A DNA stretch of 64,000 nt from Okeania sp. SIO2C9 (GTDB lineage: Bacteria; Cyanobacteriota; Cyanobacteriia; Cyanobacteriales; Microcoleaceae): assembly GCF_010672455.1 (NCBI RefSeq), contig NZ_JAAHGO010000001.1, forward strand, positions 32,382 to 96,381, written 5' to 3'. Below the pieces are notes generated by a model that worked only from the letters and a program-made list of their open reading frames with translations, ran no database searches and was not told the DNA's origin. Positions 1-64,000 of the stretch are shown here, piece after piece. The translations under genes were made by a program, and so were the position numbers. Numbering within the stretch: position 1 is the stretch's first letter; each line of letters begins with the position of its first letter.

Positions 1-1250
1 CACAACCTGAAATGGTTAAATCGAAACGGGAAGCCGACTTCCCTATAGGATTTTCACCCTCTACTCTTGAGTAGAGGAAATTTTCTGACGGCGACTAACC
101 GTTAAACCAGCAACTACTACACCTAAACCAAATAACACAGTAGGTTCTGGTACTTTCTGAGCCTTGCTATCAAAATCAACATTTGTCACTACCCCACTAA
201 ATCCTCCATTGTTTTCTACTTCCACATCTTCCATTGCTATAACTGTTTGAGCAAAAATAAAGTCTGTTGTTTCTATACCAAAAAAGGAACTCAAGTCACT
301 ATTGACTTCATTTACTCCTAATCCCAAAAACGCCGCAGAAAAATCATTTGCACCTACCGATATATCTCCAGTAAAAGAACCACTTACAAGTTCACCATCA
401 GCAATAATTTCACCTAAATCATCCCTAACTGTTCCAGTAATGCTAACCGAACCTCCACTGCCAAAAGTATAGAAACCATCTTCGGAAATATTGGCTCCAG
501 TTTCAAAGTTAAGTACACAACTATCACAAACTAATTCTGCACCATCATTAGCGTTAGTATCAATTCCCATTACCATATCTAATAAGAAATCTGTACCGAC
601 AAGGGAACCACCCTCACCATCGTAGGAAATTGTACCGCCACTAATGGTTTCATCGTCGAATTGGATAACAGCAGCATTAGCAGCATTAGCACCAGCAATT
701 AGGAAAGGGATAGCAGCGATGGAAGCAACGATTTGGTTTTTCATGGTTTTTAATTCCTGTGTTTAACTCTATGTTTTAATCATCTCCCTTTTTTTTGATG
801 GTGGTGGTGACTTGATAAGTGAATTTACGGTGATTTTTTGGTGGTGATGGAGTGAGTTGGGAAGTATTAAGAGAGTGAGCGTTCATGTCTCTTCTTTGTG
901 AAGTAGATGAGTAATTCTAGTGATGATGGTCACAATTTAAGGAGGGTAGGCATTCAGGAATATTATATATAGTTAAAATTCCTCCTCAGTCTCAATAATT
1001 GACTGAGAAGGAATCAAGTGAAGTTTATGTGCTGTGGAGTAATTAATTTCCTAAAACATCTTGACAGAATAGATGGTCAGACTCGAAGCTTTGACCGGAA
1101 TTATTAGCTTGGGTTTCTTTTGCTTCTAGAATGTTTTTGGCCATATCTTTGGCCTGGAAACGGGTGGCTCCTCCTGCGTTACCATATTCCCAGTTCCCAT
1201 CGCTTACTCTATATCTATAGCTACAAGCGTAATGGTCGTTGACAAGTTGT
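1..1250. repeat. Tandem duplication unit, copy 1 (left edge cut by window)
   Basis: This stretch recurs at 1574-2823 with a constant offset of 1573 bases and only a handful of substitutions (for example near 957-959, 1041 and 1177-1200). It carries a complete PEP-CTERM gene and the 3' two thirds of a small secreted-protein pseudogene. The match begins at base 1, so the true left edge may lie outside the window. The protein-coding part is identical, which implies a recent event or gene conversion. Confidence 0.95.
61..744 (-). CDS. PEP-CTERM sorting domain protein (copy 1)
   Basis: A 227-residue exported protein. Residues 1-24 form a signal peptide with a hydrophobic core ending in an Ala-rich cleavage region. 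From about residue 198 comes a VPEP motif, a roughly 13-residue hydrophobic helix and a basic tail (SRRQK), the tripartite PEP-CTERM signal handled by exosortase. The middle is a beta-rich extracellular domain of no family I recognise, with a CDSC cysteine pair that could form a disulfide. Start choice is supported by AGGA about 10 bases upstream of the ATG. Known for the family: PEP-CTERM proteins are exported and linked to exopolysaccharide; the specific role here is unknown. The copy at 1634-2317 encodes an identical protein. Confidence 0.85.
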   Translation of the reverse strand: MKNQIVASIAAIPFLIAGANAANAAVIQFDDETISGGTISYDGEGGSLVGTDFLLDMVMGIDTNANDGAELVCDSCVLNFETGANISEDGFYTFGSGGSVSITGTVRDDLGEIIADGELVSGSFTGDISVGANDFSAAFLGLGVNEVNSDLSSFFGIETTDFIFAQTVIAMEDVEVENNGGFSGVVTNVDFDSKAQKVPEPTVLFGLGVVVAGLTVSRRQKISSTQE

Positions 1251-1336
1251 ACTTTTCCTTATTTTCCTACAGCGGGGAAGGAGAAACCTGTGATTACTAC
1301 TAGAGCTGATCAACTGCTAATAATAAAACGTTGCAT
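1043..1336 (-). pseudogene. Small secreted protein, broken by two in-frame stops (copy 1)
   Basis: Reading minus from an ATG at 1336 gives a continuous frame with a signal-peptide-like start (MQRFIISS, stop, SALVVITG), then a compact domain with motifs such as DHYACSYRYR and NAGGATRFQAKDMAKN and a final CQDVLGN before a stop at 1043. The frame contains a TGA at codon 9 and a TAA at codon 26, with no frameshift. About 97 codons in all. It sits upstream of the PEP-CTERM gene on the same strand. I do not recognise the family; the two Cys and the lipocalin-like small size suggest a secreted protein. Two stops make it a pseudogene unless the codons are read through. Confidence 0.6.
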
Positions 1337-1633
1337 TTTTTTTCTCTCAATTTAACTAAACTGTTTTGTTGTTAATAACTACTATGGTTTACCTATCTGA
1401 AAAACTCTGGATAGTTAACTGAGAGTGTTATTAGAGTTGGCTCAAATTATCTTTAGTAATTATTGATTGAGAATTAATGGAGAAAATAAGTAAGTATTCA
1501 ACCGGACATGATATTAGTGCAACGAGGGGCAATGATTCATAAAAAATCTCTGAAATCCTTATCTTTTCAGGGGCACAACCTGAAATGGTTAAATCGAAAC
1601 GGGAAGCCGACTTCCCTATAGGATTTTCACCCT

Positions 1634-2317
1634 CTACTCTTGAGTAGAGGAAATTTTCTGACGGCGACTAACCGTTAAACCAGCAACTACTACACCTAAA
1701 CCAAATAACACAGTAGGTTCTGGTACTTTCTGAGCCTTGCTATCAAAATCAACATTTGTCACTACCCCACTAAATCCTCCATTGTTTTCTACTTCCACAT
1801 CTTCCATTGCTATAACTGTTTGAGCAAAAATAAAGTCTGTTGTTTCTATACCAAAAAAGGAACTCAAGTCACTATTGACTTCATTTACTCCTAATCCCAA
1901 AAACGCCGCAGAAAAATCATTTGCACCTACCGATATATCTCCAGTAAAAGAACCACTTACAAGTTCACCATCAGCAATAATTTCACCTAAATCATCCCTA
2001 ACTGTTCCAGTAATGCTAACCGAACCTCCACTGCCAAAAGTATAGAAACCATCTTCGGAAATATTGGCTCCAGTTTCAAAGTTAAGTACACAACTATCAC
2101 AAACTAATTCTGCACCATCATTAGCGTTAGTATCAATTCCCATTACCATATCTAATAAGAAATCTGTACCGACAAGGGAACCACCCTCACCATCGTAGGA
2201 AATTGTACCGCCACTAATGGTTTCATCGTCGAATTGGATAACAGCAGCATTAGCAGCATTAGCACCAGCAATTAGGAAAGGGATAGCAGCGATGGAAGCA
2301 ACGATTTGGTTTTTCAT
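1634..2317 (-). CDS. PEP-CTERM sorting domain protein (copy 2)
   Basis: Encodes the same 227 residues as the gene at 61-744: signal peptide at 1-24, unknown beta-rich domain, VPEP motif near residue 198, membrane helix and SRRQK tail. Upstream sequence with the AGGA ribosome binding site is also duplicated, so both copies are probably expressed alike. Complete identity points to recent duplication or ongoing gene conversion. Function beyond export to the cell surface is unknown. Confidence 0.85.
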   Translation of the reverse strand: MKNQIVASIAAIPFLIAGANAANAAVIQFDDETISGGTISYDGEGGSLVGTDFLLDMVMGIDTNANDGAELVCDSCVLNFETGANISEDGFYTFGSGGSVSITGTVRDDLGEIIADGELVSGSFTGDISVGANDFSAAFLGLGVNEVNSDLSSFFGIETTDFIFAQTVIAMEDVEVENNGGFSGVVTNVDFDSKAQKVPEPTVLFGLGVVVAGLTVSRRQKISSTQE

Positions 2318-2615
2318 GGTTTTTAATTCCTGTGTTTAACTCTATGTTTTAATCATCTCCCTTTTTTTTGATGGTGGTGGTGACTTGATAAGTGAATTTA
2401 CGGTGATTTTTTGGTGGTGATGGAGTGAGTTGGGAAGTATTAAGAGAGTGAGCGTTCATGTCTCTTCTTTGTGAAGTAGATGAGTAATTCTAGTGATGAT
2501 GGTCACAATTTAAGGAGGGTAGGCATTCATGGATATTATATATAGTTAAAATTCCTCCTCAGTCTCAATAATTGACTGAGAAGGAATCAAGTGAAGTTTA
2601 TGTGCTGTGGAGTGA

Positions 2616-2823
2616 TTAATTTCCTAAAACATCTTGACAGAATAGATGGTCAGACTCGAAGCTTTGACCGGAATTATTAGCTTGGGTTTCTTTTGCTTCT
2701 AGAATGTTTTTGGCCATATCTTTGGCCTGGAAACGGGTTGCTCCTCCTGCGTTACCATACTCCCAGTCCCCATCGCTTACTCTATATCTATAGCTACAAG
2801 CGTAATGGTCGTTGACAAGTTGT
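2616..2823 (-). pseudogene. Small secreted protein fragment (copy 2, 5' end missing)
   Basis: Corresponds to the last 69 codons of the pseudogene at 1043-1336 and keeps the stop at 2616. The 5' part, including the signal peptide and both internal stops of copy 1, is absent because the duplication ends at 2823. It therefore cannot be expressed as a secreted protein. Confidence 0.7.
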
Positions 2824-3019
2824 TTTTATAATAAACATTCAAAGCTTTGGCTAACAATAATTATGGATATTATAAGTAAAAATACATATTACACAAAAGT
2901 GGTTTTCTCTGCTAGTCAGAATTTAGAGATTAATACTGTAACGACATTTTTTAAACTTGGTATAACTTTATTTTTGGTGAGAATGATGTAGGCAATGAAG
3001 ATAATCATCTTTAAATACA

Positions 3020-3285
3020 ATTAACTATTGTTAGCTTTAACTTCCCTGGCGGGAAGTCCCGCGCTCTCCCGCACCTTTAGCGTCGTATGGGAAAGCCAGG
3101 GCCAAGATTCGGATACCTTCATAAGCTAAACGTTCATATGCCCTTGACAAGCTAGGTACATTTTGTTAGGGTAAGGTCCAACACAGGGGGAGGACATCAC
3201 CTCTGTCTAAACAGCGGTCAGGGTTTCCCAGACTGAAGAATCCCGCGTTGTCCCGTAAGGGCAACGTCGGGAGTATGTCAAAGAT
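3020..3285 (+). mobile_element. Right-end remnant of an IS200/IS605-type tnpB element
   Basis: The block AATCCC ... CGGGAGTATGTCAA at 3240-3280 encloses a hairpin (CCCGCGTTG paired with CAACGTCGGG, loop capped by CCC/GGG). The same AATCCCC ... GGGGAGGATGTCAA pattern closes the intact tnpB element at 11107-11140. Upstream, GC-rich sequence with the palindrome CGGGAAGTCCCG (3052-3063) resembles the degenerate tnpB 3' and RNA-scaffold region. No open tnpB frame survives. In this family the right end also specifies the guide (omega) RNA scaffold. Similarity judged by eye. Confidence 0.5.
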
Positions 3286-3298
3286 GATACTATAATTG

Positions 3299-3343
3299 AA
3301 GGTGCGCCTTTTATGGGGGTTTGAATCCCCCATTATACACCTT
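3299..3343. other. Two-part stem-loop between IS remnant and acyl-CoA synthetase gene
   Basis: Outer stem AAGGTG/CACCTT (3299-3304 with 3338-3343) and inner stem ATGGGGG/CCCCCAT with a 7-base loop TTTGAAT (3313-3333). The inner arm looks like a tRNA T-arm, but no other tRNA parts are present. It lies just downstream of the gene ending at 3369 and might stop its transcript, although no T-run follows. Confidence 0.4.
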
Positions 3344-3368
3344 GAGAAGCCGATCGCTAAGTGCTACT

Positions 3369-6113
3369 TCAATCAGAGACTGTCAATTTCGCCTCTACTA
3401 AATCAGCACTACGCTGCAATTGAAAACCCACTTTCTCACAAACTCGTTGCATAGCTATATTCTCAGCTAAAATTGTCGCAACAATTCCCTCTAACTGCTC
3501 ATCTCGACCAATTTGTACCAGTCGCAATAACAATTCCGTTCCTAACCCCTGACGTTGATAGGGGTCGCTCACTAACATGGAAAATTCTGCTTCATTTACC
3601 CCATGTGACTTACTCAAGCGACCTGCTCCTAAAATCTCATGGTTTCCTGTTTCCGGATTTTTATAATCCACTACCAATGCCATTTCCCGATAATAATCAA
3701 TAAAGCAAATCCTAGTTAACCGTTCGTGAGCAATGCGACGACTCAATTTGAGAAAGTTAAAATAACGAAAATACACACTTTCCTCAGATAATGTTTTGTG
3801 GAACTGAACAATTAACGGTTCATCCTCTGGACGAATAGGACGAATAGTCACCTCAGCACCATTTTTCATTTGCCAAGGTTTGATATATTGAGTCGGATAC
3901 GGACGAATAGCTGGCGATGGCAATTTTTCTACACCCACACTCTTGTCATGGAGAACTACCCGTGCATCCAAAGCAATTAAACGTTCCGAAGAAGCCAAAA
4001 GTGGATTAATATCAATTTCCTTGATCCAAGGTTGCTCTACCACTAACTGACTAAATTTCACCATTAACTTTTCCAATGCTGCCAGATCCACAGCTTTACG
4101 TCCCCGAACACCTTTGAGAGCTTGGTAGATTTTTGTTTGTTCTATCATGCGACGGGCAAGAGTTGTATTCAGAGGCGGTAATGCTATTGCCCGGTCTTTA
4201 AACACCTCTACCAACTGACCACCCGTACCAAATAACAATACCGGACCAAATTGTGGATCGATACTGCTACCAATAATCAATTCATAACCAATGTCTAAGC
4301 TTAACATCGGTTGCACTGTCACCCCTAAGAAATGCTCAGAACCGACCTTCTCAGCTACGGATGTTTGAATATTCTGATATGCCCATTTTACTGCTGCTGC
4401 ATCTTTGAGATTTAACTGCACTCCACCCACATCAGTTTTGTGAGTAATGGTCTCAGAAAAAAGCTTCAGTACTACGGGATAACCAATAACATCCGCGTGT
4501 TCCACTGCTTCAGCTTCAGTTTTAGCAATCAATGTCTGCACAATAGGAATGCTATAAGCAGCCAAAACCCGTTTCGACTCAGACTCAGTAAGAATAGTTC
4601 GGTTCCCATCCTGAGCAGTTTTGATAATTTGCTCAACTACAGAACAGTTAGGACCTTCTTCTTGTTCTTGTGCTAGCACTGGTGTTTCATATATACCTTG
4701 CAGGTTATAACTATATTTCCACATAAAGTTAAACAACCGTGCTGCTGCATCTGGATAACGATAAGTGGAAATACTAGCGCGATTCAGTATTGTTTCACCT
4801 GTGGTTACTTCATCTCCTCCCATCCAACTTGCTAATACTGGTTTTTTGGCAGTCTGAGCATAATGTTTCAACTGTTCTGCGGTTTGAGTGGGGTCTGTCA
4901 TAGCTTGAGGAGTCAAAATTACAAGCAAACCGTCAGTATTAGGGTCTTTGACTGCTACTTCTAAGGTTTTGTGATAACGTTCGGGGTCAGCATCACCAAG
5001 AATATCAATGGGGTTACTATGACTCCAGTGAGTGGGCAAAAACTCATTCATTTGAGTAATGGTTTCTTCTGCTAGTGGAGCAAGTTCCCCACCAGTTGCA
5101 ATCAGAGCATCAGTAGCTAGAACTCCCGGTCCCCCAGCGTTAGTAATAATTGTCAATTTTGGTCCTTTGGGAATCCTTGGCTGTTTTGCCATCACTTCTG
5201 CCATATCAAATAGTTCAGAAATACGATTCACCCGCAATACTCCACAGCGACGGAAAGCAGCATTGAGAACTTCATCGCTACCTGTGAGAGAACCTGTATG
5301 AGAAGCAGCAGCTTTGGCAGCGGCTTCGGTTTGACCTGCTTTGATTACTATTATTGGTTTGGTTAATGCTACTTCCCTAGCAGCAGATAGGAACGACCGC
5401 GCATTGCCAATGGATTCCATATAAATAACAATACTCTTGGTGTGGGGGTCATCACCGAGATAATAAATGAGGTCGCCCCAATCTACATCTAGCATGGAAC
5501 CGATGGAGACAAAAGCACTGAAACCAACGTTTTCGGGGAAACTCCAGTCGAGGACTGCTGTACAGAATGCCCCACTCTGACTAATGAAACCAACGTTTCC
5601 AGGGTTTGCCATTGTGCTAGCAAAGGTGGCATTGAGTCCGCTATGAGGATTCATTAAACCTAGACAGTTAGGGCCGATAATTCGCATTTTGCCCCTAGCT
5701 GTTGCCATGATTTGTCGTTCTAATTCTATGCCTTCTGGTCCAATCTCTTTGAATCCAGCGGAGACTATGATCGCGCCTTTTATACCTACTTCTACACATT
5801 CACGCACAGCATCAGGGACCATTGGTGCGGGTATAGCAATAATTGCTAAGTCTACTGGTGCTGGTATGGCTTTAATATTTGGGTAAGCTGGAATTCCTAA
5901 CACACTATGACGTTTGGGATTAACTGGAAAAATTGTGCCTCCAAAAGGGTTGCTGAGTAGATTCCAGAGAATTGTGCGTCCGACACTGCCGACTCGGTCT
6001 GTAGCACCAATTACTGCCACATTTTCTGGGGCAAATATTGAGGTTAGGGGTTGTCGCTCTGCCCTCAGAATATCATAGCTTGAGTCTGTTGTTTTTTGAG
6101 GTATTTGTAACAT
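3369..6113 (-). CDS. NDP-forming acyl-CoA synthetase fused to GNAT acetyltransferase (Pat-like)
   Basis: Residue order: CoA-binding Rossmann domain (about 20-150, [14 protein letters not shown]), succinyl-CoA-ligase-like domains including the phospho-acceptor His in [10 protein letters not shown] near residue 270, an ATP-grasp domain (about 490-700, [18 protein letters not shown]) and a C-terminal GNAT domain (about 750-905) with the acetyl-CoA loop [11 protein letters not shown]. Known family members either make acyl-CoA with ATP or, when the synthetase part is inactive as in Pat/YfiQ, acetylate lysines to control metabolism. The His is retained here, so synthetase activity is possible. Start set at ATG 6113 because AAAGGGG lies 7 bases upstream; a longer frame from TTG 6134 would place that ribosome binding site inside the gene. 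Monocistronic. Confidence 0.88.
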
Positions 6114-6134
6114 TATTTTTCCCCTTTTTTTCAA

Positions 6135-6538
6135 CTTTAACTTGAAACGATATTTAACTTAACACTACTTTCAGGTCGCTGTACTTGTCTAGATATTTCA
6201 TTTGTGAAAGGTTAAGGGAATCTTAAAATATATCTTCTTTGTCAATGGACAAAAATATCTTTTTTTTTACTTTTAAACATCGACAATATTTTATCAAATT
6301 AATTTTGCTTAGTCAAATTAATCTAGGATTAAAATAATGTGAGATTATCCTGTTTATCTGGGCAGATAAACTCTTATGAAATTATTGTATAATGACATAC
6401 ATTCTTCAAGTTTTTCCCCAGAAAAAATAAATTCCTTCTTTCAGAGTTTGATATTTTTGGTCAATACGATACTGTAATACGAATTTCATAAAATTCAGTA
6501 ATATCAAACAAAGTAATTTCTTGAAAATCTTTTTCTGC
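6135..6538. other. AT-rich intergenic stretch
   Basis: Upstream region of the acyl-CoA synthetase gene and downstream of a transposase remnant. Very AT-rich; it must contain the promoter of the minus-strand gene, but no clear motif stands out and I see no gene. Confidence 0.5.
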
Positions 6539-6811
6539 TCAAGATAATATAATTTCATCTAACCTTTTTTGTAACTGTTTTTTTCCTGTTTTTGGGTTGA
6601 TAATATTGACTTTTCGGTTTTTTGCTAAACCACCTATTATATAGTTCAGCTCTAATTTCTGTAGTTCCTCTAAAAAAGAGGAATTATTGCCATAACCTCC
6701 ATCCACTAAAACTACACCAGGGGGATATTTTCTGGACAATATTTTTTGAACTAATTTGAGTGCTAAATCAGGTTTTTTGACCGTCAGACCCCGCGTCGCC
6801 GTCAGGCGCAA
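6539..6811 (-). pseudogene. Transposase fragment (IS4/IS701-type DDE)
   Basis: About 90 codons that resemble the middle of an IS4/IS701-group DDE transposase: LALKLVQKILSRKYPPGVVL followed by VDGGYGNNSSFLEELQ, where the Asp of VDGGYG fits the second catalytic Asp. The N-terminal part is missing and the frame runs upstream into a GC-rich palindromic repeat at 6780-6858; the C-terminal Glu region is also absent. Not functional. Confidence 0.6.
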
Positions 6812-6858
6812 GCAGTCAGACCCCGCGACAACGCAAGCTCGCTTGCGGAACGCTGACC
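6779..6858. repeat. GC-rich palindromic repeat cluster
   Basis: Two partial repeats of GTCAGACCCCGCG (6783 and 6815) with CGCAAGC/GCTTGCG pairings. GC content jumps well above the surroundings. The cluster adjoins, and probably broke, the transposase fragment. Similar short GC-rich palindromes sit inside two genes of this window (10968-11018, 17663-17696). Confidence 0.55.
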
Positions 6859-7610
<752 letters not shown>

Positions 7611-8966
7611 ATGGAAATAGCCGATCATAACTTGTGGGAAAAACTAGCATCTCTATCAGACAATTTTCCTAAATTGGGTATTCGCCTCTCCCTGGCAGCT
7701 AAAGAACTACAAAACGCAGGTACTCCCCCTTCAGAAAGTTTACTAGAAGAATTGATGGCCTATGGTAGAGATTTTGCTACTGTTAAAGAGCAGGGACTAG
7801 AATTGGCAAAAACATCTCAAGTTTCTGCAGGGGCAATATTTTCCTTTACAGACTTAGAAAACTTAATTAAAGCACTAGCTTCAACCACAGAATCATCAAG
7901 CAGTCAACCAGTTTTAGATATTCTTAATCAAATCTTGGCGATCGCTCATCAAGAACAACCAGAATTTACTCCTTTGCAACCAGTTAAGGCAAAAGCTAAA
8001 GAACTACATCAATTAATTTCTCATACAAAATCTGACAAATTACCAGATGATGCTCAAGCTTTAATTGCAAATACACATCCACTTTCAGCAGTATTAACAC
8101 TTGTCAAACAGGGTAAAAATTTAGATGATGAGCAGTGGTTGGAATTAGAGGAAAAAGTTAATGCCAGCTTTGGCAAAAAACTAATGTTAGCTATATCTAG
8201 AGGAAAACTGACAATTCCTAATGATTCTTTAACCACAACATCTAGAATTAAACTTCCGGCACTTGAAGAACTAAACCGAACTCAAAATATTGCCACTCAA
8301 GCAACTAATACGCAAAAATCAACTGTTCCAAGTTTACCACCTTTAATAGTAGTACCTTCTGGTGGTGCAGAACCTAATCAAACAGCTATTGACGATCCAG
8401 ATGTGATGATTTTAGAAGACCCAACACCTATAAATACAAAACCTGTAGACGAAATCATTATTGTTCCTGGTGTGGAAGTATCTCAAAATTCTTCCACTGT
8501 TGAAAGACCAAATACGATGTTGGGAGAAACTACTAATCAAAAATCAGCAGTATCTGTAGGGTTAAAAGTTTTAGTTCATATACAAAATATAGGCGATCGC
8601 ATTTTTGCTGGTCAAGAATATGCAGGTACTCGCGGTCAAGGTTTTCGTGTAGAAGCTTTTCAAATAAATATAGAACCCTCTATTCCTGGGTTAAATCTTG
8701 AATACATGGCTCATGTTTCTGACATAGGCGATACTCCTTGGTTAGAAGCAGGAAAATTAGCTGGAGAACGCGGCAAAGCTAGAAGAATAGAAGGATTTGC
8801 GGTTCGTCTTACAGGTATTCAAGCTGGCAATTATGATGTATTCTATACAGCTCACGTTCAGAATATGGGAGATTTACCAGTTTATTCTAATGGTGCATAT
8901 TGTGGTACTCGCAACCAAGCTCTCAGAGTGGAAGGCATAAAAGTTTGGATAGAGCCTAAAAATTAG
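7611..8966 (+). CDS. Protein with three C-terminal ChW-like repeats
   Basis: 451 residues. Residues 1-210 are predicted largely helical and show no recognised family; 210-310 is a low-complexity Thr/Pro/Asn linker; the last ~135 residues contain three repeats of the form VHIQNIGD-x-FAGQEYAGTRGQGFRVEAFQI. This fits the clostridial hydrophobic W (ChW) repeat pattern (H-x-x-x-x-G-W ... G-x-x-G-T ... R-x-E), except that the usual Trp after Gly is Asp in all three. ChW repeats are surface-associated, carbohydrate- or protein-binding modules. No signal peptide is evident at the ATG, so localisation is unclear. A bare ATG in AACAATATG context starts the gene. Flanked by mobile-element remnants. Confidence 0.7.
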   Translation: MEIADHNLWEKLASLSDNFPKLGIRLSLAAKELQNAGTPPSESLLEELMAYGRDFATVKEQGLELAKTSQVSAGAIFSFTDLENLIKALASTTESSSSQPVLDILNQILAIAHQEQPEFTPLQPVKAKAKELHQLISHTKSDKLPDDAQALIANTHPLSAVLTLVKQGKNLDDEQWLELEEKVNASFGKKLMLAISRGKLTIPNDSLTTTSRIKLPALEELNRTQNIATQATNTQKSTVPSLPPLIVVPSGGAEPNQTAIDDPDVMILEDPTPINTKPVDEIIIVPGVEVSQNSSTVERPNTMLGETTNQKSAVSVGLKVLVHIQNIGDRIFAGQEYAGTRGQGFRVEAFQINIEPSIPGLNLEYMAHVSDIGDTPWLEAGKLAGERGKARRIEGFAVRLTGIQAGNYDVFYTAHVQNMGDLPVYSNGAYCGTRNQALRVEGIKVWIEPKN

Positions 8967-8999
8967 CACTCAGGAGTTATTTCAGTTATCAGTTGTCAT

Positions 9000-9146
9000 G
9001 AGGCTTATACTAGCAAAACTTCTCCCAAATGTGTTTACATCCACAAGAAACTTGGTGGCTCCAAAATTCACTTTTGCCCGGCTTGCGGTCATAAAACACC
9101 GCGATATTTGCCAGGCGCTCTCAGCATGATTTTGAGAGCTTTGTAG
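9000..9146 (+). pseudogene. tnpB C-terminal fragment
   Basis: A 48-codon open stretch reading EAYTSKTSPKCVYIHKKL ... FCPACGHKTPRYLPGAL ... LRAL and a stop matches the C-terminus of IS200/IS605 TnpB proteins: the Y-T-S-K-T zinc-finger entry, a CxxC half, and a degenerate form of the R-D-x-N-G-A motif in which the catalytic Asp is Tyr. The rest of the gene is gone. Immediately downstream of the ChW-repeat gene. Confidence 0.7.
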
Positions 9147-9161
9147 GCTGTAGCCTTCGAT

Positions 9162-9191
9162 ATCAGAGATGGCGTTATCGCTATCTCTGAT
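9162..9191. other. 13-bp stem-loop at the end of the tnpB remnant
   Basis: ATCAGAGATGGCG (9162-9174) pairs with CGCTATCTCTGAT (9179-9191) around a TTAT loop, with one G-U pair. It starts 16 bases after the tnpB fragment stop, where the right-end hairpin of an IS200/IS605 element is expected. It could also act as a bidirectional terminator between the two converging genes. Confidence 0.5.
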
Positions 9192-9248
9192 GCCAATATT
9201 GTACTTGTACAGGAAGTTGATTAGCTTTATGAGGGTTAAAGACAGTAC

Positions 9249-9662
9249 TTAAACTTTCTTGCCAGAAAAGTAACACATCTCAACATCCTGTATTGGTTCA
9301 CGAGAACTAGAACTTTCATTCAGGAATTCAATACTTGTCTCATACGTCGTTAAATTCACCGACACATTAAGCCAATAGTAATTCTCTCCTTTGCCAACAC
9401 TAAAGGACAGCGATGAATCTTGGTAAGAGATTTCACTTATTGTACCAACATTACATTTGTTCACTGACTCAGTACCATCAGCCATCTTGTCGAAATGGTA
9501 CATATAAATTCCCTTCTTACCCTCTTTTACTCCTTCTGGAAGAAAAAAGGTAAAAAGTTGATTGCTTGCATATTGATACCATGAAAATGTTCCTTTCCAG
9601 CACGCAGTCCATAAAGGACCAAAAAATGGAATAGCCGCATCTAAAGACTGAAAATCACTCAT
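9249..9662 (-). CDS. Hypothetical protein, 137 residues
   Basis: Starts MSDFQSLDAAIPFFGPLW and is rich in aromatic residues and predicted beta strands (for example GENYYWLNVSVNLTTYE). No signal peptide or membrane helix. Composition and length suggest a soluble beta-barrel or beta-sandwich of unknown function. The frame is bounded by mobile-element remnants on both sides; no operon partner. I do not recognise the family. Confidence 0.5.
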   Translation of the reverse strand: MSDFQSLDAAIPFFGPLWTACWKGTFSWYQYASNQLFTFFLPEGVKEGKKGIYMYHFDKMADGTESVNKCNVGTISEISYQDSSLSFSVGKGENYYWLNVSVNLTTYETSIEFLNESSSSREPIQDVEMCYFSGKKV

Positions 9663-9849
9663 AGTTCTTTACCTTTGAATTGTCCTTTAACATAGACTTT
9701 TTGTCACCATGGATCCAAGATATCCACGATTTTTCCATAAATCCATATTTACCAAAAAATTGGGTTTAAAGCCTCGCCCTTCTAGGGCGACTTTTTGGTT
9801 GTTTTTTTTTAATAAATATGTTATCATAGTGCTAGTTCAGATAGGAATT

Positions 9850-11070
9850 ATGAAAGCTAGATTTAGGTATCGTATTTATCCAACAACGGGGCAAAAACAC
9901 CAATTAGCCAAGCTATTTGGTTGTGTCCGTGTGGTTTGGAATGATAGTCTAGCTTCCTGCCAAGAAAAGTATACACTAGAAGAAAATAAACCAACTAATT
10001 CTGAACTACAAAAACAGTTTATCACATCTGCTAAAAAAACTGAAAATAGAGAGTGGTTATCAGAGGTTTCTGCTATACCATTGCAGCAATCATTGAATGA
10101 TTTAAACCAGGCTTATCAAAACTTTTTTAGATCGACTAAAGGTCAAAGAAAAGGTAGACCTATTAAACCTCCTAAATTTAAAAGTAGAAAGTCAAAGCAA
10201 ACTGCTAGGTTTACAAAGGGAGGATTTAAAATTGGTCAACATAAAGTTTATTTAGCCAAGATTGGAAAGCTGAAAATAGTGTGGTCAAGAGAGTTACCTG
10301 CTACTCCATCATCAGTAACAGTAATCAAAGATTCCGCTAATAGATATTTCTTGAGTTTTGTAGTAGAAATACAACCAGAAGTCTTACATCAAACTGATAA
10401 TTCAGTAGGCATAGATTTAGGTATTAAAACCTTTGCTACATTGAGCGATGGTACAAAGATTGATGCACCCAAACCACTCAAAAAACGAATTAAGAAGTAC
10501 CGAAAGTTAAGTAAGTCATTATCTCATAAAACTAAAGGATCTAAAAGGTATGAAAAAGCACGGGCTAGAGTAGCTAAATTCCATAGCAAATTGAAAGATA
10601 CAAGGACAGATTTTCTGCATAAATTATCCACTGAAATAATTCGTGAAAACCAAACAGTTGTTTTAGAGGATTTGAACGTTTCTGGTATAGTTAAGAACCG
10701 TAAATTGTCTAGAGCAATATCTGATTTAGGTTGGAGAACATTCAGAACATTTATAGAAGGAAAAGCAGAAAAATATGGTCGTGAGTTCAGAGTAATTAGT
10801 CGTTGGGAACCCACATCTCAAACTTGCTCTAGCTGTGGATTCAAAGGTGGAAAGTTAGACCTTCAGGTGCGAGAATGGGAGTGTCTCAACTGCGGTGCAA
10901 AACATGATAGAGACGAGAATGCAGCAATAAATATATTAGTCGCGGGCGGGCAGTCCGAGACAAAAAAGCGCACCGAACCCGCGCCGCCGAAAGGCGCAAG
11001 GGAACGCGGAGCAAGAAACGGACGTGGAGGCAAGTGTAAGACTACCGCCTACGGTAGCAGCAGCCTGTGA
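9850..11070 (+). CDS. tnpB: TnpB, RNA-guided endonuclease of an IS200/IS605 element
   Basis: 406 residues from ATG 9850, which begins the canonical MKARFRYRIYPT start; a longer frame back to 9709 runs through the left-end hairpin and is unlikely. Visible: the helix-turn-helix-like N-terminus (GQKHQLAKLFGCVRVVWND), RuvC-I Asp in GIDLGIKTFAT, RuvC-II Glu in VVLEDLNVSG, a four-Cys zinc finger (CSSCG ... CLNCG) and RuvC-III Asp in DRDENAAINI. All catalytic residues are kept, so the nuclease is probably active. Known: TnpB cuts DNA using an RNA made from the element's right end and promotes element retention. Odd feature: about 17 codons from a GC-rich palindrome are inserted near the C-terminus (10968-11018). 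Confidence 0.9.
   Translation: MKARFRYRIYPTTGQKHQLAKLFGCVRVVWNDSLASCQEKYTLEENKPTNSELQKQFITSAKKTENREWLSEVSAIPLQQSLNDLNQAYQNFFRSTKGQRKGRPIKPPKFKSRKSKQTARFTKGGFKIGQHKVYLAKIGKLKIVWSRELPATPSSVTVIKDSANRYFLSFVVEIQPEVLHQTDNSVGIDLGIKTFATLSDGTKIDAPKPLKKRIKKYRKLSKSLSHKTKGSKRYEKARARVAKFHSKLKDTRTDFLHKLSTEIIRENQTVVLEDLNVSGIVKNRKLSRAISDLGWRTFRTFIEGKAEKYGREFRVISRWEPTSQTCSSCGFKGGKLDLQVREWECLNCGAKHDRDENAAINILVAGGQSETKKRTEPAPPKGARERGARNGRGGKCKTTAYGSSSL
10968..11018. repeat. In-frame GC-rich palindromic insertion within tnpB
   Basis: About 51 bases with GCGCCGCCG and GGCGCAAGG arms sit between codons for SETK and NGRGG, which are contiguous in related cyanobacterial TnpB proteins as I remember them. The length is a multiple of three and no stop is made, so the tail gains about 17 residues rich in Pro, Ala and Arg. 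Resembles the palindrome inserted in the Uma2 gene. Confidence 0.55.
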
Positions 11071-11145
11071 GACGTCAACCCGCCGAGGAGTTACGGCTCG
11101 GTAGGAATCCCCGTGCCTAACAGCCGGGGAGGATGTCAACCTATC
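11071..11145 (+). ncRNA. Probable right-end/guide RNA scaffold of the tnpB element
   Basis: Stable hairpins follow the tnpB stop and end at GGGGAGGATGTCAA. In characterised TnpB systems the 3' part of the mRNA plus the right end is processed into the guide-scaffold RNA, with the guide taken from flanking DNA. If this holds, the guide starts just after about 11140. Inferred from position and structure only. Confidence 0.4.
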
Positions 11146-11215
11146 AACAAGATAGTTTTTATTCAATCCGTCGAAATGCTTACCCTTTATTTCCTTGGCT
11201 CTTCCAGACTATAGC

Positions 11216-11344
11216 TTACAGCGGTTTTCATTTGGGTAGACCACAGTAGGGGCGATTCGCGTTTGCGGAGCATTCCGTAGGAAATCGCCCCTACAAAGTT
11301 TTGCTTGTGAAGATGTGGTTCATCAATTGGAAAAGCGCTGTAAA
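11216..11344. mobile_element. MITE with TTACAGCG terminal inverted repeats, copy 1
   Basis: Starts TTACAGCGGTTTTC and ends with the near-complement GAAAAGCGCTGTAA; inside it carries GGGTAGACCACAGTAGGG and CACATCTTC-type segments. An inverted copy lies at 63870-63976. The middle differs between copies (a nested CGATT/AATCG palindrome here), so the core is variable. No coding capacity. Confidence 0.65.
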
Positions 11345-11478
11345 TTCCGCACAAGTATCAAATATCAGAACTCTTATATGTTATATGAGATGAAAAAGCA
11401 ACTGCTAGACTCTTCACGTTGATCTTTTTGAGAAAAGCACTAGCGATCATTTTCTTCTTGTGATAAACTGATGCACTA

Positions 11479-11739
11479 GCAATCAAAATCTTGACTGACA
11501 AAGCTTTTAACCTCTAATTGATGACAGACCCTAGGGCGAATGCCATTCGCCCCTACATATGGCGTTTTCAGTCGGCAAAACTGATAACTGATAACTGATA
11601 ACTGATAACTGAAATAACCGCTATTCCAAAGTAACCAAAACACACAATAATAATGCTTCAGTCCATTCAACCACAGCACCATAAGTATCACCAGTATGAC
11701 CGCCCAAACAATAGTTAAACCAAGCACCTGTCAACAGAG
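11479..11739. repeat. Duplicated tail of cobS plus downstream DNA, copy 1
   Basis: Matches 11758-12018 at an offset of 279 bases with a few substitutions. About 119 bases correspond to the 3' end of cobS and the rest to its downstream sequence, including tandem AACTGAT-type units. It is a dead gene tail on the minus strand. Confidence 0.9.
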
Positions 11740-11757
11740 TGTTCGCCCCTTCCCAAA

Positions 11758-12018
11758 GCAATCAAAATCTTGACTGACAAAGCTTTTAACCTCTAATTGA
11801 TGACAGACCCTAGGGCGAATGCCATTCGTCCCTACATATGGCGTTTTCAGTCGGCAAAACTGATAACTGATAACTGATAACTGATAACTGAAATAACCGC
11901 TATTCCAACGTAACTAAAACACACAATAATAATGCTTCAGTCCATTCAACCACAGCACCATAAGTATCGCCAGTATGACCGCCCAAACAACGGTTAAACC
12001 AAGCACCTGTCAACAGAG
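11758..12018. repeat. Duplicated tail of cobS plus downstream DNA, copy 2 (with the live gene)
   Basis: This copy contains the authentic stop of cobS at 11900. The two copies are separated by 18 bases. Direct tandem arrangement suggests slippage or unequal recombination, possibly at the tandem short repeats. Confidence 0.9.
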
Positions 12019-12667
12019 CGATCGCTATTCCTCCTATTGCCATCCCAGAAGCTACTAACCAACTTTCAGGGTTTAATAAAATTTGGATTCCACTGATACT
12101 CAACAATAAAAGTAGACTTTGGAGAAAATCCCAAATAGAATATTTTGCCTCCTTGTGAAATGCTCCTTTTCCAGTAGGTTTGAGATAGGGGTAACGAGCG
12201 ATCGCTACTAACTGACCCCATCTTCCCCAACCTGCTACTCCCATTAGTATTAAAAAGCGGTCGCTATCTAAATCTGTTAAAGCAGTAATTTTTAGCAACA
12301 GTAGAGCGATCGCTGCCATTGCACCAAAAGCTCCTGTAGCACTATCACTCATTACTTCCAATCTTCGTTTCTGGTCTGGCACTGCCAACCCATCAGCAGT
12401 ATCCATCACCCCATCCAAGTGTAAACCACCAGTTAAAGTAATTCCAGATATAATCGCTACAGCAGACCTTGTGAGTATAGGCATTCCTAAAATTTGTAAT
12501 CCAAGATCGATTAGCCCAAGGATACCCCCTACTATCAATCCTATCAAAGGAGCGAAACGAGCAATACCGTTAAAATCCAAGTTCCAAGTATGGGGAATTG
12601 GTAAACAAGTGTAAAATGCAATTCCAGCACTGAGTTTTGTCAGAGTTTTCCTAATTACATAGAGCAA
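11900..12667 (-). CDS. cobS: Adenosylcobinamide-GDP ribazoletransferase
   Basis: 255 residues, normal length. Integral membrane enzyme that joins adenosylcobinamide-GDP with alpha-ribazole in the last steps of cobalamin assembly. The signature [15 protein letters not shown] (with the acidic residues thought to bind the metal-substrate complex) lies near residue 80-95, followed by [10 protein letters not shown]; several hydrophobic helices follow. The frame begins at TTG 12667 ([12 protein letters not shown]) with a weak GGTGG about 12 bases upstream; no ATG fits. The 3' end is duplicated downstream. Confidence 0.92.
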
Positions 12668-13129
12668 TATTTTTTACCACCCAAAATTTTCTGAGCTTGG
12701 CTTCTTGTTGTTAACTATAGTATCAAAAAAAATAATATTTGCTCCATTTGTTTCAAATCAAATTAACAACAATGGAGTAGACAAAATTAGTTTTGTATGG
12801 TAAAAATTTAATATTGGGAAAATAGTTCTGTATAGACCTCAAAGATTTCCAGGATACATACATAGTTAAATATACATAGTATAAAATGTATAAAAAAATC
12901 AAACTATAGATTAAAAGTCTGAAACTCTTATTCCAGATGAGCTGTTGTTATATAAATCGTTCCCTTTTACATGAGATTTTGTGCATATTCTGAACCAAAT
13001 TACTATATTATTGGCTCATACTCCAAGAAATTATGCCAGAATTGGAACAAGAATAGCACTATCTAAATAACTCAGAATAAAAAAAAACTGTTCTGATAAA
13101 TTTCTATCAAATTCAGAGGCTTTTGCTAT
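12668..13129. other. AT-rich divergent promoter region
   Basis: Lies between divergently transcribed cobS and the 13130 gene and must hold promoters for both. Very AT-rich with repeated ATACATA-type stretches around 12850-12890. I see no gene, RNA or repeat family member. Confidence 0.5.
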
Positions 13130-13579
13130 ATGAGTTCCAATAATTTTGACCAGAGAGTATCTGCTCCTTGCATAATTGACATTGGCATAGTTGTCAATAA
13201 ACGTGATATGCAAAGACTGTTGATAGATTTAGGTAGAGTCCGCTATATCCATACTCAAGATGGCCATATTCAAAGCCGGGGTGAAGGATACATACTAGAA
13301 GTATTTGCGGATTGTCAACGGTCAACTTTAGTTGCTAATCATTCAATATACCTAAATGTGCTTAGTTTTGATTACCTAGAACTTGGACAATCATCAAAGA
13401 AAGAAACATACTTTGATTTAATTACTGAAGGACGTCAGTTAAGACTAATTCCTCTGTCAAACCCTCTTAAAGAAGAAACTACTAGAAATATAAATGCTGC
13501 AGCTTTTGACGCAGTAATGGATCAAGTTTTGTCATCTAATTGGGATATGCAGTTTGATGATGATGATTGCCCCTTTTAA
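13130..13579 (+). CDS. Conserved hypothetical protein upstream of tgt
   Basis: 149 residues beginning MSSNNFDQRVSAPCIIDIGIV and ending in an acidic tail (MQFDDDDCPF). Mixed alpha/beta, soluble, no signal peptide. The middle (IQSRGEGYILEVFADCQRST) reads like a folded cytoplasmic domain. It lies 101 bases before tgt on the same strand and may be cotranscribed with it. Family not recognised; codon use and AT content match the neighbours. Confidence 0.65.
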   Translation: MSSNNFDQRVSAPCIIDIGIVVNKRDMQRLLIDLGRVRYIHTQDGHIQSRGEGYILEVFADCQRSTLVANHSIYLNVLSFDYLELGQSSKKETYFDLITEGRQLRLIPLSNPLKEETTRNINAAAFDAVMDQVLSSNWDMQFDDDDCPF

Positions 13580-13680
13580 GCAGAAAGGAAAAAATAGGGA
13601 ATGAGGCAAACCATATAAATTGTTTGTTCTCAGTTTAGAGAAAACAGTTAGAATTATTTAATTGCCAATACCTAACTATC

Positions 13681-14781
13681 ATGTCCCAAAACTTTTCCTT
13701 TCATTGTCAGGCTTGTTGTAGCAACACAAAAGCTCGTGCAGGTGTTTTTTTGACTCCTCATGGTAGTGTAGATACACCTAGATTTATGCCTGTGGGGACT
13801 TTAGCAACTGTTAAAACTCTCACACCTGCTCAGTTAGAGAAGGCGGGTGCTCAGATGGTCTTGGCAAATACTTATCATCTCCACTTACAACCAGGAGAAA
13901 GTATTATAGCTGGTGCTGGTGGGCTGCATAAATTCATGGCATGGGGAGGGCCAATATTAACTGACTCTGGGGGCTTCCAAGTATTTAGTTTAGGAGAAAT
14001 CCGAACTATTAGTGAAACAGGTGTTAAATTTCGCTCGCCTCGTGATGGTAGTATTATTGATATAACTCCAGAGCGTTCGATCCAAATTCAGAATGAATTG
14101 GGAGCTGATGTGATTATGGCTTTTGATGAATGCCCGCCTTACCCAGCGAGTAGGGAAGAAGTAGAGTTGGCAACAAATCGTACTTATCGATGGTTGAAGC
14201 GTTGTGTTGAGGCTCATCAGCGTCAGGATCAGGCTCTGTTTGGTATTGTTCAAGGTGGTGTTTATCCCGATCTACGTTCTGTAGCAGCAAGGCAGTTGGT
14301 AGATTTGGATTTACCGGGTTATGCTATTGGTGGAGTGAGCGTGGGAGAACCGGGCGAGCTAATAGATGATATAGTTAAAGTAACAGCTCCTTTATTGCCA
14401 GAAGATAAGCCTCGTTATTTGATGGGGGTTGGCACTTATCGAGAAATGGTAAGAGCGATCGCTTCTGGCATAGATTTATTTGATTGTGTAATTCCGACTC
14501 GTTTAGGACGACATGGAGTAGCTTTGGTTAGAGGGGAGAGGTGGAACTTGAAAAATGCTAAGTTTCGAGAAGACTATACCCCTCTTGATGAATCTTGCCC
14601 TTGTTATTGTTGTCAAAATTTTAGTCGAGCTTATCTAGCTCATTTGGTAAGAGCTAAGGAGTCTTTAGGTTATACTCTATTGTCTCTTCATAATGTCACA
14701 GAATTAATTCGCTTTACTCAGCGAATTCGAGATGCTATTTTGGGCGATCGCTTTGTTACGGAGTTTGCTGGTTGGCTTTGA
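13681..14781 (+). CDS. tgt: Queuine/preQ1 tRNA-guanine transglycosylase
   Basis: 366 residues, typical for bacterial Tgt. It swaps guanine 34 of GUN-anticodon tRNAs for preQ1 on the way to queuosine. Seen: [16 protein letters not shown] with the general acid/base Asp, GGVSVGEP, the nucleophile Asp in [17 protein letters not shown], and the zinc site [17 protein letters not shown]. All catalytic residues are present. In several cyanobacteria psbK follows tgt, but here tgt is followed by AT-rich repeats and MITEs instead. Confidence 0.96.
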
Positions 14782-14822
14782 AAAACAATTAATAATTAAT
14801 AATTAATAATTAATTATTATTA

Positions 14823-14932
14823 GGGTTTGCTGAAAAAGTCTGATACTCAGGGAAGGGGAAAGGTACTAGCATTTTGAGACGAAAAGATCTACAAATCTTG
14901 CACTTTTTCAGAATAAAAAAACCTGGAAACCC
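14823..14932. mobile_element. MITE with GGGTTTGCTG end, short form
   Basis: Begins GGGTTTGCTGAAAAAGTC and ends with a weaker inverted counterpart (CAGGTTTCC-like sequence, GGAAACCC). Flanked by TTATTA (14817-14822) and TTAGTA (14933-14938), an imperfect 6-bp target duplication. No coding capacity. Shares its end with the elements at 15023-15243 and 34217-34418. Confidence 0.5.
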
Positions 14933-15022
14933 TTAGTAGTTCTCAATAATAGAGAAAAATAGGATGTTGAAGCGCGATCGCGTAACGTACCCAAACCATC
15001 AAAAATAAAAGATGTCTAAATA

Positions 15023-15243
15023 GGGCTTGCTGATTAAATCTAAAAGTATTGACAGATAAAGGTTTTAGCATTTTTTTTGTCTAAAAAAGTGCCAGCTTTT
15101 CAGCGGAAAAAGCTCAAAAAGCTAGTATTTTGGGATGATGGTGGCAGAAAAATCATTCTTACAAAACGCCCGCTCCTACCTCTTCGCTCATTCCCCGTTC
15201 CTCCTGTCTCCTACCCCTACTAAAAGACTTTTTCAGCAAACCC
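15023..15243. mobile_element. MITE with GGGCTTGCTG / CAGCAAACCC ends
   Basis: 221 bases. Left end GGGCTTGCTGATTAAATC, right end GACTTTTTCAGCAAACCC, flanked by perfect 6-bp duplications TAAATA at 15017-15022 and 15244-15249. Its interior matches the reverse complement of 34217-34418, including a GATAAAGGTTTTAGC segment. AT-rich 6-bp target duplications fit the IS1634/IS4-type transposases; no such transposase is present in the window. Confidence 0.75.
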
Positions 15244-15370
15244 TAAATATTGATATTTTAACATATTTTTTGTATAATCTACTGGTTTTAGTTTTCCTAC
15301 GGAATGCTACGAAACATCCCGACATTCCGTTACCGGAGAGCGCAAGTCCTCACATTAATCATAAAATTAA

Positions 15371-16147
15371 ATGAAAACTGTTGTAATTACTGGAATTTCA
15401 GGCACTTTGGGTAGTGCTATGGGTAAAGCTTATAAGTCACGGGGATGGCGGGTTGTTGGTGTGACTCGTCAACCTAGTTTAGAGGGAGATTTTTTTGATG
15501 AGTTGTTTGTTTCTCCCCAGAAAACTATTGAGGATGCCAGAAAACTATTTGAGTATGACCCGGATGTGGTGATTTTGAATGCTGGTCAAATTGAAACGGA
15601 AGTAGGAGAGGGTGGAATTCCCATAGTTGAGTTGGTAGAGTCGATGAATCGGGTGAATTATACTTGGCCTGCGGTTGTAGGTGCTGAGGCAGCCAAATTA
15701 CCTCGGAGTAGACCTTTGGATGTGATTGCTATTGGGTCAATTGCTGATGGAAGTCCTTCTTGTTTCGGACCTGTTTATCATTCTGGCAAAATTGCCTTGC
15801 ATTATTACTGGTCTGGTGTCGGGCCAATTGTTTATCATTCCAGTAAAAATATGATTCGCCTGCGGTTGTATCGCCCTGGTGCTATTTCTGGTAAGTTTGC
15901 TTGGGCACCAGTGAATCGTCTGAATGATAAAGCTTATAAGATTCGAGCTAATCGAGTTAATTCTGCTCCGTCTGGGGATAAGGTAGCTGAGAAAATTGTT
16001 AATTGGATTGAGAATAGTCAGGAATGGGTAGGAACTTACGATGAGCCTTTGGGATTTAAGATTTTTAAGTATTTGTTTGCTTTATTCCCCAACTTTTTCT
16101 ACAGATTACAATTGTATGGTTGGCCTAAAGGGAGTAAGTTTGTTTGA
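15371..16147 (+). CDS. Short-chain dehydrogenase/reductase family protein
   Basis: 258 residues. Rossmann fold with the glycine motif TGISGTLGSAMG (residues 6-17), the stabilising NAG motif (VILNAGQ), a Ser in IAIGSIAD and the catalytic pair in YHSGK. The C-terminus is more basic and hydrophobic (LFALFPNFFYRLQLYGW), which may form a membrane-associated helix, as in SDRs acting on lipid or polyprenyl substrates. Substrate unknown. Starts 125 bases after a MITE, so its promoter may be partly MITE-derived. Confidence 0.8.
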   Translation: MKTVVITGISGTLGSAMGKAYKSRGWRVVGVTRQPSLEGDFFDELFVSPQKTIEDARKLFEYDPDVVILNAGQIETEVGEGGIPIVELVESMNRVNYTWPAVVGAEAAKLPRSRPLDVIAIGSIADGSPSCFGPVYHSGKIALHYYWSGVGPIVYHSSKNMIRLRLYRPGAISGKFAWAPVNRLNDKAYKIRANRVNSAPSGDKVAEKIVNWIENSQEWVGTYDEPLGFKIFKYLFALFPNFFYRLQLYGWPKGSKFV

Positions 16148-16276
16148 TTATTAGGCGTTGCAAAAATGCGGGATGATTTTAATAGTTTTGTAGTTTTGTG
16201 GAATGGGTATCTTGCCCGTTCCCCTTTTTAGAGAGTTAGATAGAAAACTAGAGATTTAAAACTTTTTCATGATCAA

Positions 16277-17161
16277 TTATCCATTATTATCTAGCCAGTT
16301 TTCCAAGTCTGCTATTGTTGCTAAATCAAAAATTTCATCACCTAAAATATCTAATTTTTCCAAAGATAATTGCTCTATCTGAGTCTGAACTTCTGGAGCT
16401 ATTTCGCCAAACTTGCGACGAATTTGACGTTTAACTAATATTCCAATTCCTTCTTTTCTGGCTAAACTAATTTGTCCTTTCTTATCTCTAATCAATTTTT
16501 CCTGTTGCTCTAATTATTCTAATTCTGCATTGTTTAAATTGGCTCGATTAGCTATATTTAATGCTGCTTCTATTTCTGATACTGATTCTAATGATTCTGG
16601 TATTACTTCTAAACTTGGAGCCGATTTAATAAAATATATCCATTTATCGCTTAAGGTTTCTAAGGCTGATAATTATTTGTAAAATTTAGGTAATTCAACA
16701 AACATTAATGTTAATTCATCTTGGTAATTAAACAATTCTGTCTCTTCTTTAAACCTGAATTTGGTAATCATTTTATCTATCTTTTCAAATAAAACAAAGT
16801 CGGCGATCGTTAAAGCTATAAAAGGTTGCAACATCATATAACCTTGCCCTGCATCTAATTGATTTCCATAAGCTTTAGCTAAATTATAAATTACGCGTTT
16901 TTCAAAATCTTCTACGTTCAATATTTGCATTTCAATAATCACGGTAGAACCATTATCTAAAAGTGCTTTTACATCAAAAGAACTCCCTTTCATAGTGTTA
17001 GTAACTCCAGGGTTATAGGGGTTAATTATTTTCAGAGATTGAATGATATTTTGATTGTTATAAACTATGGCATTGAGAAAGCTAATGAGAATATTTTGAC
17101 TGTGAATAGAACCAAAGATTTTTTTAAAGGCAAAGTCGGTTTTGGGGCTGATAAATTTCAT
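16277..17161 (-). pseudogene. Rpn-type recombination-promoting nuclease, two in-frame stops
   Basis: A single minus-strand frame from ATG 17161 (MKFISPKTDFAFKKIFGS) to 16277 encodes a PD-(D/E)XK Rpn/transposase-like nuclease: SSFDVKALLDNGSTVIIEMQI carries the Asp and Glu-x-Gln of the active site. TAA codons interrupt it after FVELPKFYK (16673) and after NNAELE (about 16514), with no frameshift. Restored length would be about 294 residues, the usual family size. The nuclease half alone (162 residues) could still be made. Confidence 0.75.
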
Positions 17162-17278
17162 GGTTATATTTCAGGAACTGGTATTGTTTATGGTACAATA
17201 TATAGTATAATTTAGCTCTTTTATAACTATTTGCAGCACTTTTGAGGATAGTGAGGTACAGCTATAAGACTATTTATT

Positions 17279-17322
17279 CCTATATTCCCTGTTGCCTGTT
17301 GCCTGTTGCCTGTTGCCTAGAG
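17279..17322. repeat. Tandem heptamer repeat (TTGCCTG units)
   Basis: About four units of TTGCCTG in a row between the Rpn pseudogene and the Uma2 gene. Short tandemly repeated repetitive sequences with 7-bp units are typical of filamentous cyanobacteria. Confidence 0.8.
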
Positions 17323-17396
17323 CAATAAAACTTTGTACCTCATCAACTAGAAAACTGCTGTAAATAGTATTTAAGACTAGAATTAATAGCAGGATA

Positions 17397-17912
17397 TCAA
17401 GGCAAAAACATTTCTATAAAGGATAAGGAAACTGATGGAAAATTCAAGGGATTAATTACTTCACTATCGGACAAAATAGTTTCAGATTGATAACCTACTG
17501 GTGTAGGATGACGATATATATAAGCTTGGCGTTGGACTACATCTAAAACCCAATATTCGGGAATATTTGCTCCAGCATAAATAAGTGTTTTTTCTTGTCG
17601 ATCTATTCTCAAAGTAGTGTCAGAAATTTCGATTAAAAAGAATATTTCCTGTGGACTAGGGTGGCGATACGGCTGACGCCACGCTCCGCGAACGCCATAA
17701 GCTTTGGGATCGATATGAACTACTGCAATATCCGGTTCTGGTTCAGAATTTGATAATGTAACTGGTAACTGCATCCTAATATGAGCTTGCTGAGTTAATT
17801 GAGATTTTAAATAATCTACGGACAAAGCAGATAACAATTCCTTTTTTTTTAACAAATGAAATGGCATAAATTGAAGTGTTAATGAAGCGCTATCAAAATG
17901 TACCAATGTCAC
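17397..17912 (-). CDS. Uma2 family endonuclease (DUF820)
   Basis: 171 residues. PD-(D/E)XK fold typical of the large cyanobacterial Uma2 family: SEPEPDIAVVH gives the catalytic Asp, IFFLIEISDTTL the Glu, followed by DRQEKTLIYAGANIPEYWVLDV. Biological role of Uma2 proteins is uncertain; many genomes carry dozens of copies. Odd: about nine residues (GVRGAWRQP) between KAY and YRHP come from a palindromic repeat (17663-17696) inserted in frame upstream of the catalytic Glu. It is unclear if the enzyme tolerates it. Confidence 0.85.
   Translation of the reverse strand: MTLVHFDSASLTLQFMPFHLLKKKELLSALSVDYLKSQLTQQAHIRMQLPVTLSNSEPEPDIAVVHIDPKAYGVRGAWRQPYRHPSPQEIFFLIEISDTTLRIDRQEKTLIYAGANIPEYWVLDVVQRQAYIYRHPTPVGYQSETILSDSEVINPLNFPSVSLSFIEMFLP
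17663..17696. repeat. In-frame palindromic repeat inside the Uma2 gene
   Basis: GGCGATACGGCTGACGCC joined to ACGCTCCGCGAACGCC; GC-rich in an AT-rich gene. The extra bases keep the reading frame. The arms GGCGTTCGCGGAGCGT recur in many cyanobacterial genomes as a short dispersed palindrome, as far as I recall. Confidence 0.65.
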
Positions 17913-18130
17913 TTCAGTTATCAGTTAGTTATCAGTAACTCGTAGCTGTTAACCTGTAGTTTTATTTTAACGCTGGATAGTGATTTTCGGATTTATCGAA
18001 AACATAGAAATGAAGCTATAGATTTGATTATTCCTGTTGATTTGTGATGGAATAAGTTGATGATAATTAGATGGTCTTTTTCTTTCAGAAATAAGATAAT
18101 ATTATTGAGTGGATTTGTGGTTGGGTTGTT

Positions 18131-18241
18131 ATGGGTAATGAGAATATGAGTGCTGGACAATTGTTGAAGCAGGCTAATAAGTTGAAGAGAGAGGGGAGGT
18201 TAGAGCGGGTAATATGTTGCTCTCTTGCTATTCCTTACTAA
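18131..18241 (+). pseudogene. 5' fragment of a TPR gene (copy 1)
   Basis: Encodes MGNENMSAGQLLKQANKLKR and a few more residues, then runs into unrelated sequence and a stop. It matches the first ~27 codons of the TPR-methyltransferase gene at 20039, and the ~40 bases upstream also match. Only the leader and the first helix of a TPR are left. Confidence 0.75.
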
Positions 18242-18350
18242 AAGCTACTAATTATCTCTTGTGGTGTTACAATTGATAATGAAAACTATCTCAAATTATT
18301 AATTATCCATTAGTAAAAATAACTAAACTTGGACATTATTAAAATTAAAG

Positions 18351-18596
18351 ATGTTAAAGACGTTTTGGGGTAAAGTTAAACAAGGGAAAATCGAATTGTT
18401 GGAACCATCAGAGTTAGTAGAGGGAACCCAGGTGCTGGTAACTCTGATTCCCAATGATGAAAGTGACGGGGAGGAAGATAAGTCCCTCAAAAGTATTCCA
18501 CGTCAGGGAGATTTTATTGATGAGTTAAAGGCTAATCCTATTAGGGTTAGAAATTGGCTGAAGTTAAATAGGGAAGAACTGCACGATCGCTCTTGA
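18351..18596 (+). CDS. Antitoxin-like protein of a PIN toxin pair
   Basis: 81 residues: MLKTFWGKVKQGKIELLEP with the beta-strand pattern of a small DUF104/AbrB-like antitoxin N-terminus, then a charged C-terminal tail (ELKANPIRVRNWLKLNREEL) that could wrap the toxin. Its stop overlaps the start of the PIN gene (TGATG), the arrangement of vapBC-type operons. Family call is tentative. Confidence 0.6.
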   Translation: MLKTFWGKVKQGKIELLEPSELVEGTQVLVTLIPNDESDGEEDKSLKSIPRQGDFIDELKANPIRVRNWLKLNREELHDRS

Positions 18597-18934
18597 TGAA
18601 TAATACAATTAAACAGGTTTTTGTTGATTCTAATATCTGGCTTTATTGTTTTCTAAGTGGGCAAGATAAAGACCCAAAAGAAGATGCTAGAAAGCGAATG
18701 ATTGCTAATAGTATTACTGATGTGGAAGGGATTGTTATTAGTACCCAAGTGATTCATGAAGTTTGTTCGATTCTGAAGCGAAAGGTAGGTTTTAATGAGG
18801 AACAAATATTGAAATTAATTGAGTCTTTTGAGAGGCGTTATCAAATAGTAGCAGTTGATTTATTCATAGTTAAAAATGCTTCAGAGCGAATTTTTTCTAT
18901 TAACTTTCTATCATATAGCATTTTCAAATTTTAG
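18596..18934 (+). CDS. PIN domain toxin, C-terminally truncated
   Basis: 112 residues from ATG 18596, which overlaps the antitoxin stop by one base. PIN N-terminus with the first catalytic Asp (VFVDSNIWLYCFLSG) and the Glu in STQVIHEVCSILKRK; VapC-like RNase. The C-terminal third, expected to contain FWDALIVA-type Asp residues, is replaced by FSINFLSYSIFKF, encoded by a repeat (CATATAGCATTTTCAAATT) that recurs at 19932-19950. Loss of the last acidic residues probably inactivates it. Confidence 0.65.
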   Translation: MNNTIKQVFVDSNIWLYCFLSGQDKDPKEDARKRMIANSITDVEGIVISTQVIHEVCSILKRKVGFNEEQILKLIESFERRYQIVAVDLFIVKNASERIFSINFLSYSIFKF

Positions 18935-19069
18935 TAAATTAAAAATAATGGAAGTTAAAGACTATGCCCTATTTTCTATTCCTGAAATAAGAAAGTTTCT
19001 TTGACTTAGATGAAACGGGAATTTTTGGGGTAGGATAATATTTTTGAGTAGATTTATGGTTGGGTTTTT

Positions 19070-19156
19070 ATGGGTAATGAGGGTATGAATGCAGGCCAAT
19101 TGTTGAAGCAGGCTAATCAGTTGAAGAGAGCGGGGAGGTGGGATGAGGCGTACAAT
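19070..19156 (+). pseudogene. 5' fragment of a TPR gene (copy 2), cut by the RAYT element
   Basis: Encodes MGNEGMNAGQLLKQANQLKR followed by AGRWDEAY and then enters a REP palindrome at 19157. Same leader as the gene at 20039. The matching upstream sequence (GATTTATGGTTGGGTT) is preserved. Insertion of the REP/RAYT unit at the first TPR helix appears to have separated this 5' end from its body. Confidence 0.75.
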
Positions 19157-19191
19157 AAGAAACCCGGTTTCTTTGAGAAACCGGGTTTCTC
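19157..19191. repeat. REP-like palindrome, left of RAYT
   Basis: AAGAAACCCGGTTTC and GAAACCGGGTTTCT face each other around a short TTTGA spacer, giving a long hairpin. The same palindrome recurs right after the RAYT gene. RAYT transposases recognise such palindromes at their ends. Confidence 0.85.
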
Positions 19192-19264
19192 TGGCGGGGG
19201 AGGATGTCTTGACAGAAAAATTGCTTTTTTGTTATAATCTCGCTGTTAAACTAGAGCGATCGCT

Positions 19265-19834
19265 ATGCCACGCCGTAAAGTTATTCTTGAAGCTGGTAAT
19301 TATTACCATGTTTACAATCGGGGTAATAACCGTCAGCTTATATTTTTAGAACGGGAAAACTATCTTTATTTTTTGCGTCAGTTACAAGCTCGCTTAGTTT
19401 CTCAGGGTGTGGATGTTATTGCTTACTGTTTGATGCCAAACCACTATCATTTGTTGGTTTTTTTGCAAACGGAAGATTTTTCTAAGTTGATGCAGGGGTT
19501 TTCCCTAGCTTATACTAAAGCTATTAATAAGCGTTATCAAAGAGATGGTTCGCTGTTTCAAGGGCGTTTTAATGGGATTCGAGTTGATAGCGACGAATAT
19601 TTATTAATTCTAACTCGATACATTCATCTCAACCCAGTTCGCGCTAACTTAGTGGAGAATGCAGAAGATTGGGAATTTTCTAGTTACCAAGAATATATCA
19701 AGTTGCGTCAGGGGAACTTGCTGAAGTTGGATGAGATGCGATCGCTTTTCGACAGCACAGAGCAATATCGTTCTTTTGTCGAAGATGCGACAATTAGCGA
19801 GAAGTCAATTCAGCATTTAACTTTTGAGGAGTAG
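19265..19834 (+). CDS. REP-associated tyrosine transposase (RAYT, Y1 HUH family)
   Basis: 189 residues. HUH motif in CLMPNHYHLLVFL (about residues 57-69) and the Y1 region YIHLNPVRANLV with the catalytic Tyr near residue 117. The N-terminus AGNYYHVYNRGNNRQLIF is typical. Single-strand endonucleases of this family mobilise or spread REP palindromes. Palindromes with the AAACCCGGTTTC core bound the gene (19157-19191, 19839-19873), so this is a complete REP-RAYT unit. A HIP1 octamer overlaps the start region. Length and motifs indicate an intact protein. Confidence 0.93.
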   Translation: MPRRKVILEAGNYYHVYNRGNNRQLIFLERENYLYFLRQLQARLVSQGVDVIAYCLMPNHYHLLVFLQTEDFSKLMQGFSLAYTKAINKRYQRDGSLFQGRFNGIRVDSDEYLLILTRYIHLNPVRANLVENAEDWEFSSYQEYIKLRQGNLLKLDEMRSLFDSTEQYRSFVEDATISEKSIQHLTFEE

Positions 19835-19838
19835 TCAT

Positions 19839-19905
19839 AAGAAACCCGGTTTCTTGAAGAAACCGGGTTTCTCAGCATTAGTCCAAACCGGGTTTCTCAG
19901 CATTA
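19839..19905. repeat. REP-like palindromes, right of RAYT
   Basis: A full palindrome (19839-19873) followed by a half unit (AACCGGGTTTCTCAGCATTA, 19886-19905); the tail CTCAGCATTAG follows both. Together with 19157-19191 this gives 2.5 units around the RAYT gene. Confidence 0.85.
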
Positions 19906-20038
19906 GCGGGAGTTACGGTTGGGAGATTTACTATATAGCCTTTTCAAATTGTAGTAAATTAATGATAAAGTTGGGAAATAATTTTTGTAGATTTTGAATC
20001 TGATAATATTATATATTTAGATTGAGATTTTGGTTTTT

Positions 20039-21613
20039 ATGGGTAATAAAGCTATGAGTGCTGGTCAGTTGTTGAAACAGGCCAATCAGTTGAAGAGAGA
20101 GGGGAGGTTGGATGAGGCGATCGCTCTTTATCATCAGGTTATTGAAATTAATCCTAATTTTGCTTGGGCATATAATAATTTGGGGGATGGTTTTGTTAAG
20201 CAGGGAAATTTAGATGAGGCTATTGTTGAGTATCAACGGGCGATTAAAGTTAATCCTAATTCGGCTTGGTTTTACTATCAGTTAGGAGAGGTATTGGCTG
20301 AAAAAGGAAAGCTTGACATAGCATCTGTATACTTTCAAAAATCTATCAATTCTCACATAGATTTGTGTGATAAACTAAGCAAATGTTATCCAGAAATAGA
20401 AAATAATATCAATCAAGTAAATAATTTTTATTTGTTTCAAGGACAAGATTACGGATATTTGACAGATAAGCCTCAATGGGTTAGCTTTCCAGTAGATGAG
20501 AACTCTATGTATATCATAGAAGGAAAAATAGCTAGTGAAAATGCTCCTTTATCCAAAAAAGCCTTGGTTCAATTTGAATTTTTTGATCGAAACAATCAAA
20601 AAATATCTGGTTATTACCAAGGTTTCAGTAATTCAGATGATTTGGGTTTGTATAAGTACATAGATATTGCTAGCCAGAGCTTGTCAAAATTTTGCATTGC
20701 TTTTAAAACTCCACCAAAAGCTTTTTCTATTAATATAGGTTTTCGTCGCTGGCATAATAAAAGAACTAACAATCCAACAATAATATTTGAATCGTTAGTT
20801 AAAATTTATTTTAGTCAGTTGAAAAGTTTAGAAAGTTCAGTCTTATCATCTTGGGATTACTATAAATTAGGAGTTATTTGTTCAAAAAAAAATAAATTAT
20901 CTGATGCCTTATTTCTTTGTCAAGCATCCTTTGAAAAAAACGTAAACTTTTCTAAGTGTGAAGACAAAATAAGGGAATTAATTTTTAAGATAGAGTCTAG
21001 TAGCTCAGTACAATATTGGGAAAATAGATACGATCAAGGAGGAAATTCAGGCATAGGGACCCACAATGATAAATTAGCAGAATTTAAAGCTAATGTTATC
21101 AATGATTTAGTGGAGAAAGAGAATATTGAATCTGTAATAGAATTTGGATGTGGTGACAGCCGTCAGCTTGATTTCGCTAAGTATCCTAAATATATTGGCT
21201 TAGATGTTTCTAAAACAGCTATTAATAAGTGTAAAGAAAAATTTAAGCACGATCCGACGAAAAGCTTTTTTTTATATGATTCTGCATATTTTTTTGATAG
21301 AGGAACAATTTTTTCTGGTGATTTATCTATTTCGATAGATGTTCTATTTCACTTAATAGAAGATGATATTTATTATGCTTACTTAAATCATTTATTTGGA
21401 GCAGCTAAAAAATTTGTAGTTGTTTATTCATGGAATTTTGAAGATAGGGAAAAGTTTAAATTTCATATTAGACCAAGAAAATTCACACGAGATATAGAAC
21501 AACTAATTCAGGGATGGAAACTTTGGAAAGTTGTAAATAATATATATCCTGCAACAGAATTGGGTGAACGTAAAGGAAGTTTTTCTGATTTTTACATTTA
21601 TCGTAAAAGTTGA
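20039..21613 (+). CDS. TPR protein with C-terminal class I methyltransferase domain
   Basis: 524 residues from ATG 20039; an upstream TTG (20030) is less likely because the paralogous 5' fragments at 18131 and 19070 align to this ATG. Residues ~10-105 are TPRs (LDEAIALYHQVIEINPNFAWAYNNLG), ~105-265 an unrecognised beta-rich region, and ~320-524 a SAM methyltransferase with motif I VIEFGCGDSRQLD and the acidic YIGLDVS. The modular layout resembles cyanobacterial TPR-glycosyl/methyltransferases of surface polysaccharide loci. It converges with the minus-strand cluster ending at 21729, which also holds a TPR-transferase, so they may act together. The acceptor substrate is unknown. Confidence 0.8.
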   Translation: MGNKAMSAGQLLKQANQLKREGRLDEAIALYHQVIEINPNFAWAYNNLGDGFVKQGNLDEAIVEYQRAIKVNPNSAWFYYQLGEVLAEKGKLDIASVYFQKSINSHIDLCDKLSKCYPEIENNINQVNNFYLFQGQDYGYLTDKPQWVSFPVDENSMYIIEGKIASENAPLSKKALVQFEFFDRNNQKISGYYQGFSNSDDLGLYKYIDIASQSLSKFCIAFKTPPKAFSINIGFRRWHNKRTNNPTIIFESLVKIYFSQLKSLESSVLSSWDYYKLGVICSKKNKLSDALFLCQASFEKNVNFSKCEDKIRELIFKIESSSSVQYWENRYDQGGNSGIGTHNDKLAEFKANVINDLVEKENIESVIEFGCGDSRQLDFAKYPKYIGLDVSKTAINKCKEKFKHDPTKSFFLYDSAYFFDRGTIFSGDLSISIDVLFHLIEDDIYYAYLNHLFGAAKKFVVVYSWNFEDREKFKFHIRPRKFTRDIEQLIQGWKLWKVVNNIYPATELGERKGSFSDFYIYRKS

Positions 21614-21728
21614 TCAATAAGAGCTAGAGAATTATTATAGGAAAATTAAGGATAATAATTATTGAGTTTTCAATGTTTGAAATTTATAGATAAATATTTA
21701 TACCAACTTTTACTTTTCCTTTTAACTA

Positions 21729-22421
21729 TCAACTACGTTTCCTCCAAACCATAACCCCATGACTACTATTTTTGGTAATAGCTCGTGAAGGGATATTCGC
21801 TTCCGAAAACCTAGAGGAGTCAATCAAATCACGCAGCAAAACTTGTTCAAGCCCTTTAAATGCAGGGCCAAACATTAACTCAAAGTCCTCAGTACCAAAC
21901 GATCTCATATGATCTTCGTGACCAAATTGCTCTAAACGGTCGGTGGCAGATAACTCCTCTGAGAGATTTTCCCGAAACCGCTCTGAAAAAAATGGTACGC
22001 TAAAAATATGGTAGCCACCTGGAGCCAAAAGTTGATTAAGTTCCTGTAAAACAAACGCCGCATTACAGCGAACGTGTTCAAGAACATGAACGTGACACAG
22101 AACACCAACAGACTCCTTGCTTACCTTTTGAATATCAGTGCATAGATCGAACCTTTCTACATTTACTCCCCCTTTTTTGTATATATCTGGCTCAAAATCA
22201 AAAGGTCGATAATAATCTCCAAGCTTTCCAGCAAGCTTTTTGGCAATTCCAATCTCTGGCGCGAAGTGAAAGAATGGCAAAGTAATCTCACTTACCTTAA
22301 GAGTTTCAATAACTAACCAAAGCAGACGAGAGCGTTCAAAACTACCGCAACCACGGCAACGTGCATTAGTTCTACCTCTAAAATCTCCAAACTTATTACT
22401 TCCGCAAATAGGACATTTCAT
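21729..22421 (-). CDS. SAM methyltransferase with N-terminal zinc ribbon
   Basis: 230 residues. Residues 1-30 have two CxxC pairs (CPICGSNKFGDF, CRGCGSFERSR), a zinc ribbon found in methyltransferases of sugar-nucleotide and natural-product clusters. The catalytic part lacks a textbook glycine motif I but has the late motifs VLCHVHVLEHV and LAPGGYHIFSVPFF. Last gene of a minus-strand run (78 bases after the sulfotransferase). Substrate unknown; probably modifies a glycan or small molecule made by the neighbours. Confidence 0.78.
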   Translation of the reverse strand: MKCPICGSNKFGDFRGRTNARCRGCGSFERSRLLWLVIETLKVSEITLPFFHFAPEIGIAKKLAGKLGDYYRPFDFEPDIYKKGGVNVERFDLCTDIQKVSKESVGVLCHVHVLEHVRCNAAFVLQELNQLLAPGGYHIFSVPFFSERFRENLSEELSATDRLEQFGHEDHMRSFGTEDFELMFGPAFKGLEQVLLRDLIDSSRFSEANIPSRAITKNSSHGVMVWRKRS

Positions 22422-22499
22422 TTTAATTACTCCAATAAAAAAACTGATAGATTAAATTAGATTAAAAAAAACATTGGTAGTTCTAACCTGTAATTAGAA

Positions 22500-23318
22500 T
22501 CACCTTAAGTAGTCGAAGTTGTCTAGTACATCGCTAAAAATATTGTTCAGCTTTTCTATCGTTTGAGGTTTTAATTTTTCCTTATGGTCACCAGGAGTAA
22601 TCTTTCTTTTATGAGACATCTGCTCTTGCTCTAAAACAAACTCATCCTTATATTTCTGATAATATTTTTCTATAAGACTTTCAGGAGCTGAGAATTGCAA
22701 GGGAGACATCACTTGAGAAAGCCAACTTCTAAAGTTGGTCACCATATCTTCATACTTTACAAAAGTAAAATTTGGCATAGGCAACATTTTAATTTGCACA
22801 GCAGGTTTATATCTTTCTAGTAAAGAAAATGGCATTGATGGATCTACTTTTGCCCTGCCGATAATTAGACCTTTATCAGTTGCCCTGCTTATGCAATAGT
22901 CATCAATACTCATGTTTTGTATATTCTTTCGCTCTTCGCGACGTTTTTGGTCCCAGGATTTAGTGTTATGAGTCCAACCCTCTGAAAAATATTGAGAAAC
23001 CAGTATATCTCTGGGATCTCTGACTTGAAGAATATGCCGAAGCTCAGAAATATGTGCAAATTCATCATCTTTATGAATCAAGAAATTTCGTTGTGGACAC
23101 AAACAAAAACTTTCCTTAATATCAGAATTCAGTTGATTATGCTTGTATAAATTATTATTAACTTCAGGTTGATTATGAATAGAGAAATATAATATATTCT
23201 TCTCTATAGATAAATCTTTGAAAAGCTTATATAGAAAAACAGAAGCACTTTTTGGCAATGAGTATACAAAAAAGCCAAAAAGTTTTTCCTGCTCAAATAT
23301 TTTAGAATCTGTACCCAT
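22500..23318 (-). CDS. Sulfotransferase family protein
   Basis: 272 residues. 5'-phosphosulfate loop YSLPKSASVFLYKLF near residue 20 and the 3'-phosphate motif LQVRDPRDILVSQYF near residue 105 are the two PAPS-binding signatures of Sulfotransfer_1-type enzymes. The C-terminal half is helical with a KRKITPGDHKEKL segment like the PAPS-contacting GxxGxxK region. Would transfer sulfate from PAPS to a hydroxyl or amine. It lies in a run of transferases, consistent with a sulfated glycan or metabolite. Confidence 0.85.
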   Translation of the reverse strand: MGTDSKIFEQEKLFGFFVYSLPKSASVFLYKLFKDLSIEKNILYFSIHNQPEVNNNLYKHNQLNSDIKESFCLCPQRNFLIHKDDEFAHISELRHILQVRDPRDILVSQYFSEGWTHNTKSWDQKRREERKNIQNMSIDDYCISRATDKGLIIGRAKVDPSMPFSLLERYKPAVQIKMLPMPNFTFVKYEDMVTNFRSWLSQVMSPLQFSAPESLIEKYYQKYKDEFVLEQEQMSHKRKITPGDHKEKLKPQTIEKLNNIFSDVLDNFDYLR

Positions 23319-23453
23319 ATAAATTACCTAAACTCAAAATTTTAGACACCTTCAAACCTGGTATTGGATGATTATATCAAATCCGGTAACATCTGTCTTA
23401 TAAAACTAGAAAGAAAGAATAAGTATTTATATTAAGTAAGGCTAATAGAAAGA

Positions 23454-25322
23454 TTAATGCCAATACATATCATACATAGAGCAGGCAATAGCCAACCGAA
23501 CTATAAAAGAATCAATCATAAATTGGTGCTTGAAGTCACCGTTTGCAAAAAAATCACTATTAATTTTCCCCTCAGCCCGATAACTAATCTCTTTAAGGAT
23601 TTCCTGATTGACAACATCGGGAAGTACATCTACAAAGCTTGAGCTTAAAATGATCTCTGAAATTTGGATTCTTGAATTATAGGAAGAATCATAATCGAAA
23701 TCATATTTGAAACTACGGTTTTGCTTTTCAGGATCAAAAAAGTATTGTTTTGTTTTCTCGCTAGGTTGTCTTAGGGCGTACCCATCCTGAAAATTATGGG
23801 AGCTATCAGGAAAATCAGTTTTTTTCGGACTTCTGTCAAACCTCCATATTTCACCATATAAAGGTATGCGAGAAAGGTTATCATTTAATAGTCTGATTGC
23901 GCCAAACAATACTCTTTCAGAGACGCGATCAAAAACGGATAACCGTTCAGCAAAGCGGGCTACTTTTTCATCAATAAGAGGGTAAATCATAAACGCTTTT
24001 GATGTCAAATCTAGTGTTGCAGGAACCGCAAATTGTCCTACACGAAAGTCTTGATGTGCATAAAATAGGATATCTCTACCATCCCTAAAGTCTCCTGACC
24101 TGGACCCTCTCCAGCGTCCTAATGCTTTTATTGTTTCAATATTGCATTCATTAGATGTAAAGCTGGAAATAAAGATGTTCCAGAATTGCTCATTAAGAAA
24201 TGATTTCTGGCCGTTCATGCTCCGTGCTGAACCACCTCTCAATAAATGGCCATTTCCATGGAAAACTGGGCTATTTTGACAATGGGCAAGATCATTCTTA
24301 AAATTGTATTGATGAGAGAAGGCCATACCCAAACCATCTGTTGTTTGAAGACTATAAGCTAATGCCCGAAAAGCATCACTTATGACACGAGTTTTCCTGA
24401 TTTCGTATTCCACTTCAATACATTCAGCCACTTTAGAAGCAACAGCAGATTCTCCTCCATCTAAGCGGTCATAGGTAAATGCTGAAAGCTTTTTGCAGCC
24501 CAGACCACTCAATGCAGCACAGATGCTACGACTGTCTTTACCTCCCGATAAAAATATATAGGAATTCAGTGATTCTCTGATTGGGTAGCAAGCTGAAAGC
24601 AATTCTTCTGCTAGAAGCTTAGACTTTTCTGCCAGTGGCATATCTTGAGGAATTGGTTCTAGTTGTGATAGGGGATAGGCAACAAATTTGTATTTACCAT
24701 TTTCTTGAACTACAGATTTATTTGGTGGGCACGCTATGGTATTTAAGAATGGTGTATCCCCATCAACCGCAAAGCCAGCGCACAAATACTTATGAAAATA
24801 ATTCCGGTTGTGTCTAATACCCAAAGTTAAAGCTGAAGCACAATATACTAGCAAAGGTCTGTTGCCAATGACACTGTAACCATCTCTGTTTTTACCTACA
24901 AAAAGTCCAACACTTGGAGGCTGAGTGCTCCAAGAAAATACTTGGCTACAGTTTGATGGAATGTAAACATAAGACCCTATACCACCTGGGCTAGACTTAA
25001 TAATTAAGGAGCCATTTTTGAGATCCAATAGCGAAAAAATATTGCTTTCTTGCGCCGATGGTTCTAATACACCTTTGCCAGCATAGCCACAACAGAAGAT
25101 ATATCCACCTGAATTTTTCAGAAGCCCTGGATTAATGTTAGAGAAACCGCCATCATTGTTTTTATCTTTTTTCCAATAGACCAATATTCCACGATCAAAT
25201 GAATGAACAATACTGGTAGCATAGCCAGGTGGAAGTACTCTGGCTAATTGAGGAATAAATTCAACAATATCTTCTTTCGCAGCATCGGAAACTGTTTGGA
25301 AAAAAACATAAGGGTATGACAT
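23454..25322 (-). CDS. Asparagine synthase-related amide ligase
   Basis: 622 residues. The C-terminal half has the PP-loop ATP pyrophosphatase motif YIFLSGGKDSRSIC (near residue 257) and conserved downstream segments (AVPATLDLTSKAFMIYPL). The N-terminal half is glutaminase-shaped, but the protein begins MSYPYV, so the catalytic Cys2 of glutamine-dependent asparagine synthetases is missing. It may use free amine or close a ring intramolecularly, as beta-lactam synthetase does. Ten bases separate it from the FkbM gene; a 135-base gap follows. Known family members amidate sugar acids or peptides; the substrate here is inferred only from its neighbours. Confidence 0.82.
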   Translation of the reverse strand: MSYPYVFFQTVSDAAKEDIVEFIPQLARVLPPGYATSIVHSFDRGILVYWKKDKNNDGGFSNINPGLLKNSGGYIFCCGYAGKGVLEPSAQESNIFSLLDLKNGSLIIKSSPGGIGSYVYIPSNCSQVFSWSTQPPSVGLFVGKNRDGYSVIGNRPLLVYCASALTLGIRHNRNYFHKYLCAGFAVDGDTPFLNTIACPPNKSVVQENGKYKFVAYPLSQLEPIPQDMPLAEKSKLLAEELLSACYPIRESLNSYIFLSGGKDSRSICAALSGLGCKKLSAFTYDRLDGGESAVASKVAECIEVEYEIRKTRVISDAFRALAYSLQTTDGLGMAFSHQYNFKNDLAHCQNSPVFHGNGHLLRGGSARSMNGQKSFLNEQFWNIFISSFTSNECNIETIKALGRWRGSRSGDFRDGRDILFYAHQDFRVGQFAVPATLDLTSKAFMIYPLIDEKVARFAERLSVFDRVSERVLFGAIRLLNDNLSRIPLYGEIWRFDRSPKKTDFPDSSHNFQDGYALRQPSEKTKQYFFDPEKQNRSFKYDFDYDSSYNSRIQISEIILSSSFVDVLPDVVNQEILKEISYRAEGKINSDFFANGDFKHQFMIDSFIVRLAIACSMYDMYWH

Positions 25323-25332
25323 AGCCTCAAGT

Positions 25333-26133
25333 CTAAAAACCTTCTTGATGGAACTCCGCTACAGATGTAAAAAAAGTCGCAGGCATTTCGTGGGGACAGA
25401 ACAGCCAATCTCTACATTCATGACTCCTATCGCCCTTAATTACCTCCTTTGCACTACCAAGCTCACGTTTATCTAGGTGGTAATAAGTATAATTCAATGG
25501 ACTCAGTACTTCCATTAAGGCATTTTCAGTCCTACCTGCAAGCACCTCACAAATCATAAAAGGACGAGCAGATTTTATTAAATTGATGCCACCAGCAATT
25601 ACATCTGGCTCCGTTGACTCGGTATCTATTTTGATTACGCTAGGTATAGAGTTTGTCTGGCAGATGTTACTAAGGGTATCAAGTTCTACCTCAACTACTT
25701 CTTTTGCAGGTCGAAATCCCTTGCGCAGTGAGTTAGAAGCATCGCTTCGAGCCGAAATATACATTTGCGCTATACCACATTTGTCACCTAGTGCAACCTG
25801 GTGCAAAAAGATATTGTCTATTTTATTTAACTCGATCAAATTGCTAAATATATTTGCCAAATTTGGGACTGGTTCAAAAGCGTGAACAATAATATTAGGT
25901 ACTGCCTTTGCACACACTAACGAATAGATTCCAATATTGGCTCCAATATCAAAAAATACTTTATTAGGTGACTGCTTCAGGAGAGTTATACAAGTTGCGA
26001 GGGTCAATGATTCATAGGATGCAAGTCCTGACTGCAAAACTGTTTTCCCTACAATTGTACTTTCTGCACCTGAAAAATTGAGAGTTTTATCTTCCGTAAA
26101 GGCGAGAAGTTGACTTAATTTGATTGATGACAT
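25333..26133 (-). CDS. FkbM family methyltransferase
   Basis: 266 residues. Motif I VFFDIGANIGIYSLVCAK, acidic strand VHAFEPVPN, and the FkbM-typical IPSVIKIDTESTEPDVIAGG are clear. FkbM enzymes O-methylate sugars, polyketides and glycans. Lies 21 bases after the preceding methyltransferase and 10 bases before the asparagine-synthase-like gene, so certainly one transcript. Substrate unknown. Confidence 0.9.
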   Translation of the reverse strand: MSSIKLSQLLAFTEDKTLNFSGAESTIVGKTVLQSGLASYESLTLATCITLLKQSPNKVFFDIGANIGIYSLVCAKAVPNIIVHAFEPVPNLANIFSNLIELNKIDNIFLHQVALGDKCGIAQMYISARSDASNSLRKGFRPAKEVVEVELDTLSNICQTNSIPSVIKIDTESTEPDVIAGGINLIKSARPFMICEVLAGRTENALMEVLSPLNYTYYHLDKRELGSAKEVIKGDRSHECRDWLFCPHEMPATFFTSVAEFHQEGF

Positions 26134-26154
26134 GAATAAATTTTTCCAATCTTG

Positions 26155-26850
26155 TTAATTTTTTGCACAAATAAAACAAAACTGACCACAGACAGATAAT
26201 TTTCTCATTAATATTTGAGGATTATTACGCTTTGTATTTTCTCCCCACTGGTCGATCTCAATATTAAGAGGTGACTCGTTGATAAAATACTTGCTGTATG
26301 TCTTAGGACGCCCTTCGTATGTTCTTTTAACCAAGGTCAAACCATCTATGCCGGGACGGATTTCCTCTAATCTTAAACCTGCTTCCTGAACAATTTCCTT
26401 AAAGCCGTAAGGAGTAAAATTCCAGAGCTGAAATGAATGATAAGGCTCTAGATGTGAGGTAGAACCAACCAAATAGCCATCAGGCTTCAGGACACGAGCC
26501 ATATCCTTTAAAAGCGCCTCTGGATATCGAACGTGTTCTAGCACTTGTCGGCTAAATATCAGATCAATGCTATTGGATGGCATTGGTACATTGATTCCAT
26601 CAAAGTCCATGAATGTCGCATCGGTACGTCTCCGTTGTCGAACTTCTGGCGAGTCTACAATGTCCACACCAGTCCAAGAAGACTCTGGCAGCAATTCTTT
26701 AAACAAATCCACAGATGTTCCTGTACCACACCCAATATCTACAATCACCGACTTTGCCGGTAGTTTATCTAAAACCCTTTGCACCATCCATTCAGGAGTT
26801 ACTTGTTGAGGGTTGTCCTTCGGTACATAATCCTTCATTTCATGCCACAT
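26155..26850 (-). CDS. Class I SAM methyltransferase
   Basis: 231 residues. Methyltransf_11-type: VIVDIGCGTGTSVDLF (motif I), WTGVDIVDS (motif II), SNSIDLIFSRQVLEHV and ARVLKPDGYLVGSTSH. Its start overlaps the end of the upstream glycosyltransferase-like gene by 11 bases, implying translational coupling. Probably modifies a glycan or lipid headgroup built by the cluster. Confidence 0.88.
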   Translation of the reverse strand: MWHEMKDYVPKDNPQQVTPEWMVQRVLDKLPAKSVIVDIGCGTGTSVDLFKELLPESSWTGVDIVDSPEVRQRRRTDATFMDFDGINVPMPSNSIDLIFSRQVLEHVRYPEALLKDMARVLKPDGYLVGSTSHLEPYHSFQLWNFTPYGFKEIVQEAGLRLEEIRPGIDGLTLVKRTYEGRPKTYSKYFINESPLNIEIDQWGENTKRNNPQILMRKLSVCGQFCFICAKN

Positions 26851-27721
26851 AAGGTATTTCTCCTAATACACTGGTAATGTCTTTACGGAAGTAGTTAGTA
26901 TTCATTCCCGAAGGATTGCAAAGACTCGCAAACCTGACACCTCTGGTTATCTCTAAATAGCTTTCAATGTTTGCGAGGGCATCATTATTACCACCAAGTT
27001 CGTTGAACGTTCGATAAAGCGACACCTCTGGCTCTTTCCCAGTCACCGAAGGAAACTCCTGGCTTAGTGCACTATTAATAATGAACGATGGAGTACCAGT
27101 TAGAAGTGTGTGAGTCTTTAACCACAGGTCATCAGCTTTCGGCGCATACTGTTTTGCCACATAAATATTTCTCACCCTCGGATATATATGCAGTGGCGAG
27201 TACAAAACCCCATCTTTACCTGTAGGAACGTTCAACATCGAAGGGTTATTAGTAATATTTCGCGACCATTTTTTGTAAGAGATTAGTTTTTCCCGATCAA
27301 AACTCATTACTCGTCCACGAAATCCGATGACACAGCCATGCTTTAAGTAGTTTTCATAGAGTTGCCACAACCACCAGGGAGGATAAGCTGTATCATCATC
27401 CGCAGTAACTATCAGGGTATTGCAGAATTCAGTTGGGGTTCTTTCATAGACTTCATCAAGAACAGGTAAAATCTTACGGTAGGAACCAATGTTGTCCACA
27501 AATTTCACAAAAAACTTATTAGGTTTCTCTTCCAGCAGGTGACTGAGGTCGTTAGTAATCGTGGGGCAGCCTTCATCAAGTAAGTAAGGCTGTTCGGATA
27601 GATACAAACGTATTTCATAAGCATCCCTGGGAAAATCTTGAGCAAGCAAAGACTCTATCACGAGGTGGACATGATTAAGTCGAGAACTAATAGTTGTAAG
27701 GCTGATAATAACATTGTGCAT
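26840..27721 (-). CDS. Glycosyltransferase family 2-like protein
   Basis: 293 residues. GT-A fold start VIISLTTISSRLNHVHLVIESLL and a DxD-type metal site in LIVTADDDTAYP near residue 107. The C-terminal part lacks membrane helices. Resembles cyanobacterial and viral GT2-like proteins with a short N-terminal domain. Downstream of the TPR-GT gene (52-base gap) and overlapping the methyltransferase gene at 26850, so part of the same operon. Confidence 0.78.
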   Translation of the reverse strand: MHNVIISLTTISSRLNHVHLVIESLLAQDFPRDAYEIRLYLSEQPYLLDEGCPTITNDLSHLLEEKPNKFFVKFVDNIGSYRKILPVLDEVYERTPTEFCNTLIVTADDDTAYPPWWLWQLYENYLKHGCVIGFRGRVMSFDREKLISYKKWSRNITNNPSMLNVPTGKDGVLYSPLHIYPRVRNIYVAKQYAPKADDLWLKTHTLLTGTPSFIINSALSQEFPSVTGKEPEVSLYRTFNELGGNNDALANIESYLEITRGVRFASLCNPSGMNTNYFRKDITSVLGEIPYVA

Positions 27722-27773
27722 AGGATATACTTGAGTTGATATTTTTAATTTTTTTGATAGTAAACATAATAAC

Positions 27774-30700
27774 TCACTTCAGTACCGCTGGAATCCAATG
27801 CAAAGCGTTATGTGAACCATCAGTTCCTATAGGTATATGAGCCATCATAAAACGCCAGGCGTTTAGGGCACTCCTAAAATAGTATTCTTTATAAGAGGAA
27901 ACAGTACCCATTCCACCACGCATCAGCACTAAAGGTTGCGAAATGGTTTCTATAGCCTCATATGAATAATGTCGTCGCATCCTCAAGCGAAATTCCACAT
28001 CGCCTCGCGTCTTAATGGGAATAAAGCAGCCGATCTCCTGAAAAACTTGTTTGCGCCAAATGAATGAAACCGGAGCGTCTCCCAACACATCACCAATATT
28101 ATCACCGTCAACCATTAGTCGTGAATTCTCACTAATTCTGAGATGATTAGCATGGGTAGCCATTACTCTGGTATCAGTTAGCATCGGCTGCAACTGATAC
28201 TCCAACCTTTCTGGATGAGAGATATCATCATCATCCTGAATAGCAATAAACTCTCCCTTTGCCATCGCAATAGCAATGTTGCGGGAAGCATATTGACCAA
28301 CATTCTTGTTGTTGCGGTGATAGACAATCGAATGTGTACTATCTTGGCCTATCTCGTCTATCAATAACTGAATCATCCGGCTTAATTCATCTGATGAACA
28401 ATCATCAATAAGAATAATTTCTAAAGCTGGATATGTTTGATGAATAATGGATTCGAGAGAAAGCCTCAAGAGCTTCATATCTGGATTGAAGGTCGTGAAA
28501 ACTACAGAAATCAAGGGGACGTTATCTATGTTATTGTTTGGATGATAGGACTGGCGCTCCTTTGCCCACTCGGTCAAGTTTGCCTCCATATAGTCAGCGA
28601 TCGTAGAATATTCAGAAGGGTTAATAATTTTGTACTTAAAACCTTCTTTCATAAGCTCCTTATTAATATGAGCAATTAAGGGGGTATCGTATCCAGCAAG
28701 TGCCAAAAGAATATCTTTGTCTTTATTAGTAATGCCTATTTGCTGATAATGAGTCGCTATCCAATCTAATAGCTTTGAGTCAAAGCAATCTGCATATAGT
28801 AACAAAAGACACCTAGCCAAGCAAGTTTCCCGATCGGGAGGTCTTTGCTCAGTTATTTTAAATGCTGAAATAATCTCTGCCAATAACCATTCCGGAGTAT
28901 CAAAACAACATGGAACAGTTCGACGCAGGTCTCGCACTAACGAAATCATGCTTTGTTTCGGAATTTGAAATATTTTCTTGAGTAGTTGCCAAATCTTTAG
29001 AAAGTCTGGCTCCCTATTCATTGATCTACTTTTTTGTAGGATTTGGTGGATGGCAAGAAACCCCAATGCGTCGTGCGTGTCAGTTATTTCTGCCAGCTCA
29101 ATGAGCATAGGAAGGTGTTCCGCTAACTCAATAGCTTTTGAGAAGCTATGCCGTAACCCTCTGGAGAGCATTCGTGCTGGAATTTTCCTGAAAAGCATTA
29201 TTTCAAATGCCTGATTAAAAATCTGAACAAGCGCCTCCGAAGAGTTTATTCCAGATAACTCAAATGCCAAATAAAGACAAGAATCAATTCGGCGGGCTAG
29301 TATTTCATTGTGAGAATCATCAGTTGTAGCTTTCAATTCGGCAACAGTATTATTCAAATAGCTGTGAAGCTTAATTTGGAGAGCATTACTATTTGGCGAA
29401 AATATCAGCACATTCAATAAATCTCCAATTGATCTTCGCTGCATCGTTACTGAATTAGAAACGTAATCAATTGCCTTTTCAAGTATGCGTTCAACACTTT
29501 CTATATAGGCATCACCTTGATGTTCTAATAGTTCTGCGATTAGCAATTTCATTGACGGTAAATGGACTTTAGATTCATTAACAGGACCAAGCGACTGAAA
29601 CTGGTTGAGAATATCTGCAAAACTTTCTCGCGCCATAAACCGTCCCGGTTCAAGAAAGATTGACAGTAATACCGATTCTGAGTCAATCCGCATAGTTTTC
29701 CAATAGCCACCTGGAATATTGTTCTTTTGATCGGCAATATATTTTGCGCTATTTGCCAGCACGAGTAGTGAATTGCAACGGCTGTTATCGTCGATCAGTG
29801 CTTCACGCTTGCCATTAGGCACTAACAGTATGTGAAGGCCAGTTTCAGCTATATGTCTTTGCAATAAGAACAACTTCTGACTTACAAGATCAATGGAATC
29901 ATCATTACCAAAGATAATTAGGGGTTTAAAATCGGAATAAAATTGCGTTGACTCAAAAGTCTTAGCGTGTCTTAATTCAACTACCCTATCCTTTTTTCCC
30001 AACTCCTTTAAAACATCCCCCAACTGCTGCCTAACCACAGTAGACTCCGGGTGCAACTCCAAAGACCGTCGCAACTCAACCTCCGCCTCCCGCCACCTAC
30101 CCAACTGCATCAACCCATACCCCAACTGATGCCTAACCACAGCAGACTTCGGACTAACCTCCACCACCAACCTATACTCAACAACAGCCTCCTCCCATCT
30201 ACCCAACTGCCCCAAAGCATACCCCAAATGATGCCTCACCTCAGCCTCAGCAAAACCCAAACTAATTGATCGCCCATACTCAACAACGGCCTCCTCCCAT
30301 CTACCCAACTGCCCCAAAGCCTGACCCAAACCAAACAAAACCTCACCAGACTCCCCAGACAAAACCACCGCCTGACGATAAAATTCCACCGCCTCCGACC
30401 ATTGTTCCAACTTACCCAAAGCCTCAGCCAAACCCAAACAACAATCAATCCCACCGGGACTCATCTCCCAACTCCGACGATAAAACTCTACCGCCTCAGA
30501 CCATTGCTGCTGCCCAGACTTAGCCGCCCCCAAATAATAATAAGCCTCTGTCTGTAGGGACGTTCCATGGAACTTACCTACATTTGCATACAACATATTT
30601 ACCACTTTGTCAAGACACTGATCCACCTCGGACCATTGCCCCAACTTCACCAACACTGCTCCCAAACCAAGATAAAACTCGGGCACATCAGTCTTCTGTT

Positions 30701-30992
30701 CCACCGCCCGACGAAAATAACCCACAGCCTCCTGAAACTGACCTTTACCCTGTAACAAAACCCCCAACTTGTAGAGAGACCAGGAAGCTTGAGGATTTAT
30801 GGCCACAGCCTGACGAAAAGCAGCGATCGCCTCATCTATGCGCCCCACCTTAACTAAAGCCTCCCCTAAATTATGATGGCCATAGGAAAAACCAGGATTA
30901 AGAGCGATCGCCTCACGGTAAGCAGCTACAGCATCATCGAGCTTGCCCTCCCGCAACAATTGATTAGCAGTTTTGAAATTAGTTTGAACCAT
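27774..30992 (-). CDS. TPR protein with C-terminal GT2 glycosyltransferase domain
   Basis: 1072 residues from ATG 30992 (a TTG two codons upstream is less likely). Residues ~5-345 are about ten TPRs, several almost identical (LGQLGRWEEAVVEYGRSI and LGQLGRWEEAVVEYRLVV). Residues 350-770 form a long helical region of unknown type. Residues 780-1070 are a GT2 domain: PLISVVFTTFNPDMKLLRLSLESII, LIDDCSSDE, and the metal site IAIQDDDDISHPERL. TPR-fused glycosyltransferases decorate proteins or surface glycans. First gene of a seven-gene minus-strand run. The TPR part is markedly G-rich on its coding strand compared with the rest of the gene, a sign of recent repeat expansion. Confidence 0.85.
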   Translation of the reverse strand: MVQTNFKTANQLLREGKLDDAVAAYREAIALNPGFSYGHHNLGEALVKVGRIDEAIAAFRQAVAINPQASWSLYKLGVLLQGKGQFQEAVGYFRRAVEQKTDVPEFYLGLGAVLVKLGQWSEVDQCLDKVVNMLYANVGKFHGTSLQTEAYYYLGAAKSGQQQWSEAVEFYRRSWEMSPGGIDCCLGLAEALGKLEQWSEAVEFYRQAVVLSGESGEVLFGLGQALGQLGRWEEAVVEYGRSISLGFAEAEVRHHLGYALGQLGRWEEAVVEYRLVVEVSPKSAVVRHQLGYGLMQLGRWREAEVELRRSLELHPESTVVRQQLGDVLKELGKKDRVVELRHAKTFESTQFYSDFKPLIIFGNDDSIDLVSQKLFLLQRHIAETGLHILLVPNGKREALIDDNSRCNSLLVLANSAKYIADQKNNIPGGYWKTMRIDSESVLLSIFLEPGRFMARESFADILNQFQSLGPVNESKVHLPSMKLLIAELLEHQGDAYIESVERILEKAIDYVSNSVTMQRRSIGDLLNVLIFSPNSNALQIKLHSYLNNTVAELKATTDDSHNEILARRIDSCLYLAFELSGINSSEALVQIFNQAFEIMLFRKIPARMLSRGLRHSFSKAIELAEHLPMLIELAEITDTHDALGFLAIHQILQKSRSMNREPDFLKIWQLLKKIFQIPKQSMISLVRDLRRTVPCCFDTPEWLLAEIISAFKITEQRPPDRETCLARCLLLLYADCFDSKLLDWIATHYQQIGITNKDKDILLALAGYDTPLIAHINKELMKEGFKYKIINPSEYSTIADYMEANLTEWAKERQSYHPNNNIDNVPLISVVFTTFNPDMKLLRLSLESIIHQTYPALEIILIDDCSSDELSRMIQLLIDEIGQDSTHSIVYHRNNKNVGQYASRNIAIAMAKGEFIAIQDDDDISHPERLEYQLQPMLTDTRVMATHANHLRISENSRLMVDGDNIGDVLGDAPVSFIWRKQVFQEIGCFIPIKTRGDVEFRLRMRRHYSYEAIETISQPLVLMRGGMGTVSSYKEYYFRSALNAWRFMMAHIPIGTDGSHNALHWIPAVLK

Positions 30993-31684
30993 ATTCAAGA
31001 ATTTAGAATTTAGAATTTAGAATTTAGAATTACAGCATATTTCGGGGAAATGAGGTACAGGGTAAATGATGAAAACCATGTAGCGTGGGCATCTTGCCTG
31101 GATTTAGGCATCTTGCCCACGACGGGTGTACCTCACCAGGAATGAAGTCAAAAGTCATGCATTCAAAAGTAACAAATGAAGTTAAAAGTTAGAAATTAAC
31201 TCAAAATTACAGCATATTTCGGGTAAATGATGTACAAGATAAATAGTGAAAATATTGTAGGCATCTTGCCCGCGATGGGTGTACCTCACCAAGAATGAAG
31301 TCAAAAGTCATGCATTCAAAAGTCAACAAACAAGTCAAAAGTCAAAAGTAAGAAATGAAGTTATAAAGTTAAAAGTTAGAAATTAACTCAAAATTACAAC
31401 AGATTTCGGGAAAATGATGTACAAGATGAATAGTGAAAATATTGTAGTGCGGGCATTTTGCCCGGGATGGGTGTACCTTATAACAGCGGAAAGCGCTGTA
31501 AGTCAAAAGTAAGTAATTAACTCAAAAGTTAAAAGTCAAAAGTGAGATTTTATAGGCTTGAAAGTTTGAAACTATAGCAATGTGCGCTGGCATATCTACA
31601 AATTACCTAATAATTAAGGTATCCGTTTTCAATAATTATTAATTATTAATTATTAATTATTAATTATTCATTACACTTCCATTT
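30993..31684. repeat. Three tandem ~180-bp imperfect repeats upstream of the TPR-GT gene
   Basis: Units begin AAATTACAGCATATTTCGGG-like at about 31028, 31203 and 31392. Each continues with ATGATGTACAAGAT, a GTAG...GGCATCTTGCCCG hairpin and GGGTGTACCTCACC. ATTTAGA and AAAAGTCA-type short tandem units lie between. ATTAATT repeats close the stretch (31630-31670). No gene is evident; the region must contain the promoter of the minus-strand cluster. Confidence 0.75.
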
Positions 31685-32293
31685 TCAGCGACCTGAATAC
31701 AATCGTACCAAAGCAATACCAGTAACAATAGCCACAAACAACCATGTTACCAACAGACCTATAACTTCACCAATAAATAGACCGATCGCCCCATAAATAA
31801 ATCCACCCACTGCCCAACCAAGGGATAAACCTATAGCCCAAGCAACAATATTAGCAATTATCCACCATTCTTCACCATAAATTTGCTTCCTGAGTACAAA
31901 CCATTGGCCTAGTCCCAAAATTGCCCCCACAATAGCTCCATTAATCAACCCATGAAATAGCCTGACTAAAATTTGTTCAGTTCGTGGGGCTACCCAACCT
32001 AATCCTCCTAAACTACTGGCCCCGATTAATAACCATGTCAAAATATTTACTACAACCCACCATCTACTTCGGAATATATAATTTCTCAGTACCAACCATT
32101 GGGCTAATCCGATGATGCCACCGCCGATGGCTCCCGAAAAAGCACCAATATAGGGTCTAACACCTACTTCTACAAATATTAAACTGACCAAAAAGCCAAC
32201 AACGGTGAAAAATACCCATTGCAGCCAAAAACCCCAGCCGATGGTTTTGGACGTAGTATGAGATTGATAATAGTATGGTTTAGTAATTGACAC
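31685..32293 (-). CDS. Multi-pass membrane protein, Gly-rich repeats
   Basis: 202 residues with about five or six hydrophobic helices. An internal repeat is visible: IIGLAQWLVLRNYIFRSRWW and ILGLGQWFVLRKQIYGEEWW, each followed by a hydrophobic helix. Gly-rich helices (GAFSGAIGGGIIG) suggest tight packing. This arrangement is common among cyanobacterial hypothetical membrane proteins; function unknown. The gene stands alone. Confidence 0.72.
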   Translation of the reverse strand: MSITKPYYYQSHTTSKTIGWGFWLQWVFFTVVGFLVSLIFVEVGVRPYIGAFSGAIGGGIIGLAQWLVLRNYIFRSRWWVVVNILTWLLIGASSLGGLGWVAPRTEQILVRLFHGLINGAIVGAILGLGQWFVLRKQIYGEEWWIIANIVAWAIGLSLGWAVGGFIYGAIGLFIGEVIGLLVTWLFVAIVTGIALVRLYSGR

Positions 32294-32561
32294 AGGCTCT
32301 TCAACAATTAATAATTAATAATTAATAATTAATTATTACCTCTCCTTGAAACCGGAACCGAAAGCAATCTCTCTGAGGTTGTCTGAGAAATTTGCTACAT
32401 CACGCGCCCCCGCGCATCCCCCACGCATTGGGGGACTATAGCAAGCAAATTGACTCTTGTTCCCCCCATGCGTTGGGGGGCTAGGGGGGCAAAATTCAGT
32501 ATTAAACAACTTTTCAGATATCCCCTTATTGCGAGGGCGAATACCATTCGCCCCTACTCCC

Positions 32562-33860
32562 CTACTCCCCTTTGGGGCGAGATACTGAGGTAGGAAACAT
32601 TTTCTGGAAACCAGTCCGGCGCTCTTGGGGTGAATTTGGAGTCATATAACCCCATAATGTTTCCCAATAGAAAAACGATACTCCTGCAAAGTGGCGATCG
32701 CGTACTGCTTTTACCTGTTGTTGAATTTGCTCTATTTTCATGGAAGTTTTCATGGTACCTGTGAGAATACCTATACTGAAAGGAATTTTACTTTTGGCCA
32801 ATTTTACCTCTGGTTGTGCCAATTCTGCTAAAAATGAAGGTAAATTATCTCGATACACCTGTAAAACAAATTCATCTACTATACCTCGCTTTATCCAAGT
32901 TGGCCAGTCTTGCAGATATAATTTATAAGCAAAGTCATAAGGATTAGAAGATAAGGATACAATACAATTAGGTTTAACTGCTTTGACGGCTTTATAAAGT
33001 CTTTCCATTAAAGCGGTTATTTGATTTGCCCGCCATTGCATCCATTCTGGGTCTGTAAAATCTTCTGGAGGCATTTTACCTTGATGTTGTTCCCTGTAGA
33101 GGCGGACTGTAATTGGATCGTAGCCTAATTGTACTGGCATGGCAAAGCGGTCGTCTATTTGAATGCCATCGACATCGTATTTTTTGACAACTTCTAATAC
33201 TAGGTCGATAAAAAATTTTTGTACTTGGGGGTGAATGGGGTTCAGCCAAACATTATTGATAGAGAGAGACTGTTTTAGTGTTGTTAATAATGACTGTTCA
33301 TCTGATTCTGGCAGTAAGTCTTTAAGTTCTAATTCAAATATATCCTCGGAAAAATTTCTATTTTTGTCCAGACTCGTTGTCACCCAGTGGGGATGGCGTT
33401 TGACTAACAGAGAATTTATTGGTGCCATGAAACCATATTCAAACCAAGGGATGACTCGTAAACCTTGGCGGTGGGACTGTGTAAATATTTCTCTAAGTAC
33501 ATCTCGACCAAGGCGAAATGTGGCAAGGGTAGGGTCTTGAGGTTGACCCGTAACTTTTCGAGCAATATCACTGGGATAAAATGTGTTGCCTCTATTCCAG
33601 GTTACGGGATAAACAGTGTTGAAGTTGAGTTGAGAAAGTTGACGGAGGGCGCGGTTAATTCCCCAGGGAGCGAATAATACGGTACTACTAACATTGGTTA
33701 TCCAGACTCCACGCACCTCTTTTTTTTCAGGTATAGCTTTTGCAGTGACTAATTTTGGCGAGCTTACTATTGCGCATAGGAAAATAGAAATAAAAGCGAT
33801 CGCTACTCCTATTCCTAGCCAGATTTTTAATTGTTTGAATTTATAATTAATGTTATTCAT
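32562..33860 (-). CDS. Glycoside hydrolase-like protein (GHL10 / DUF187 type)
   Basis: 432 residues. An N-terminal membrane segment (residues ~12-35, WLGIGVAIAFISIFLCAIVS) acts as signal anchor. The domain starts KEVRGVWITNVSSTVLFAPW and continues with FNTVYPVTWNRGNTFYPS, VIPWFEYGF, VDGIQIDDRF and VSLSSNPYDF, a TIM barrel of the GHL10 family thought to act on cell-wall glycans. The last codons (RPKGE) are encoded by sequence merging into CCCCTACT-type tandem repeats, so the C-terminus may have been altered. Exported to the periplasm or membrane-bound. Confidence 0.86.
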   Translation of the reverse strand: MNNINYKFKQLKIWLGIGVAIAFISIFLCAIVSSPKLVTAKAIPEKKEVRGVWITNVSSTVLFAPWGINRALRQLSQLNFNTVYPVTWNRGNTFYPSDIARKVTGQPQDPTLATFRLGRDVLREIFTQSHRQGLRVIPWFEYGFMAPINSLLVKRHPHWVTTSLDKNRNFSEDIFELELKDLLPESDEQSLLTTLKQSLSINNVWLNPIHPQVQKFFIDLVLEVVKKYDVDGIQIDDRFAMPVQLGYDPITVRLYREQHQGKMPPEDFTDPEWMQWRANQITALMERLYKAVKAVKPNCIVSLSSNPYDFAYKLYLQDWPTWIKRGIVDEFVLQVYRDNLPSFLAELAQPEVKLAKSKIPFSIGILTGTMKTSMKIEQIQQQVKAVRDRHFAGVSFFYWETLWGYMTPNSPQERRTGFQKMFPTSVSRPKGE

Positions 33861-34637
33861 TATTAGGGAGTAGGGAGTAGGCAGCTTTGCTGTAGGCAGC
33901 TTTGCTGTAGAGAGAAATAATTGATGATTTCTGTGGGATGATTGATTTTATTTTTTATTATTAGACATCTGGTAAAAATTAAAAATAAAATCAATTATTA
34001 TCCATAAATTATCAATTATTATTCCATGTTACCTGTTATCTGTTCCCTGTTCCCTCTTTTATGGATATGTCTATTGGAGATATCTATAATACCAAGCATG
34101 AAAAAAGAATGTTACGAATAATAGGGGCAATTAAAAGACTTTATAGGAGATGTCTATTTTCATATTTATGAAAAAGCGTTTCCTGGCGGAATGCTCCACA
34201 AACAAATACCTAATTAGGGTTTGCTGAAACAGTCTTTTTTGAGTAGTAGGGGAGCGGGGAAGTAGAGGAGTAGGGGAGTAATTTTCAGGCTACTCTCCTG
34301 CCCAAAATGCTAACTTTTTGAGCATAACATAATAGAGCTGAAAACTAGATACTTTTTCCAGAGCTAAAAAGGCTAAAACCTTTATCTATAAATGCTTTTA
34401 GATTTAATCAACAAGCCCTAATTATATTGAAGATTAATTCACTATCTCAAATTTAGAGATGTGCCAACTCCTGATTCAAATAATATAAATTATTTGAGAG
34501 TTTAGCGATCACGAATTTCTACAATCATGCCTTAATTCAGCAACGCCCAAATTTTTAGGCTAATAGCTGATAGCTAATAGCTGATAGCTAGTTAAGTTAC
34601 GAGAGGTTCCAACCTAGCCAAAACCTCATCAATTAAT
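33861..34637. other. Intergenic region with MITE and TAGACATCT repeats
   Basis: Holds a duplicated GGCAGCTTTGCTGTA unit (33881-33910), TAGACATCT and GGAGATATCTA motifs (33960-34160) that resemble ends of another dispersed family, the MITE at 34217-34418, and AGCTGATAGCTA-type repeats around 34565. No gene seen. Confidence 0.6.
34217..34418. mobile_element. MITE with GGGTTTGCTG / CAAGCCC ends
   Basis: 202 bases with perfect 6-bp flanking duplications TAATTA (34211-34216 and 34419-34424). The reverse complement matches 15023-15243 over most of its length. The middle carries GTAGGGGAG-type tandem repeats, as does its relative. No coding capacity. Confidence 0.75.
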
Positions 34638-34844
34638 TCAGGAGTTGCTCTGCATATCTGGAGTAGCCTCTTTAAGTAGCTCCTCAAGGCTGTATTTAGG
34701 TTTGGTAGGTGACAGAATAATTTTATTACCTTCTGTAGATATAGAAACAGTTGTTCCTTCTTTTAAGCCCACCTCTTGGATAATCGCTTGCGGAAATATA
34801 ACTCCAAGGGAATTACCCCAGATACTCACTTTTTGAGTTACCAT
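34638..34844 (-). CDS. MazE/AbrB-type antitoxin, probably with a shifted tail
   Basis: 68 residues: VSIWGNSLGVIFPQAIIQEVGLKEGTTVSIS is a SpoVT-AbrB DNA-binding domain of MazE-like antitoxins. After PDMQ the frame ends in SNS, but the +1 frame continues as RATPELIDEVLARLEPLVT up to a stop at about 34594, suggesting a one-base shift that cut a longer tail. No toxin gene lies next to it, so it is an orphan. Confidence 0.7.
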   Translation of the reverse strand: MVTQKVSIWGNSLGVIFPQAIIQEVGLKEGTTVSISTEGNKIILSPTKPKYSLEELLKEATPDMQSNS

Positions 34845-35002
34845 AGTTAAAAAATTATATGAACTTTATATTAGGTTAAATTATAGAATTAGTCAGGAAA
34901 GAACAATGATTCTATACTAGAAATATGTAGGGACGCTCCATAAAACATCCCTACTTCGTTTTCGGCAGAAATTTTTGGATAACTGTACAACCTGATTTGA
35001 TT

Positions 35003-36274
35003 CTACTTAACTAAAGTTGCGATCACTCTTGCCAAAGCATCCACAGCTTCAGTAACTTCGGCAGCAGTTACAATAAGTGGAGGCACAAAACGCAATACTT
35101 TCGGACCCGCAGGTACAATTAATAAACCTTCATTCATGGCAGCTTTGACTAGATCGATAGAAGTCAACTCCACATCTGCTTTCAACTCCATACCATTAAT
35201 CAAACCCCAACCACGCACTTCGCTAAATAGGTCGGGATATTTAGTGGCAATAGCATTTAACCCTACTCGCAACTGTTCCCCCCTCTGCTGTACATTTGTC
35301 AACAAATTTTCCTGTTCCAAAGTTTGACAAACAGCGAGCGCTACCGAACAAACAAAAGGGTTTCCACCAAAAGTGCTAGCATGACTACCAGGTTCAAAAA
35401 CATCACAGTGAGATTTGCATAACATTGCTCCAATGGGAATACCTCCACCTAGTCCCTTAGCGGAAGTAAAAATATCTGGTTCAATCCCCAGATTTTCATA
35501 TCCCCAAAGTTTGCCACTACGACCCATCCCTACTTGCACTTCATCTAATATTAAGAGAATGCCTTTCTCATCGCAAATTTCTCTAATTCTTTGAAAGTAA
35601 GCAACATCACCAGGGCGAACCCCACCTTCTCCTTGGAGTGCTTCTAGCATAATAGCCGCAACTTGTCGTTTGTCTTTGTCTAATTCAGCGATCGCGCTTT
35701 CTATCGCAGCAATATCATTGTAGGGCACATAATAAAATCCTGGCATTAGGGGGCTAAAACCTTTATGATATTTTGGTTGCCCTGTTGCGGTAATAGTTGC
35801 TAGAGTTCGTCCGTGGAAACTAGCATGGGCAGTCAAAATTATCGGATTTTCAATATCTAATTTTTCGTGAGCATATTTGCGGGCTAATTTTATTGCTCCT
35901 TCGTTAGCTTCTGCTCCAGAGTTACAGAAAAATGCTTTGTCGGCACAGGAGTGTTCTGTCAACCACTGTGCCAATTCTCCCTGAACTGGGATATAGTATA
36001 GGTTAGATACATGATGTAGTCGTTGAATTTGTTGCGAGACTGTTGCCATCATTACGGGGTGAGCATGACCAAGGGTACAGGTAGCAATTCCGGCAACAAA
36101 ATCCAGATATTCTTTTCCTTCAGTATCCCAAACACGACAACCTTCACCCCGTTCAAGAGCAATGGGGAAACGCCCGTAAGTGTTCATTACATAAGCGTTG
36201 AAGTTGTCAGCACTAAATGTTGTATATCCGCCTGTTGTTCCTAAAGATTGCTTTACTATTGTTTCAGGAGTCAT
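35003..36274 (-). CDS. argD: Acetylornithine aminotransferase
   Basis: 423 residues; class III PLP-dependent aminotransferase. Seen: GIATCTLGHAHPVM, FCNSGAEANEGAIKLAR (phosphate-binding), LILDEVQVGMGRSGKLWGYE with the cofactor Asp, and the Schiff-base Lys in TSAKGLGGGIPIGAML. Converts N-acetylglutamate semialdehyde to N-acetylornithine in arginine synthesis; ArgD proteins may also serve lysine or GABA routes. Isolated, flanked by repeats. Confidence 0.93.
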   Translation of the reverse strand: MTPETIVKQSLGTTGGYTTFSADNFNAYVMNTYGRFPIALERGEGCRVWDTEGKEYLDFVAGIATCTLGHAHPVMMATVSQQIQRLHHVSNLYYIPVQGELAQWLTEHSCADKAFFCNSGAEANEGAIKLARKYAHEKLDIENPIILTAHASFHGRTLATITATGQPKYHKGFSPLMPGFYYVPYNDIAAIESAIAELDKDKRQVAAIMLEALQGEGGVRPGDVAYFQRIREICDEKGILLILDEVQVGMGRSGKLWGYENLGIEPDIFTSAKGLGGGIPIGAMLCKSHCDVFEPGSHASTFGGNPFVCSVALAVCQTLEQENLLTNVQQRGEQLRVGLNAIATKYPDLFSEVRGWGLINGMELKADVELTSIDLVKAAMNEGLLIVPAGPKVLRFVPPLIVTAAEVTEAVDALARVIATLVK

Positions 36275-36470
36275 AAATCATAATCCTCAAAATCCTCAAA
36301 ATCAACCTCAATGTTAATTTGATTTTAAAAGAACATATAGAATTTGTAGGTTTTTTTTAATTTATATAGCAGAAGAAAGAAGGAAGAAGGAAGAAGGAAA
36401 AATCTGGCGTTGTCTGAGTTTTAAGCTTTTGATATGTCCGCGCCCTTTGCTTCGACGGCTATAATATTTT

Positions 36471-36562
36471 CAGGACTTACGCGAACTATTGAATCATGCA
36501 GCATCTGTAGGATTAAACGGCCGTTTGCCCCTATTCGGTATGGTGGTTATGCGTCAGTCCTG
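36471..36562. mobile_element. MITE with CAGGACTTACGC ends, copy 1
   Basis: CAGGACTTACGC at the left and GCGTCAGTCCTG at the right, a slightly degenerate inverted pair. About 92 bases, no coding capacity. Relatives at 38995-39075, 49921-50035 and 50951-51036. Confidence 0.6.
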
Positions 36563-36923
36563 ATTTTCTCTAAAGTTTTTCGCTATATCAATTTTTATTG
36601 CTTTTACCTTGTTTTTTTAGATTCTTTTAAACTTTCTTTTTTGATGTGGGGGAGTACGGGAGTAGGGGGAGTAGCAAACAACAGTAAGTTTTTTTCACCA
36701 CCTAAAACCTATCGCCTATCACCTTACCGAATAATTAAGGTTTAATACCAAATATCAAAAGTTTTGCTACATCTCCTTGATAGTAGAGAGTAGAGAGTAG
36801 AATTAAAAGAGATAAGATATCTTGGTTTAATGCTGATAATCGTTACAAACATGATTAAATTATTATTACTTAATAACTGAAGTCCCATGGGAGGTATAGC
36901 TTATTTTTGGGAATTGGTATAAA

Positions 36924-37051
36924 TCCTCTCCTTTAAAGGAGAAAAAGCGGTCGAGGGATGGCGAGGTTTCCTCGCCATATCCAATCGACCAAGAGAAGAA
37001 AAAAAATTACCTTTTGCGTCAATCCTATCCGTTTTCAAGGAGAGGTAATTA
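36924..37051 (-). repeat. Dispersed TAATTACCTCTCC repeat (inverted copy)
   Basis: Reverse complement of a family defined by TAATTACCTCTCC at one end, a TTGGTCGATTGGATATGGCG core and TTAAAGGGGAGG-type sequence at the other. Other copies at 37651, 40151, 46349, 52612 and 54593. Confidence 0.75.
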
Positions 37052-37091
37052 TTAATTATTAATTATTAATTGTTGAACACCTACCACCTTC

Positions 37092-37565
37092 TTATTTCCT
37101 AACCTTCAATCCTGTCATAGTTTCAAGTTCTTGTCTGAATAATAAAGCATATCGACTAGGGATATCAACCAAGGTAACGCTTTCATTATTTTGTGCATCC
37201 AAATAAACAATTGCTATTTGAACCCTAGCTTGTTTATCTATAGCACTAATTATTCCACCTACAGGAGAAAGAATACCTTTCGCAATACTTTTTCTGACTT
37301 GAGTTTTCGCATAATCTCCTGTAGAAAGTTCTGTAATTTGTTCTTTCTTTAAAGTAAAGTTAGCATCTTGATATTCTTCTTTATCAAATTCTATATCCAG
37401 GCGCTTACCCGAAATATCTACGTTGACTTTGCATTGATTTAACTCCCCATTATTATTATTTAAACAATGAGCAGCATGAGTTCTAGCTAAGGCAATATTA
37501 GCTGGAAAAAATAATGAAGCAATAGAGACAAGAGCAATTAATTGTTTTTGCATAATTTTAGCCAT
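37092..37565 (-). CDS. Secreted protein, paralogue of the 38464 gene
   Basis: 157 residues with a signal peptide cleaved near ALA-RTHA (residue ~27). The mature part begins HAAHCLNNNNGELNQCKV (two Cys) and has a beta-rich body with EQITELSTGDYAKTQVRKSIAKG and a small hydrophobic Gly-rich segment (ILSPVGGIISAI). About half the residues match the product of 38464-38931, including the IT-E-STG-YAK motif. An internal ATG (37553) could be the start. Function unknown; periplasmic or surface. Confidence 0.72.
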   Translation of the reverse strand: MAKIMQKQLIALVSIASLFFPANIALARTHAAHCLNNNNGELNQCKVNVDISGKRLDIEFDKEEYQDANFTLKKEQITELSTGDYAKTQVRKSIAKGILSPVGGIISAIDKQARVQIAIVYLDAQNNESVTLVDIPSRYALLFRQELETMTGLKVRK

Positions 37566-38463
37566 ACTAATTAATAAAAGTCAGGAGTCAGTGTAGAAGA
37601 GCCGTCAGATTGGCGACTTCAACAATTAATAATGAATAATGAATAATGAATAATTACCTCTCCTTGAAAACAAGAGGATTGACAAAGAGATGAAAATTTT
37701 TTTTATTATCCCCTTAAAAGGGGAGGCTTTAAACCACAATTTTTCGGTTCGGTAAAGGAGTCAGGAGTCAGGAGGAAAAAAGAAGGAAGTTTTTTATCAC
37801 AATATTAAACGGACATGGTATTAGTTATATCGGAGAGAAGGAAGAAATGGATACTGAAAAGTTGCTCCTCCCAGTCTACAAACCCCAAAAAGCTTGTAGA
37901 AACTATTGAGGTGGTGGAGTATTACAGCAGATTTCACCATGGCGTGAGGTACATCCTTTGCAGGCAAAATGCCCGCACTATCAACATCTTAACGTTAATA
38001 TTTGGGTAGTGGTGTACAAGTAGTGATCTTCTTAAAAAAATTAAGTGGGCAAGCAAATACTATTCCTCTAAAACCATTGAATTAGATATATTTTCTCTTG
38101 CCTTCCGGAGCTGTTGCCAGATGAGATTTTGCCTACCTTGACAATAAATCACTACATCTACAGGACTACCAATATTTGTATCTCATATACAACCGAATCT
38201 GCTGTAAACCCATAAAGAAAAAGGTTAGTGGTACATTGTAATTGTATAGTCGCCAGTGGGAGCATCTTGCTCCCGTTCTAATGATTTTTGCCATAATATA
38301 GCCAGTGGGAGCATCTTATACCATTTCTGAATAATAATGCTATATTTGATTACCATCTCCCTACTCCCCCACTCTTCTACTCCCCTACTCCCCTACTCCC
38401 CTACTCCCCTACTCCCCTACTCCCCCGCTCAAGAAAACATAGAAAAGTTTTTGAGGTTTGGTA
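37566..38463. other. Repeat-filled gap between the two secreted paralogues
   Basis: Contains AATGAATAAT units, a short TAATTACCTCTCC family copy (37651-37733), GGAGTCA tandem units, two GCCAGTGGGAGCATCTTG segments (38255 and 38296) and a long CCCTACT tandem array (38355-38430). One minus-strand stretch near 38050-38170 is open for ~43 codons but has no start or recognisable family. Confidence 0.55.
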
Positions 38464-38931
38464 TTATTCAGAACTACGAATTTGTAAACCAGTCAAAATT
38501 TCTAAATCTTTCATTAGAGGTTCGCTTTGTTTTGTAGGAATATCAATCATAGTGACATTTTTATTGTTTTGATAATCTACATATTCAATTGCTAACTGAG
38601 TCCTATCCTGTTTAGCAAACAGACCAACTAAAGCTCCCAACGGACCAAGAATTAAACTGGCACCAATAGTTTCTTTAGCTCTTTTTTTAGCATATTCACC
38701 AGTTGAAATTTCAGTAATTTGATTACCTCTCAACTTCATATTAACATCTTGAAATTTTTCAGATTTAAAATTCATTTCCAGGCTGTTATTTCGGTCTGAG
38801 ATAATAACTCTACACTTTTTCATTTCACCACTAATAATATTCAGACAGTGAGCGCCATGTTCTCCGGCAAAAGCCTGGTTGTTACTCCAAACAACTGTAG
38901 CAATAGATATCAAAATAGCAATTTTTTTCAT
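38464..38931 (-). CDS. Secreted protein, paralogue of the 37092 gene
   Basis: 155 residues. Signal peptide ends near AFA-GEHG (residue ~22). Mature sequence HGAHCLNIISGEMKKCRV keeps the two Cys of its paralogue, then GNQITEISTGEYAKKRAKET and a Gly/Leu-rich hydrophobic stretch (LILGPLGALVGLF). The C-terminus has a nearly shared LxxLTGLxxR motif. Family not recognised. The pair on the same strand suggests an old duplication later split by repeats. Confidence 0.72.
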   Translation of the reverse strand: MKKIAILISIATVVWSNNQAFAGEHGAHCLNIISGEMKKCRVIISDRNNSLEMNFKSEKFQDVNMKLRGNQITEISTGEYAKKRAKETIGASLILGPLGALVGLFAKQDRTQLAIEYVDYQNNKNVTMIDIPTKQSEPLMKDLEILTGLQIRSSE

Positions 38932-39728
38932 ATTCTTAATGTAGTGAATTAATACTTAATCAGATTGACTAAAGCTTTTTAGATCAGGACTTACGCAGTA
39001 CTGCTATATATGGTGCATAATTTGGTCATAATTCAAGATATCACCACTACAATTAGTGTCGTTGCGTAAGTCCTGTATATATTAGCTCTAATAAACCTAC
39101 ACTATATATAAGCATTCAGCCGTCAGCTAACCTCTTTCAGAGGAACTGCGGACTTCAGCTATGAGTTATTAACTAATGATTGCACTATCAGGAAGAATTA
39201 GTCTCCAAGGAAAATTCAAACTAATGAATAAATTGGTCGCCTTTAGCTAACCTTACTAAGTACTGTACGTTGAAAATCTGTTTGCTGAATGCTAATAGCT
39301 GAATGCTTACCACTATATTATATTTTCTAGATAATTAGTGTTGGATAATTAACAGTATCAAGGATAAAAAAAATCTAAAGTTGATATCAGTAAGTTTATG
39401 GCCAATTATATTGGTATTCCCAGACACTTTTTCCTTCTTGCTTCTTCAAATAACAATCCTAATATCAAGTCTCATTAATGAGCCATAATAAAAATGTTTT
39501 CTCTGATAAATCTCTCCCTGTTCCCTATTCCCTATTCCCTATTCCCTATTCCCTAAATTTTGTATTGTGGGTATTCAAAGAGACATGATATAAATCATTT
39601 CTAATATTGCTTCGATGTTTACAATTTCCTATTTCTGATATATTGTATAAATTTTTACAAAAAATCAATATCAATGTTGGAAATATCAAATAAAATAGTA
39701 TACGAAAAACTATACTAGCTAAAGCAAC
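38932..39728. other. Intergenic region with one MITE and tandem repeats
   Basis: Holds the CAGGACTTACGC MITE at 38995-39075 and a CCCTATT tandem array (39520-39555). The rest is AT-rich; the promoter of the DoxX gene should lie near 39660-39720. No gene seen. Confidence 0.55.
38995..39075. mobile_element. MITE with CAGGACTTACGCA ends, copy 2
   Basis: CAGGACTTACGCA and TGCGTAAGTCCTG are perfect inverted repeats at the ends of an 81-base element. It is the cleanest member of the family and defines the termini. Confidence 0.8.
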
Positions 39729-40121
39729 ATGAATAATCTACAACAGTGGACTTCACTCTTCGGCAGAATATTCCTCTCTGCAGTTTTTATCAAATCAAGT
39801 ATTGGTAAAATTTTCGATCCAGCAAGTGCTCAACAATATATGGCATCCGCAGGAATTCCTGGTTGGCTATTAATTCCGACAATTGCTGTTTTATTAATAG
39901 GTGGATTATCTGTTTTAGTTGGTTATAAAGCCCGTTATGGCGCACTTTTATTAATAGGATTTTTAATTCCAAGTACTCTGATTTTCCACAATATTTTTGC
40001 AGATGCTTCCCAGGAAATTGCTTTTATGAAAAATCTTGGATTAATCGGAGGATTGTTAATGATTTATTCTTTTGGTCCAGGTTCAATTAGTTTTGATGAA
40101 AAAAATATTAATTATGAATAA
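39729..40121 (+). CDS. DoxX family membrane protein
   Basis: 130 residues, four hydrophobic helices: LFGRIFLSAVFIKSSIGKI opens the family, then AGIPGWLLIPTIAVLLIGGL, ARYGALLLIGFLIPSTLIFHN and NLGLIGGLLMIYSFGPG. DoxX-type proteins are small quinone/redox-associated or stress-related membrane proteins; the exact role is unknown. Single gene with repeats on both sides. Confidence 0.85.
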   Translation: MNNLQQWTSLFGRIFLSAVFIKSSIGKIFDPASAQQYMASAGIPGWLLIPTIAVLLIGGLSVLVGYKARYGALLLIGFLIPSTLIFHNIFADASQEIAFMKNLGLIGGLLMIYSFGPGSISFDEKNINYE

Positions 40122-40150
40122 GAGGCTATTTTTCATTAATGGATAATGGA

Positions 40151-40331
40151 TAATTACCTCTCCCTAAAAGGGAGAGGATTGACCAACGCCGAAAAAATTT
40201 CTTCTCTTGGTCGATTGGATATGACGCAGGTTTCGCAGCCATCCCACCCTTCGGGAAGCTACGCTTTACATGTTGCGTAGCAAAACGACCGCTTTTTTCC
40301 CCTTGAAAGGGGAGGCTTCAAGGCGTGAATT
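40151..40331 (+). repeat. Dispersed TAATTACCTCTCC repeat (full-length copy)
   Basis: From TAATTACCTCTCC through CTTGGTCGATTGGATATG, a CATCCCACCCTTCGGGAAGC hairpin segment and ACGACCGC to GGGGAGGCTTCAAGGCGTG. The best complete example of the family in the window, about 181 bases. Confidence 0.75.
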
Positions 40332-40614
40332 ATTTAATTATTTAATTATTTAATTATTTAATTATTAATTCTTCGGTAAATCAAAGATTAAGTAGGATCT
40401 GTGACGGTACGCTTATTATTTCTAGATGAATGATTGGTTTTACACCTCATGCACCTTTTTTATACCTCACGCTTTTTGGGAATTACTATATCAAAAACTT
40501 AAAATTCAGACAAAGCAAAATTTTCCCTTCTTCCTTCTTCCTTCTTCCTTCTTCCTTCTTCCTTCTTTCTTCTTTCTTCTGCTATAAAAAACATCAATAA
40601 ATTTGTTAGAAAAT
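40332..40614. other. Intergenic region with tandem TTCCTTC array
   Basis: ATTTAATT units (40334-40375), then sequence of the ATAGCAG family in reverse (about 40490-40586) that includes a CTTCTTC tandem array directly upstream of the DUF3598 gene. Confidence 0.6.
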
Positions 40615-41463
40615 ATGAAAACACAATGGGAAAATTTTTTACAAAATCTCGGTGAATGGCATGGCTCATTTACTCAAATTTCTGCTCAAGGAGAGATAGT
40701 TAAAGATACACCTAGTATTCTGATTTTAGAAAGTTTGGATGAGCAGAATAAAACAGTCCGTCTCACTCTTCGTCGCTTTACTTCTTCAGGGGATAATTCT
40801 CAGCCAAAAGTTAATGAATTAGTCAGAGAATATCAAACCTTTGGCAAAGATACTATGTTTTTTGAAGATGGTGCCTTTTCTCAAGGTTCAATTCAAATAT
40901 CACCAATTTCAGTTAATGGCGCTGAGTTGAGTTTTATTAATCAAAATCGTCGTCTCCGTTTAGTAGAATTATTTAACCAGGATGGAAATTTCCAAACATT
41001 AACTTTAATTCGAGAAAAACGAGCAGGTACAAATGCTTTAGAAAATCCGATTCTCACAGTAGATGCTTTATTAGGAAAGTGGCAGGGAGAAGCTATTACT
41101 ATTTATCCTGATTTACGGAAACCGGATGTTTATCCAACTCAAATGGAGTTAAAGATTGAAAATACAGGTCGCTTATTTCAGCAAATTACTTTTGGCAATA
41201 CTAATCAGAAAATAATTACTTCTACTGCGAGAATTGAAGACTCTATTTTACACTTCGACGAAGGTTCTCAACCTGTAAAAGTCTTACTTCTTCCTGATGG
41301 TGCTTCTGCTACTTTGCCGATTAAAGTTGAGTTGAGAAAACCTGTATTTTTTGAAGCTGGTTGGTTAATTAAACCTGACCTTCGTCAACGACTTATTCGT
41401 ACTTATAATGACACAGGAGAATGGGTAAGTTTAACTTTAGTCACTGAACATAAAATTAATTAA
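40615..41463 (+). CDS. DUF3598 family protein
   Basis: 282 residues from ATG 40615 (MKTQWENFLQNLGEWHGSFT); a TTG four codons upstream is less likely. Two similar beta-barrel halves are visible, each with a WxGxx(F/A)T entry: GEWHGSFTQIS and GKWQGEAITIY. That is the calycin-like tandem typical of DUF3598, which is nearly confined to cyanobacteria and plastids. The ligand is unknown; some relatives resemble bilin-lyase (CpcT/CpeS-like) barrels. Soluble, no signal peptide. Confidence 0.85.
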   Translation: MKTQWENFLQNLGEWHGSFTQISAQGEIVKDTPSILILESLDEQNKTVRLTLRRFTSSGDNSQPKVNELVREYQTFGKDTMFFEDGAFSQGSIQISPISVNGAELSFINQNRRLRLVELFNQDGNFQTLTLIREKRAGTNALENPILTVDALLGKWQGEAITIYPDLRKPDVYPTQMELKIENTGRLFQQITFGNTNQKIITSTARIEDSILHFDEGSQPVKVLLLPDGASATLPIKVELRKPVFFEAGWLIKPDLRQRLIRTYNDTGEWVSLTLVTEHKIN

Positions 41464-42064
41464 AATTACTTTTGGCTAGACCTAAATAACCTTGAAGAAG
41501 GAAGAAGAAATTTAGTTATCTAGGAGAGAAGGAAGAAGGAAAAAGTGGATGGAGACAGTTAACGAACTGGCACTTCGTGTGTAAGCATTCAGCCGTCAGC
41601 CATCAGCTATCAGCTATTCGTGTTAGTTTACAATAAAAACTTTATTAATTATCTTACTAGAAAAGTTGCCTCCCTTTCCCTTAAATTCTATATTAATTTA
41701 AACACTGTCTTTAAGAAGAGGGTCTTGCTGCTGTTTGCGCAGCATTCCGCAGGAAAAGCTGACTGCTAATAGCTGTTTGCGCAGCATTCCGGAGGAAATG
41801 CTTACCTTCGTGTCTTATCACCCCAAATAATTGTAAATATCGTGTAGAAGGTGGGGTATTAAACTCAAAAGAAAAAGATAATTTTAGAATATATTTTCTT
41901 GAAGAAGGAAGAAGGAAGAAGGAAGAAAGAAGAAGGAAGAAGAAAAAAGTGAATAGGGATACTGAAAAGTTGCACCTCCGCATCTATAAACTTCAACTAA
42001 TTGTAGGCATCATGTAGACAGTGAGGAATTAAACCAAAGAAAGCTATTAACAGAAGGAGGAAAA
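41464..42064. other. Intergenic region of short repeats
   Basis: GGAAGAA tandem arrays (41495-41545, 41893-41945) and GCGCAGCATTCCG segments (41740, 41780) that recur in the window. A strong ribosome binding site AGAAGGAGG sits at 42053-42061 before the hydrolase gene. No gene seen. Confidence 0.6.
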
Positions 42065-43051
42065 ATGTCATTATCTCTCAAAATTATTCTGCTAGTTGCT
42101 ACAACAATTTATCAAGCGATCGCCTGTCATTTGGAAAATCAAAAACCACCTCCGGGAAAACTATTTGATGTTGGTGGTTATCATCTACATTTGTATGTTG
42201 TAGGAGAAGCTAGTCCAACAATTATTCTCGACCACAGTTTAGGTGGAATAGAAGGATATTTCTTAGTAGAAAAACTGGCAAAGTTAGGGCGAGTATGTAT
42301 TTACGACAGAGCTGGATATGGATGGAGCGAACATAGCCCCCATCCTCGAACTAGCAGTCAAATTGTCACAGAATTAGATACCTTACTTACCCAAGCAAAA
42401 ATTCAGCCACCATACATTTTAGTAGGAAATTCTTTTGGTAGTTACAATGTCAGATTATATGCTCATCGCTTCCCAGAAAAAGTTATTGGCATGGTACTTA
42501 CAGATGGACTCTATGAAACAGAAATGCTGAAGATGCCTATCCAATTACAAGCTTTGAAACTATTATTTATTTCCGGCTTTGTTATGTCTATTTTAGGTTC
42601 AATATTAGGAATTATTCAGCTATTAAGAAAATGTCGAATATTTGAATTAATCAAACCTGAATTACGACAATTTTCTCAAGAATCGAGAAATCATGTAAAA
42701 CATTCTTTTTGTCGTTCTAAACACTGGATTACAATGAGTCGAGAAATGCTCAATCTCAATCATAGCGGAAATCAGGTGATTATTGCTAATCAGTTTGCTT
42801 CGATGCCAGTAGTTAGTATCAAAGCTAATTCTTTTTTTCAGCCTTCTTGGTGGACTTTTTTAATTCCTCTGAAATCAGCCAACAAATTACGAGAGCAAAT
42901 GCACAAAAATTTGTGTAATCTATCAACAAAGTGTGTTCAAATTCAAGCTAATAAAAGTAGCCATTTTGTATGGATAGACGAACCCAGTCTAATTGTAGAT
43001 GGTGTCAAAATTTTACTAGACAAACTAAATCAAACTACATCGACGACTTAA
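42065..43051 (+). CDS. Alpha/beta hydrolase
   Basis: 328 residues. Possible N-terminal membrane segment (LKIILLVATTIYQAIAC). Fold motifs: TIILDHSLGG (oxyanion loop), VCIYDRAGYGWSE, the nucleophile elbow VGNSFGS with Ser near residue 123, VLTDG with a candidate acid, and a late His in KSSHFVW. Resembles membrane-associated serine hydrolases; substrate unknown. A strong AGGAGG ribosome binding site is 4-5 bases upstream. The last codons (TTSTT, stop) lie within a duplicated piece of the aat gene tail in antisense, so the present C-terminus was acquired from foreign sequence. Confidence 0.82.
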   Translation: MSLSLKIILLVATTIYQAIACHLENQKPPPGKLFDVGGYHLHLYVVGEASPTIILDHSLGGIEGYFLVEKLAKLGRVCIYDRAGYGWSEHSPHPRTSSQIVTELDTLLTQAKIQPPYILVGNSFGSYNVRLYAHRFPEKVIGMVLTDGLYETEMLKMPIQLQALKLLFISGFVMSILGSILGIIQLLRKCRIFELIKPELRQFSQESRNHVKHSFCRSKHWITMSREMLNLNHSGNQVIIANQFASMPVVSIKANSFFQPSWWTFLIPLKSANKLREQMHKNLCNLSTKCVQIQANKSSHFVWIDEPSLIVDGVKILLDKLNQTTSTT

Positions 43052-43157
43052 CGTCAATTTCAAAAGTGCTTTATACTTTTGATCGCTAATAGTATAAGCT
43101 CCAAATCTTTCCCAGTGGGGTTATTCATCTGAGCATCAAAAAAAACAAACTGTCGCT
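43034..43157. repeat. Duplicated tail of the aat gene
   Basis: Matches 48185-48309, the 3' end of aat, with a few substitutions; same orientation on the plus strand, so it is an antisense aat tail here. It overlaps the end of the hydrolase gene and supplies its stop codon. Confidence 0.9.
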
Positions 43158-44242
43158 GTCGTAGTTTTGTAGGTGGGGTAGAAGGAAGTGTTAGCGTTTG
43201 CGCAGCATTCTATTTCGCAGCAGCATTCCGCACGAAAGGAAAGCTGCTCCGCAGGATAAACCCAACAAGAAGCTTGTGTCTGTTGGGTTGCGCTACCACT
43301 TAACCTAACCTAAAGTGCGATCGCTATTCTCGTAGATTGTTTCAACTAAAATGATGCAATAGAAAATTGGTTATATAGAACCCCTAAGCGTATCTTCATA
43401 AATATCAAGTTTTTTTAGCTAGGAGACAGGAGACAGGAGGGAAAATGTGGGTTCGTGATCATACAAAAAATTCAACACTCCTTCATATGATTTTTCCTCA
43501 CTCATTGATGCGCGAAAAGACTTGACTACCATAATTATATAGAACTCAAATGGGTACTATAGAACCCGGATAATTAGTTATCATATAATACCAGTTTGAA
43601 AAAAGAATGCTATAAAAAGTGCATCTCGATCAGATATGCTTAAAAATAACTTCTCCAGCTCATTTTAGATGGTTATATCTATCGTTTTCCCTTTTTTTTC
43701 AATATTTATTCCTTATTCCTTCTTGCTTATTCCTTCTTCCGTACGGACGTTGCATGCAACGTCTCTACTATTTGTAACAAACGTTGATCAAATTGGTATA
43801 ATTGAGGAGTCAGGATTCAGGAGTCAGGAGTCAGGAGAAAGGAAGGATGAGAGTGGGAATTATATCAAATCCGGTTAATTGCACATAGAATCTGCTGATA
43901 TAATATCTGTTTATACTTCTATAATTACTTCAATATTTAATCTCCCTCACTCCCCTACTCCCCCACTCCCCTACTCCCCCACTCCCCTACTACCCCACTC
44001 CCCCACTCCCCCACTCCCCTACTCCCAACAACTCTAATAAGTATTCAACCGGATTTGATATTATCTGGGGATATTCCGGCATTTTATGTCTGCATTGAAT
44101 GGAAGTATAGAATGCGACAACTGTATAACCGGATTTCATATTAGAGATTGCTTTCCTATGGAATGCTACGCAAATTCTATAGAATGTGGGCTATCATTGA
44201 CTATAATTTTAGCGATGCCAAACATTATTATAGGGTGCAAAA
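43052..44242. other. Large repeat-rich intergenic region
   Basis: After the aat tail: GCGCAGCATTC segments, a GGAGACA array (43424-43440), a GGAGTCA array (43806-43838), the TATCAAATCCGGTT element (43864-44064) enclosing a long CCCTACT/CCCCACT array, and a further AACCGGATTTCATATTAG (44127). AGGGTGC lies before the peroxidase ATG. No gene seen. Confidence 0.6.
43864..44064. mobile_element. Element bounded by TATCAAATCCGGTT inverted repeats
   Basis: ATATCAAATCCGGTTAATTG at the left and TTCAACCGGATTTGATAT at the right form an inverted pair enclosing about 200 bases with a CCCTACTC tandem array. The same end motif occurs alone at about 1498, 23377, 44127, 49900, 51190, 63733 and 63975. Confidence 0.5.
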
Positions 44243-46222
44243 ATGGACGATAATTACGAAAAAAATAATCGTATTCAAAAAGCTTTTAATTTGAAAAAGA
44301 ATGAACAGACTCTTCTGAGCGACATTGATGGGCTGGGAATAGCTTTAGATGATGACTTTTATAAAATTAAAGCCACAAAAGGCTCTTTAGATATCTTTGT
44401 CGAGTTAACCTTTAACCATAATGAAGGGAATCTTGATTTATTTCTCTTTGATTCAAAAAGAAATGAAATTGCCTCTTCAGATTCTCTAGATGATAATGAA
44501 ATAATTGATTTTACTGTTGACAAAGCAGGGACTTATTATATCCAAGTCACTTCAGGGGATGGTACTTTTTCAGGGAATACCTATGATTTGCTCTGGGATG
44601 ATGTTATTGGCGAAAATACCTTTCGCACCATTAATGGTTTAAATAATAATCTTCAAAACCCTGAATTTGGTAGTGCAACAGAAAAAGGCACTCGATACAC
44701 TCAATTATTACGCTTAGGTCCTGAAGCTTACGAAGATGGATTATCTGAACCAAGAGGTGGTGGACTAACTACGCCCCTTGAACTTCCTAGTCCGCGGGCA
44801 GTCAGTAATGCGATCGCCGATCAAGGAGAAGAATCTATTGTCAACGACTTTAAACTTTCTGACTGGTTTTGGCAGTGGGGACAATTTATCGATCATGACA
44901 TCGATTTAACGGAAGCCGATTCTTCAGGGGACTCATTTCCTATTCCAGTTCCTACAGGCGATCCAGATTTTGATCCTTCTGGAACAGGAACTCAAATCAT
45001 CCCCTTAACCCGTTCTATTTTCGATCCTGCCACTGGCACCACAAACCCCCGTGAACAGGTTAACGAAATTACGACCTTTCTTGATGCTTCTATGGTTTAT
45101 GGTTCCGATGAAGCAACAGCCCTTTCTTTGCGAGCTAATGATGGCACTGGAAAACTAGCCACCAGCATCGGTCCTGATGGGGAGATTTTACTGCCTACTG
45201 ATGGTGCGGGTAACTTTATTGCCGGGGATATCCGTGTTAATGAACAATTAGGCTTAACTTCTGTTCACACCCTGTTTGTAAGAGAACATAACCGCTTGGC
45301 ACAAAAAACTGCTGATGTTTTAGACGATGGGAACGGAAGAAAAGCAGACAAACTGAATGAACTGTTTGAAGAGTCTGGGTTAAGTCGTGGTGACTTTATC
45401 TATGAATCAGCTCGTCGTTTAGTTGGGGCAAAAATTCAGACCATTACCTATAACGAATTTTTACCCTTGCTCTTAGGAAAGGATGCTCTTGCTGAGTATA
45501 CGGGTTATGATGAAACCGTTGAACCGGGTATTTTCACTGAATTCTCCACTGGTGTTTTCCGCTTTGGTCATACCATGCTTTCTCCTCAACTCTTACAAGT
45601 GGAAGAGGATGGAAGCTATGAAGCCGTTGCTCTACGAGATGCTTTCTTTCAACCTAGCAAAATTATGGAGGATGGAGTTGATTCTTTATTGAAAGGGTTA
45701 GAATCCCAACAAGCTCAAGCAGTTGATAATTTCCTGATTGATGATGTTCGTAACTTCTTGTTTGGTCCTCCTGGGGCTGGTGGTTTTGACTTAGCCTCTC
45801 TCAATATTCAACGGGGACGGGAGAATGGTGTAGCTGATATTAATACAGTTCGTAATGCTATCGGTTTATCCTCTTATACAGACTTTGATGAATTAACAGG
45901 AGGAAACAGCGAGCTTGCTGCTAAGTTTGCATCGGTGTATGATTCTATTGATGATGTGGATCTCTGGATTGGTGGATTAGCCGAACAGGATGTTAATGGT
46001 GGAGTGGTTGGTGAGACAATCAGTGCCATCATCATCCAGCAATTCACTAATTTACGGGATGGCGATCGCTTTTATTTTGAAAATGATCCGTATTTCCAGG
46101 AACTTGAAGGCATTATCGATAAGAATATTGATAAGGTTAGTCTCGCCGATATTATCGAAGATAACTCTGATGTAAAAATTGTGGCCAGTGCCTTTACAGT
46201 CAATAACCCCATAGTTGTTTAA
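44243..46222 (+). CDS. Animal-type haem peroxidase with N-terminal PPC domain
   Basis: 659 residues. Residues ~30-115 form a bacterial pre-peptidase C-terminal domain (GNLDLFLFDS ... GTYYIQVTSGDG). The peroxidase part has the distal His in WFWQWGQFIDHDIDL with the calcium-binding Asp, FLDASMVYGSDE, LFVREHNRLA with the catalytic Arg region, the proximal His in FSTGVFRFGHTML, and LNIQRGRENGV. Peroxinectin-like enzymes oxidise halides or thiocyanate with H2O2. There is no classical signal peptide; PPC domains often accompany type I or outer-membrane export. An AGGG lies about 10 bases before ATG. GC and codon use are somewhat higher than the flanks, so transfer is possible. Confidence 0.92.
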   Translation: MDDNYEKNNRIQKAFNLKKNEQTLLSDIDGLGIALDDDFYKIKATKGSLDIFVELTFNHNEGNLDLFLFDSKRNEIASSDSLDDNEIIDFTVDKAGTYYIQVTSGDGTFSGNTYDLLWDDVIGENTFRTINGLNNNLQNPEFGSATEKGTRYTQLLRLGPEAYEDGLSEPRGGGLTTPLELPSPRAVSNAIADQGEESIVNDFKLSDWFWQWGQFIDHDIDLTEADSSGDSFPIPVPTGDPDFDPSGTGTQIIPLTRSIFDPATGTTNPREQVNEITTFLDASMVYGSDEATALSLRANDGTGKLATSIGPDGEILLPTDGAGNFIAGDIRVNEQLGLTSVHTLFVREHNRLAQKTADVLDDGNGRKADKLNELFEESGLSRGDFIYESARRLVGAKIQTITYNEFLPLLLGKDALAEYTGYDETVEPGIFTEFSTGVFRFGHTMLSPQLLQVEEDGSYEAVALRDAFFQPSKIMEDGVDSLLKGLESQQAQAVDNFLIDDVRNFLFGPPGAGGFDLASLNIQRGRENGVADINTVRNAIGLSSYTDFDELTGGNSELAAKFASVYDSIDDVDLWIGGLAEQDVNGGVVGETISAIIIQQFTNLRDGDRFYFENDPYFQELEGIIDKNIDKVSLADIIEDNSDVKIVASAFTVNNPIVV

Positions 46223-46348
46223 ATCCTGGATACAATCTTGCTTTGGTCTGATTTAAAGCTGACTAACGGGACTTAAACAAAAATCAAGCCCCAATAAACC
46301 CCGATCAGTACCTCTAGCTGAATGAAGCAAGAGGCTTGACATCAGAAA

Positions 46349-46606
46349 TATTCTCTTTTCTCTTAGTCGATTGGATATGGCGCAGGTTTCCTGCGCCATC
46401 CCACCCTACTGGCGCGTCAAGCTTGAAATAGTGTTTTAGGAAAATTCTCCAAACCTTAGTCATAGCAAGAATTATACTAAAAAATTTAATACATCATTTT
46501 CAGCTTGACGCGCTACTACAGGAAGCTCCGCTTTTTCCTAGGTCATGCTGCGCAAACATTATGCGCCAGCAAAACGACCGCTTTTTATCCCCTTAAAAGG
46601 GGAGGG
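46349..46606 (+). repeat. Dispersed TAATTACCTCTCC-family repeat, split by a MITE
   Basis: The TTAGTCGATTGGATATGGCG core and the ACGACCGC...CCTTAAAAGGGGAGG end of the family are separated by a 102-base insert (46412-46513) at the CCACCC position, which is continuous in the copy at 40151. Confidence 0.7.
46412..46513. mobile_element. MITE with GCGCGTCAAGCTTGAAA ends
   Basis: Left GCGCGTCAAGCTTGAAA and right TTTTCAGCTTGACGCGC pair over 16 of 17 positions. The element is AT-rich, about 102 bases, and sits inside another repeat. CTACT on the left and CTACTAC on the right may be a target duplication. No other copy seen. Confidence 0.75.
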
Positions 46607-46641
46607 TAAATACAGAAAGCGAAAACTTGCCTAAAACTCGT

Positions 46642-46688
46642 CAAACTTACTCATAACTATAGCTATAAAACTAAAATGAGTAAGTTTG
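46642..46688. other. Perfect 13-bp inverted repeat at the left end of tnpB element 2
   Basis: CAAACTTACTCAT (46642-46654) and ATGAGTAAGTTTG (46676-46688) with a 21-base loop lie 44 bases before the tnpB start. The arm sequence GAGTAAGTTT recurs twice directly after the gene (47968-47987). This fits a subterminal hairpin and end-recognition motif of an IS200/IS605-like element. Confidence 0.65.
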
Positions 46689-46732
46689 TTCAGTTGTCTA
46701 TCCATTGAGTCGTTATCAGCTACAATTAAGGT

Positions 46733-47968
46733 ATGAAGCTAGTTGAACGTCATGTTATTACCAAATCACATTATTTATGGTCAGCTTGTGACCACAAGGC
46801 TTTTTTGTCAAAAAATTTGTTCAATTTAGCAAATTACCATTATCGCCAATATTTCTTTGAAAACAAAAAGAAATTAAATTTTAATGAACTGTATCACCAG
46901 GTATCTAAAAGTGACGATTATCAAGCTTTACCTACCAAAGTAAGTAAGCAAATAATCAGAAGATTAGACTCAGCTTGGAGTAGTTATTTTGCAGCCTTAA
47001 AAGCATGGCAAAAACAGCCAAATAAATTTTTAGGTAAACCAAAAATTCCCAAATATAAACATAAAACAAAAGGCCGAAATATTCTGCCCTATCCTAATGA
47101 ATCAATTTACAAAAAAGCCTTAAAAAAGGGGATTTGTCACTTATCCATTAGTGAAATAAAAATACCCACTTCACAGACAGAAATAATAGAGGCAAGGATT
47201 ATCCCGAAAAGTAGCTGTTATATAATAGAAATAGTCTATGAAAAATCGGAGGAAACAACAGAAAATAAACAAGTAGCAGGAGTAGATTTAGGAGTAAATA
47301 ATTTAATAGCTGTAACTACAAATCAAACAGGAACTTCACCTCTTTTGATTAAAGGCAGACCATTAAAAGCTATTAACACCTTTTATAATAAACAGCGCTC
47401 TTTTTTACAATCTCAATTAAAAACTAATCAGAATAAAAGCAATTCTCATCGGTTAAAAAAATTAACTCACAAACGAAATTGTCGAGTAGAAAACTATCTC
47501 CATACAGCAAGTAAAAGAGTAATAGATTGGTGTGTCAACCATAAAATAGGAGTATTGATTATTGGGCATAATCAGAGTTGGAAACAAGAGATAAAATTAG
47601 GTAAAAAGAACAATCAACAATTTGTGAATATCCCTCATTATAAGTTAATAGAGATGTTAAGATATAAAGCCCAACTAAGAGGAATAAAAGTAATAATTAC
47701 AGAAGAATCTTATACATCTCAATCAAGCTGTTTAGACGGGGATGATTTACCAAAATATGGAGAAAACAAACCGAAATTTAGTGGAAAAAGAGTAACACGA
47801 GGGTTGTATAAAACTCGGGAAAATAAATTATTAAATGCTGATGTAAATGGGTCATTGAATATAATTAAAAAAGTAATTCCTGATGTCTTTGACCAGGGAA
47901 TAAAGGGTTTGCCGTTTAACCCTGTAGTGCTTGATCCACTACGAATGACTAAGATTTCAGGCTTTTGA
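46733..47968 (+). CDS. TnpB-like protein lacking the canonical RuvC-II Glu and zinc finger
   Basis: 411 residues. RuvC-I Asp is seen in VAGVDLGVNNLIAVTT. At the RuvC-II position, where most TnpB have V-x-E-D-L, this protein reads VLIIGHNQSWKQE, so the Glu is absent. A candidate replacement is in VIITEESYTSQSSCLDGD. RuvC-III is LLNADVNGSLNIIKK with its Asp. The usual CxxC...CxxC finger is missing; only one Cys remains in the YTSQSSC segment. TnpB groups with a relocated Glu have been described, so it may still cut DNA. No tnpA nearby. Flanked by GAGTAAGTTT motifs. Confidence 0.85.
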   Translation: MKLVERHVITKSHYLWSACDHKAFLSKNLFNLANYHYRQYFFENKKKLNFNELYHQVSKSDDYQALPTKVSKQIIRRLDSAWSSYFAALKAWQKQPNKFLGKPKIPKYKHKTKGRNILPYPNESIYKKALKKGICHLSISEIKIPTSQTEIIEARIIPKSSCYIIEIVYEKSEETTENKQVAGVDLGVNNLIAVTTNQTGTSPLLIKGRPLKAINTFYNKQRSFLQSQLKTNQNKSNSHRLKKLTHKRNCRVENYLHTASKRVIDWCVNHKIGVLIIGHNQSWKQEIKLGKKNNQQFVNIPHYKLIEMLRYKAQLRGIKVIITEESYTSQSSCLDGDDLPKYGENKPKFSGKRVTRGLYKTRENKLLNADVNGSLNIIKKVIPDVFDQGIKGLPFNPVVLDPLRMTKISGF

Positions 47969-48178
47969 GTAAGTTTGAGTAAGTTTAGTTGAGCGGTTAA
48001 GACCTTATTTCTTGGTCAACCAAAATAATTACTTTCTCAGCCCCCCTCGCAATGACAGTCATAGGTTGATAGTGAGTTGAAGACTTATTGACATCTCCAG
48101 GGGTTGAAACACCCTGGATTCTGTGGCAAATCCACCGCAAATGGAACGGGGCGTTATCTAATAACTGAGTGCTAATTA

Positions 48179-48757
48179 CTATAGACTACATCGACGACTT
48201 AACGCTAATTTCAAAAGTGCTTTATATTTTTTATCGCTGATACTATAAGCTCCAAATCTTTCCAAGTGGGGGTTATTCATCTGAGCATCAAAAAAAACAA
48301 ACTGTCGCTCCCTGAGTCGCTCCACCAACTTTACCATCGCCACCTTCGACCCTTCAGGAATATTGTAAAACATTGACTCCCCAATAAAACCCCCACCAAT
48401 CACAATTCCTAAAATCCCACCAGCAAGCTCATCTCCTTGCCAAGTCTCAAAACTATAAGCATACCCCGCTTGATTCAAAGCTTTGTAAATCTGCTTGAGT
48501 TCCCCAGATATCCAAGTTGTTTCTCGATCTGCACAACCTTCAACTACAGCCTCAAAATCCTGATTAACACCAACAGTAAAACGATTTTGATTAATTATAC
48601 GACGTAGTGACCGTGGATAGCGAAATCTTTCATCCAAAGGAATCAAAGCTCGTTTCCGACTACCATACCACTCTAAACTATTTTCTCCATCATTCGCCAT
48701 GAGGAAATAGCCCTGAGCATATCCTTGTATGATGGAGTTAATGTCATATTCTATCAT
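48179..48757 (-). CDS. aat: Leucyl/phenylalanyl-tRNA--protein transferase
   Basis: 192 residues, normal for the short cyanobacterial form. Transfers Leu or Phe to N-terminal Arg/Lys of proteins, tagging them for ClpS/ClpAP degradation (N-degron route). Seen: [41 protein letters not shown] and [13 protein letters not shown], the family core. It diverges from the conserved gene at 48798, sharing a short promoter region. Its last ~124 bases are copied at 43034-43157. Confidence 0.94.
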
Positions 48758-48797
48758 GGAATTACCATTAACAATTTATAATAGAAAATTTAAGATT

Positions 48798-49127
48798 ATG
48801 CCTGAACCAATAAAACCAATTACTTTACCCATAGCAGAAAACCCCGAACAGGAAGGGGAATGGTTGCGAGCTTCCTTACACAAATGGCTCAATCAAGAGT
48901 TTATCCCGGAAAAAGTTAATGAGGACATTGCTCAAAGAGCAGCCCAAATATTTATTCGCCACCGTATGGAAGGAGAAAATGATTTAGGCTCATTGGTAAT
49001 TGCTATTGTGACAGAAATGCAAGCCTTTGATTTTTCTCAGAGTTTTTATGGAGAGTTCGCGATCGCCAATGCTGTTAGTGACTTACTATTAGATAGTCTG
49101 GGAATAGAGCGCTGTTGTGGACAATAA
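48798..49127 (+). CDS. Conserved cyanobacterial protein of unknown function
   Basis: 109 residues from ATG 48798 (MPEPIKPITLPIAENPEQEGEW by its first residues); a longer frame from 48729 overlaps aat and is unlikely. All-helical: LHKWLNQEFIPEKVNEDIAQ, AAQIFIRHRMEGENDLGSL, IVTEMQAFDFSQSFYGEFAIANAVSDLL, ending ERCCGQ. The sequence reads as a highly conserved small cyanobacterial protein; no known enzyme motif. Divergent to aat with a 40-base gap. Confidence 0.75.
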   Translation: MPEPIKPITLPIAENPEQEGEWLRASLHKWLNQEFIPEKVNEDIAQRAAQIFIRHRMEGENDLGSLVIAIVTEMQAFDFSQSFYGEFAIANAVSDLLLDSLGIERCCGQ

Positions 49128-49424
49128 AAGATTTTAATATTCCCAGTTCTTACTTTTTTAGGGGGGGGTTTGGCATAATGGGCGCTTGTTTTCCCATCTT
49201 TTATATCATGTCTTGATAATAACGATGTGGAAAAAACTTGTCCTCTTGCTTCAACAGCAAATCTTTCTATTTTCCCTACTCCCCTACTATCCTAATTATC
49301 TGAATAATAAGTATGCAACTGGACATAATATTACAGGTGGACAAACTGATTTGTTTAACCCACCCCTAAGTAAGAGATATAAGACTTTCAGCTAACCTGA
49401 AAGCTCAGTGTAGATAGCTATAAA

Positions 49425-49727
49425 CTACCAACTAGACTTAACAACTCCTGGTAGAAGACCTTCGTGAGCCATTTCTCGGATAACGTTACGAGATAGTCCA
49501 AAATCCCGATAATAACCTCTTGGGCGTCCAGTTAACCAACAACGGTTTCGCACGCGAGAAGGGGCACTATTACGAGGTAATCTCTGGATTTGACGATGGA
49601 TTTCTATTTTATCTTCTAAATCTTCTGCTTCTTCAAATTGCAGTTTAAGCTCTGCACGTTTAGCAGCATATTTTTCTACTAATTTTTTGCGTTTTTTCTC
49701 ACGCTCGATCATGCTCTTTTTTGCCAT
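49425..49727 (-). CDS. rpsN: 30S ribosomal protein S14
   Basis: 100 residues from ATG 49727 ([20 protein letters not shown]); an upstream ATG at 49787 adds an unlikely leader. Zinc-free long type: [22 protein letters not shown] with only one Cys at the former finger. Assembles into the 30S head. Stands alone, as is usual in cyanobacteria, where rpsN is outside the main ribosomal operon. Confidence 0.97.
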
Positions 49728-49920
49728 GATTAGTTTCTTTAGTTGCTCCAAATAATCGGTATTTTTAATTTTAAGGTATTTACCCAATCTCTAATAATAC
49801 CATAGATTTTTTTAGGTATGGGGAGATGGGGGATGGGGAGATTGGGAGATTGGGAGATTGGGAGATTGGGGGATGGAACATTTTTTTATACTGAATTAAA
49901 CGGATTTGATATTAAATCCT

Positions 49921-50035
49921 CAGCACTTACGCAGAGACTCTACATATAGCAAGGGCGCCATTCGGAGCTTGGCGGAACGCCAATACCATTCGCTCCTACA
50001 GATGGTGCTTTAAAAGTTAATTTGCGTAAGTCCTG
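49921..50035. mobile_element. MITE with CAGGACTTACGCA ends, copy 3
   Basis: CAGCACTTACGCA (one change) and TGCGTAAGTCCTG bound 115 bases that carry a nested GAATGGTATT-type palindrome. Lies between rpsN and nth. Confidence 0.7.
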
Positions 50036-50110
50036 GTTCTTAAAAGTTTAGTATTGCTAGAAATTTTACTATTCCTTATTCCCCCGCTCCCCCGCTCCCC
50101 CCGCTCCCTA

Positions 50111-50779
50111 TTAAGTAGGTTTCTGCAATTCTGCGGTCGAAGGACATAACTCAGCCAATAAACATTTATCGCAGGCTGGATTTTTGGCCTTACAAACTGC
50201 CCGGCCATGATAAATTAATCGGATTGACCAATTTTCCCAATCAGGTTGAGGTAGTAACCGCATTAAATCTCGCTCTATTTTAATTGGATCGGAATGTTCT
50301 GTTAAACCCAATCTTTGACTTAACCGTTTAACATGAGTATCTACTGTTACCCCTACAATAATTCCGTAGGCATGAGCTAAAACTACATTAGCTGTTTTCC
50401 TTGCTACTCCTGGTAGTTGTAACATTTGTTCCATCTGCTTTGGCACTTGATAGTCGAACTTCTCAACAATCATTTGGCAAGCAGCTTTAATATTTTTGGC
50501 TTTATTACGATAAAATCCTGTGGAGCGCACTAGGTTTTCTAATTCTTCAATATCTGCATTTGCTAGTGCTACAGCATCAGGGAATTTTTCAAATAGGGCA
50601 GGTGTAACTTTATTGACTCGTTCATCTGTACATTGAGCAGAAAGGATAGTTGCCACAAGTAACTGTACTGGGGTTTGATAACTCAGGGTACAGGTGGCAT
50701 CTGGATAAAGACGTTTGAGACGAAGGAGTATTTCGAGCGATCGCTTTCGCTTCGCTGAAAATTTACGAGTTGTCACCAT
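50111..50779 (-). CDS. nth: Endonuclease III
   Basis: 222 residues from ATG 50779 (MVTTRKFSAKRKRS); a longer frame to 50857 starts in GGAAGAA repeats. Bifunctional DNA glycosylase/AP lyase for oxidised pyrimidines. Helix-hairpin-helix LPGVARKTANVVLAHAYG with the catalytic Lys, the Asp in VTVDTHVKRL, and the 4Fe-4S ligands C-x6-C-x2-C-x5-C (CKAKNPACDKCLLAELC). All key residues are present. A HIP1 octamer lies near the start. Confidence 0.96.
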   Translation of the reverse strand: MVTTRKFSAKRKRSLEILLRLKRLYPDATCTLSYQTPVQLLVATILSAQCTDERVNKVTPALFEKFPDAVALANADIEELENLVRSTGFYRNKAKNIKAACQMIVEKFDYQVPKQMEQMLQLPGVARKTANVVLAHAYGIIVGVTVDTHVKRLSQRLGLTEHSDPIKIERDLMRLLPQPDWENWSIRLIYHGRAVCKAKNPACDKCLLAELCPSTAELQKPT

Positions 50780-51223
50780 TATTGGGAAGGAAGATGGAAG
50801 AAGGAAGAGGCAGGAAGGAAAGAATAATTTATACCATAAGGAAGAAGGAAGAGGCAAGAGTAAGGAAGGAAAGTAAAATCAACCACTTTTTCCATCTATA
50901 TCTTTAACTTATTTTACTCAAGAACTTAATTTTCGAAAGAAAAAAAAGGACAGGACTGACCCACGAGGAAAGTAGCATTTGAGATTGCTTCCCTGTGGGT
51001 CGCAATGACAGAAATACGTTCTAATGCGTAAGTCCTAAAGGAAAAACAACCTATCGTTCAACTTATACTATGTCCGTTGAATAGTGCCATAGAACTCCGT
51101 TCCGCTTACGCGATGAACAAAAACTTTCTTCTTCTTTTACTTCTTGTTTTCTCCTGACTCCTGACTCCTGGCTCCTGACTCCTGACTCCTCCTAAAATAT
51201 TCAACCGGACATGATACTATCTT
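50780..51223. other. Intergenic region between nth and rseP
   Basis: GGAAGAA repeats next to nth, the CAGGACT MITE copy 4 (50951-51036), CTCCTGA tandem units (51153-51192) and an AACCGGACATGATAC end motif (51198-51213). No gene seen. Confidence 0.6.
50951..51036. mobile_element. MITE with CAGGACT...GCGTAAGTCCT ends, copy 4 (degenerate)
   Basis: Left end CAGGACTGACCCACG diverges after seven bases, right end ATGCGTAAGTCCT is canonical. Contains an inner CCCACGAGG/CCTGTGGG-like palindrome. Probably an older copy or a composite. Confidence 0.5.
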
Positions 51224-52321
51224 TTACCTTTGGAGTAACGATCGCACTCCCTCCAGATTAGCAGTATCTCTAATAACTAAGAAAATTCCTAAACCTAACA
51301 ATAGCACTAAACCTGTCTGCATTACATTTTCCTGAATATTCATAGGTAAGGGTTTACCTCTTACTCCTTCTATGAGTAAAAATGCTAACTGACCGCCGTC
51401 TAAAGCGGGTAAAGGTAAAATATTAATTACTGCTAAGTTAATGCTAATCAATGCTGCAAATTGAAATAATTCCCCGACATTATCTTTAGCAATTTTGGCC
51501 CCCATGTCTACAATGGCCACAGGTCCGGCCAGTTGTCCTGCTGTCTGACTAAAGTTACTAATGAGTTGCCCAAAACCTTGAAGTGTTAAAACTACAATCC
51601 TTTGAAATTCGTTAGCACCGACGCTAAAAGCTGCAAAAATGTTGTCAGGGCGATGTCGCACTATGTCTCCATTGGAAATTAGTTGTACTCCAATACGACC
51701 TTTGCCATCATCTCCTAGGTCTGGTGTGACTTCAACAAATAGTTGTTGTCCGTCACGCTCAAGTTCCATCTCCAAAGGTTTATTCGGACTATTTTGAATT
51801 GTTTCTACTAGGGTAGTAATAGCTTCTTTGTCCGGGCCTAATTGCTGGTCGCCAACGGATAAAATAATATCATTTGCTTTGATACCTACTTTAGCAGCTG
51901 CGGAGCTAACCTCTGTAGCAACTGCTGGAACTTTTACTCCGGGAGCATAGTTAAAATCTGGTATGCCAATAATACTCACTTGAGTAACTAATAGAAAATA
52001 AGCAAATATTAGATTGGCAATTACTCCCGCACTGAGAACGATCGCTCGGTCGAGGATAGGGCGGTTGCGTAATAGGTCTGGGTCATCTTTGGGAATTGTA
52101 CTGTCGGGGTCATTATCGGGAAAACCCACAAAACCGCCAAATAGAAAGCTGCGGATAGCATATTCTGTTTCTGGCCCTTGATATTTCCATAATATGGGGC
52201 CAAATAAGCCAATGGAAAAACGATTAACGTGGATTTTTTGGAGTCGAGCTGCCAGAAAATGGCCTAACTCGTGAACTACAATGAGTGCGCCTAAAACTGC
52301 GATCGCTAACAATACGGACAT
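51224..52321 (-). CDS. rseP: Site-2 membrane metalloprotease (RseP/MmpA type)
   Basis: 365 residues. Zinc motif HELGH in ALIVVHELGHFLAARLQ within the first membrane helix, a PDZ domain (about 130-215, AAKVGIKANDIILSVGDQQL), and the second ligand motif NILPLPALDGGQLAF; about four membrane helices. Cleaves transmembrane anti-sigma factors or other membrane proteins in regulated proteolysis. Length and motif order match cyanobacterial homologues. Single gene. Confidence 0.93.
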   Translation of the reverse strand: MSVLLAIAVLGALIVVHELGHFLAARLQKIHVNRFSIGLFGPILWKYQGPETEYAIRSFLFGGFVGFPDNDPDSTIPKDDPDLLRNRPILDRAIVLSAGVIANLIFAYFLLVTQVSIIGIPDFNYAPGVKVPAVATEVSSAAAKVGIKANDIILSVGDQQLGPDKEAITTLVETIQNSPNKPLEMELERDGQQLFVEVTPDLGDDGKGRIGVQLISNGDIVRHRPDNIFAAFSVGANEFQRIVVLTLQGFGQLISNFSQTAGQLAGPVAIVDMGAKIAKDNVGELFQFAALISINLAVINILPLPALDGGQLAFLLIEGVRGKPLPMNIQENVMQTGLVLLLGLGIFLVIRDTANLEGVRSLLQR

Positions 52322-52787
52322 TAGTTATTCCTGTTAAGTTTCCAATTATATAAAGTTAAACCTTTATTATAGAACCTTGATGGGATCTATTAGGCATCTC
52401 CAGAAAAGAGGGAGTAGGGAGTAGGGGGAAAGAATTGATGAATAGGAGTGCCATAATTGATTTTATTTTTGATTATTGGAGATGTCTATTTATGTACTTA
52501 CAGTAGTTTTGGAGTTGATGAGGTACAAAGTTTTAGGAGTTTAGGGAATAGAGATTAATATTAAACTGTACCTCACGGTTCCTCAAAAGTGCTTTCATTA
52601 ATGGATAATTGATAATTACCTCGGGTTTTAACCGTTACGGAATTGAATATAAGGAAATACTATTTCTTTTCTCTTGGTCGATTGGATATGGCGCAGGTTT
52701 CGGAGCCATCCCACCCTTCGGGAAGCTACGCTAAGAGCACTTTTTTCCATTAAAAGGGGAGGCTTCAAGGCGCGAATTATTTAATTA
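52322..52787. repeat. Intergenic repeats, including a TAATTACCTC family copy
   Basis: TAGGCATCTCCA (about 52390) faces TGGAGATGTCTA (about 52480), which look like ends of a small element also hinted at near 33960-34160. The TAATTACCTC family copy runs 52612-52780, with the TTGGTCGATTGGATATGGCG core and GGGGAGGCTTCAAGGCGCG end. Confidence 0.6.
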
Positions 52788-54313
52788 TTAATTATTCGGT
52801 AAATATAGATCGCTAGGGTTTTGACTCAAACAATCTTGAAATAGTTGGGAAGCTTGACTGAATTTTATTTGATAATAAAATATGATTGCTTCTTTATATA
52901 TATGTTTTGTAATTGTCTTACCATCATAATATTCAGGTGGATCTGCATCAAAAACTTCAAATACTGTCACCATTTCTGCTTTTCCCTTTACCTTAACTCT
53001 ATCAATTAATCTAATAGAATATTTTCCTGGATTTTCTAATGATATAAATGTAGAATTACTCATTAATAAAGACACATCATATAATTTGGTCAGTTCTTCT
53101 AAACACTCGTCTTTTCAACATCAAGAATATGACTTCCTATTTCTGTGATTTCCTGCAAAGCAGCCTGCAAGTTTCCTCCATATAAATTTTTACTTTTAGC
53201 TATTTTCAACAATCCATTCTGTTGTTTTTTTAGACTATATTCTCTAGTTCATATTCCCGACTACGCTACAATTTTTTCTTGAATTTCTCTTTCTAAAACA
53301 GTATTTGCTTTTACTAACTCAGCAGTACGTAAACGCAATTCTTCTGTAGCTTCTTTAACTCTACTTTCTAACTCATCATAAGTATGACGACGGGCTATTT
53401 CTGCTCTTTGGCGAAGTAGTTCAGAAGTTGCTCTAGTCGCAAAAACTTTCATCATTGCTATGGTATTTTCTGGGTTAGCTAAAATTTTATTATTAACCAC
53501 ACACAATACCCCAATTACTTGATGATGTTCATCTAACAATGGCATTCCTAGATAAGATTCAGCTTTCATATTTTGCAAAATAGTTTTGTCAGGAAAAATT
53601 TCCTGAATTTTTTGGGGATAACAACATAATTTCTCTTCATTAATAACTGTTCCACAGGGTAAATTTAGGAAATTATATTTGATATTATCTCTGATTTTTC
53701 CCTTTCCCCAAATAGCTAATGTTTTTAACTCGAAAGAGTCGTTAATTTTTTCACTAACAATTACATAAGTAACATTCAAAGCTTTTGCTAAATTTTCTAC
53801 TCAAGCTGGAAAAAATTCTTCTCCTGTAACAGAAGAAGTTGCCACAACAATATTTTGTAATATCTGTTCTGTTTGTTGACGCTCTAATATTTGATGTTGT
53901 AATTCTCGATTAACTGCTTCTAGTTGTTCCGGCGTTTTTAAAGCCAGAAATTGAGGCAAAAGTGTAGCCATTTGTAAAGCTGTATAACAAGAAACTAAAG
54001 CAGTTAATGCTTGTTCTACCCCGGAAAACCAGTAAGCAGGATACCACAATGTCCAGATTTCTACTAAATGACCAAACCCACATAAAATAATGAATGCTCC
54101 AAATAAAATGAATACTCCTAAAAATGGAACTTCTTTTTTTCGTTTACAGAGAAAATACAGCAACATTGTTGGTATAGAAAAATAGGCGATCGCTATTAGT
54201 AGATCGCTCAGAAGGTGGAGCCATACTAATGAAGTTTGCCATAAATAGCAATTACCGTGAGGCATATATTGAGTTGGAGAAAAAATTGTTTTTAATAGTT
54301 CCCACATTTTCAT
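52788..54313 (-). pseudogene. Ethylene-receptor-like membrane GAF/cyclase sensor, decayed
   Basis: From ATG 54313: three membrane helices resembling the ethylene-binding domain (SDLLIAIAYFSIPTMLLYF and FGAFIILCGFGHLVEIWTLW, which keeps the Asp and the Cys-x3-His copper ligands of plant ETR1), then a coiled coil and a GAF domain (53260-53820). A TGA interrupts FFPA/VENLAKAL at 53801. Further stops lie at 53257-53220. After a GAF-like start (ITEIGSHILDVEKTSV) the frame jumps into LEELTKLYDVSLLMSNSTFI, the C-terminus of adenylate/guanylate cyclases (IDRVKVKGKAEMVTVFEVFDADPP), ending at 52788. The cyclase catalytic core is therefore deleted. Confidence 0.75.
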
Positions 54314-55011
54314 TTTTATTATCTTAAATTATGATTACTATGGAGGAGTCAGGAGTTAAAAGTTAAAAGTCAAAAGTTAAAAGTCAAAAGTTAAAAGTCG
54401 GAATTCAGGAGGTAAGAATAAGGAAGAGGATAAGAAAGTTTTTGTTTCGTGCTATTAAGCTTACATTATATAAAGCTTCTGGATACCTTAAATTTTAGAT
54501 ACAGGATTTCTTTATTTTTGACTTTTGATGTTATTTATGTTGGGATGAGTTTGTATAAACCAAAAGTTCAGCAATTAACAATTAACAATTAATAATTACC
54601 TCTTCTTAAAACGGATAGGATTGACTAAAAGGATTTTTTTGATTCTCTTGGTCGATTGGATATGGCGCAGGTTTCCTCGCTATCCCATCCTACGGATGCT
54701 CCGCAAACGATCGCTTTATCTCCTTAAAAGGGGAGGCTTCAAGGCGTGAATTGTTGAATAAATAATTATTAACTATCAACTCTTAATTATTCATTATTCA
54801 TTATTCATGATTCAGTAAATATCTACAGAAAATTTAAGTTTTTTCCAGCTTTAAACCTTCTTTCCTCTTCCTTCTTCCCTCTTCCTTCTTCCCTCTTCCT
54901 TCTTTCTTCTAGTACCAAAAGGTGAAGCCCTAAGTTCTGTCCTTACTTAGGGCCTCATTTTATCACTCAATTGCACATGCGATCGCATTTAATTCTCGGT
55001 TTTAATCTTCA
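54314..55011. other. Intergenic repeats and a strong hairpin
   Basis: AAAAGTTA tandem units (54354-54400), a TAATTACCTC family copy (54593-54752), a TTCCTCTTCC array (54868-54910) and the hairpin at 54927-54953. A HIP1 octamer occurs at 54980. No gene seen. Confidence 0.6.
54927..54953 (-). terminator. Possible terminator of the tRNA-like RNA locus
   Basis: GCCCTAAGT and ACTTAGGGC pair perfectly (9 bp) around a 9-base loop, about 60 bases downstream of tRNA-like RNA B on the minus strand. The T-tract after it (TTCACCTTTTGG) is weak, so termination is an inference from position. Confidence 0.45.
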
Positions 55012-55104
55012 ATCATTGGGTTTTACCAGTTAAACTATCCCGGCGTATAAATTTGTGTATAATATTGGAGCCAGGAGCTGGATGCGAGCCAGCATTTCAA
55101 TGAT
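55012..55104 (-). ncRNA. tRNA-like RNA B in circularly permuted order
   Basis: Read on the minus strand: ATCATTG (55104-55098), AAAT, T-arm GCTGG-CTCGCAT-CCAGC (55093-55077), 3' acceptor strand TCCTGGC (55076-55070), TCCA, 21-base spacer, 5' acceptor strand GCCGGGA (55044-55038), TA, D-arm GTTT-AACTGGTA-AAAC (55035-55020), C, CAATGAT (55018-55012). Acceptor strands pair over 7 bp with one G-U; the first and last segments pair over 7 bp as an anticodon-like stem. The T-loop departs from TTCGA. CCA follows the acceptor at the expected place. It could be a permuted tRNA or a tRNA-mimicking Y-RNA. Hand folded. Confidence 0.55.
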
Positions 55105-55176
55105 ATTTTTCCTCGAAACTCGTTCTCGCGACAGTGATGAATATTAAGCTTGGAGTAATAGCTTCATCTTGAAAAT

Positions 55177-55260
55177 GTAAAAAATATTGCCTCTACCTAT
55201 TTGGGCTACTTCGCTAATAAAGCGAAGGTCAGAATCGAACTGACACTATAATATTTCTAC
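55177..55260 (-). ncRNA. tRNA-like RNA A in circularly permuted order
   Basis: Minus strand: GTAGAAATAT (55260-55251), TATAGT linker, T-arm GTCAG-TTCGATT-CTGAC (55244-55228, canonical T-loop), acceptor strand CTTCGCT (55227-55221), loop TTATT, acceptor strand AGCGAAG (55215-55209), TA, D-arm GCC...AATAGGTA...GGC (55206-55189) with the G-G pair, A, ATATTTTTTAC (55187-55177). Acceptor pairs perfectly over 7 bp; the outer segments pair over 10 bp with one bulge, so the stem runs through the place of an anticodon loop. That favours a tRNA mimic such as a bacterial Y-RNA (YrlA type) over a real tRNA. About 77 bases downstream of the gene ending at 55337, same strand. Confidence 0.6.
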
Positions 55261-55336
55261 GGTTTAAATTAAAGTTTGAGATTTAATTTATACTCCAATT
55301 TAATAATAACTCAAACTATAAAATTTGACAACTTAA

Positions 55337-56068
55337 TTAACTAAATAAATATTGAAAAATACGCTCTCCAACTCTTTGTTCTTCTGTCTCAGAATTATTA
55401 GCTTCTTCACGAGCAAACTTAACAGCTTGGGAAAGCTTTTCTAACTTTTCCAACATTTCATTAACCCGACGTGCAGGCAAAGCACCAGAAAATTTTACCG
55501 TCCGCCAATAGCCAATAGTAACATCTTCATAATATACCTCCACTTGTGCGGGGTGATGTTCCGTTGCTTCGGCCTTAACGTGGTTACGAGGAGTTTTGAA
55601 AGTTCGCAAAGTTTGGACTGGTTCCGTTGCCCAACAATCAGAAGATTGGTCAAATGTCCAAGTATCTGCTGCATCCAAAACAGGCAATTTTTTAATAAAA
55701 GACCGTAAGTCCGTAAACTGCTTTTCTAGAAACAATAGATAACTAACCGGAGCTTGAGTCAACAGAGTTTGACCATCCACCACAACATCAGCGCGGGCGG
55801 TACAGTTTGTCCAATCTTTTGTTGCCGTCACATCAAACAACTTGGTTAATACTTCGGCGGTTTTGCGGATAATCTCTTGTGCTTTAACCTCCAGCTTTTT
55901 CGACTCTGGTGGGAGTTGTTCTCCCTCCTCATCCTTGGGGCGATAAGTTCGAGAAATACCGGAAAGTAAAGCGGGTTTCTGCAAAGCTTTTTGAGCTTCT
56001 GCTAGTTCCTGCACTGACCGACTTTTAATTCCTTTTTCAATCGCAATAATTTGATTTAGTCGTGCCAT
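55337..56068 (-). CDS. Conserved protein of unknown function next to tRNA-like RNAs
   Basis: 243 residues: MARLNQIIAIEKGIKSRSVQ, then LLSGISRTYRPKDEEGEQLPPES, DVTATKDWTNCTARADVVVDG, VSYLLFLEKQFTDLRSFIKKLPVLD, TFKTPRNHVKAEATEHHPAQVEVYYEDV and a closing helix EKLSQAVKFAREEAN. I recognise it as a widespread uncharacterised family also found in actinobacteria and phages (I believe DUF7873; not verified). No catalytic motif is evident; conserved basic residues and the Trp/Cys-rich middle would suit RNA or protein binding. It is directly upstream of two tRNA-like RNAs on the same strand, so cotranscription is likely. No signal peptide. Confidence 0.82.
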   Translation of the reverse strand: MARLNQIIAIEKGIKSRSVQELAEAQKALQKPALLSGISRTYRPKDEEGEQLPPESKKLEVKAQEIIRKTAEVLTKLFDVTATKDWTNCTARADVVVDGQTLLTQAPVSYLLFLEKQFTDLRSFIKKLPVLDAADTWTFDQSSDCWATEPVQTLRTFKTPRNHVKAEATEHHPAQVEVYYEDVTIGYWRTVKFSGALPARRVNEMLEKLEKLSQAVKFAREEANNSETEEQRVGERIFQYLFS

Positions 56069-56470
<402 letters not shown>

Positions 56471-56692
56471 ATGAGTTTAGAAAAAGATTTATTCAAGCAA
56501 TATTTAAGACCTATGAGAGAAAAAGACTTATTGAAAACTTTGAAAAAAACCGCAAAAAAAGCTTCTAAGGCGAACATTTCTATGGTCAAAAAATCAGATG
56601 ATTATCGTTTAAGTAAAAAAGCAGAAAAAAAGATGATTTTATCTAATTTAAAGTCGGCAAAATTGTTGCGATCGCTAATATTCATAAAATAA
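56471..56692 (+). CDS. Small Lys-rich hypothetical protein
   Basis: 73 residues with very high Lys content (KTLKKTAKKASKANISMVKK) and predicted helices. No family recognised. The frame begins at an ATG without a strong ribosome binding site, but AT-rich surroundings make 73 open codons only weak evidence. The high lysine could reflect AAA-rich DNA. Confidence 0.35.
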   Translation: MSLEKDLFKQYLRPMREKDLLKTLKKTAKKASKANISMVKKSDDYRLSKKAEKKMILSNLKSAKLLRSLIFIK

Positions 56693-57383
56693 TGTTACTT
56701 TCTTTAAATTTGACAGTAACGTAAGCATTTCCTGCGGAATGCTGCGCAAACAGCTATTAGCTGTCAGCTAGCCTCCTAGGTCGGAACTGCGTGAACAGCA
56801 ACAATACTTTCTAATATAGGATAGTGTTTAAATTAAAATAGAATTTAAGGGCAAGGGAGGCAACTTTTGTAGTAAGACAATTAATAAAGCTTTTATCCTA
56901 TATTAAAAGCAATAGCTGATAGCTGAAGTCCGCAGTTCCGACCATAGGAGGCTGGTTGACCGCTGAATGCTTACACAGTAACTGCTAATTTTTCTTGATT
57001 TTTAGTCTATCAAAGTAGGTAATAAAATAGGAAAAAGGCAATTTCAGTTATCAGTTATTCAGTTATCAGTTATCAGTAACTCTGCCTGTTTGCGCAGCAT
57101 TCAGTAGGAAATTCAGAGTTTTGAAATATTGAACTTTATTTTTTTTCATCCCCTTTTAAAGGGATAAAAAAGATCATATTCATTTTATTCTTATGTATTA
57201 GTTTCTTCCCTATTCCCTCCATACTCCATACCTAAAACAAAAGTCTCCAATATCTCACAACTAAAACTATATTGCTATATAAATAAAACTTAAAACTTAG
57301 GCAACACCAGATTTTTCCCTCTTCTCTTTTCCTCTTACCTTCTTCCTTCTTCCTTCTTCCCTCTTCCTTCTTCCTTCTCAATC
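56693..57383. other. Intergenic repeats
   Basis: A roughly palindromic stretch: GCTGTCAGCTAGCCTCCTAGG-like sequence at 56755-56780 faces its inverse at about 56935-56955. TTATCAG tandem units (57047-57075) and CTTCTTC arrays (57340-57378) follow. No gene seen. Confidence 0.5.
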
Positions 57384-58358
57384 ATGAGCAATAATCCTAA
57401 TCAAATTTATGTCGATACTGATTTAGCAAATAAATTAACATTAGAAAGTGAAGATGTTAAACAATTACTTTTAGCCAATAACATCGCTACATTATCTGCA
57501 GCAATAAAAGGGCAAAAAATTAGCCTAGACTTAATAATTAAGGCATTACAAGATAATTCACAAGAAATACAATGGAGAGCTTATGCTATTTTGCAGGAAA
57601 TAGAAGAACCTCAAGTTATACAAGCATTATCAGAATATCAATGGGAAGCAGTTAGATTTTTAGAATTATATGCAAATGGTAATAGAAAATTTATTAGGGC
57701 TAATCTCTGTAATGCTGAATTAATAGATGTTGATTTGAGTCGGATTAATTTAAGTTCAGCTAACCTCAAAAATTCTAACTTAAGAAATACAAATTTTAGT
57801 CATGCTAATTTGCAAAATGCTAATCTAACAGATGCTTATTTGAGTTGTTGTAATTTCAGTCATGCTTGTTTGAAAGGGGTTGATTTTACTCGTGCTTTTA
57901 TGTGGGGAGCTAATCTCAGTAATGTTGACTTAAATGGAATGTATTTAGTAAATATAAACTTCAGTCATGTTAATTTACAAAATGCTAACTTAAGTCTAGC
58001 TAATTTAAGTTATGCAAACCTGAAAGGTGTTAATTTTTGTCATGCAAATTTGAGGAAGATTATTCTCAAAAATGCTAATCTAAGTAACATTAATTTGAAC
58101 AGGGTAAATTTACAGGAAGCTAACCTGAGAGATACTAATTTAAGTGGGGCTAATCTTCAAGAAGCTGACCTGAAAAACGCTAATTTGAAATATGCAGAAT
58201 TATGGGATGCTAATTTGAGTAAAGCTAATTTTTTTGGTGCTGACCTGAGTAATGCTAATCTAGAATCTGCAAATCTTCAGGATGCTAATTTAGAAAATAC
58301 TAACCTTAAGAATACTAATCTAGAAAATGCTAATTTAGAAGGCTGTAAATTACCGTAG
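57384..58358 (+). CDS. Pentapeptide repeat protein with HEAT-like N-terminus
   Basis: 324 residues. Residues 1-95 are helical and resemble a HEAT-type pair (IIKALQDNSQEIQWRAYAILQ). Residues ~105-322 are about 43 near-continuous A(N/D)LxN pentapeptides (LQNANLTDAYLSCCNFSHACL), which fold as a right-handed quadrilateral beta helix. Cyanobacteria encode many such proteins; roles are mostly unknown, with DNA-mimicry of gyrase inhibitors or scaffolding as possibilities. Preceded by CTTCTTC repeats, so its promoter is unclear. Confidence 0.9.
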   Translation: MSNNPNQIYVDTDLANKLTLESEDVKQLLLANNIATLSAAIKGQKISLDLIIKALQDNSQEIQWRAYAILQEIEEPQVIQALSEYQWEAVRFLELYANGNRKFIRANLCNAELIDVDLSRINLSSANLKNSNLRNTNFSHANLQNANLTDAYLSCCNFSHACLKGVDFTRAFMWGANLSNVDLNGMYLVNINFSHVNLQNANLSLANLSYANLKGVNFCHANLRKIILKNANLSNINLNRVNLQEANLRDTNLSGANLQEADLKNANLKYAELWDANLSKANFFGADLSNANLESANLQDANLENTNLKNTNLENANLEGCKLP

Positions 58359-58729
<371 letters not shown>

Positions 58730-59368
58730 TTGGGTATAGAACTGCGCAGCTATGTATACATAGATAATTTGCAACCTCAACACGCCGCTTATATCGGTAC
58801 AGTAGCCCTTGGCTTCTTGCCCCTACCTGGGGATACCTCTCTGTGGGTGGAGATTTCACCAGGTATTGAAATTAACCGAATTACTGATGTGGCCCTCAAG
58901 TCTAATTCTGTTCGGCCTGGGGTACAGTTTGTGGAACGACTTTATGGTTTGCTAGAAATTCATTCCAGTCGTCAGGGAGATACGAAAGCTGCTGGAAAGG
59001 CGATTTTACAAGCTTTGGGAGTGGCGGAACGCGACCGCCTCAAACCTCGTATTGTCTCTAGTCAGGTGATCCGGAATATTGATTCCCACCAAGCACAATT
59101 GATTAATCGTAATCGTCGAGGCCAAATGCTTTTGGGTGGACAAACTCTCTATGTATTGGAAGTACAACCTGCTGCTTATGCTGCTTTAGCTGCTAATGAA
59201 GCGGAGAAAGCTGCTCTAATTAATATTTTGCAAATTCAAGCGGTGGGTAGTTTTGGACGGCTTTATTTGGGCGGAGAAGAACGAGATATTTTGGCAGGTT
59301 CTCGAGCAGCTTTAGAGGCCATGCAAAATGTTTCTGGTCGGGAACACTCTAACCAAGCTCAAGAATAA
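58730..59368 (+). CDS. ccmP: Carboxysome shell protein, tandem-BMC (CcmP)
   Basis: 212 residues. Two BMC domains in tandem: [22 protein letters not shown] ... [11 protein letters not shown] (about 1-90) and [20 protein letters not shown] ... [14 protein letters not shown] (about 105-200). It is close in length and sequence to CcmP of Synechococcus as I recall it, the beta-carboxysome counterpart of CsoS1D, which forms stacked trimers with a large gated pore for metabolites such as RuBP. Start is TTG 58730, with GGAG 9 bases upstream; no ATG fits. As in other cyanobacteria it is away from the main ccm operon. Confidence 0.92.
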
Positions 59369-59887
59369 ATTTATAGCAGAAGAAAGAAGAAATAAGGAAA
59401 AATCCGGCGTTGTCTGAGTTTTAAGCTTTTGATTTGTCTTAACTCTTCTTTCCACTGCTATAGAATAAAATTTACGCAAAAACGCTACATAGCTGTAGTT
59501 AAAACTATAGTGCCACACTATATCTAGAGTTTACTGCTCAAATAATTTAGAACAGAAGGAAGAAGGCATTTAGTTATCCAGGAGATCAGGAAAAATCTGG
59601 CGTTGTCTGAGTTTTAAGCTTTTGATCTGTCCTAACTCTTCCTTCCACTGCTATAGAATATAGAATTACCGTATAAAATCTAGTTTTATGTATATAATTA
59701 CACATTGATTTACTCTGTCTAGTCAAGTGTTTTTCGGAGTCATCAGGTAAACTTGTTGTTCTTCTTTTCTGTTCCCTACAAATATGAGAATTGCTATATG
59801 ATAATTATGCATAGGTACTTAAAAATTTGTACATAACCAATTTTGTTAAAACTTGTTCCTGAGATAGAAGTTGCTATAAATTTAACA
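59369..59887. repeat. Two copies of an ATAGCAG-family element
   Basis: 59372-59463 and about 59555-59653 share GAAAAATCTGGCGTTGTCTG, AGTTTTAAGCTTTTGAT and CCACTGCTATAGAAT with a TATAGCAG end. Other copies: 36366-36464 and, reversed, 60761-60858 and about 40490-40586. The promoter of the response regulator gene lies after 59660. Confidence 0.7.
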
Positions 59888-60286
59888 ATGTCAGAAAAAC
59901 TTAAGTTAATGGTTGTTGATGATGAACCTAATAATTTGGATTTACTATATCGGACTTTTAGACGTGAATTTAAAGTTATTAGGGCAGAAAGTGCTAGTGT
60001 AGCGATGGAAATTCTTGAAACTGAAGGGGAAATGGCTATTATTATTTCTGACCAAAGTATGCCAGATATGACAGGTATTCAATTTCTGAGAAAAACAAAA
60101 GATAGCTTTCCTGATACTATTCGTATTTTGTTAAGTGGTTATGCTGAAGAACAAATAAATTGTGATGTTAATGATATAAAGCAGGCTAATATTTTTAAAT
60201 GTGTAACTAAACCTTGTGCTCTTCCAGAACTGAAAGTTGTTATTCAAGAATGTGTGGAATTATATAAGGCGAAGAAGGGTTTTTAA
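59888..60286 (+). CDS. Stand-alone response regulator receiver
   Basis: 132 residues from ATG 59888 (MSEKLKLMVVDDEPNNLDLL); an upstream ATG-less extension is unlikely. Receiver acidic pair in VVDDEP, phospho-acceptor Asp in IISDQSMPDMTG, Thr/Ser in ILLSGYAE and Lys in CVTKPC. No output domain, so it signals by protein interaction or is part of a multi-component relay. No histidine kinase is adjacent. Confidence 0.9.
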   Translation: MSEKLKLMVVDDEPNNLDLLYRTFRREFKVIRAESASVAMEILETEGEMAIIISDQSMPDMTGIQFLRKTKDSFPDTIRILLSGYAEEQINCDVNDIKQANIFKCVTKPCALPELKVVIQECVELYKAKKGF

Positions 60287-60931
60287 CTGAGTCAGAAGTC
60301 AGAAGTTAGAAGTTATTTTTGTAACGGAGATGGATGAGCAAAACTCCAAAAATATTTCGCCAATCAAGGTGGGGTTGCGCGACCCAATTATTTTCATAAG
60401 TAAGACAGAATAAAATACTTGAAGTTTGTCAAAAGAATATAGCAATTATATTCTGATTGTCTAGAAGATATAATAGTTTTTAATTTTGTTAAAAGTAGAA
60501 AATAATATGATTTTTGACAATAGGAAATTAGCCCTGAAAGTGGTGAACATTTCAATAAATTGTTGATTATTGCCAATTAGGTAAGTTATATGTATTTTGT
60601 TTTTCTAGTTTTGATGATTAACTTATTTTTAATTCAATTGATATAGATTTGAAAAGAGGAACAAGAAACGAAAAAACAGGTAATTAAAATATTCTCAAAA
60701 TACTGATAACTGAATTGATGTATAAAATATAATTAAAAATTGTTAAGCTTAAGCATTATCTATAGCAGTCGAAGGAAAGGTTAGGACATATCAAAAGCTT
60801 AAAACTCAGATAACGCAAGATTTTTTATTCCTCCTTATTCCCCTCTTCCTTCTGCTATGAGAGCCAATATTAATGATTTGGCCATGAAAAACATAACTTG
60901 CTCTTAACCTAAACTTGGAGATTAATTATAA
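60287..60931. other. AT-rich intergenic region with one reversed ATAGCAG element
   Basis: TCAGAAG units (60291-60315), then plain AT-rich sequence, then a reversed ATAGCAG-family element at 60761-60858. The ABC-F promoter should lie after 60860; CTTGGAG precedes the ATG by about 14 bases. No gene seen. Confidence 0.55.
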
Positions 60932-62650
60932 ATGCTGAGATTAGAACATATAAGTAAAATTTATCCTACAGGTGTTGTTCTTAAAGATGTTAACTGGGAA
61001 GTTAAACCAGGCGATCGTATTGGTTTAGTGGGTGTAAATGGAGCAGGAAAATCTACTCAATTAAAAATTATTATTGGGGAAATAGAACCTTCTTCTGGAG
61101 AAATTATTCGTCCTGCTAGTTTAGAAATTGCCTACTTAAATCAAGAATTTGAAGTAGATCCTAATCGTACTGTGAGAGAAGAATTTTGGAGGGTATTTAA
61201 GGAAGCAAATGAAATTCATGAATCTCTACAAACTGTACAGCGAGAAATGGAAACTTCTACTCCAGAACAGTTGGATGAATTGATACATAAATTAGACCGT
61301 TTACAACGACAATTTGAAGGTTTAAATGGTTATGGACTAGATGCAGAAATTGAGAAAATTTTGCCTGAAATGGGATTTGAACCGGAAGATGGCGATCGCT
61401 TGGTTAGTGCTTTTAGTGGTGGTTGGCAAATGCGTATGAGTTTGGGTAAAATTATCCTACAAAATCCAGATATATTATTGTTGGACGAACCTACGAACCA
61501 CTTAGATTTAGAAACAATTGAATGGTTGGAGGATTATTTGAAAAAGTTAACTACTCCTATGGTGATAGTTTCCCATGACCGAGAATTTCTTGACCGTCTT
61601 TCTACTCAAATTGTGGAAACAGAACGAGGAGTTTCTAATACTTATTTGGGTAATTATTCGGCTTATTTACAACAAAAGTTAGAAAATCAAGCGGCACAAC
61701 TGAGTACTTATGAACGACAACAAAAAGAAATAGAAAAACAACAAGCTTTTGTGGAACGTTTTCGCGCTAGTGCTACTCGGAGTACTCAGGCAAAAAGTAG
61801 AGAAAAACAATTAGAGAAAGTAGAACTTGTAGAGGCACCTGTAGCAGGATTAAGAAGTTTAAGTTTCCGTTTTCCTCCAGCACCCCGCAGTGGTAGAGAG
61901 GTAGTAACAATTAAAGATTTAGTTCATACTTATGGGGAGAAAATTTTATTTTTAGGAGCAAATTTAGAGATAGAAAGAGGCGACCGGATTGCTTTTTTGG
62001 GGCCGAATGGTTGTGGGAAATCTACTATTTTGCGGATGATTATGGGAATGGAAGAACCTACAGAAGGTACTGTGAAATTAGGTAATCATAATGTTATTCC
62101 TAGTTATTTTGAACAAAATCAAGCGGAAGCTTTAGACCTGACAAAAAATGTGATGGAAACTATCCATGATGAGGTGCCGGAGTGGAAAAATGAAGAAGTA
62201 AGAACTTTGCTTGGTAATTTCTTATTTAGTGGTGAGACGGTATTTAAAAAAGTAGCTGCTTTGAGTGGGGGTGAAAAGGCACGTTTAGCTTTAGCAAAAA
62301 TGTTACTTAAACCAGGTAATTTTATGTTACTTGATGAGCCAACAAATCATTTGGATATTCCGGCAAAGGAAATGTTGGAGGAGGCGTTGAAAAATTATGA
62401 TGGAACTGTGGTTATTGTTTCTCACGACCGTTATTTTATTTCTCAGGTGGCAAATAAAATTGTGGAAATTCGTGATGGTGATTTTCATGTTTATTTGGGA
62501 GATTATCATTATTATCTAGATAAGATTGAGGAGGAAAAAGAGGCAGAAAGGGTGGCAAAGATTATGGCTGAAAAAGCTGCTAAGAAAGCTGAGAAAGCTG
62601 CTAAGAAGAAACAGAAAGATAAGGAGAAAGCTGCGGCTAAACGTAAGTGA
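60932..62650 (+). CDS. ABC-F family ATPase (ribosome-associated)
   Basis: 572 residues. Two ABC domains: Walker A GVNGAGKST and GPNGCGKST; signatures FSGGWQMRMSLGK and LSGGEKARLALAK; Walker B LLLDEPTNHLDLE and FMLLDEPTNHLDI. A linker helix pair (about 240-300, KQQAFVERFRAS) is the P-site-tRNA interaction motif. The C-terminus is a Lys/Ala-rich coil (about 540-572). No membrane domain. ABC-F proteins ease ribosome stalling or gate elongation; subfamily (Uup-, YbiT- or EttA-like) cannot be set firmly here. Confidence 0.93.
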   Translation: MLRLEHISKIYPTGVVLKDVNWEVKPGDRIGLVGVNGAGKSTQLKIIIGEIEPSSGEIIRPASLEIAYLNQEFEVDPNRTVREEFWRVFKEANEIHESLQTVQREMETSTPEQLDELIHKLDRLQRQFEGLNGYGLDAEIEKILPEMGFEPEDGDRLVSAFSGGWQMRMSLGKIILQNPDILLLDEPTNHLDLETIEWLEDYLKKLTTPMVIVSHDREFLDRLSTQIVETERGVSNTYLGNYSAYLQQKLENQAAQLSTYERQQKEIEKQQAFVERFRASATRSTQAKSREKQLEKVELVEAPVAGLRSLSFRFPPAPRSGREVVTIKDLVHTYGEKILFLGANLEIERGDRIAFLGPNGCGKSTILRMIMGMEEPTEGTVKLGNHNVIPSYFEQNQAEALDLTKNVMETIHDEVPEWKNEEVRTLLGNFLFSGETVFKKVAALSGGEKARLALAKMLLKPGNFMLLDEPTNHLDIPAKEMLEEALKNYDGTVVIVSHDRYFISQVANKIVEIRDGDFHVYLGDYHYYLDKIEEEKEAERVAKIMAEKAAKKAEKAAKKKQKDKEKAAAKRK

Positions 62651-62898
<248 letters not shown>

Positions 62899-63486
62899 AT
62901 GTCTATTTTTATTCACTTTGAAAATATAATTTTGTTGACCTACCTCACAATATCTATGGGTTGGAAACAACCTATTGTGAGACCATTAAATTATCAAATT
63001 AATCCAGTAATAAATCAGTTATTGACACAAAACTCTCAACCAGTCCCAGCAGAATTAACAGAGATTTTACCGAAAATAAAACAACAAACTAAGGTGCCAA
63101 TTTTACTTCCGAGTCAATTATTAATTACAGGCACGGATAATCAAATTTATGTTGGTGGGAAAGGCACAAATAATAGTTATGAAATAACTTTAGCTTTTGA
63201 AAAAGATTGTACTGCTAATGCTTGCTCCATTGGTTATATGAGTGGAGAAAAAGGAGGCAAACCTTTAGATGAGGAATTTAGTCGAGAATTGAGTTTAGTA
63301 CAAGACATTAAAGGATATTTTAGACCTTTAACTTGTGGAGCATCTTGTGCGCCTCCAATTATTGGGTGGGAATATCAAGGAGTATTCTATCGTATCTCTT
63401 TAAAAGGCGTTGGTCAAAGTCCAGAAATTGAGGGGGATACTTTGAAAAAAATGGCTAATTCTGCTATAGAAGCAGGAGCAAGGTGA
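62899..63486 (+). CDS. Secreted hypothetical protein
   Basis: 195 residues. The first ~20 residues (FIHFENIILLTYLTISMGW) are a weak signal peptide or membrane anchor. The mature part has a proline-rich start, a strand-rich core with IYVGGKGTNNSYEITLAF, two pairs of Cys (KDCTANACSIGYMSG and LTCGASCAPP) that could form disulfides, and a closing helix (LKKMANSAIEAGAR). I do not recognise the family. The start was fixed at ATG 62899; a MITE end lies just upstream. Confidence 0.65.
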   Translation: MSIFIHFENIILLTYLTISMGWKQPIVRPLNYQINPVINQLLTQNSQPVPAELTEILPKIKQQTKVPILLPSQLLITGTDNQIYVGGKGTNNSYEITLAFEKDCTANACSIGYMSGEKGGKPLDEEFSRELSLVQDIKGYFRPLTCGASCAPPIIGWEYQGVFYRISLKGVGQSPEIEGDTLKKMANSAIEAGAR

Positions 63487-64000
63487 TATTTTTGTAGGGG
63501 AGTGAGGGAGTAGGGGAGTAGGGGAGTGGGGGAGTAGGAAAGAAATCGAAATACATCCTCTTTCTTTTACTTTTAATTAGACCTGAGGTAATCATAGCTA
63601 ACATCATTATGTAATCTGTTCCCATTGATATTTGGATAAAAATACCGTAGGTTGGGTTGGGTTGTCGCTTAACCCAACAAATATAAAAGAAAATAAATCG
63701 GGACTTACCCATGAGGTACGAAAAACTAGGATTTGATCTCAAATCCGTTGAATTGCACATAAAAAAAATCTTCAATCGTCATAACTACGGTCATCTTTGT
63801 AATTCTTTCTCCTCCTGACTCGGTCCTCCTGACTCCTGAGTCCTAAACAGTTAACCTATCTATAACTGTTTACAGCGCTTTTCAAATTGATGAACCACAT
63901 CTTCACAAGCAAAATCCTGTAGGGACGTTCCATGGAACGTCCTTACTGTAGTCTACCCAAATGAAAACCGCTGTAACCGGATTTGATATGAGATTGCTTC
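63487..64000. other. Repeat-rich intergenic region at the window edge
   Basis: GGGAGTA array (63494-63538), TCAAATCCGTTGAATTGCAC end motif (63742), CTCCTGA units, the TTACAGCG MITE (63870-63976) and AACCGGATTTGATATGAGAT (63976-63993). No gene seen; further genes may lie outside the window. Confidence 0.6.
63870..63976. mobile_element. MITE with TTACAGCG terminal inverted repeats, copy 2
   Basis: Begins TTACAGCGCTTTTC and ends GAAAACCGCTGTAA, inverted with respect to 11216-11344. The inner arms match (ATGAACCACATCTTCACAAG and TAGTCTACCCAAATG), but the core is a different palindrome (GGACGTTCCATGGAACGTCC). The core seems exchangeable. Confidence 0.7.

Follow-up and report, generated by a model that had tools for sequence, protein, structure and literature searches.

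Introduction

The closest described counterpart of the locus studied here is the bacterial Y RNA of the YrlA type, together with its protein Ro60 or Rsr. In Ro60-Y RNA complexes, Ro60 grips the basal stem, and PNPase is bound by the tRNA-like portion of the RNA (PMC8394870, PMC4726728); dihydrouridine and pseudouridine are also reported in the D and T loops of YrlA (PMC8394870). Among the features of a bacterial Y RNA are a module of T-arm, acceptor hairpin and D-arm carried on a basal stem, a neighboring gene for Ro60 or Rsr, and binding of the basal stem by Ro60. A tRNA-like domain in permuted order is also found in two-piece permuted tmRNA, where it is cut in the acceptor loop.

Here we analyze a stretch of 64,000 nucleotides from the cyanobacterium Okeania sp. 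SIO2C9 (the window). An initial annotation, made from the letters alone, had marked two consecutive minus-strand segments as tRNA mimics in circularly permuted order, likening them to YrlA and to permuted tRNA genes. Comparison with related loci identifies these segments, A and B, as the cores of two larger domains in one predicted RNA linked to DUF7873, the protein family encoded just upstream. Gene and RNA recur together in many bacteria and phages, which suggests an RNA-protein machine, so far undescribed, that would handle or imitate tRNA. Literature on Ro60 or Rsr, on Y RNA, on permuted tRNA and on phages, among it PMC7824862, PMC10085705 and PMC9569102, gave no description of the A/B RNA in the passages covered, although this does not establish its absence from print; the literature search likewise found no paper on DUF7873.

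Results

Two permuted tRNA-mimic modules

Module A (55244-55189) and module B (55093-55020) lie on the minus strand, and sequence, folding and a descriptor scan agree on the order of their parts: T-arm, 3' acceptor strand, spacer, 5' acceptor strand and D-arm. In both, TA stands between the 5' acceptor strand and the D-arm, and the strands that flank the module pair. Across the whole 64-kb window, with both strands scanned, A (38.5) and B (35.5) have the two highest descriptor scores, the next being 32.5. The parts of the modules are as follows.

55250..55260, minus strand: A, outer (anticodon-like) stem, 5' strand (minimum-energy fold)
55228..55244, minus strand: A, T-arm with loop TTCGATT (fold, descriptor, covariation)
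55221..55227, minus strand: A, acceptor 3' strand (descriptor, covariation)
55209..55215, minus strand: A, acceptor 5' strand, followed by TA (descriptor, covariation)
55189..55206, minus strand: A, D-arm GCC..GGC with GG in the loop (descriptor)
55177..55188, minus strand: A, outer stem, 3' strand (minimum-energy fold)
55098..55104, minus strand: B, outer stem, 5' strand ATCATTG (fold, descriptor)
55077..55093, minus strand: B, T-arm with loop CTCGCAT (fold, descriptor, covariation)
55070..55076, minus strand: B, acceptor 3' strand TCCTGGC (descriptor, covariation)
55066..55068, minus strand: B, CCA at tRNA positions 74-76 (sequence; enriched in relatives)
55038..55044, minus strand: B, acceptor 5' strand GCCGGGA, followed by TA (descriptor, covariation)
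55020..55035, minus strand: B, D-arm GTTT..AAAC (descriptor, covariation)
55012..55018, minus strand: B, outer stem, 3' strand CAATGAT (fold, descriptor)

In A, the T-stem GTCAG/CTGAC pairs at 5/5 positions and closes the loop TTCGATT, the acceptor CTTCGCT/AGCGAAG pairs at 7/7, and the D-arm GCC/GGC carries GG in its loop. In B, the T-stem GCTGG/CCAGC (5/5) closes the loop CTCGCAT, the acceptor TCCTGGC/GCCGGGA pairs at 7/7 with one G-U, the D-arm is GTTT/AAAC, the outer stem has 7 bp, and TCCA follows directly on the 3' acceptor strand. The two permuted segments, their acceptor and T-arm counts, the T-loop and D-loop GG of A and the CCA behind the acceptor strand of B are thus as the initial annotation had described them, and so is the outer stem of B; that of A, which it gave as 10 bp with a bulge, has 11 bp plus a bulge in the minimum-energy fold. 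Its coordinates hold for the module cores, and the basal helices described below lengthen the element to about 55296-54923.

Folding energy alone is weak support for the modules: compared with shuffles, the z-score was -1.95 for the A segment, -1.07 and -1.19 for the B segment, -1.74 for A and B jointly, and -2.97 for the 377-nt element, for which 0/100 shuffles were equally stable. When each segment was folded, as had been proposed, the T-arm formed in short segments, that of B included, and module A formed in long constructs as well. In the minimum-energy folds of long constructs, only the acceptor helix of B appeared, its T-arm being displaced by other pairing and its D-arm unformed, and B therefore rests on comparative evidence. 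ARAGORN called no tRNA or tmRNA in the 64-kb window, and Rfam at gathering thresholds, including the YrlA and tmRNA models, returned nothing there.

A two-domain RNA downstream of DUF7873

Beyond the modules, the following features make up the locus, beginning with the upstream gene.

55337..56068, minus strand: gene for the DUF7873 protein, 243 aa, putative upstream partner (Pfam PF25283, E 6e-115)
55303..55331, minus strand: sigma-70-like promoter TTGTCA-17-TATTAT (10/12 consensus positions; 6 nt separate it from the first helix of A)
55138..55298, minus strand: domain A, match to model R1 (116.6 bits; the window sequence is in the R1 training set)
55291..55296, minus strand: A, basal helix P1, 5' strand GGAGTA (covariation)
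55152..55157, minus strand: A, basal helix P1, 3' strand TACTCC (covariation; unformed in the single-sequence minimum-energy fold)
54956..55149, minus strand: domain B, match to model R2 (116.5 bits; the window sequence is in the R2 training set)
55111..55138, minus strand: B, basal helices, 5' strands, P1 55138-55133, P2 55130-55125, P4 55117-55111 (covariation; alignment A3 columns 19-47)
54962..54999, minus strand: B, basal helices, 3' strands, and a conserved TTAAA stretch (alignment A3 columns 168-208)
54923..54957, minus strand: terminal hairpin, terminator-like (hairpin survey after B)

The covariance models R1 (domain A) and R2 (domain B) were built from 33 and 34 sequences, and each has one match at E 0.001 in the genome of the window, both within the window. 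The basal helices of B were positioned by hand, on both strands, from alignment A3, and its helix P2 has some mismatches in the window sequence.

Aligning related loci for compensatory changes, a check that the initial annotation had named, revealed such changes. In A, 97.5% of 681 cells are paired and 16/21 pairs have changes on both sides; in B, 93.0% of 1247 cells are paired, with changes on both sides in 34/37 pairs. The covariation score was 0.479 for A, versus 0.165 in shuffled and at most 0.113 in slid alignments, and 0.641 for B, versus 0.220 and at most 0.139, and 0/500 shuffles reached the observed value in either domain; these counts are uncorrected for relatedness and the structures were derived from the same alignments. 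All module helices covary except the D-stem of A, which is invariant in alignment A2 and therefore shows no covariation. The basal helices that were counted covary like the tRNA-like stems, as where GGAGCG/CGCTCC in the basal helix of A becomes GAGTA/TACTC in cyanobacteria.

The two domains recur with DUF7873. A stricter descriptor found 151 modules in 103/135 DUF7873 loci (787,587 bases, some loci duplicated) versus 1 in one equal-sized Markov-1 resampling. The models were searched for full-length matches at E of at most 1e-5 in 105 non-identical loci (L029-L135 without the duplicates L111 and L124), made up of 25 viral loci and 80 cellular ones, the best 80 of at least 537. In these loci, which span several phyla and phages, both domains were present in 91, A only in 3, B only in 2 and neither in 9, four of the last being from Herpetosiphon. 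At least one domain was found in 24/25 viral and 72/80 cellular loci. Outside the respective training sets, A was recovered in 62/73 loci and B in 60/72; among loci in neither set, 48/62 had both domains and 53/62 at least one. The module set that the initial annotation expected in related loci is therefore there, in 96/105 by R1 or R2 and in 6/6 of the phages described below, and comparison shows the two-domain structure of the putative RNA and its tie to DUF7873. In the loci tested, the element scored below the cut-off of every Rfam 15 family.

Within the family of the window, R2 had full-length matches below E 1e-10 in 23/61 genomes, 21 of them also carrying DUF7873, several genomes with matches having supplied training sequences. 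Put the other way, 21/25 family genomes with DUF7873 have such a match. The other four are G020, G031 and G040, in which DUF7873 itself is matched only partially, and G047, which has weaker full-length R2 matches. One genome (G041) keeps A and B beside nothing more of DUF7873 than a C-terminal remnant (residues 219-243), and another (G024) has B and no DUF7873 match.

A promoter-like site and a terminator-like hairpin frame the two domains. A terminator-like hairpin follows B in 39/82 loci versus 8/410 shuffles; that of the window (54957-54923) is missing from a standard terminator scan, which allows loops of at most 8. Promoter-like sites are not in excess in the scanned region of the window (5 versus 3.5 +/- 2.0 in shuffles). 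In cyanobacterial relatives, a promoter-like pair matching 6 to 10 of 12 positions lies about 6 nt before the first helix, and this placement relative to P1 is steady while the distance from the DUF7873 stop ranges from 39 to 147 nt for intact genes and up to 325 nt for broken ones. Across all loci with a recognized P1, the promoter excess is modest: 10/57 A loci reach 8/12 positions 3-10 nt before P1 versus 57/1140 shuffles, 13/70 A rows having been dropped because the pattern found no P1. From the site before P1 and the hairpin after B we infer an RNA at about 55296-54923 on the minus strand, probably a structured noncoding RNA of ~375 nt just downstream of the DUF7873 gene, and the terminal hairpin, together with the steadily placed promoter-like site of cyanobacteria, suggests a separate transcript. 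These observations bear on the idea that the element acts in cis within the 3' UTR of the DUF7873 mRNA, controlling processing or stability with no role in trans. All module matches listed for L029-L135 do lie on the DUF7873 gene strand, most of them less than 500 nt from its stop, as that idea would have it; the promoter-like site fixed on P1 rather than on the stop, the RNA kept at a locus with only a gene remnant (L158), the size of the RNA and its tRNA mimicry all speak against it and make it quite improbable.

CCA at the acceptor end

CCA stands at tRNA positions 74-76 in 23/70 A-class and 38/85 B-class modules, where ~0.7 and ~0.8 would be expected from other linker positions. The excess is large, although related sequences are not independent; CCA is present in 61/155 modules overall and absent from 94/155, whereas modules near TROVE genes have it in 0/7. 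For both the CCA and the promoter counts, rows were descriptor matches of at least 31.5 satisfying further conditions in L001-L135 minus duplicates, so that weaker modules are excluded and relatedness is uncorrected, and class was set by the D-stem (GCC/GGC being A), with the consequence that the first modules of some phages are counted as B. CCA would mark either ends used by tRNA enzymes or a trace of tRNA descent.

The CCA excess and the order of 3' half, CCA, spacer and 5' half would fit true permuted tRNA genes, whose transcripts would be circularized and cut at the acceptor into tRNAs. This reading is nevertheless highly improbable: the joined ends form no anticodon stem-loop and run instead from the outer stems into covarying basal helices, most modules are without CCA, and the pathway known from algae and one archaeon (PMC3978253) employs a splicing endonuclease. 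Of the two comparisons drawn in the initial annotation, that with Y RNA holds, since the permuted order is the YrlA order, and that with permuted tRNA is weaker because the joined ends make longer helices without an anticodon loop.

A more specific and rather doubtful version is a Ro60-independent ribonucleoprotein, in bacteria and phages, whose DUF7873 would hold the two non-identical mimics. In that version, the usual tRNA 5' and 3' processing enzymes would open the acceptor loops and expose CCA ends, and the resulting two-piece, two-headed mimic would capture tRNA-handling or tRNA-cutting enzymes, with phages carrying it to safeguard their tRNAs.

The DUF7873 protein and its neighborhood

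Within the family of the window, 25/61 genomes match DUF7873, several of them with a broken or partial gene; in a draw across the class with the own family included, it occurs in 10/291 genomes. Genome contigs hold at least 537 relatives; the best 80, at 69-96% identity to the window protein, were kept, and the sample therefore leans to its close relatives. Titles among these best 80 of at least 537 name Cyanobacteria, Chloroflexi, Actinobacteria, Armatimonadetes, Deinococcales, Acidobacteria and others. Further matches came from viral contigs (27), phage records (72/50,697) and plasmid records (4/72,556).

Neither PHROGs nor PADLOC has a match to DUF7873, NCBIfam has none above cut-off, and PDB sequences gave none below E 0.1. 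Five AlphaFold models had mean pLDDT values from 92.7 to 57.6, and with the best (92.7, pTM 0.76) Foldseek found no match at E 0.001 in PDB or BFVD; the top VIA-align match, TolC (Z 6.4, rmsd above 10), was judged meaningless. The best model is thus confident yet without a good structural match, so that structure offers no functional hint and RNA binding is unsupported by fold.

A coarse search of neighboring genes claims no operon: the larger clusters beside DUF7873 were rejected as probable reverse-frame shadows of DUF7873 itself, and those remaining are common to few loci. On the other side of the RNA, an ORF with an ETR1_N domain (window 53261-54313, minus strand) stops just before a second same-strand ORF, possibly as one interrupted gene.

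Phages and tRNA genes

DUF7873 homologues with 29-50% identity are found in six named phages: Arthrobacter Mimi, Gordonia Phendrix, Vibrio D472, Pseudanabaena Pam2, Rhizobium RHph_Y1_11 and Klebsiella KpLz-2_45. In 6/6, the descriptor locates one or two modules immediately behind DUF7873, weakly so in two of the phages. R1 matches at full length in Mimi, Phendrix, Pam2 and KpLz-2_45, and R2 in Mimi and Phendrix; D472 and RHph_Y1_11 have one module each, and the model matches in D472 are partial and near chance (E 0.02-0.03).

Among the DUF7873-bearing viral records, 16/25 have above-cut-off tRNA genes, and nine of them have 26 to 43. ARAGORN calls tRNAs within the fetched stretch in 11/25 viral versus 2/33 cellular loci, one of the cellular calls falling on the RNA itself, and the link to tRNA arrays is therefore a phage feature. 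In Phendrix, DUF7873 and the RNA lie inside a tRNA array, and in Mimi just after one, whereas L129 and L134 are tRNA-rich records without a tRNA near the DUF7873 locus. The link of the RNA-DUF7873 pair to tRNA-rich phages is a lead. Two further observations were made in viral sequence: the tRNA array of Phendrix contains a tmRNA match of 89 bits (L193 2072-2600) that is absent from the record annotation, and viral contig L126 has three more module-like matches downstream of A/B (5141-5565), one overlapping an ARAGORN tRNA call.

Phage-borne copies lend some appeal to a decoy or antidote, in which the mimics would titrate tRNA-cutting nucleases or toxins and DUF7873 would stabilize the decoy. 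Two mimics without an anticodon loop would suit such a role, as would the occurrence in tRNA-rich phages and the scatter in cells (25/61 in the family, 10/291 in the class draw), and a competitive-inhibitor role has been proposed for YrlA (PMC7790460). We regard a decoy as possible but on the unlikely side, given that the coarse test found no recurrent toxin or nuclease gene beside the pair and that PADLOC has no DUF7873 match.

Relation to YrlA and Ro60

The YrlA model (RF02553), whose use the initial annotation had proposed, gives a divided answer: at a relaxed threshold it matches A at full length (31.5 bits, E 6.6e-5 in 601 bases, against a gathering score of 69), and it has no match to B. 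Its gathering threshold is missed in the window, in 18 family loci, in 20 diverse DUF7873 loci and in 6 phage loci. The 5 TROVE loci scanned, three of which hold Y-type modules, miss it too, and the cut-off therefore says little about membership. Of the features of a bacterial Y RNA, the A/B RNA has the module of T-arm, acceptor hairpin and D-arm on a basal stem; in place of a Ro60 or Rsr neighbor it has DUF7873, and a divergent Ro60 lies on another contig.

DUF7873 itself has no similarity to the TROVE profile (hhalign, Prob 0.1). Pfam TROVE was found neither in the window's own genome nor in any of 24/24 DUF7873-bearing family relatives, and occurs in 19/50 other DUF7873 carriers (19/40 cellular, 0/10 viral). 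The absence of Ro60 from the own genome, as read from Pfam, was rejected: a divergent Ro60 relative lies at G000:C280:31573-33006. A profile of four close relatives of this protein aligns with TROVE (Prob 97.1, E 7.1e-11), although Pfam, run on two relatives' copies, missed both, and matches, some of them partial, occur in 40/61 family genomes. The own copy (L187 4574-6007) has a vWA-like DKSGSM motif. RtcB co-occurrence is uninformative, RtcB being present in 53/61 family genomes; the own RtcB (G000:C290:40724-42200) looks broken, its match being split in two with internal stops.

About 3.6 kb upstream of the divergent Ro60 gene in the window's genome lies a separate module-type RNA (L187 938-1000), with flanks unlike those of A/B. 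Elsewhere, tandem Y-like modules lie upstream of divergent Ro60 at L163 1034-1621 (two, perhaps three), L184 955-1564, L189 5290-5910 and L180 4577-4985 (two each); in L163 and L180, a gene of 156-168 aa stands between modules and divergent Ro60, without a Pfam match in L163. Since the divergent Ro60 has its own modules and DUF7873 is unlike TROVE, this genome seems to carry two distinct Y-RNA-like systems.

The descriptor was itself checked on TROVE loci and found Y-type modules in 5/14 of those fetched. One of them has three tandem Y-RNA-type modules just upstream of its TROVE gene (L140 815-1359), and this row of three, with the two or perhaps three beside divergent Ro60 in relatives, removes the novelty that the initial annotation had seen in tandem modules as such. 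The Rfam nematode sRNA model RF01656 also scores above cut-off beside bacterial TROVE genes, at L138 1186-1254 and L140 3118-3183.

Could the A/B RNA simply belong to the known Ro60 system as one of its Y RNAs, located beside DUF7873 by chance and bound in trans by the genome's divergent Ro60? The weak YrlA match to A, the divergent Ro60 relative in the own genome on contig C280 and a module order identical to that near TROVE genes would fit. That protein, however, has a module-type RNA of its own with different flanks; a DUF7873 match below E 0.1 occurs in 0/14 fetched TROVE loci, two of them overlapping; and 21/40 cellular carriers from other groups are without Pfam TROVE at E 0.001, a count to be read with the knowledge that Pfam misses divergent Ro60. 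We therefore consider this explanation unlikely.

Discussion

The Y-RNA-like, tRNA-mimic reading of the initial annotation is supported, and none of the results it had named as counting against it (no YrlA or tRNA model hit, no covariation across relatives, no module set in orthologous loci) turned up. Judged by sequence comparison, the A/B RNA would be a tRNA mimic of the Y RNA kind with a new protein partner, rather than an established permuted tRNA gene or YrlA family member in the sense of Rfam. The most likely arrangement is a Y-RNA-like ribonucleoprotein built on DUF7873 and presenting paired tRNA mimics. We give a probability of roughly 0.55 to the reading that DUF7873, encoded upstream, has the two-domain RNA of ~375 nt as its partner and that their complex steers or shields tRNA metabolism under stress.

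In the mechanism that we propose, each domain consists of a basal helix with internal loops that bears a tRNA-mimic module. DUF7873 might bind the basal helices, by analogy to Ro60 on the basal stem of Y RNA. The two tRNA mimics would then project outward and could dock or occupy tRNA-handling proteins, such as modifying enzymes and processing or decay nucleases. By this route, the ribonucleoprotein could steer or shield tRNA metabolism under stress, and in tRNA-rich phages it might protect or manage the phage tRNA set.

Through this work, a protein family that spans several bacterial phyla and also occurs in cultured phages gains a candidate RNA partner and a testable role, and tRNA mimicry of the Y RNA type is tied to a protein other than Ro60. 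The occurrence in phages rich in tRNA genes bears on a question of current interest, the means by which phages protect their supply of tRNA.

Several described systems resemble the A/B RNA in part. Two-piece permuted tmRNA shares a permuted tRNA-like domain, and differs in that the window has no tmRNA model match. In the permuted tRNA genes described from algae and from one archaeon (PMC3978253), the 3' half likewise precedes the 5' half and the acceptor end carries a spacer, and N-CCA is shared by part of the modules studied here; unlike these genes, the A/B RNA has conserved basal helices at the joined ends and is without an anticodon loop. Putative phage Rsr proteins with Y RNAs, described for Listeria phage CKA15 and for mycobacteriophages (PMC12282133), are also candidate Y-RNA-type systems borne by phages, although the protein proposed there is an Rsr homologue, whereas here it is DUF7873, with no similarity to the TROVE profile. 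The divergent Ro60 system of the same family has permuted modules nearby, at least two in some genomes, and is set apart by its flanks and its protein. Closest of all is YrlA with Ro60 or Rsr, which has the same permuted tRNA-mimic module closed by a basal stem; the A/B RNA departs from it in scoring below the model cut-off, in having DUF7873 as its putative partner, and in combining two non-identical domains in a fixed order.
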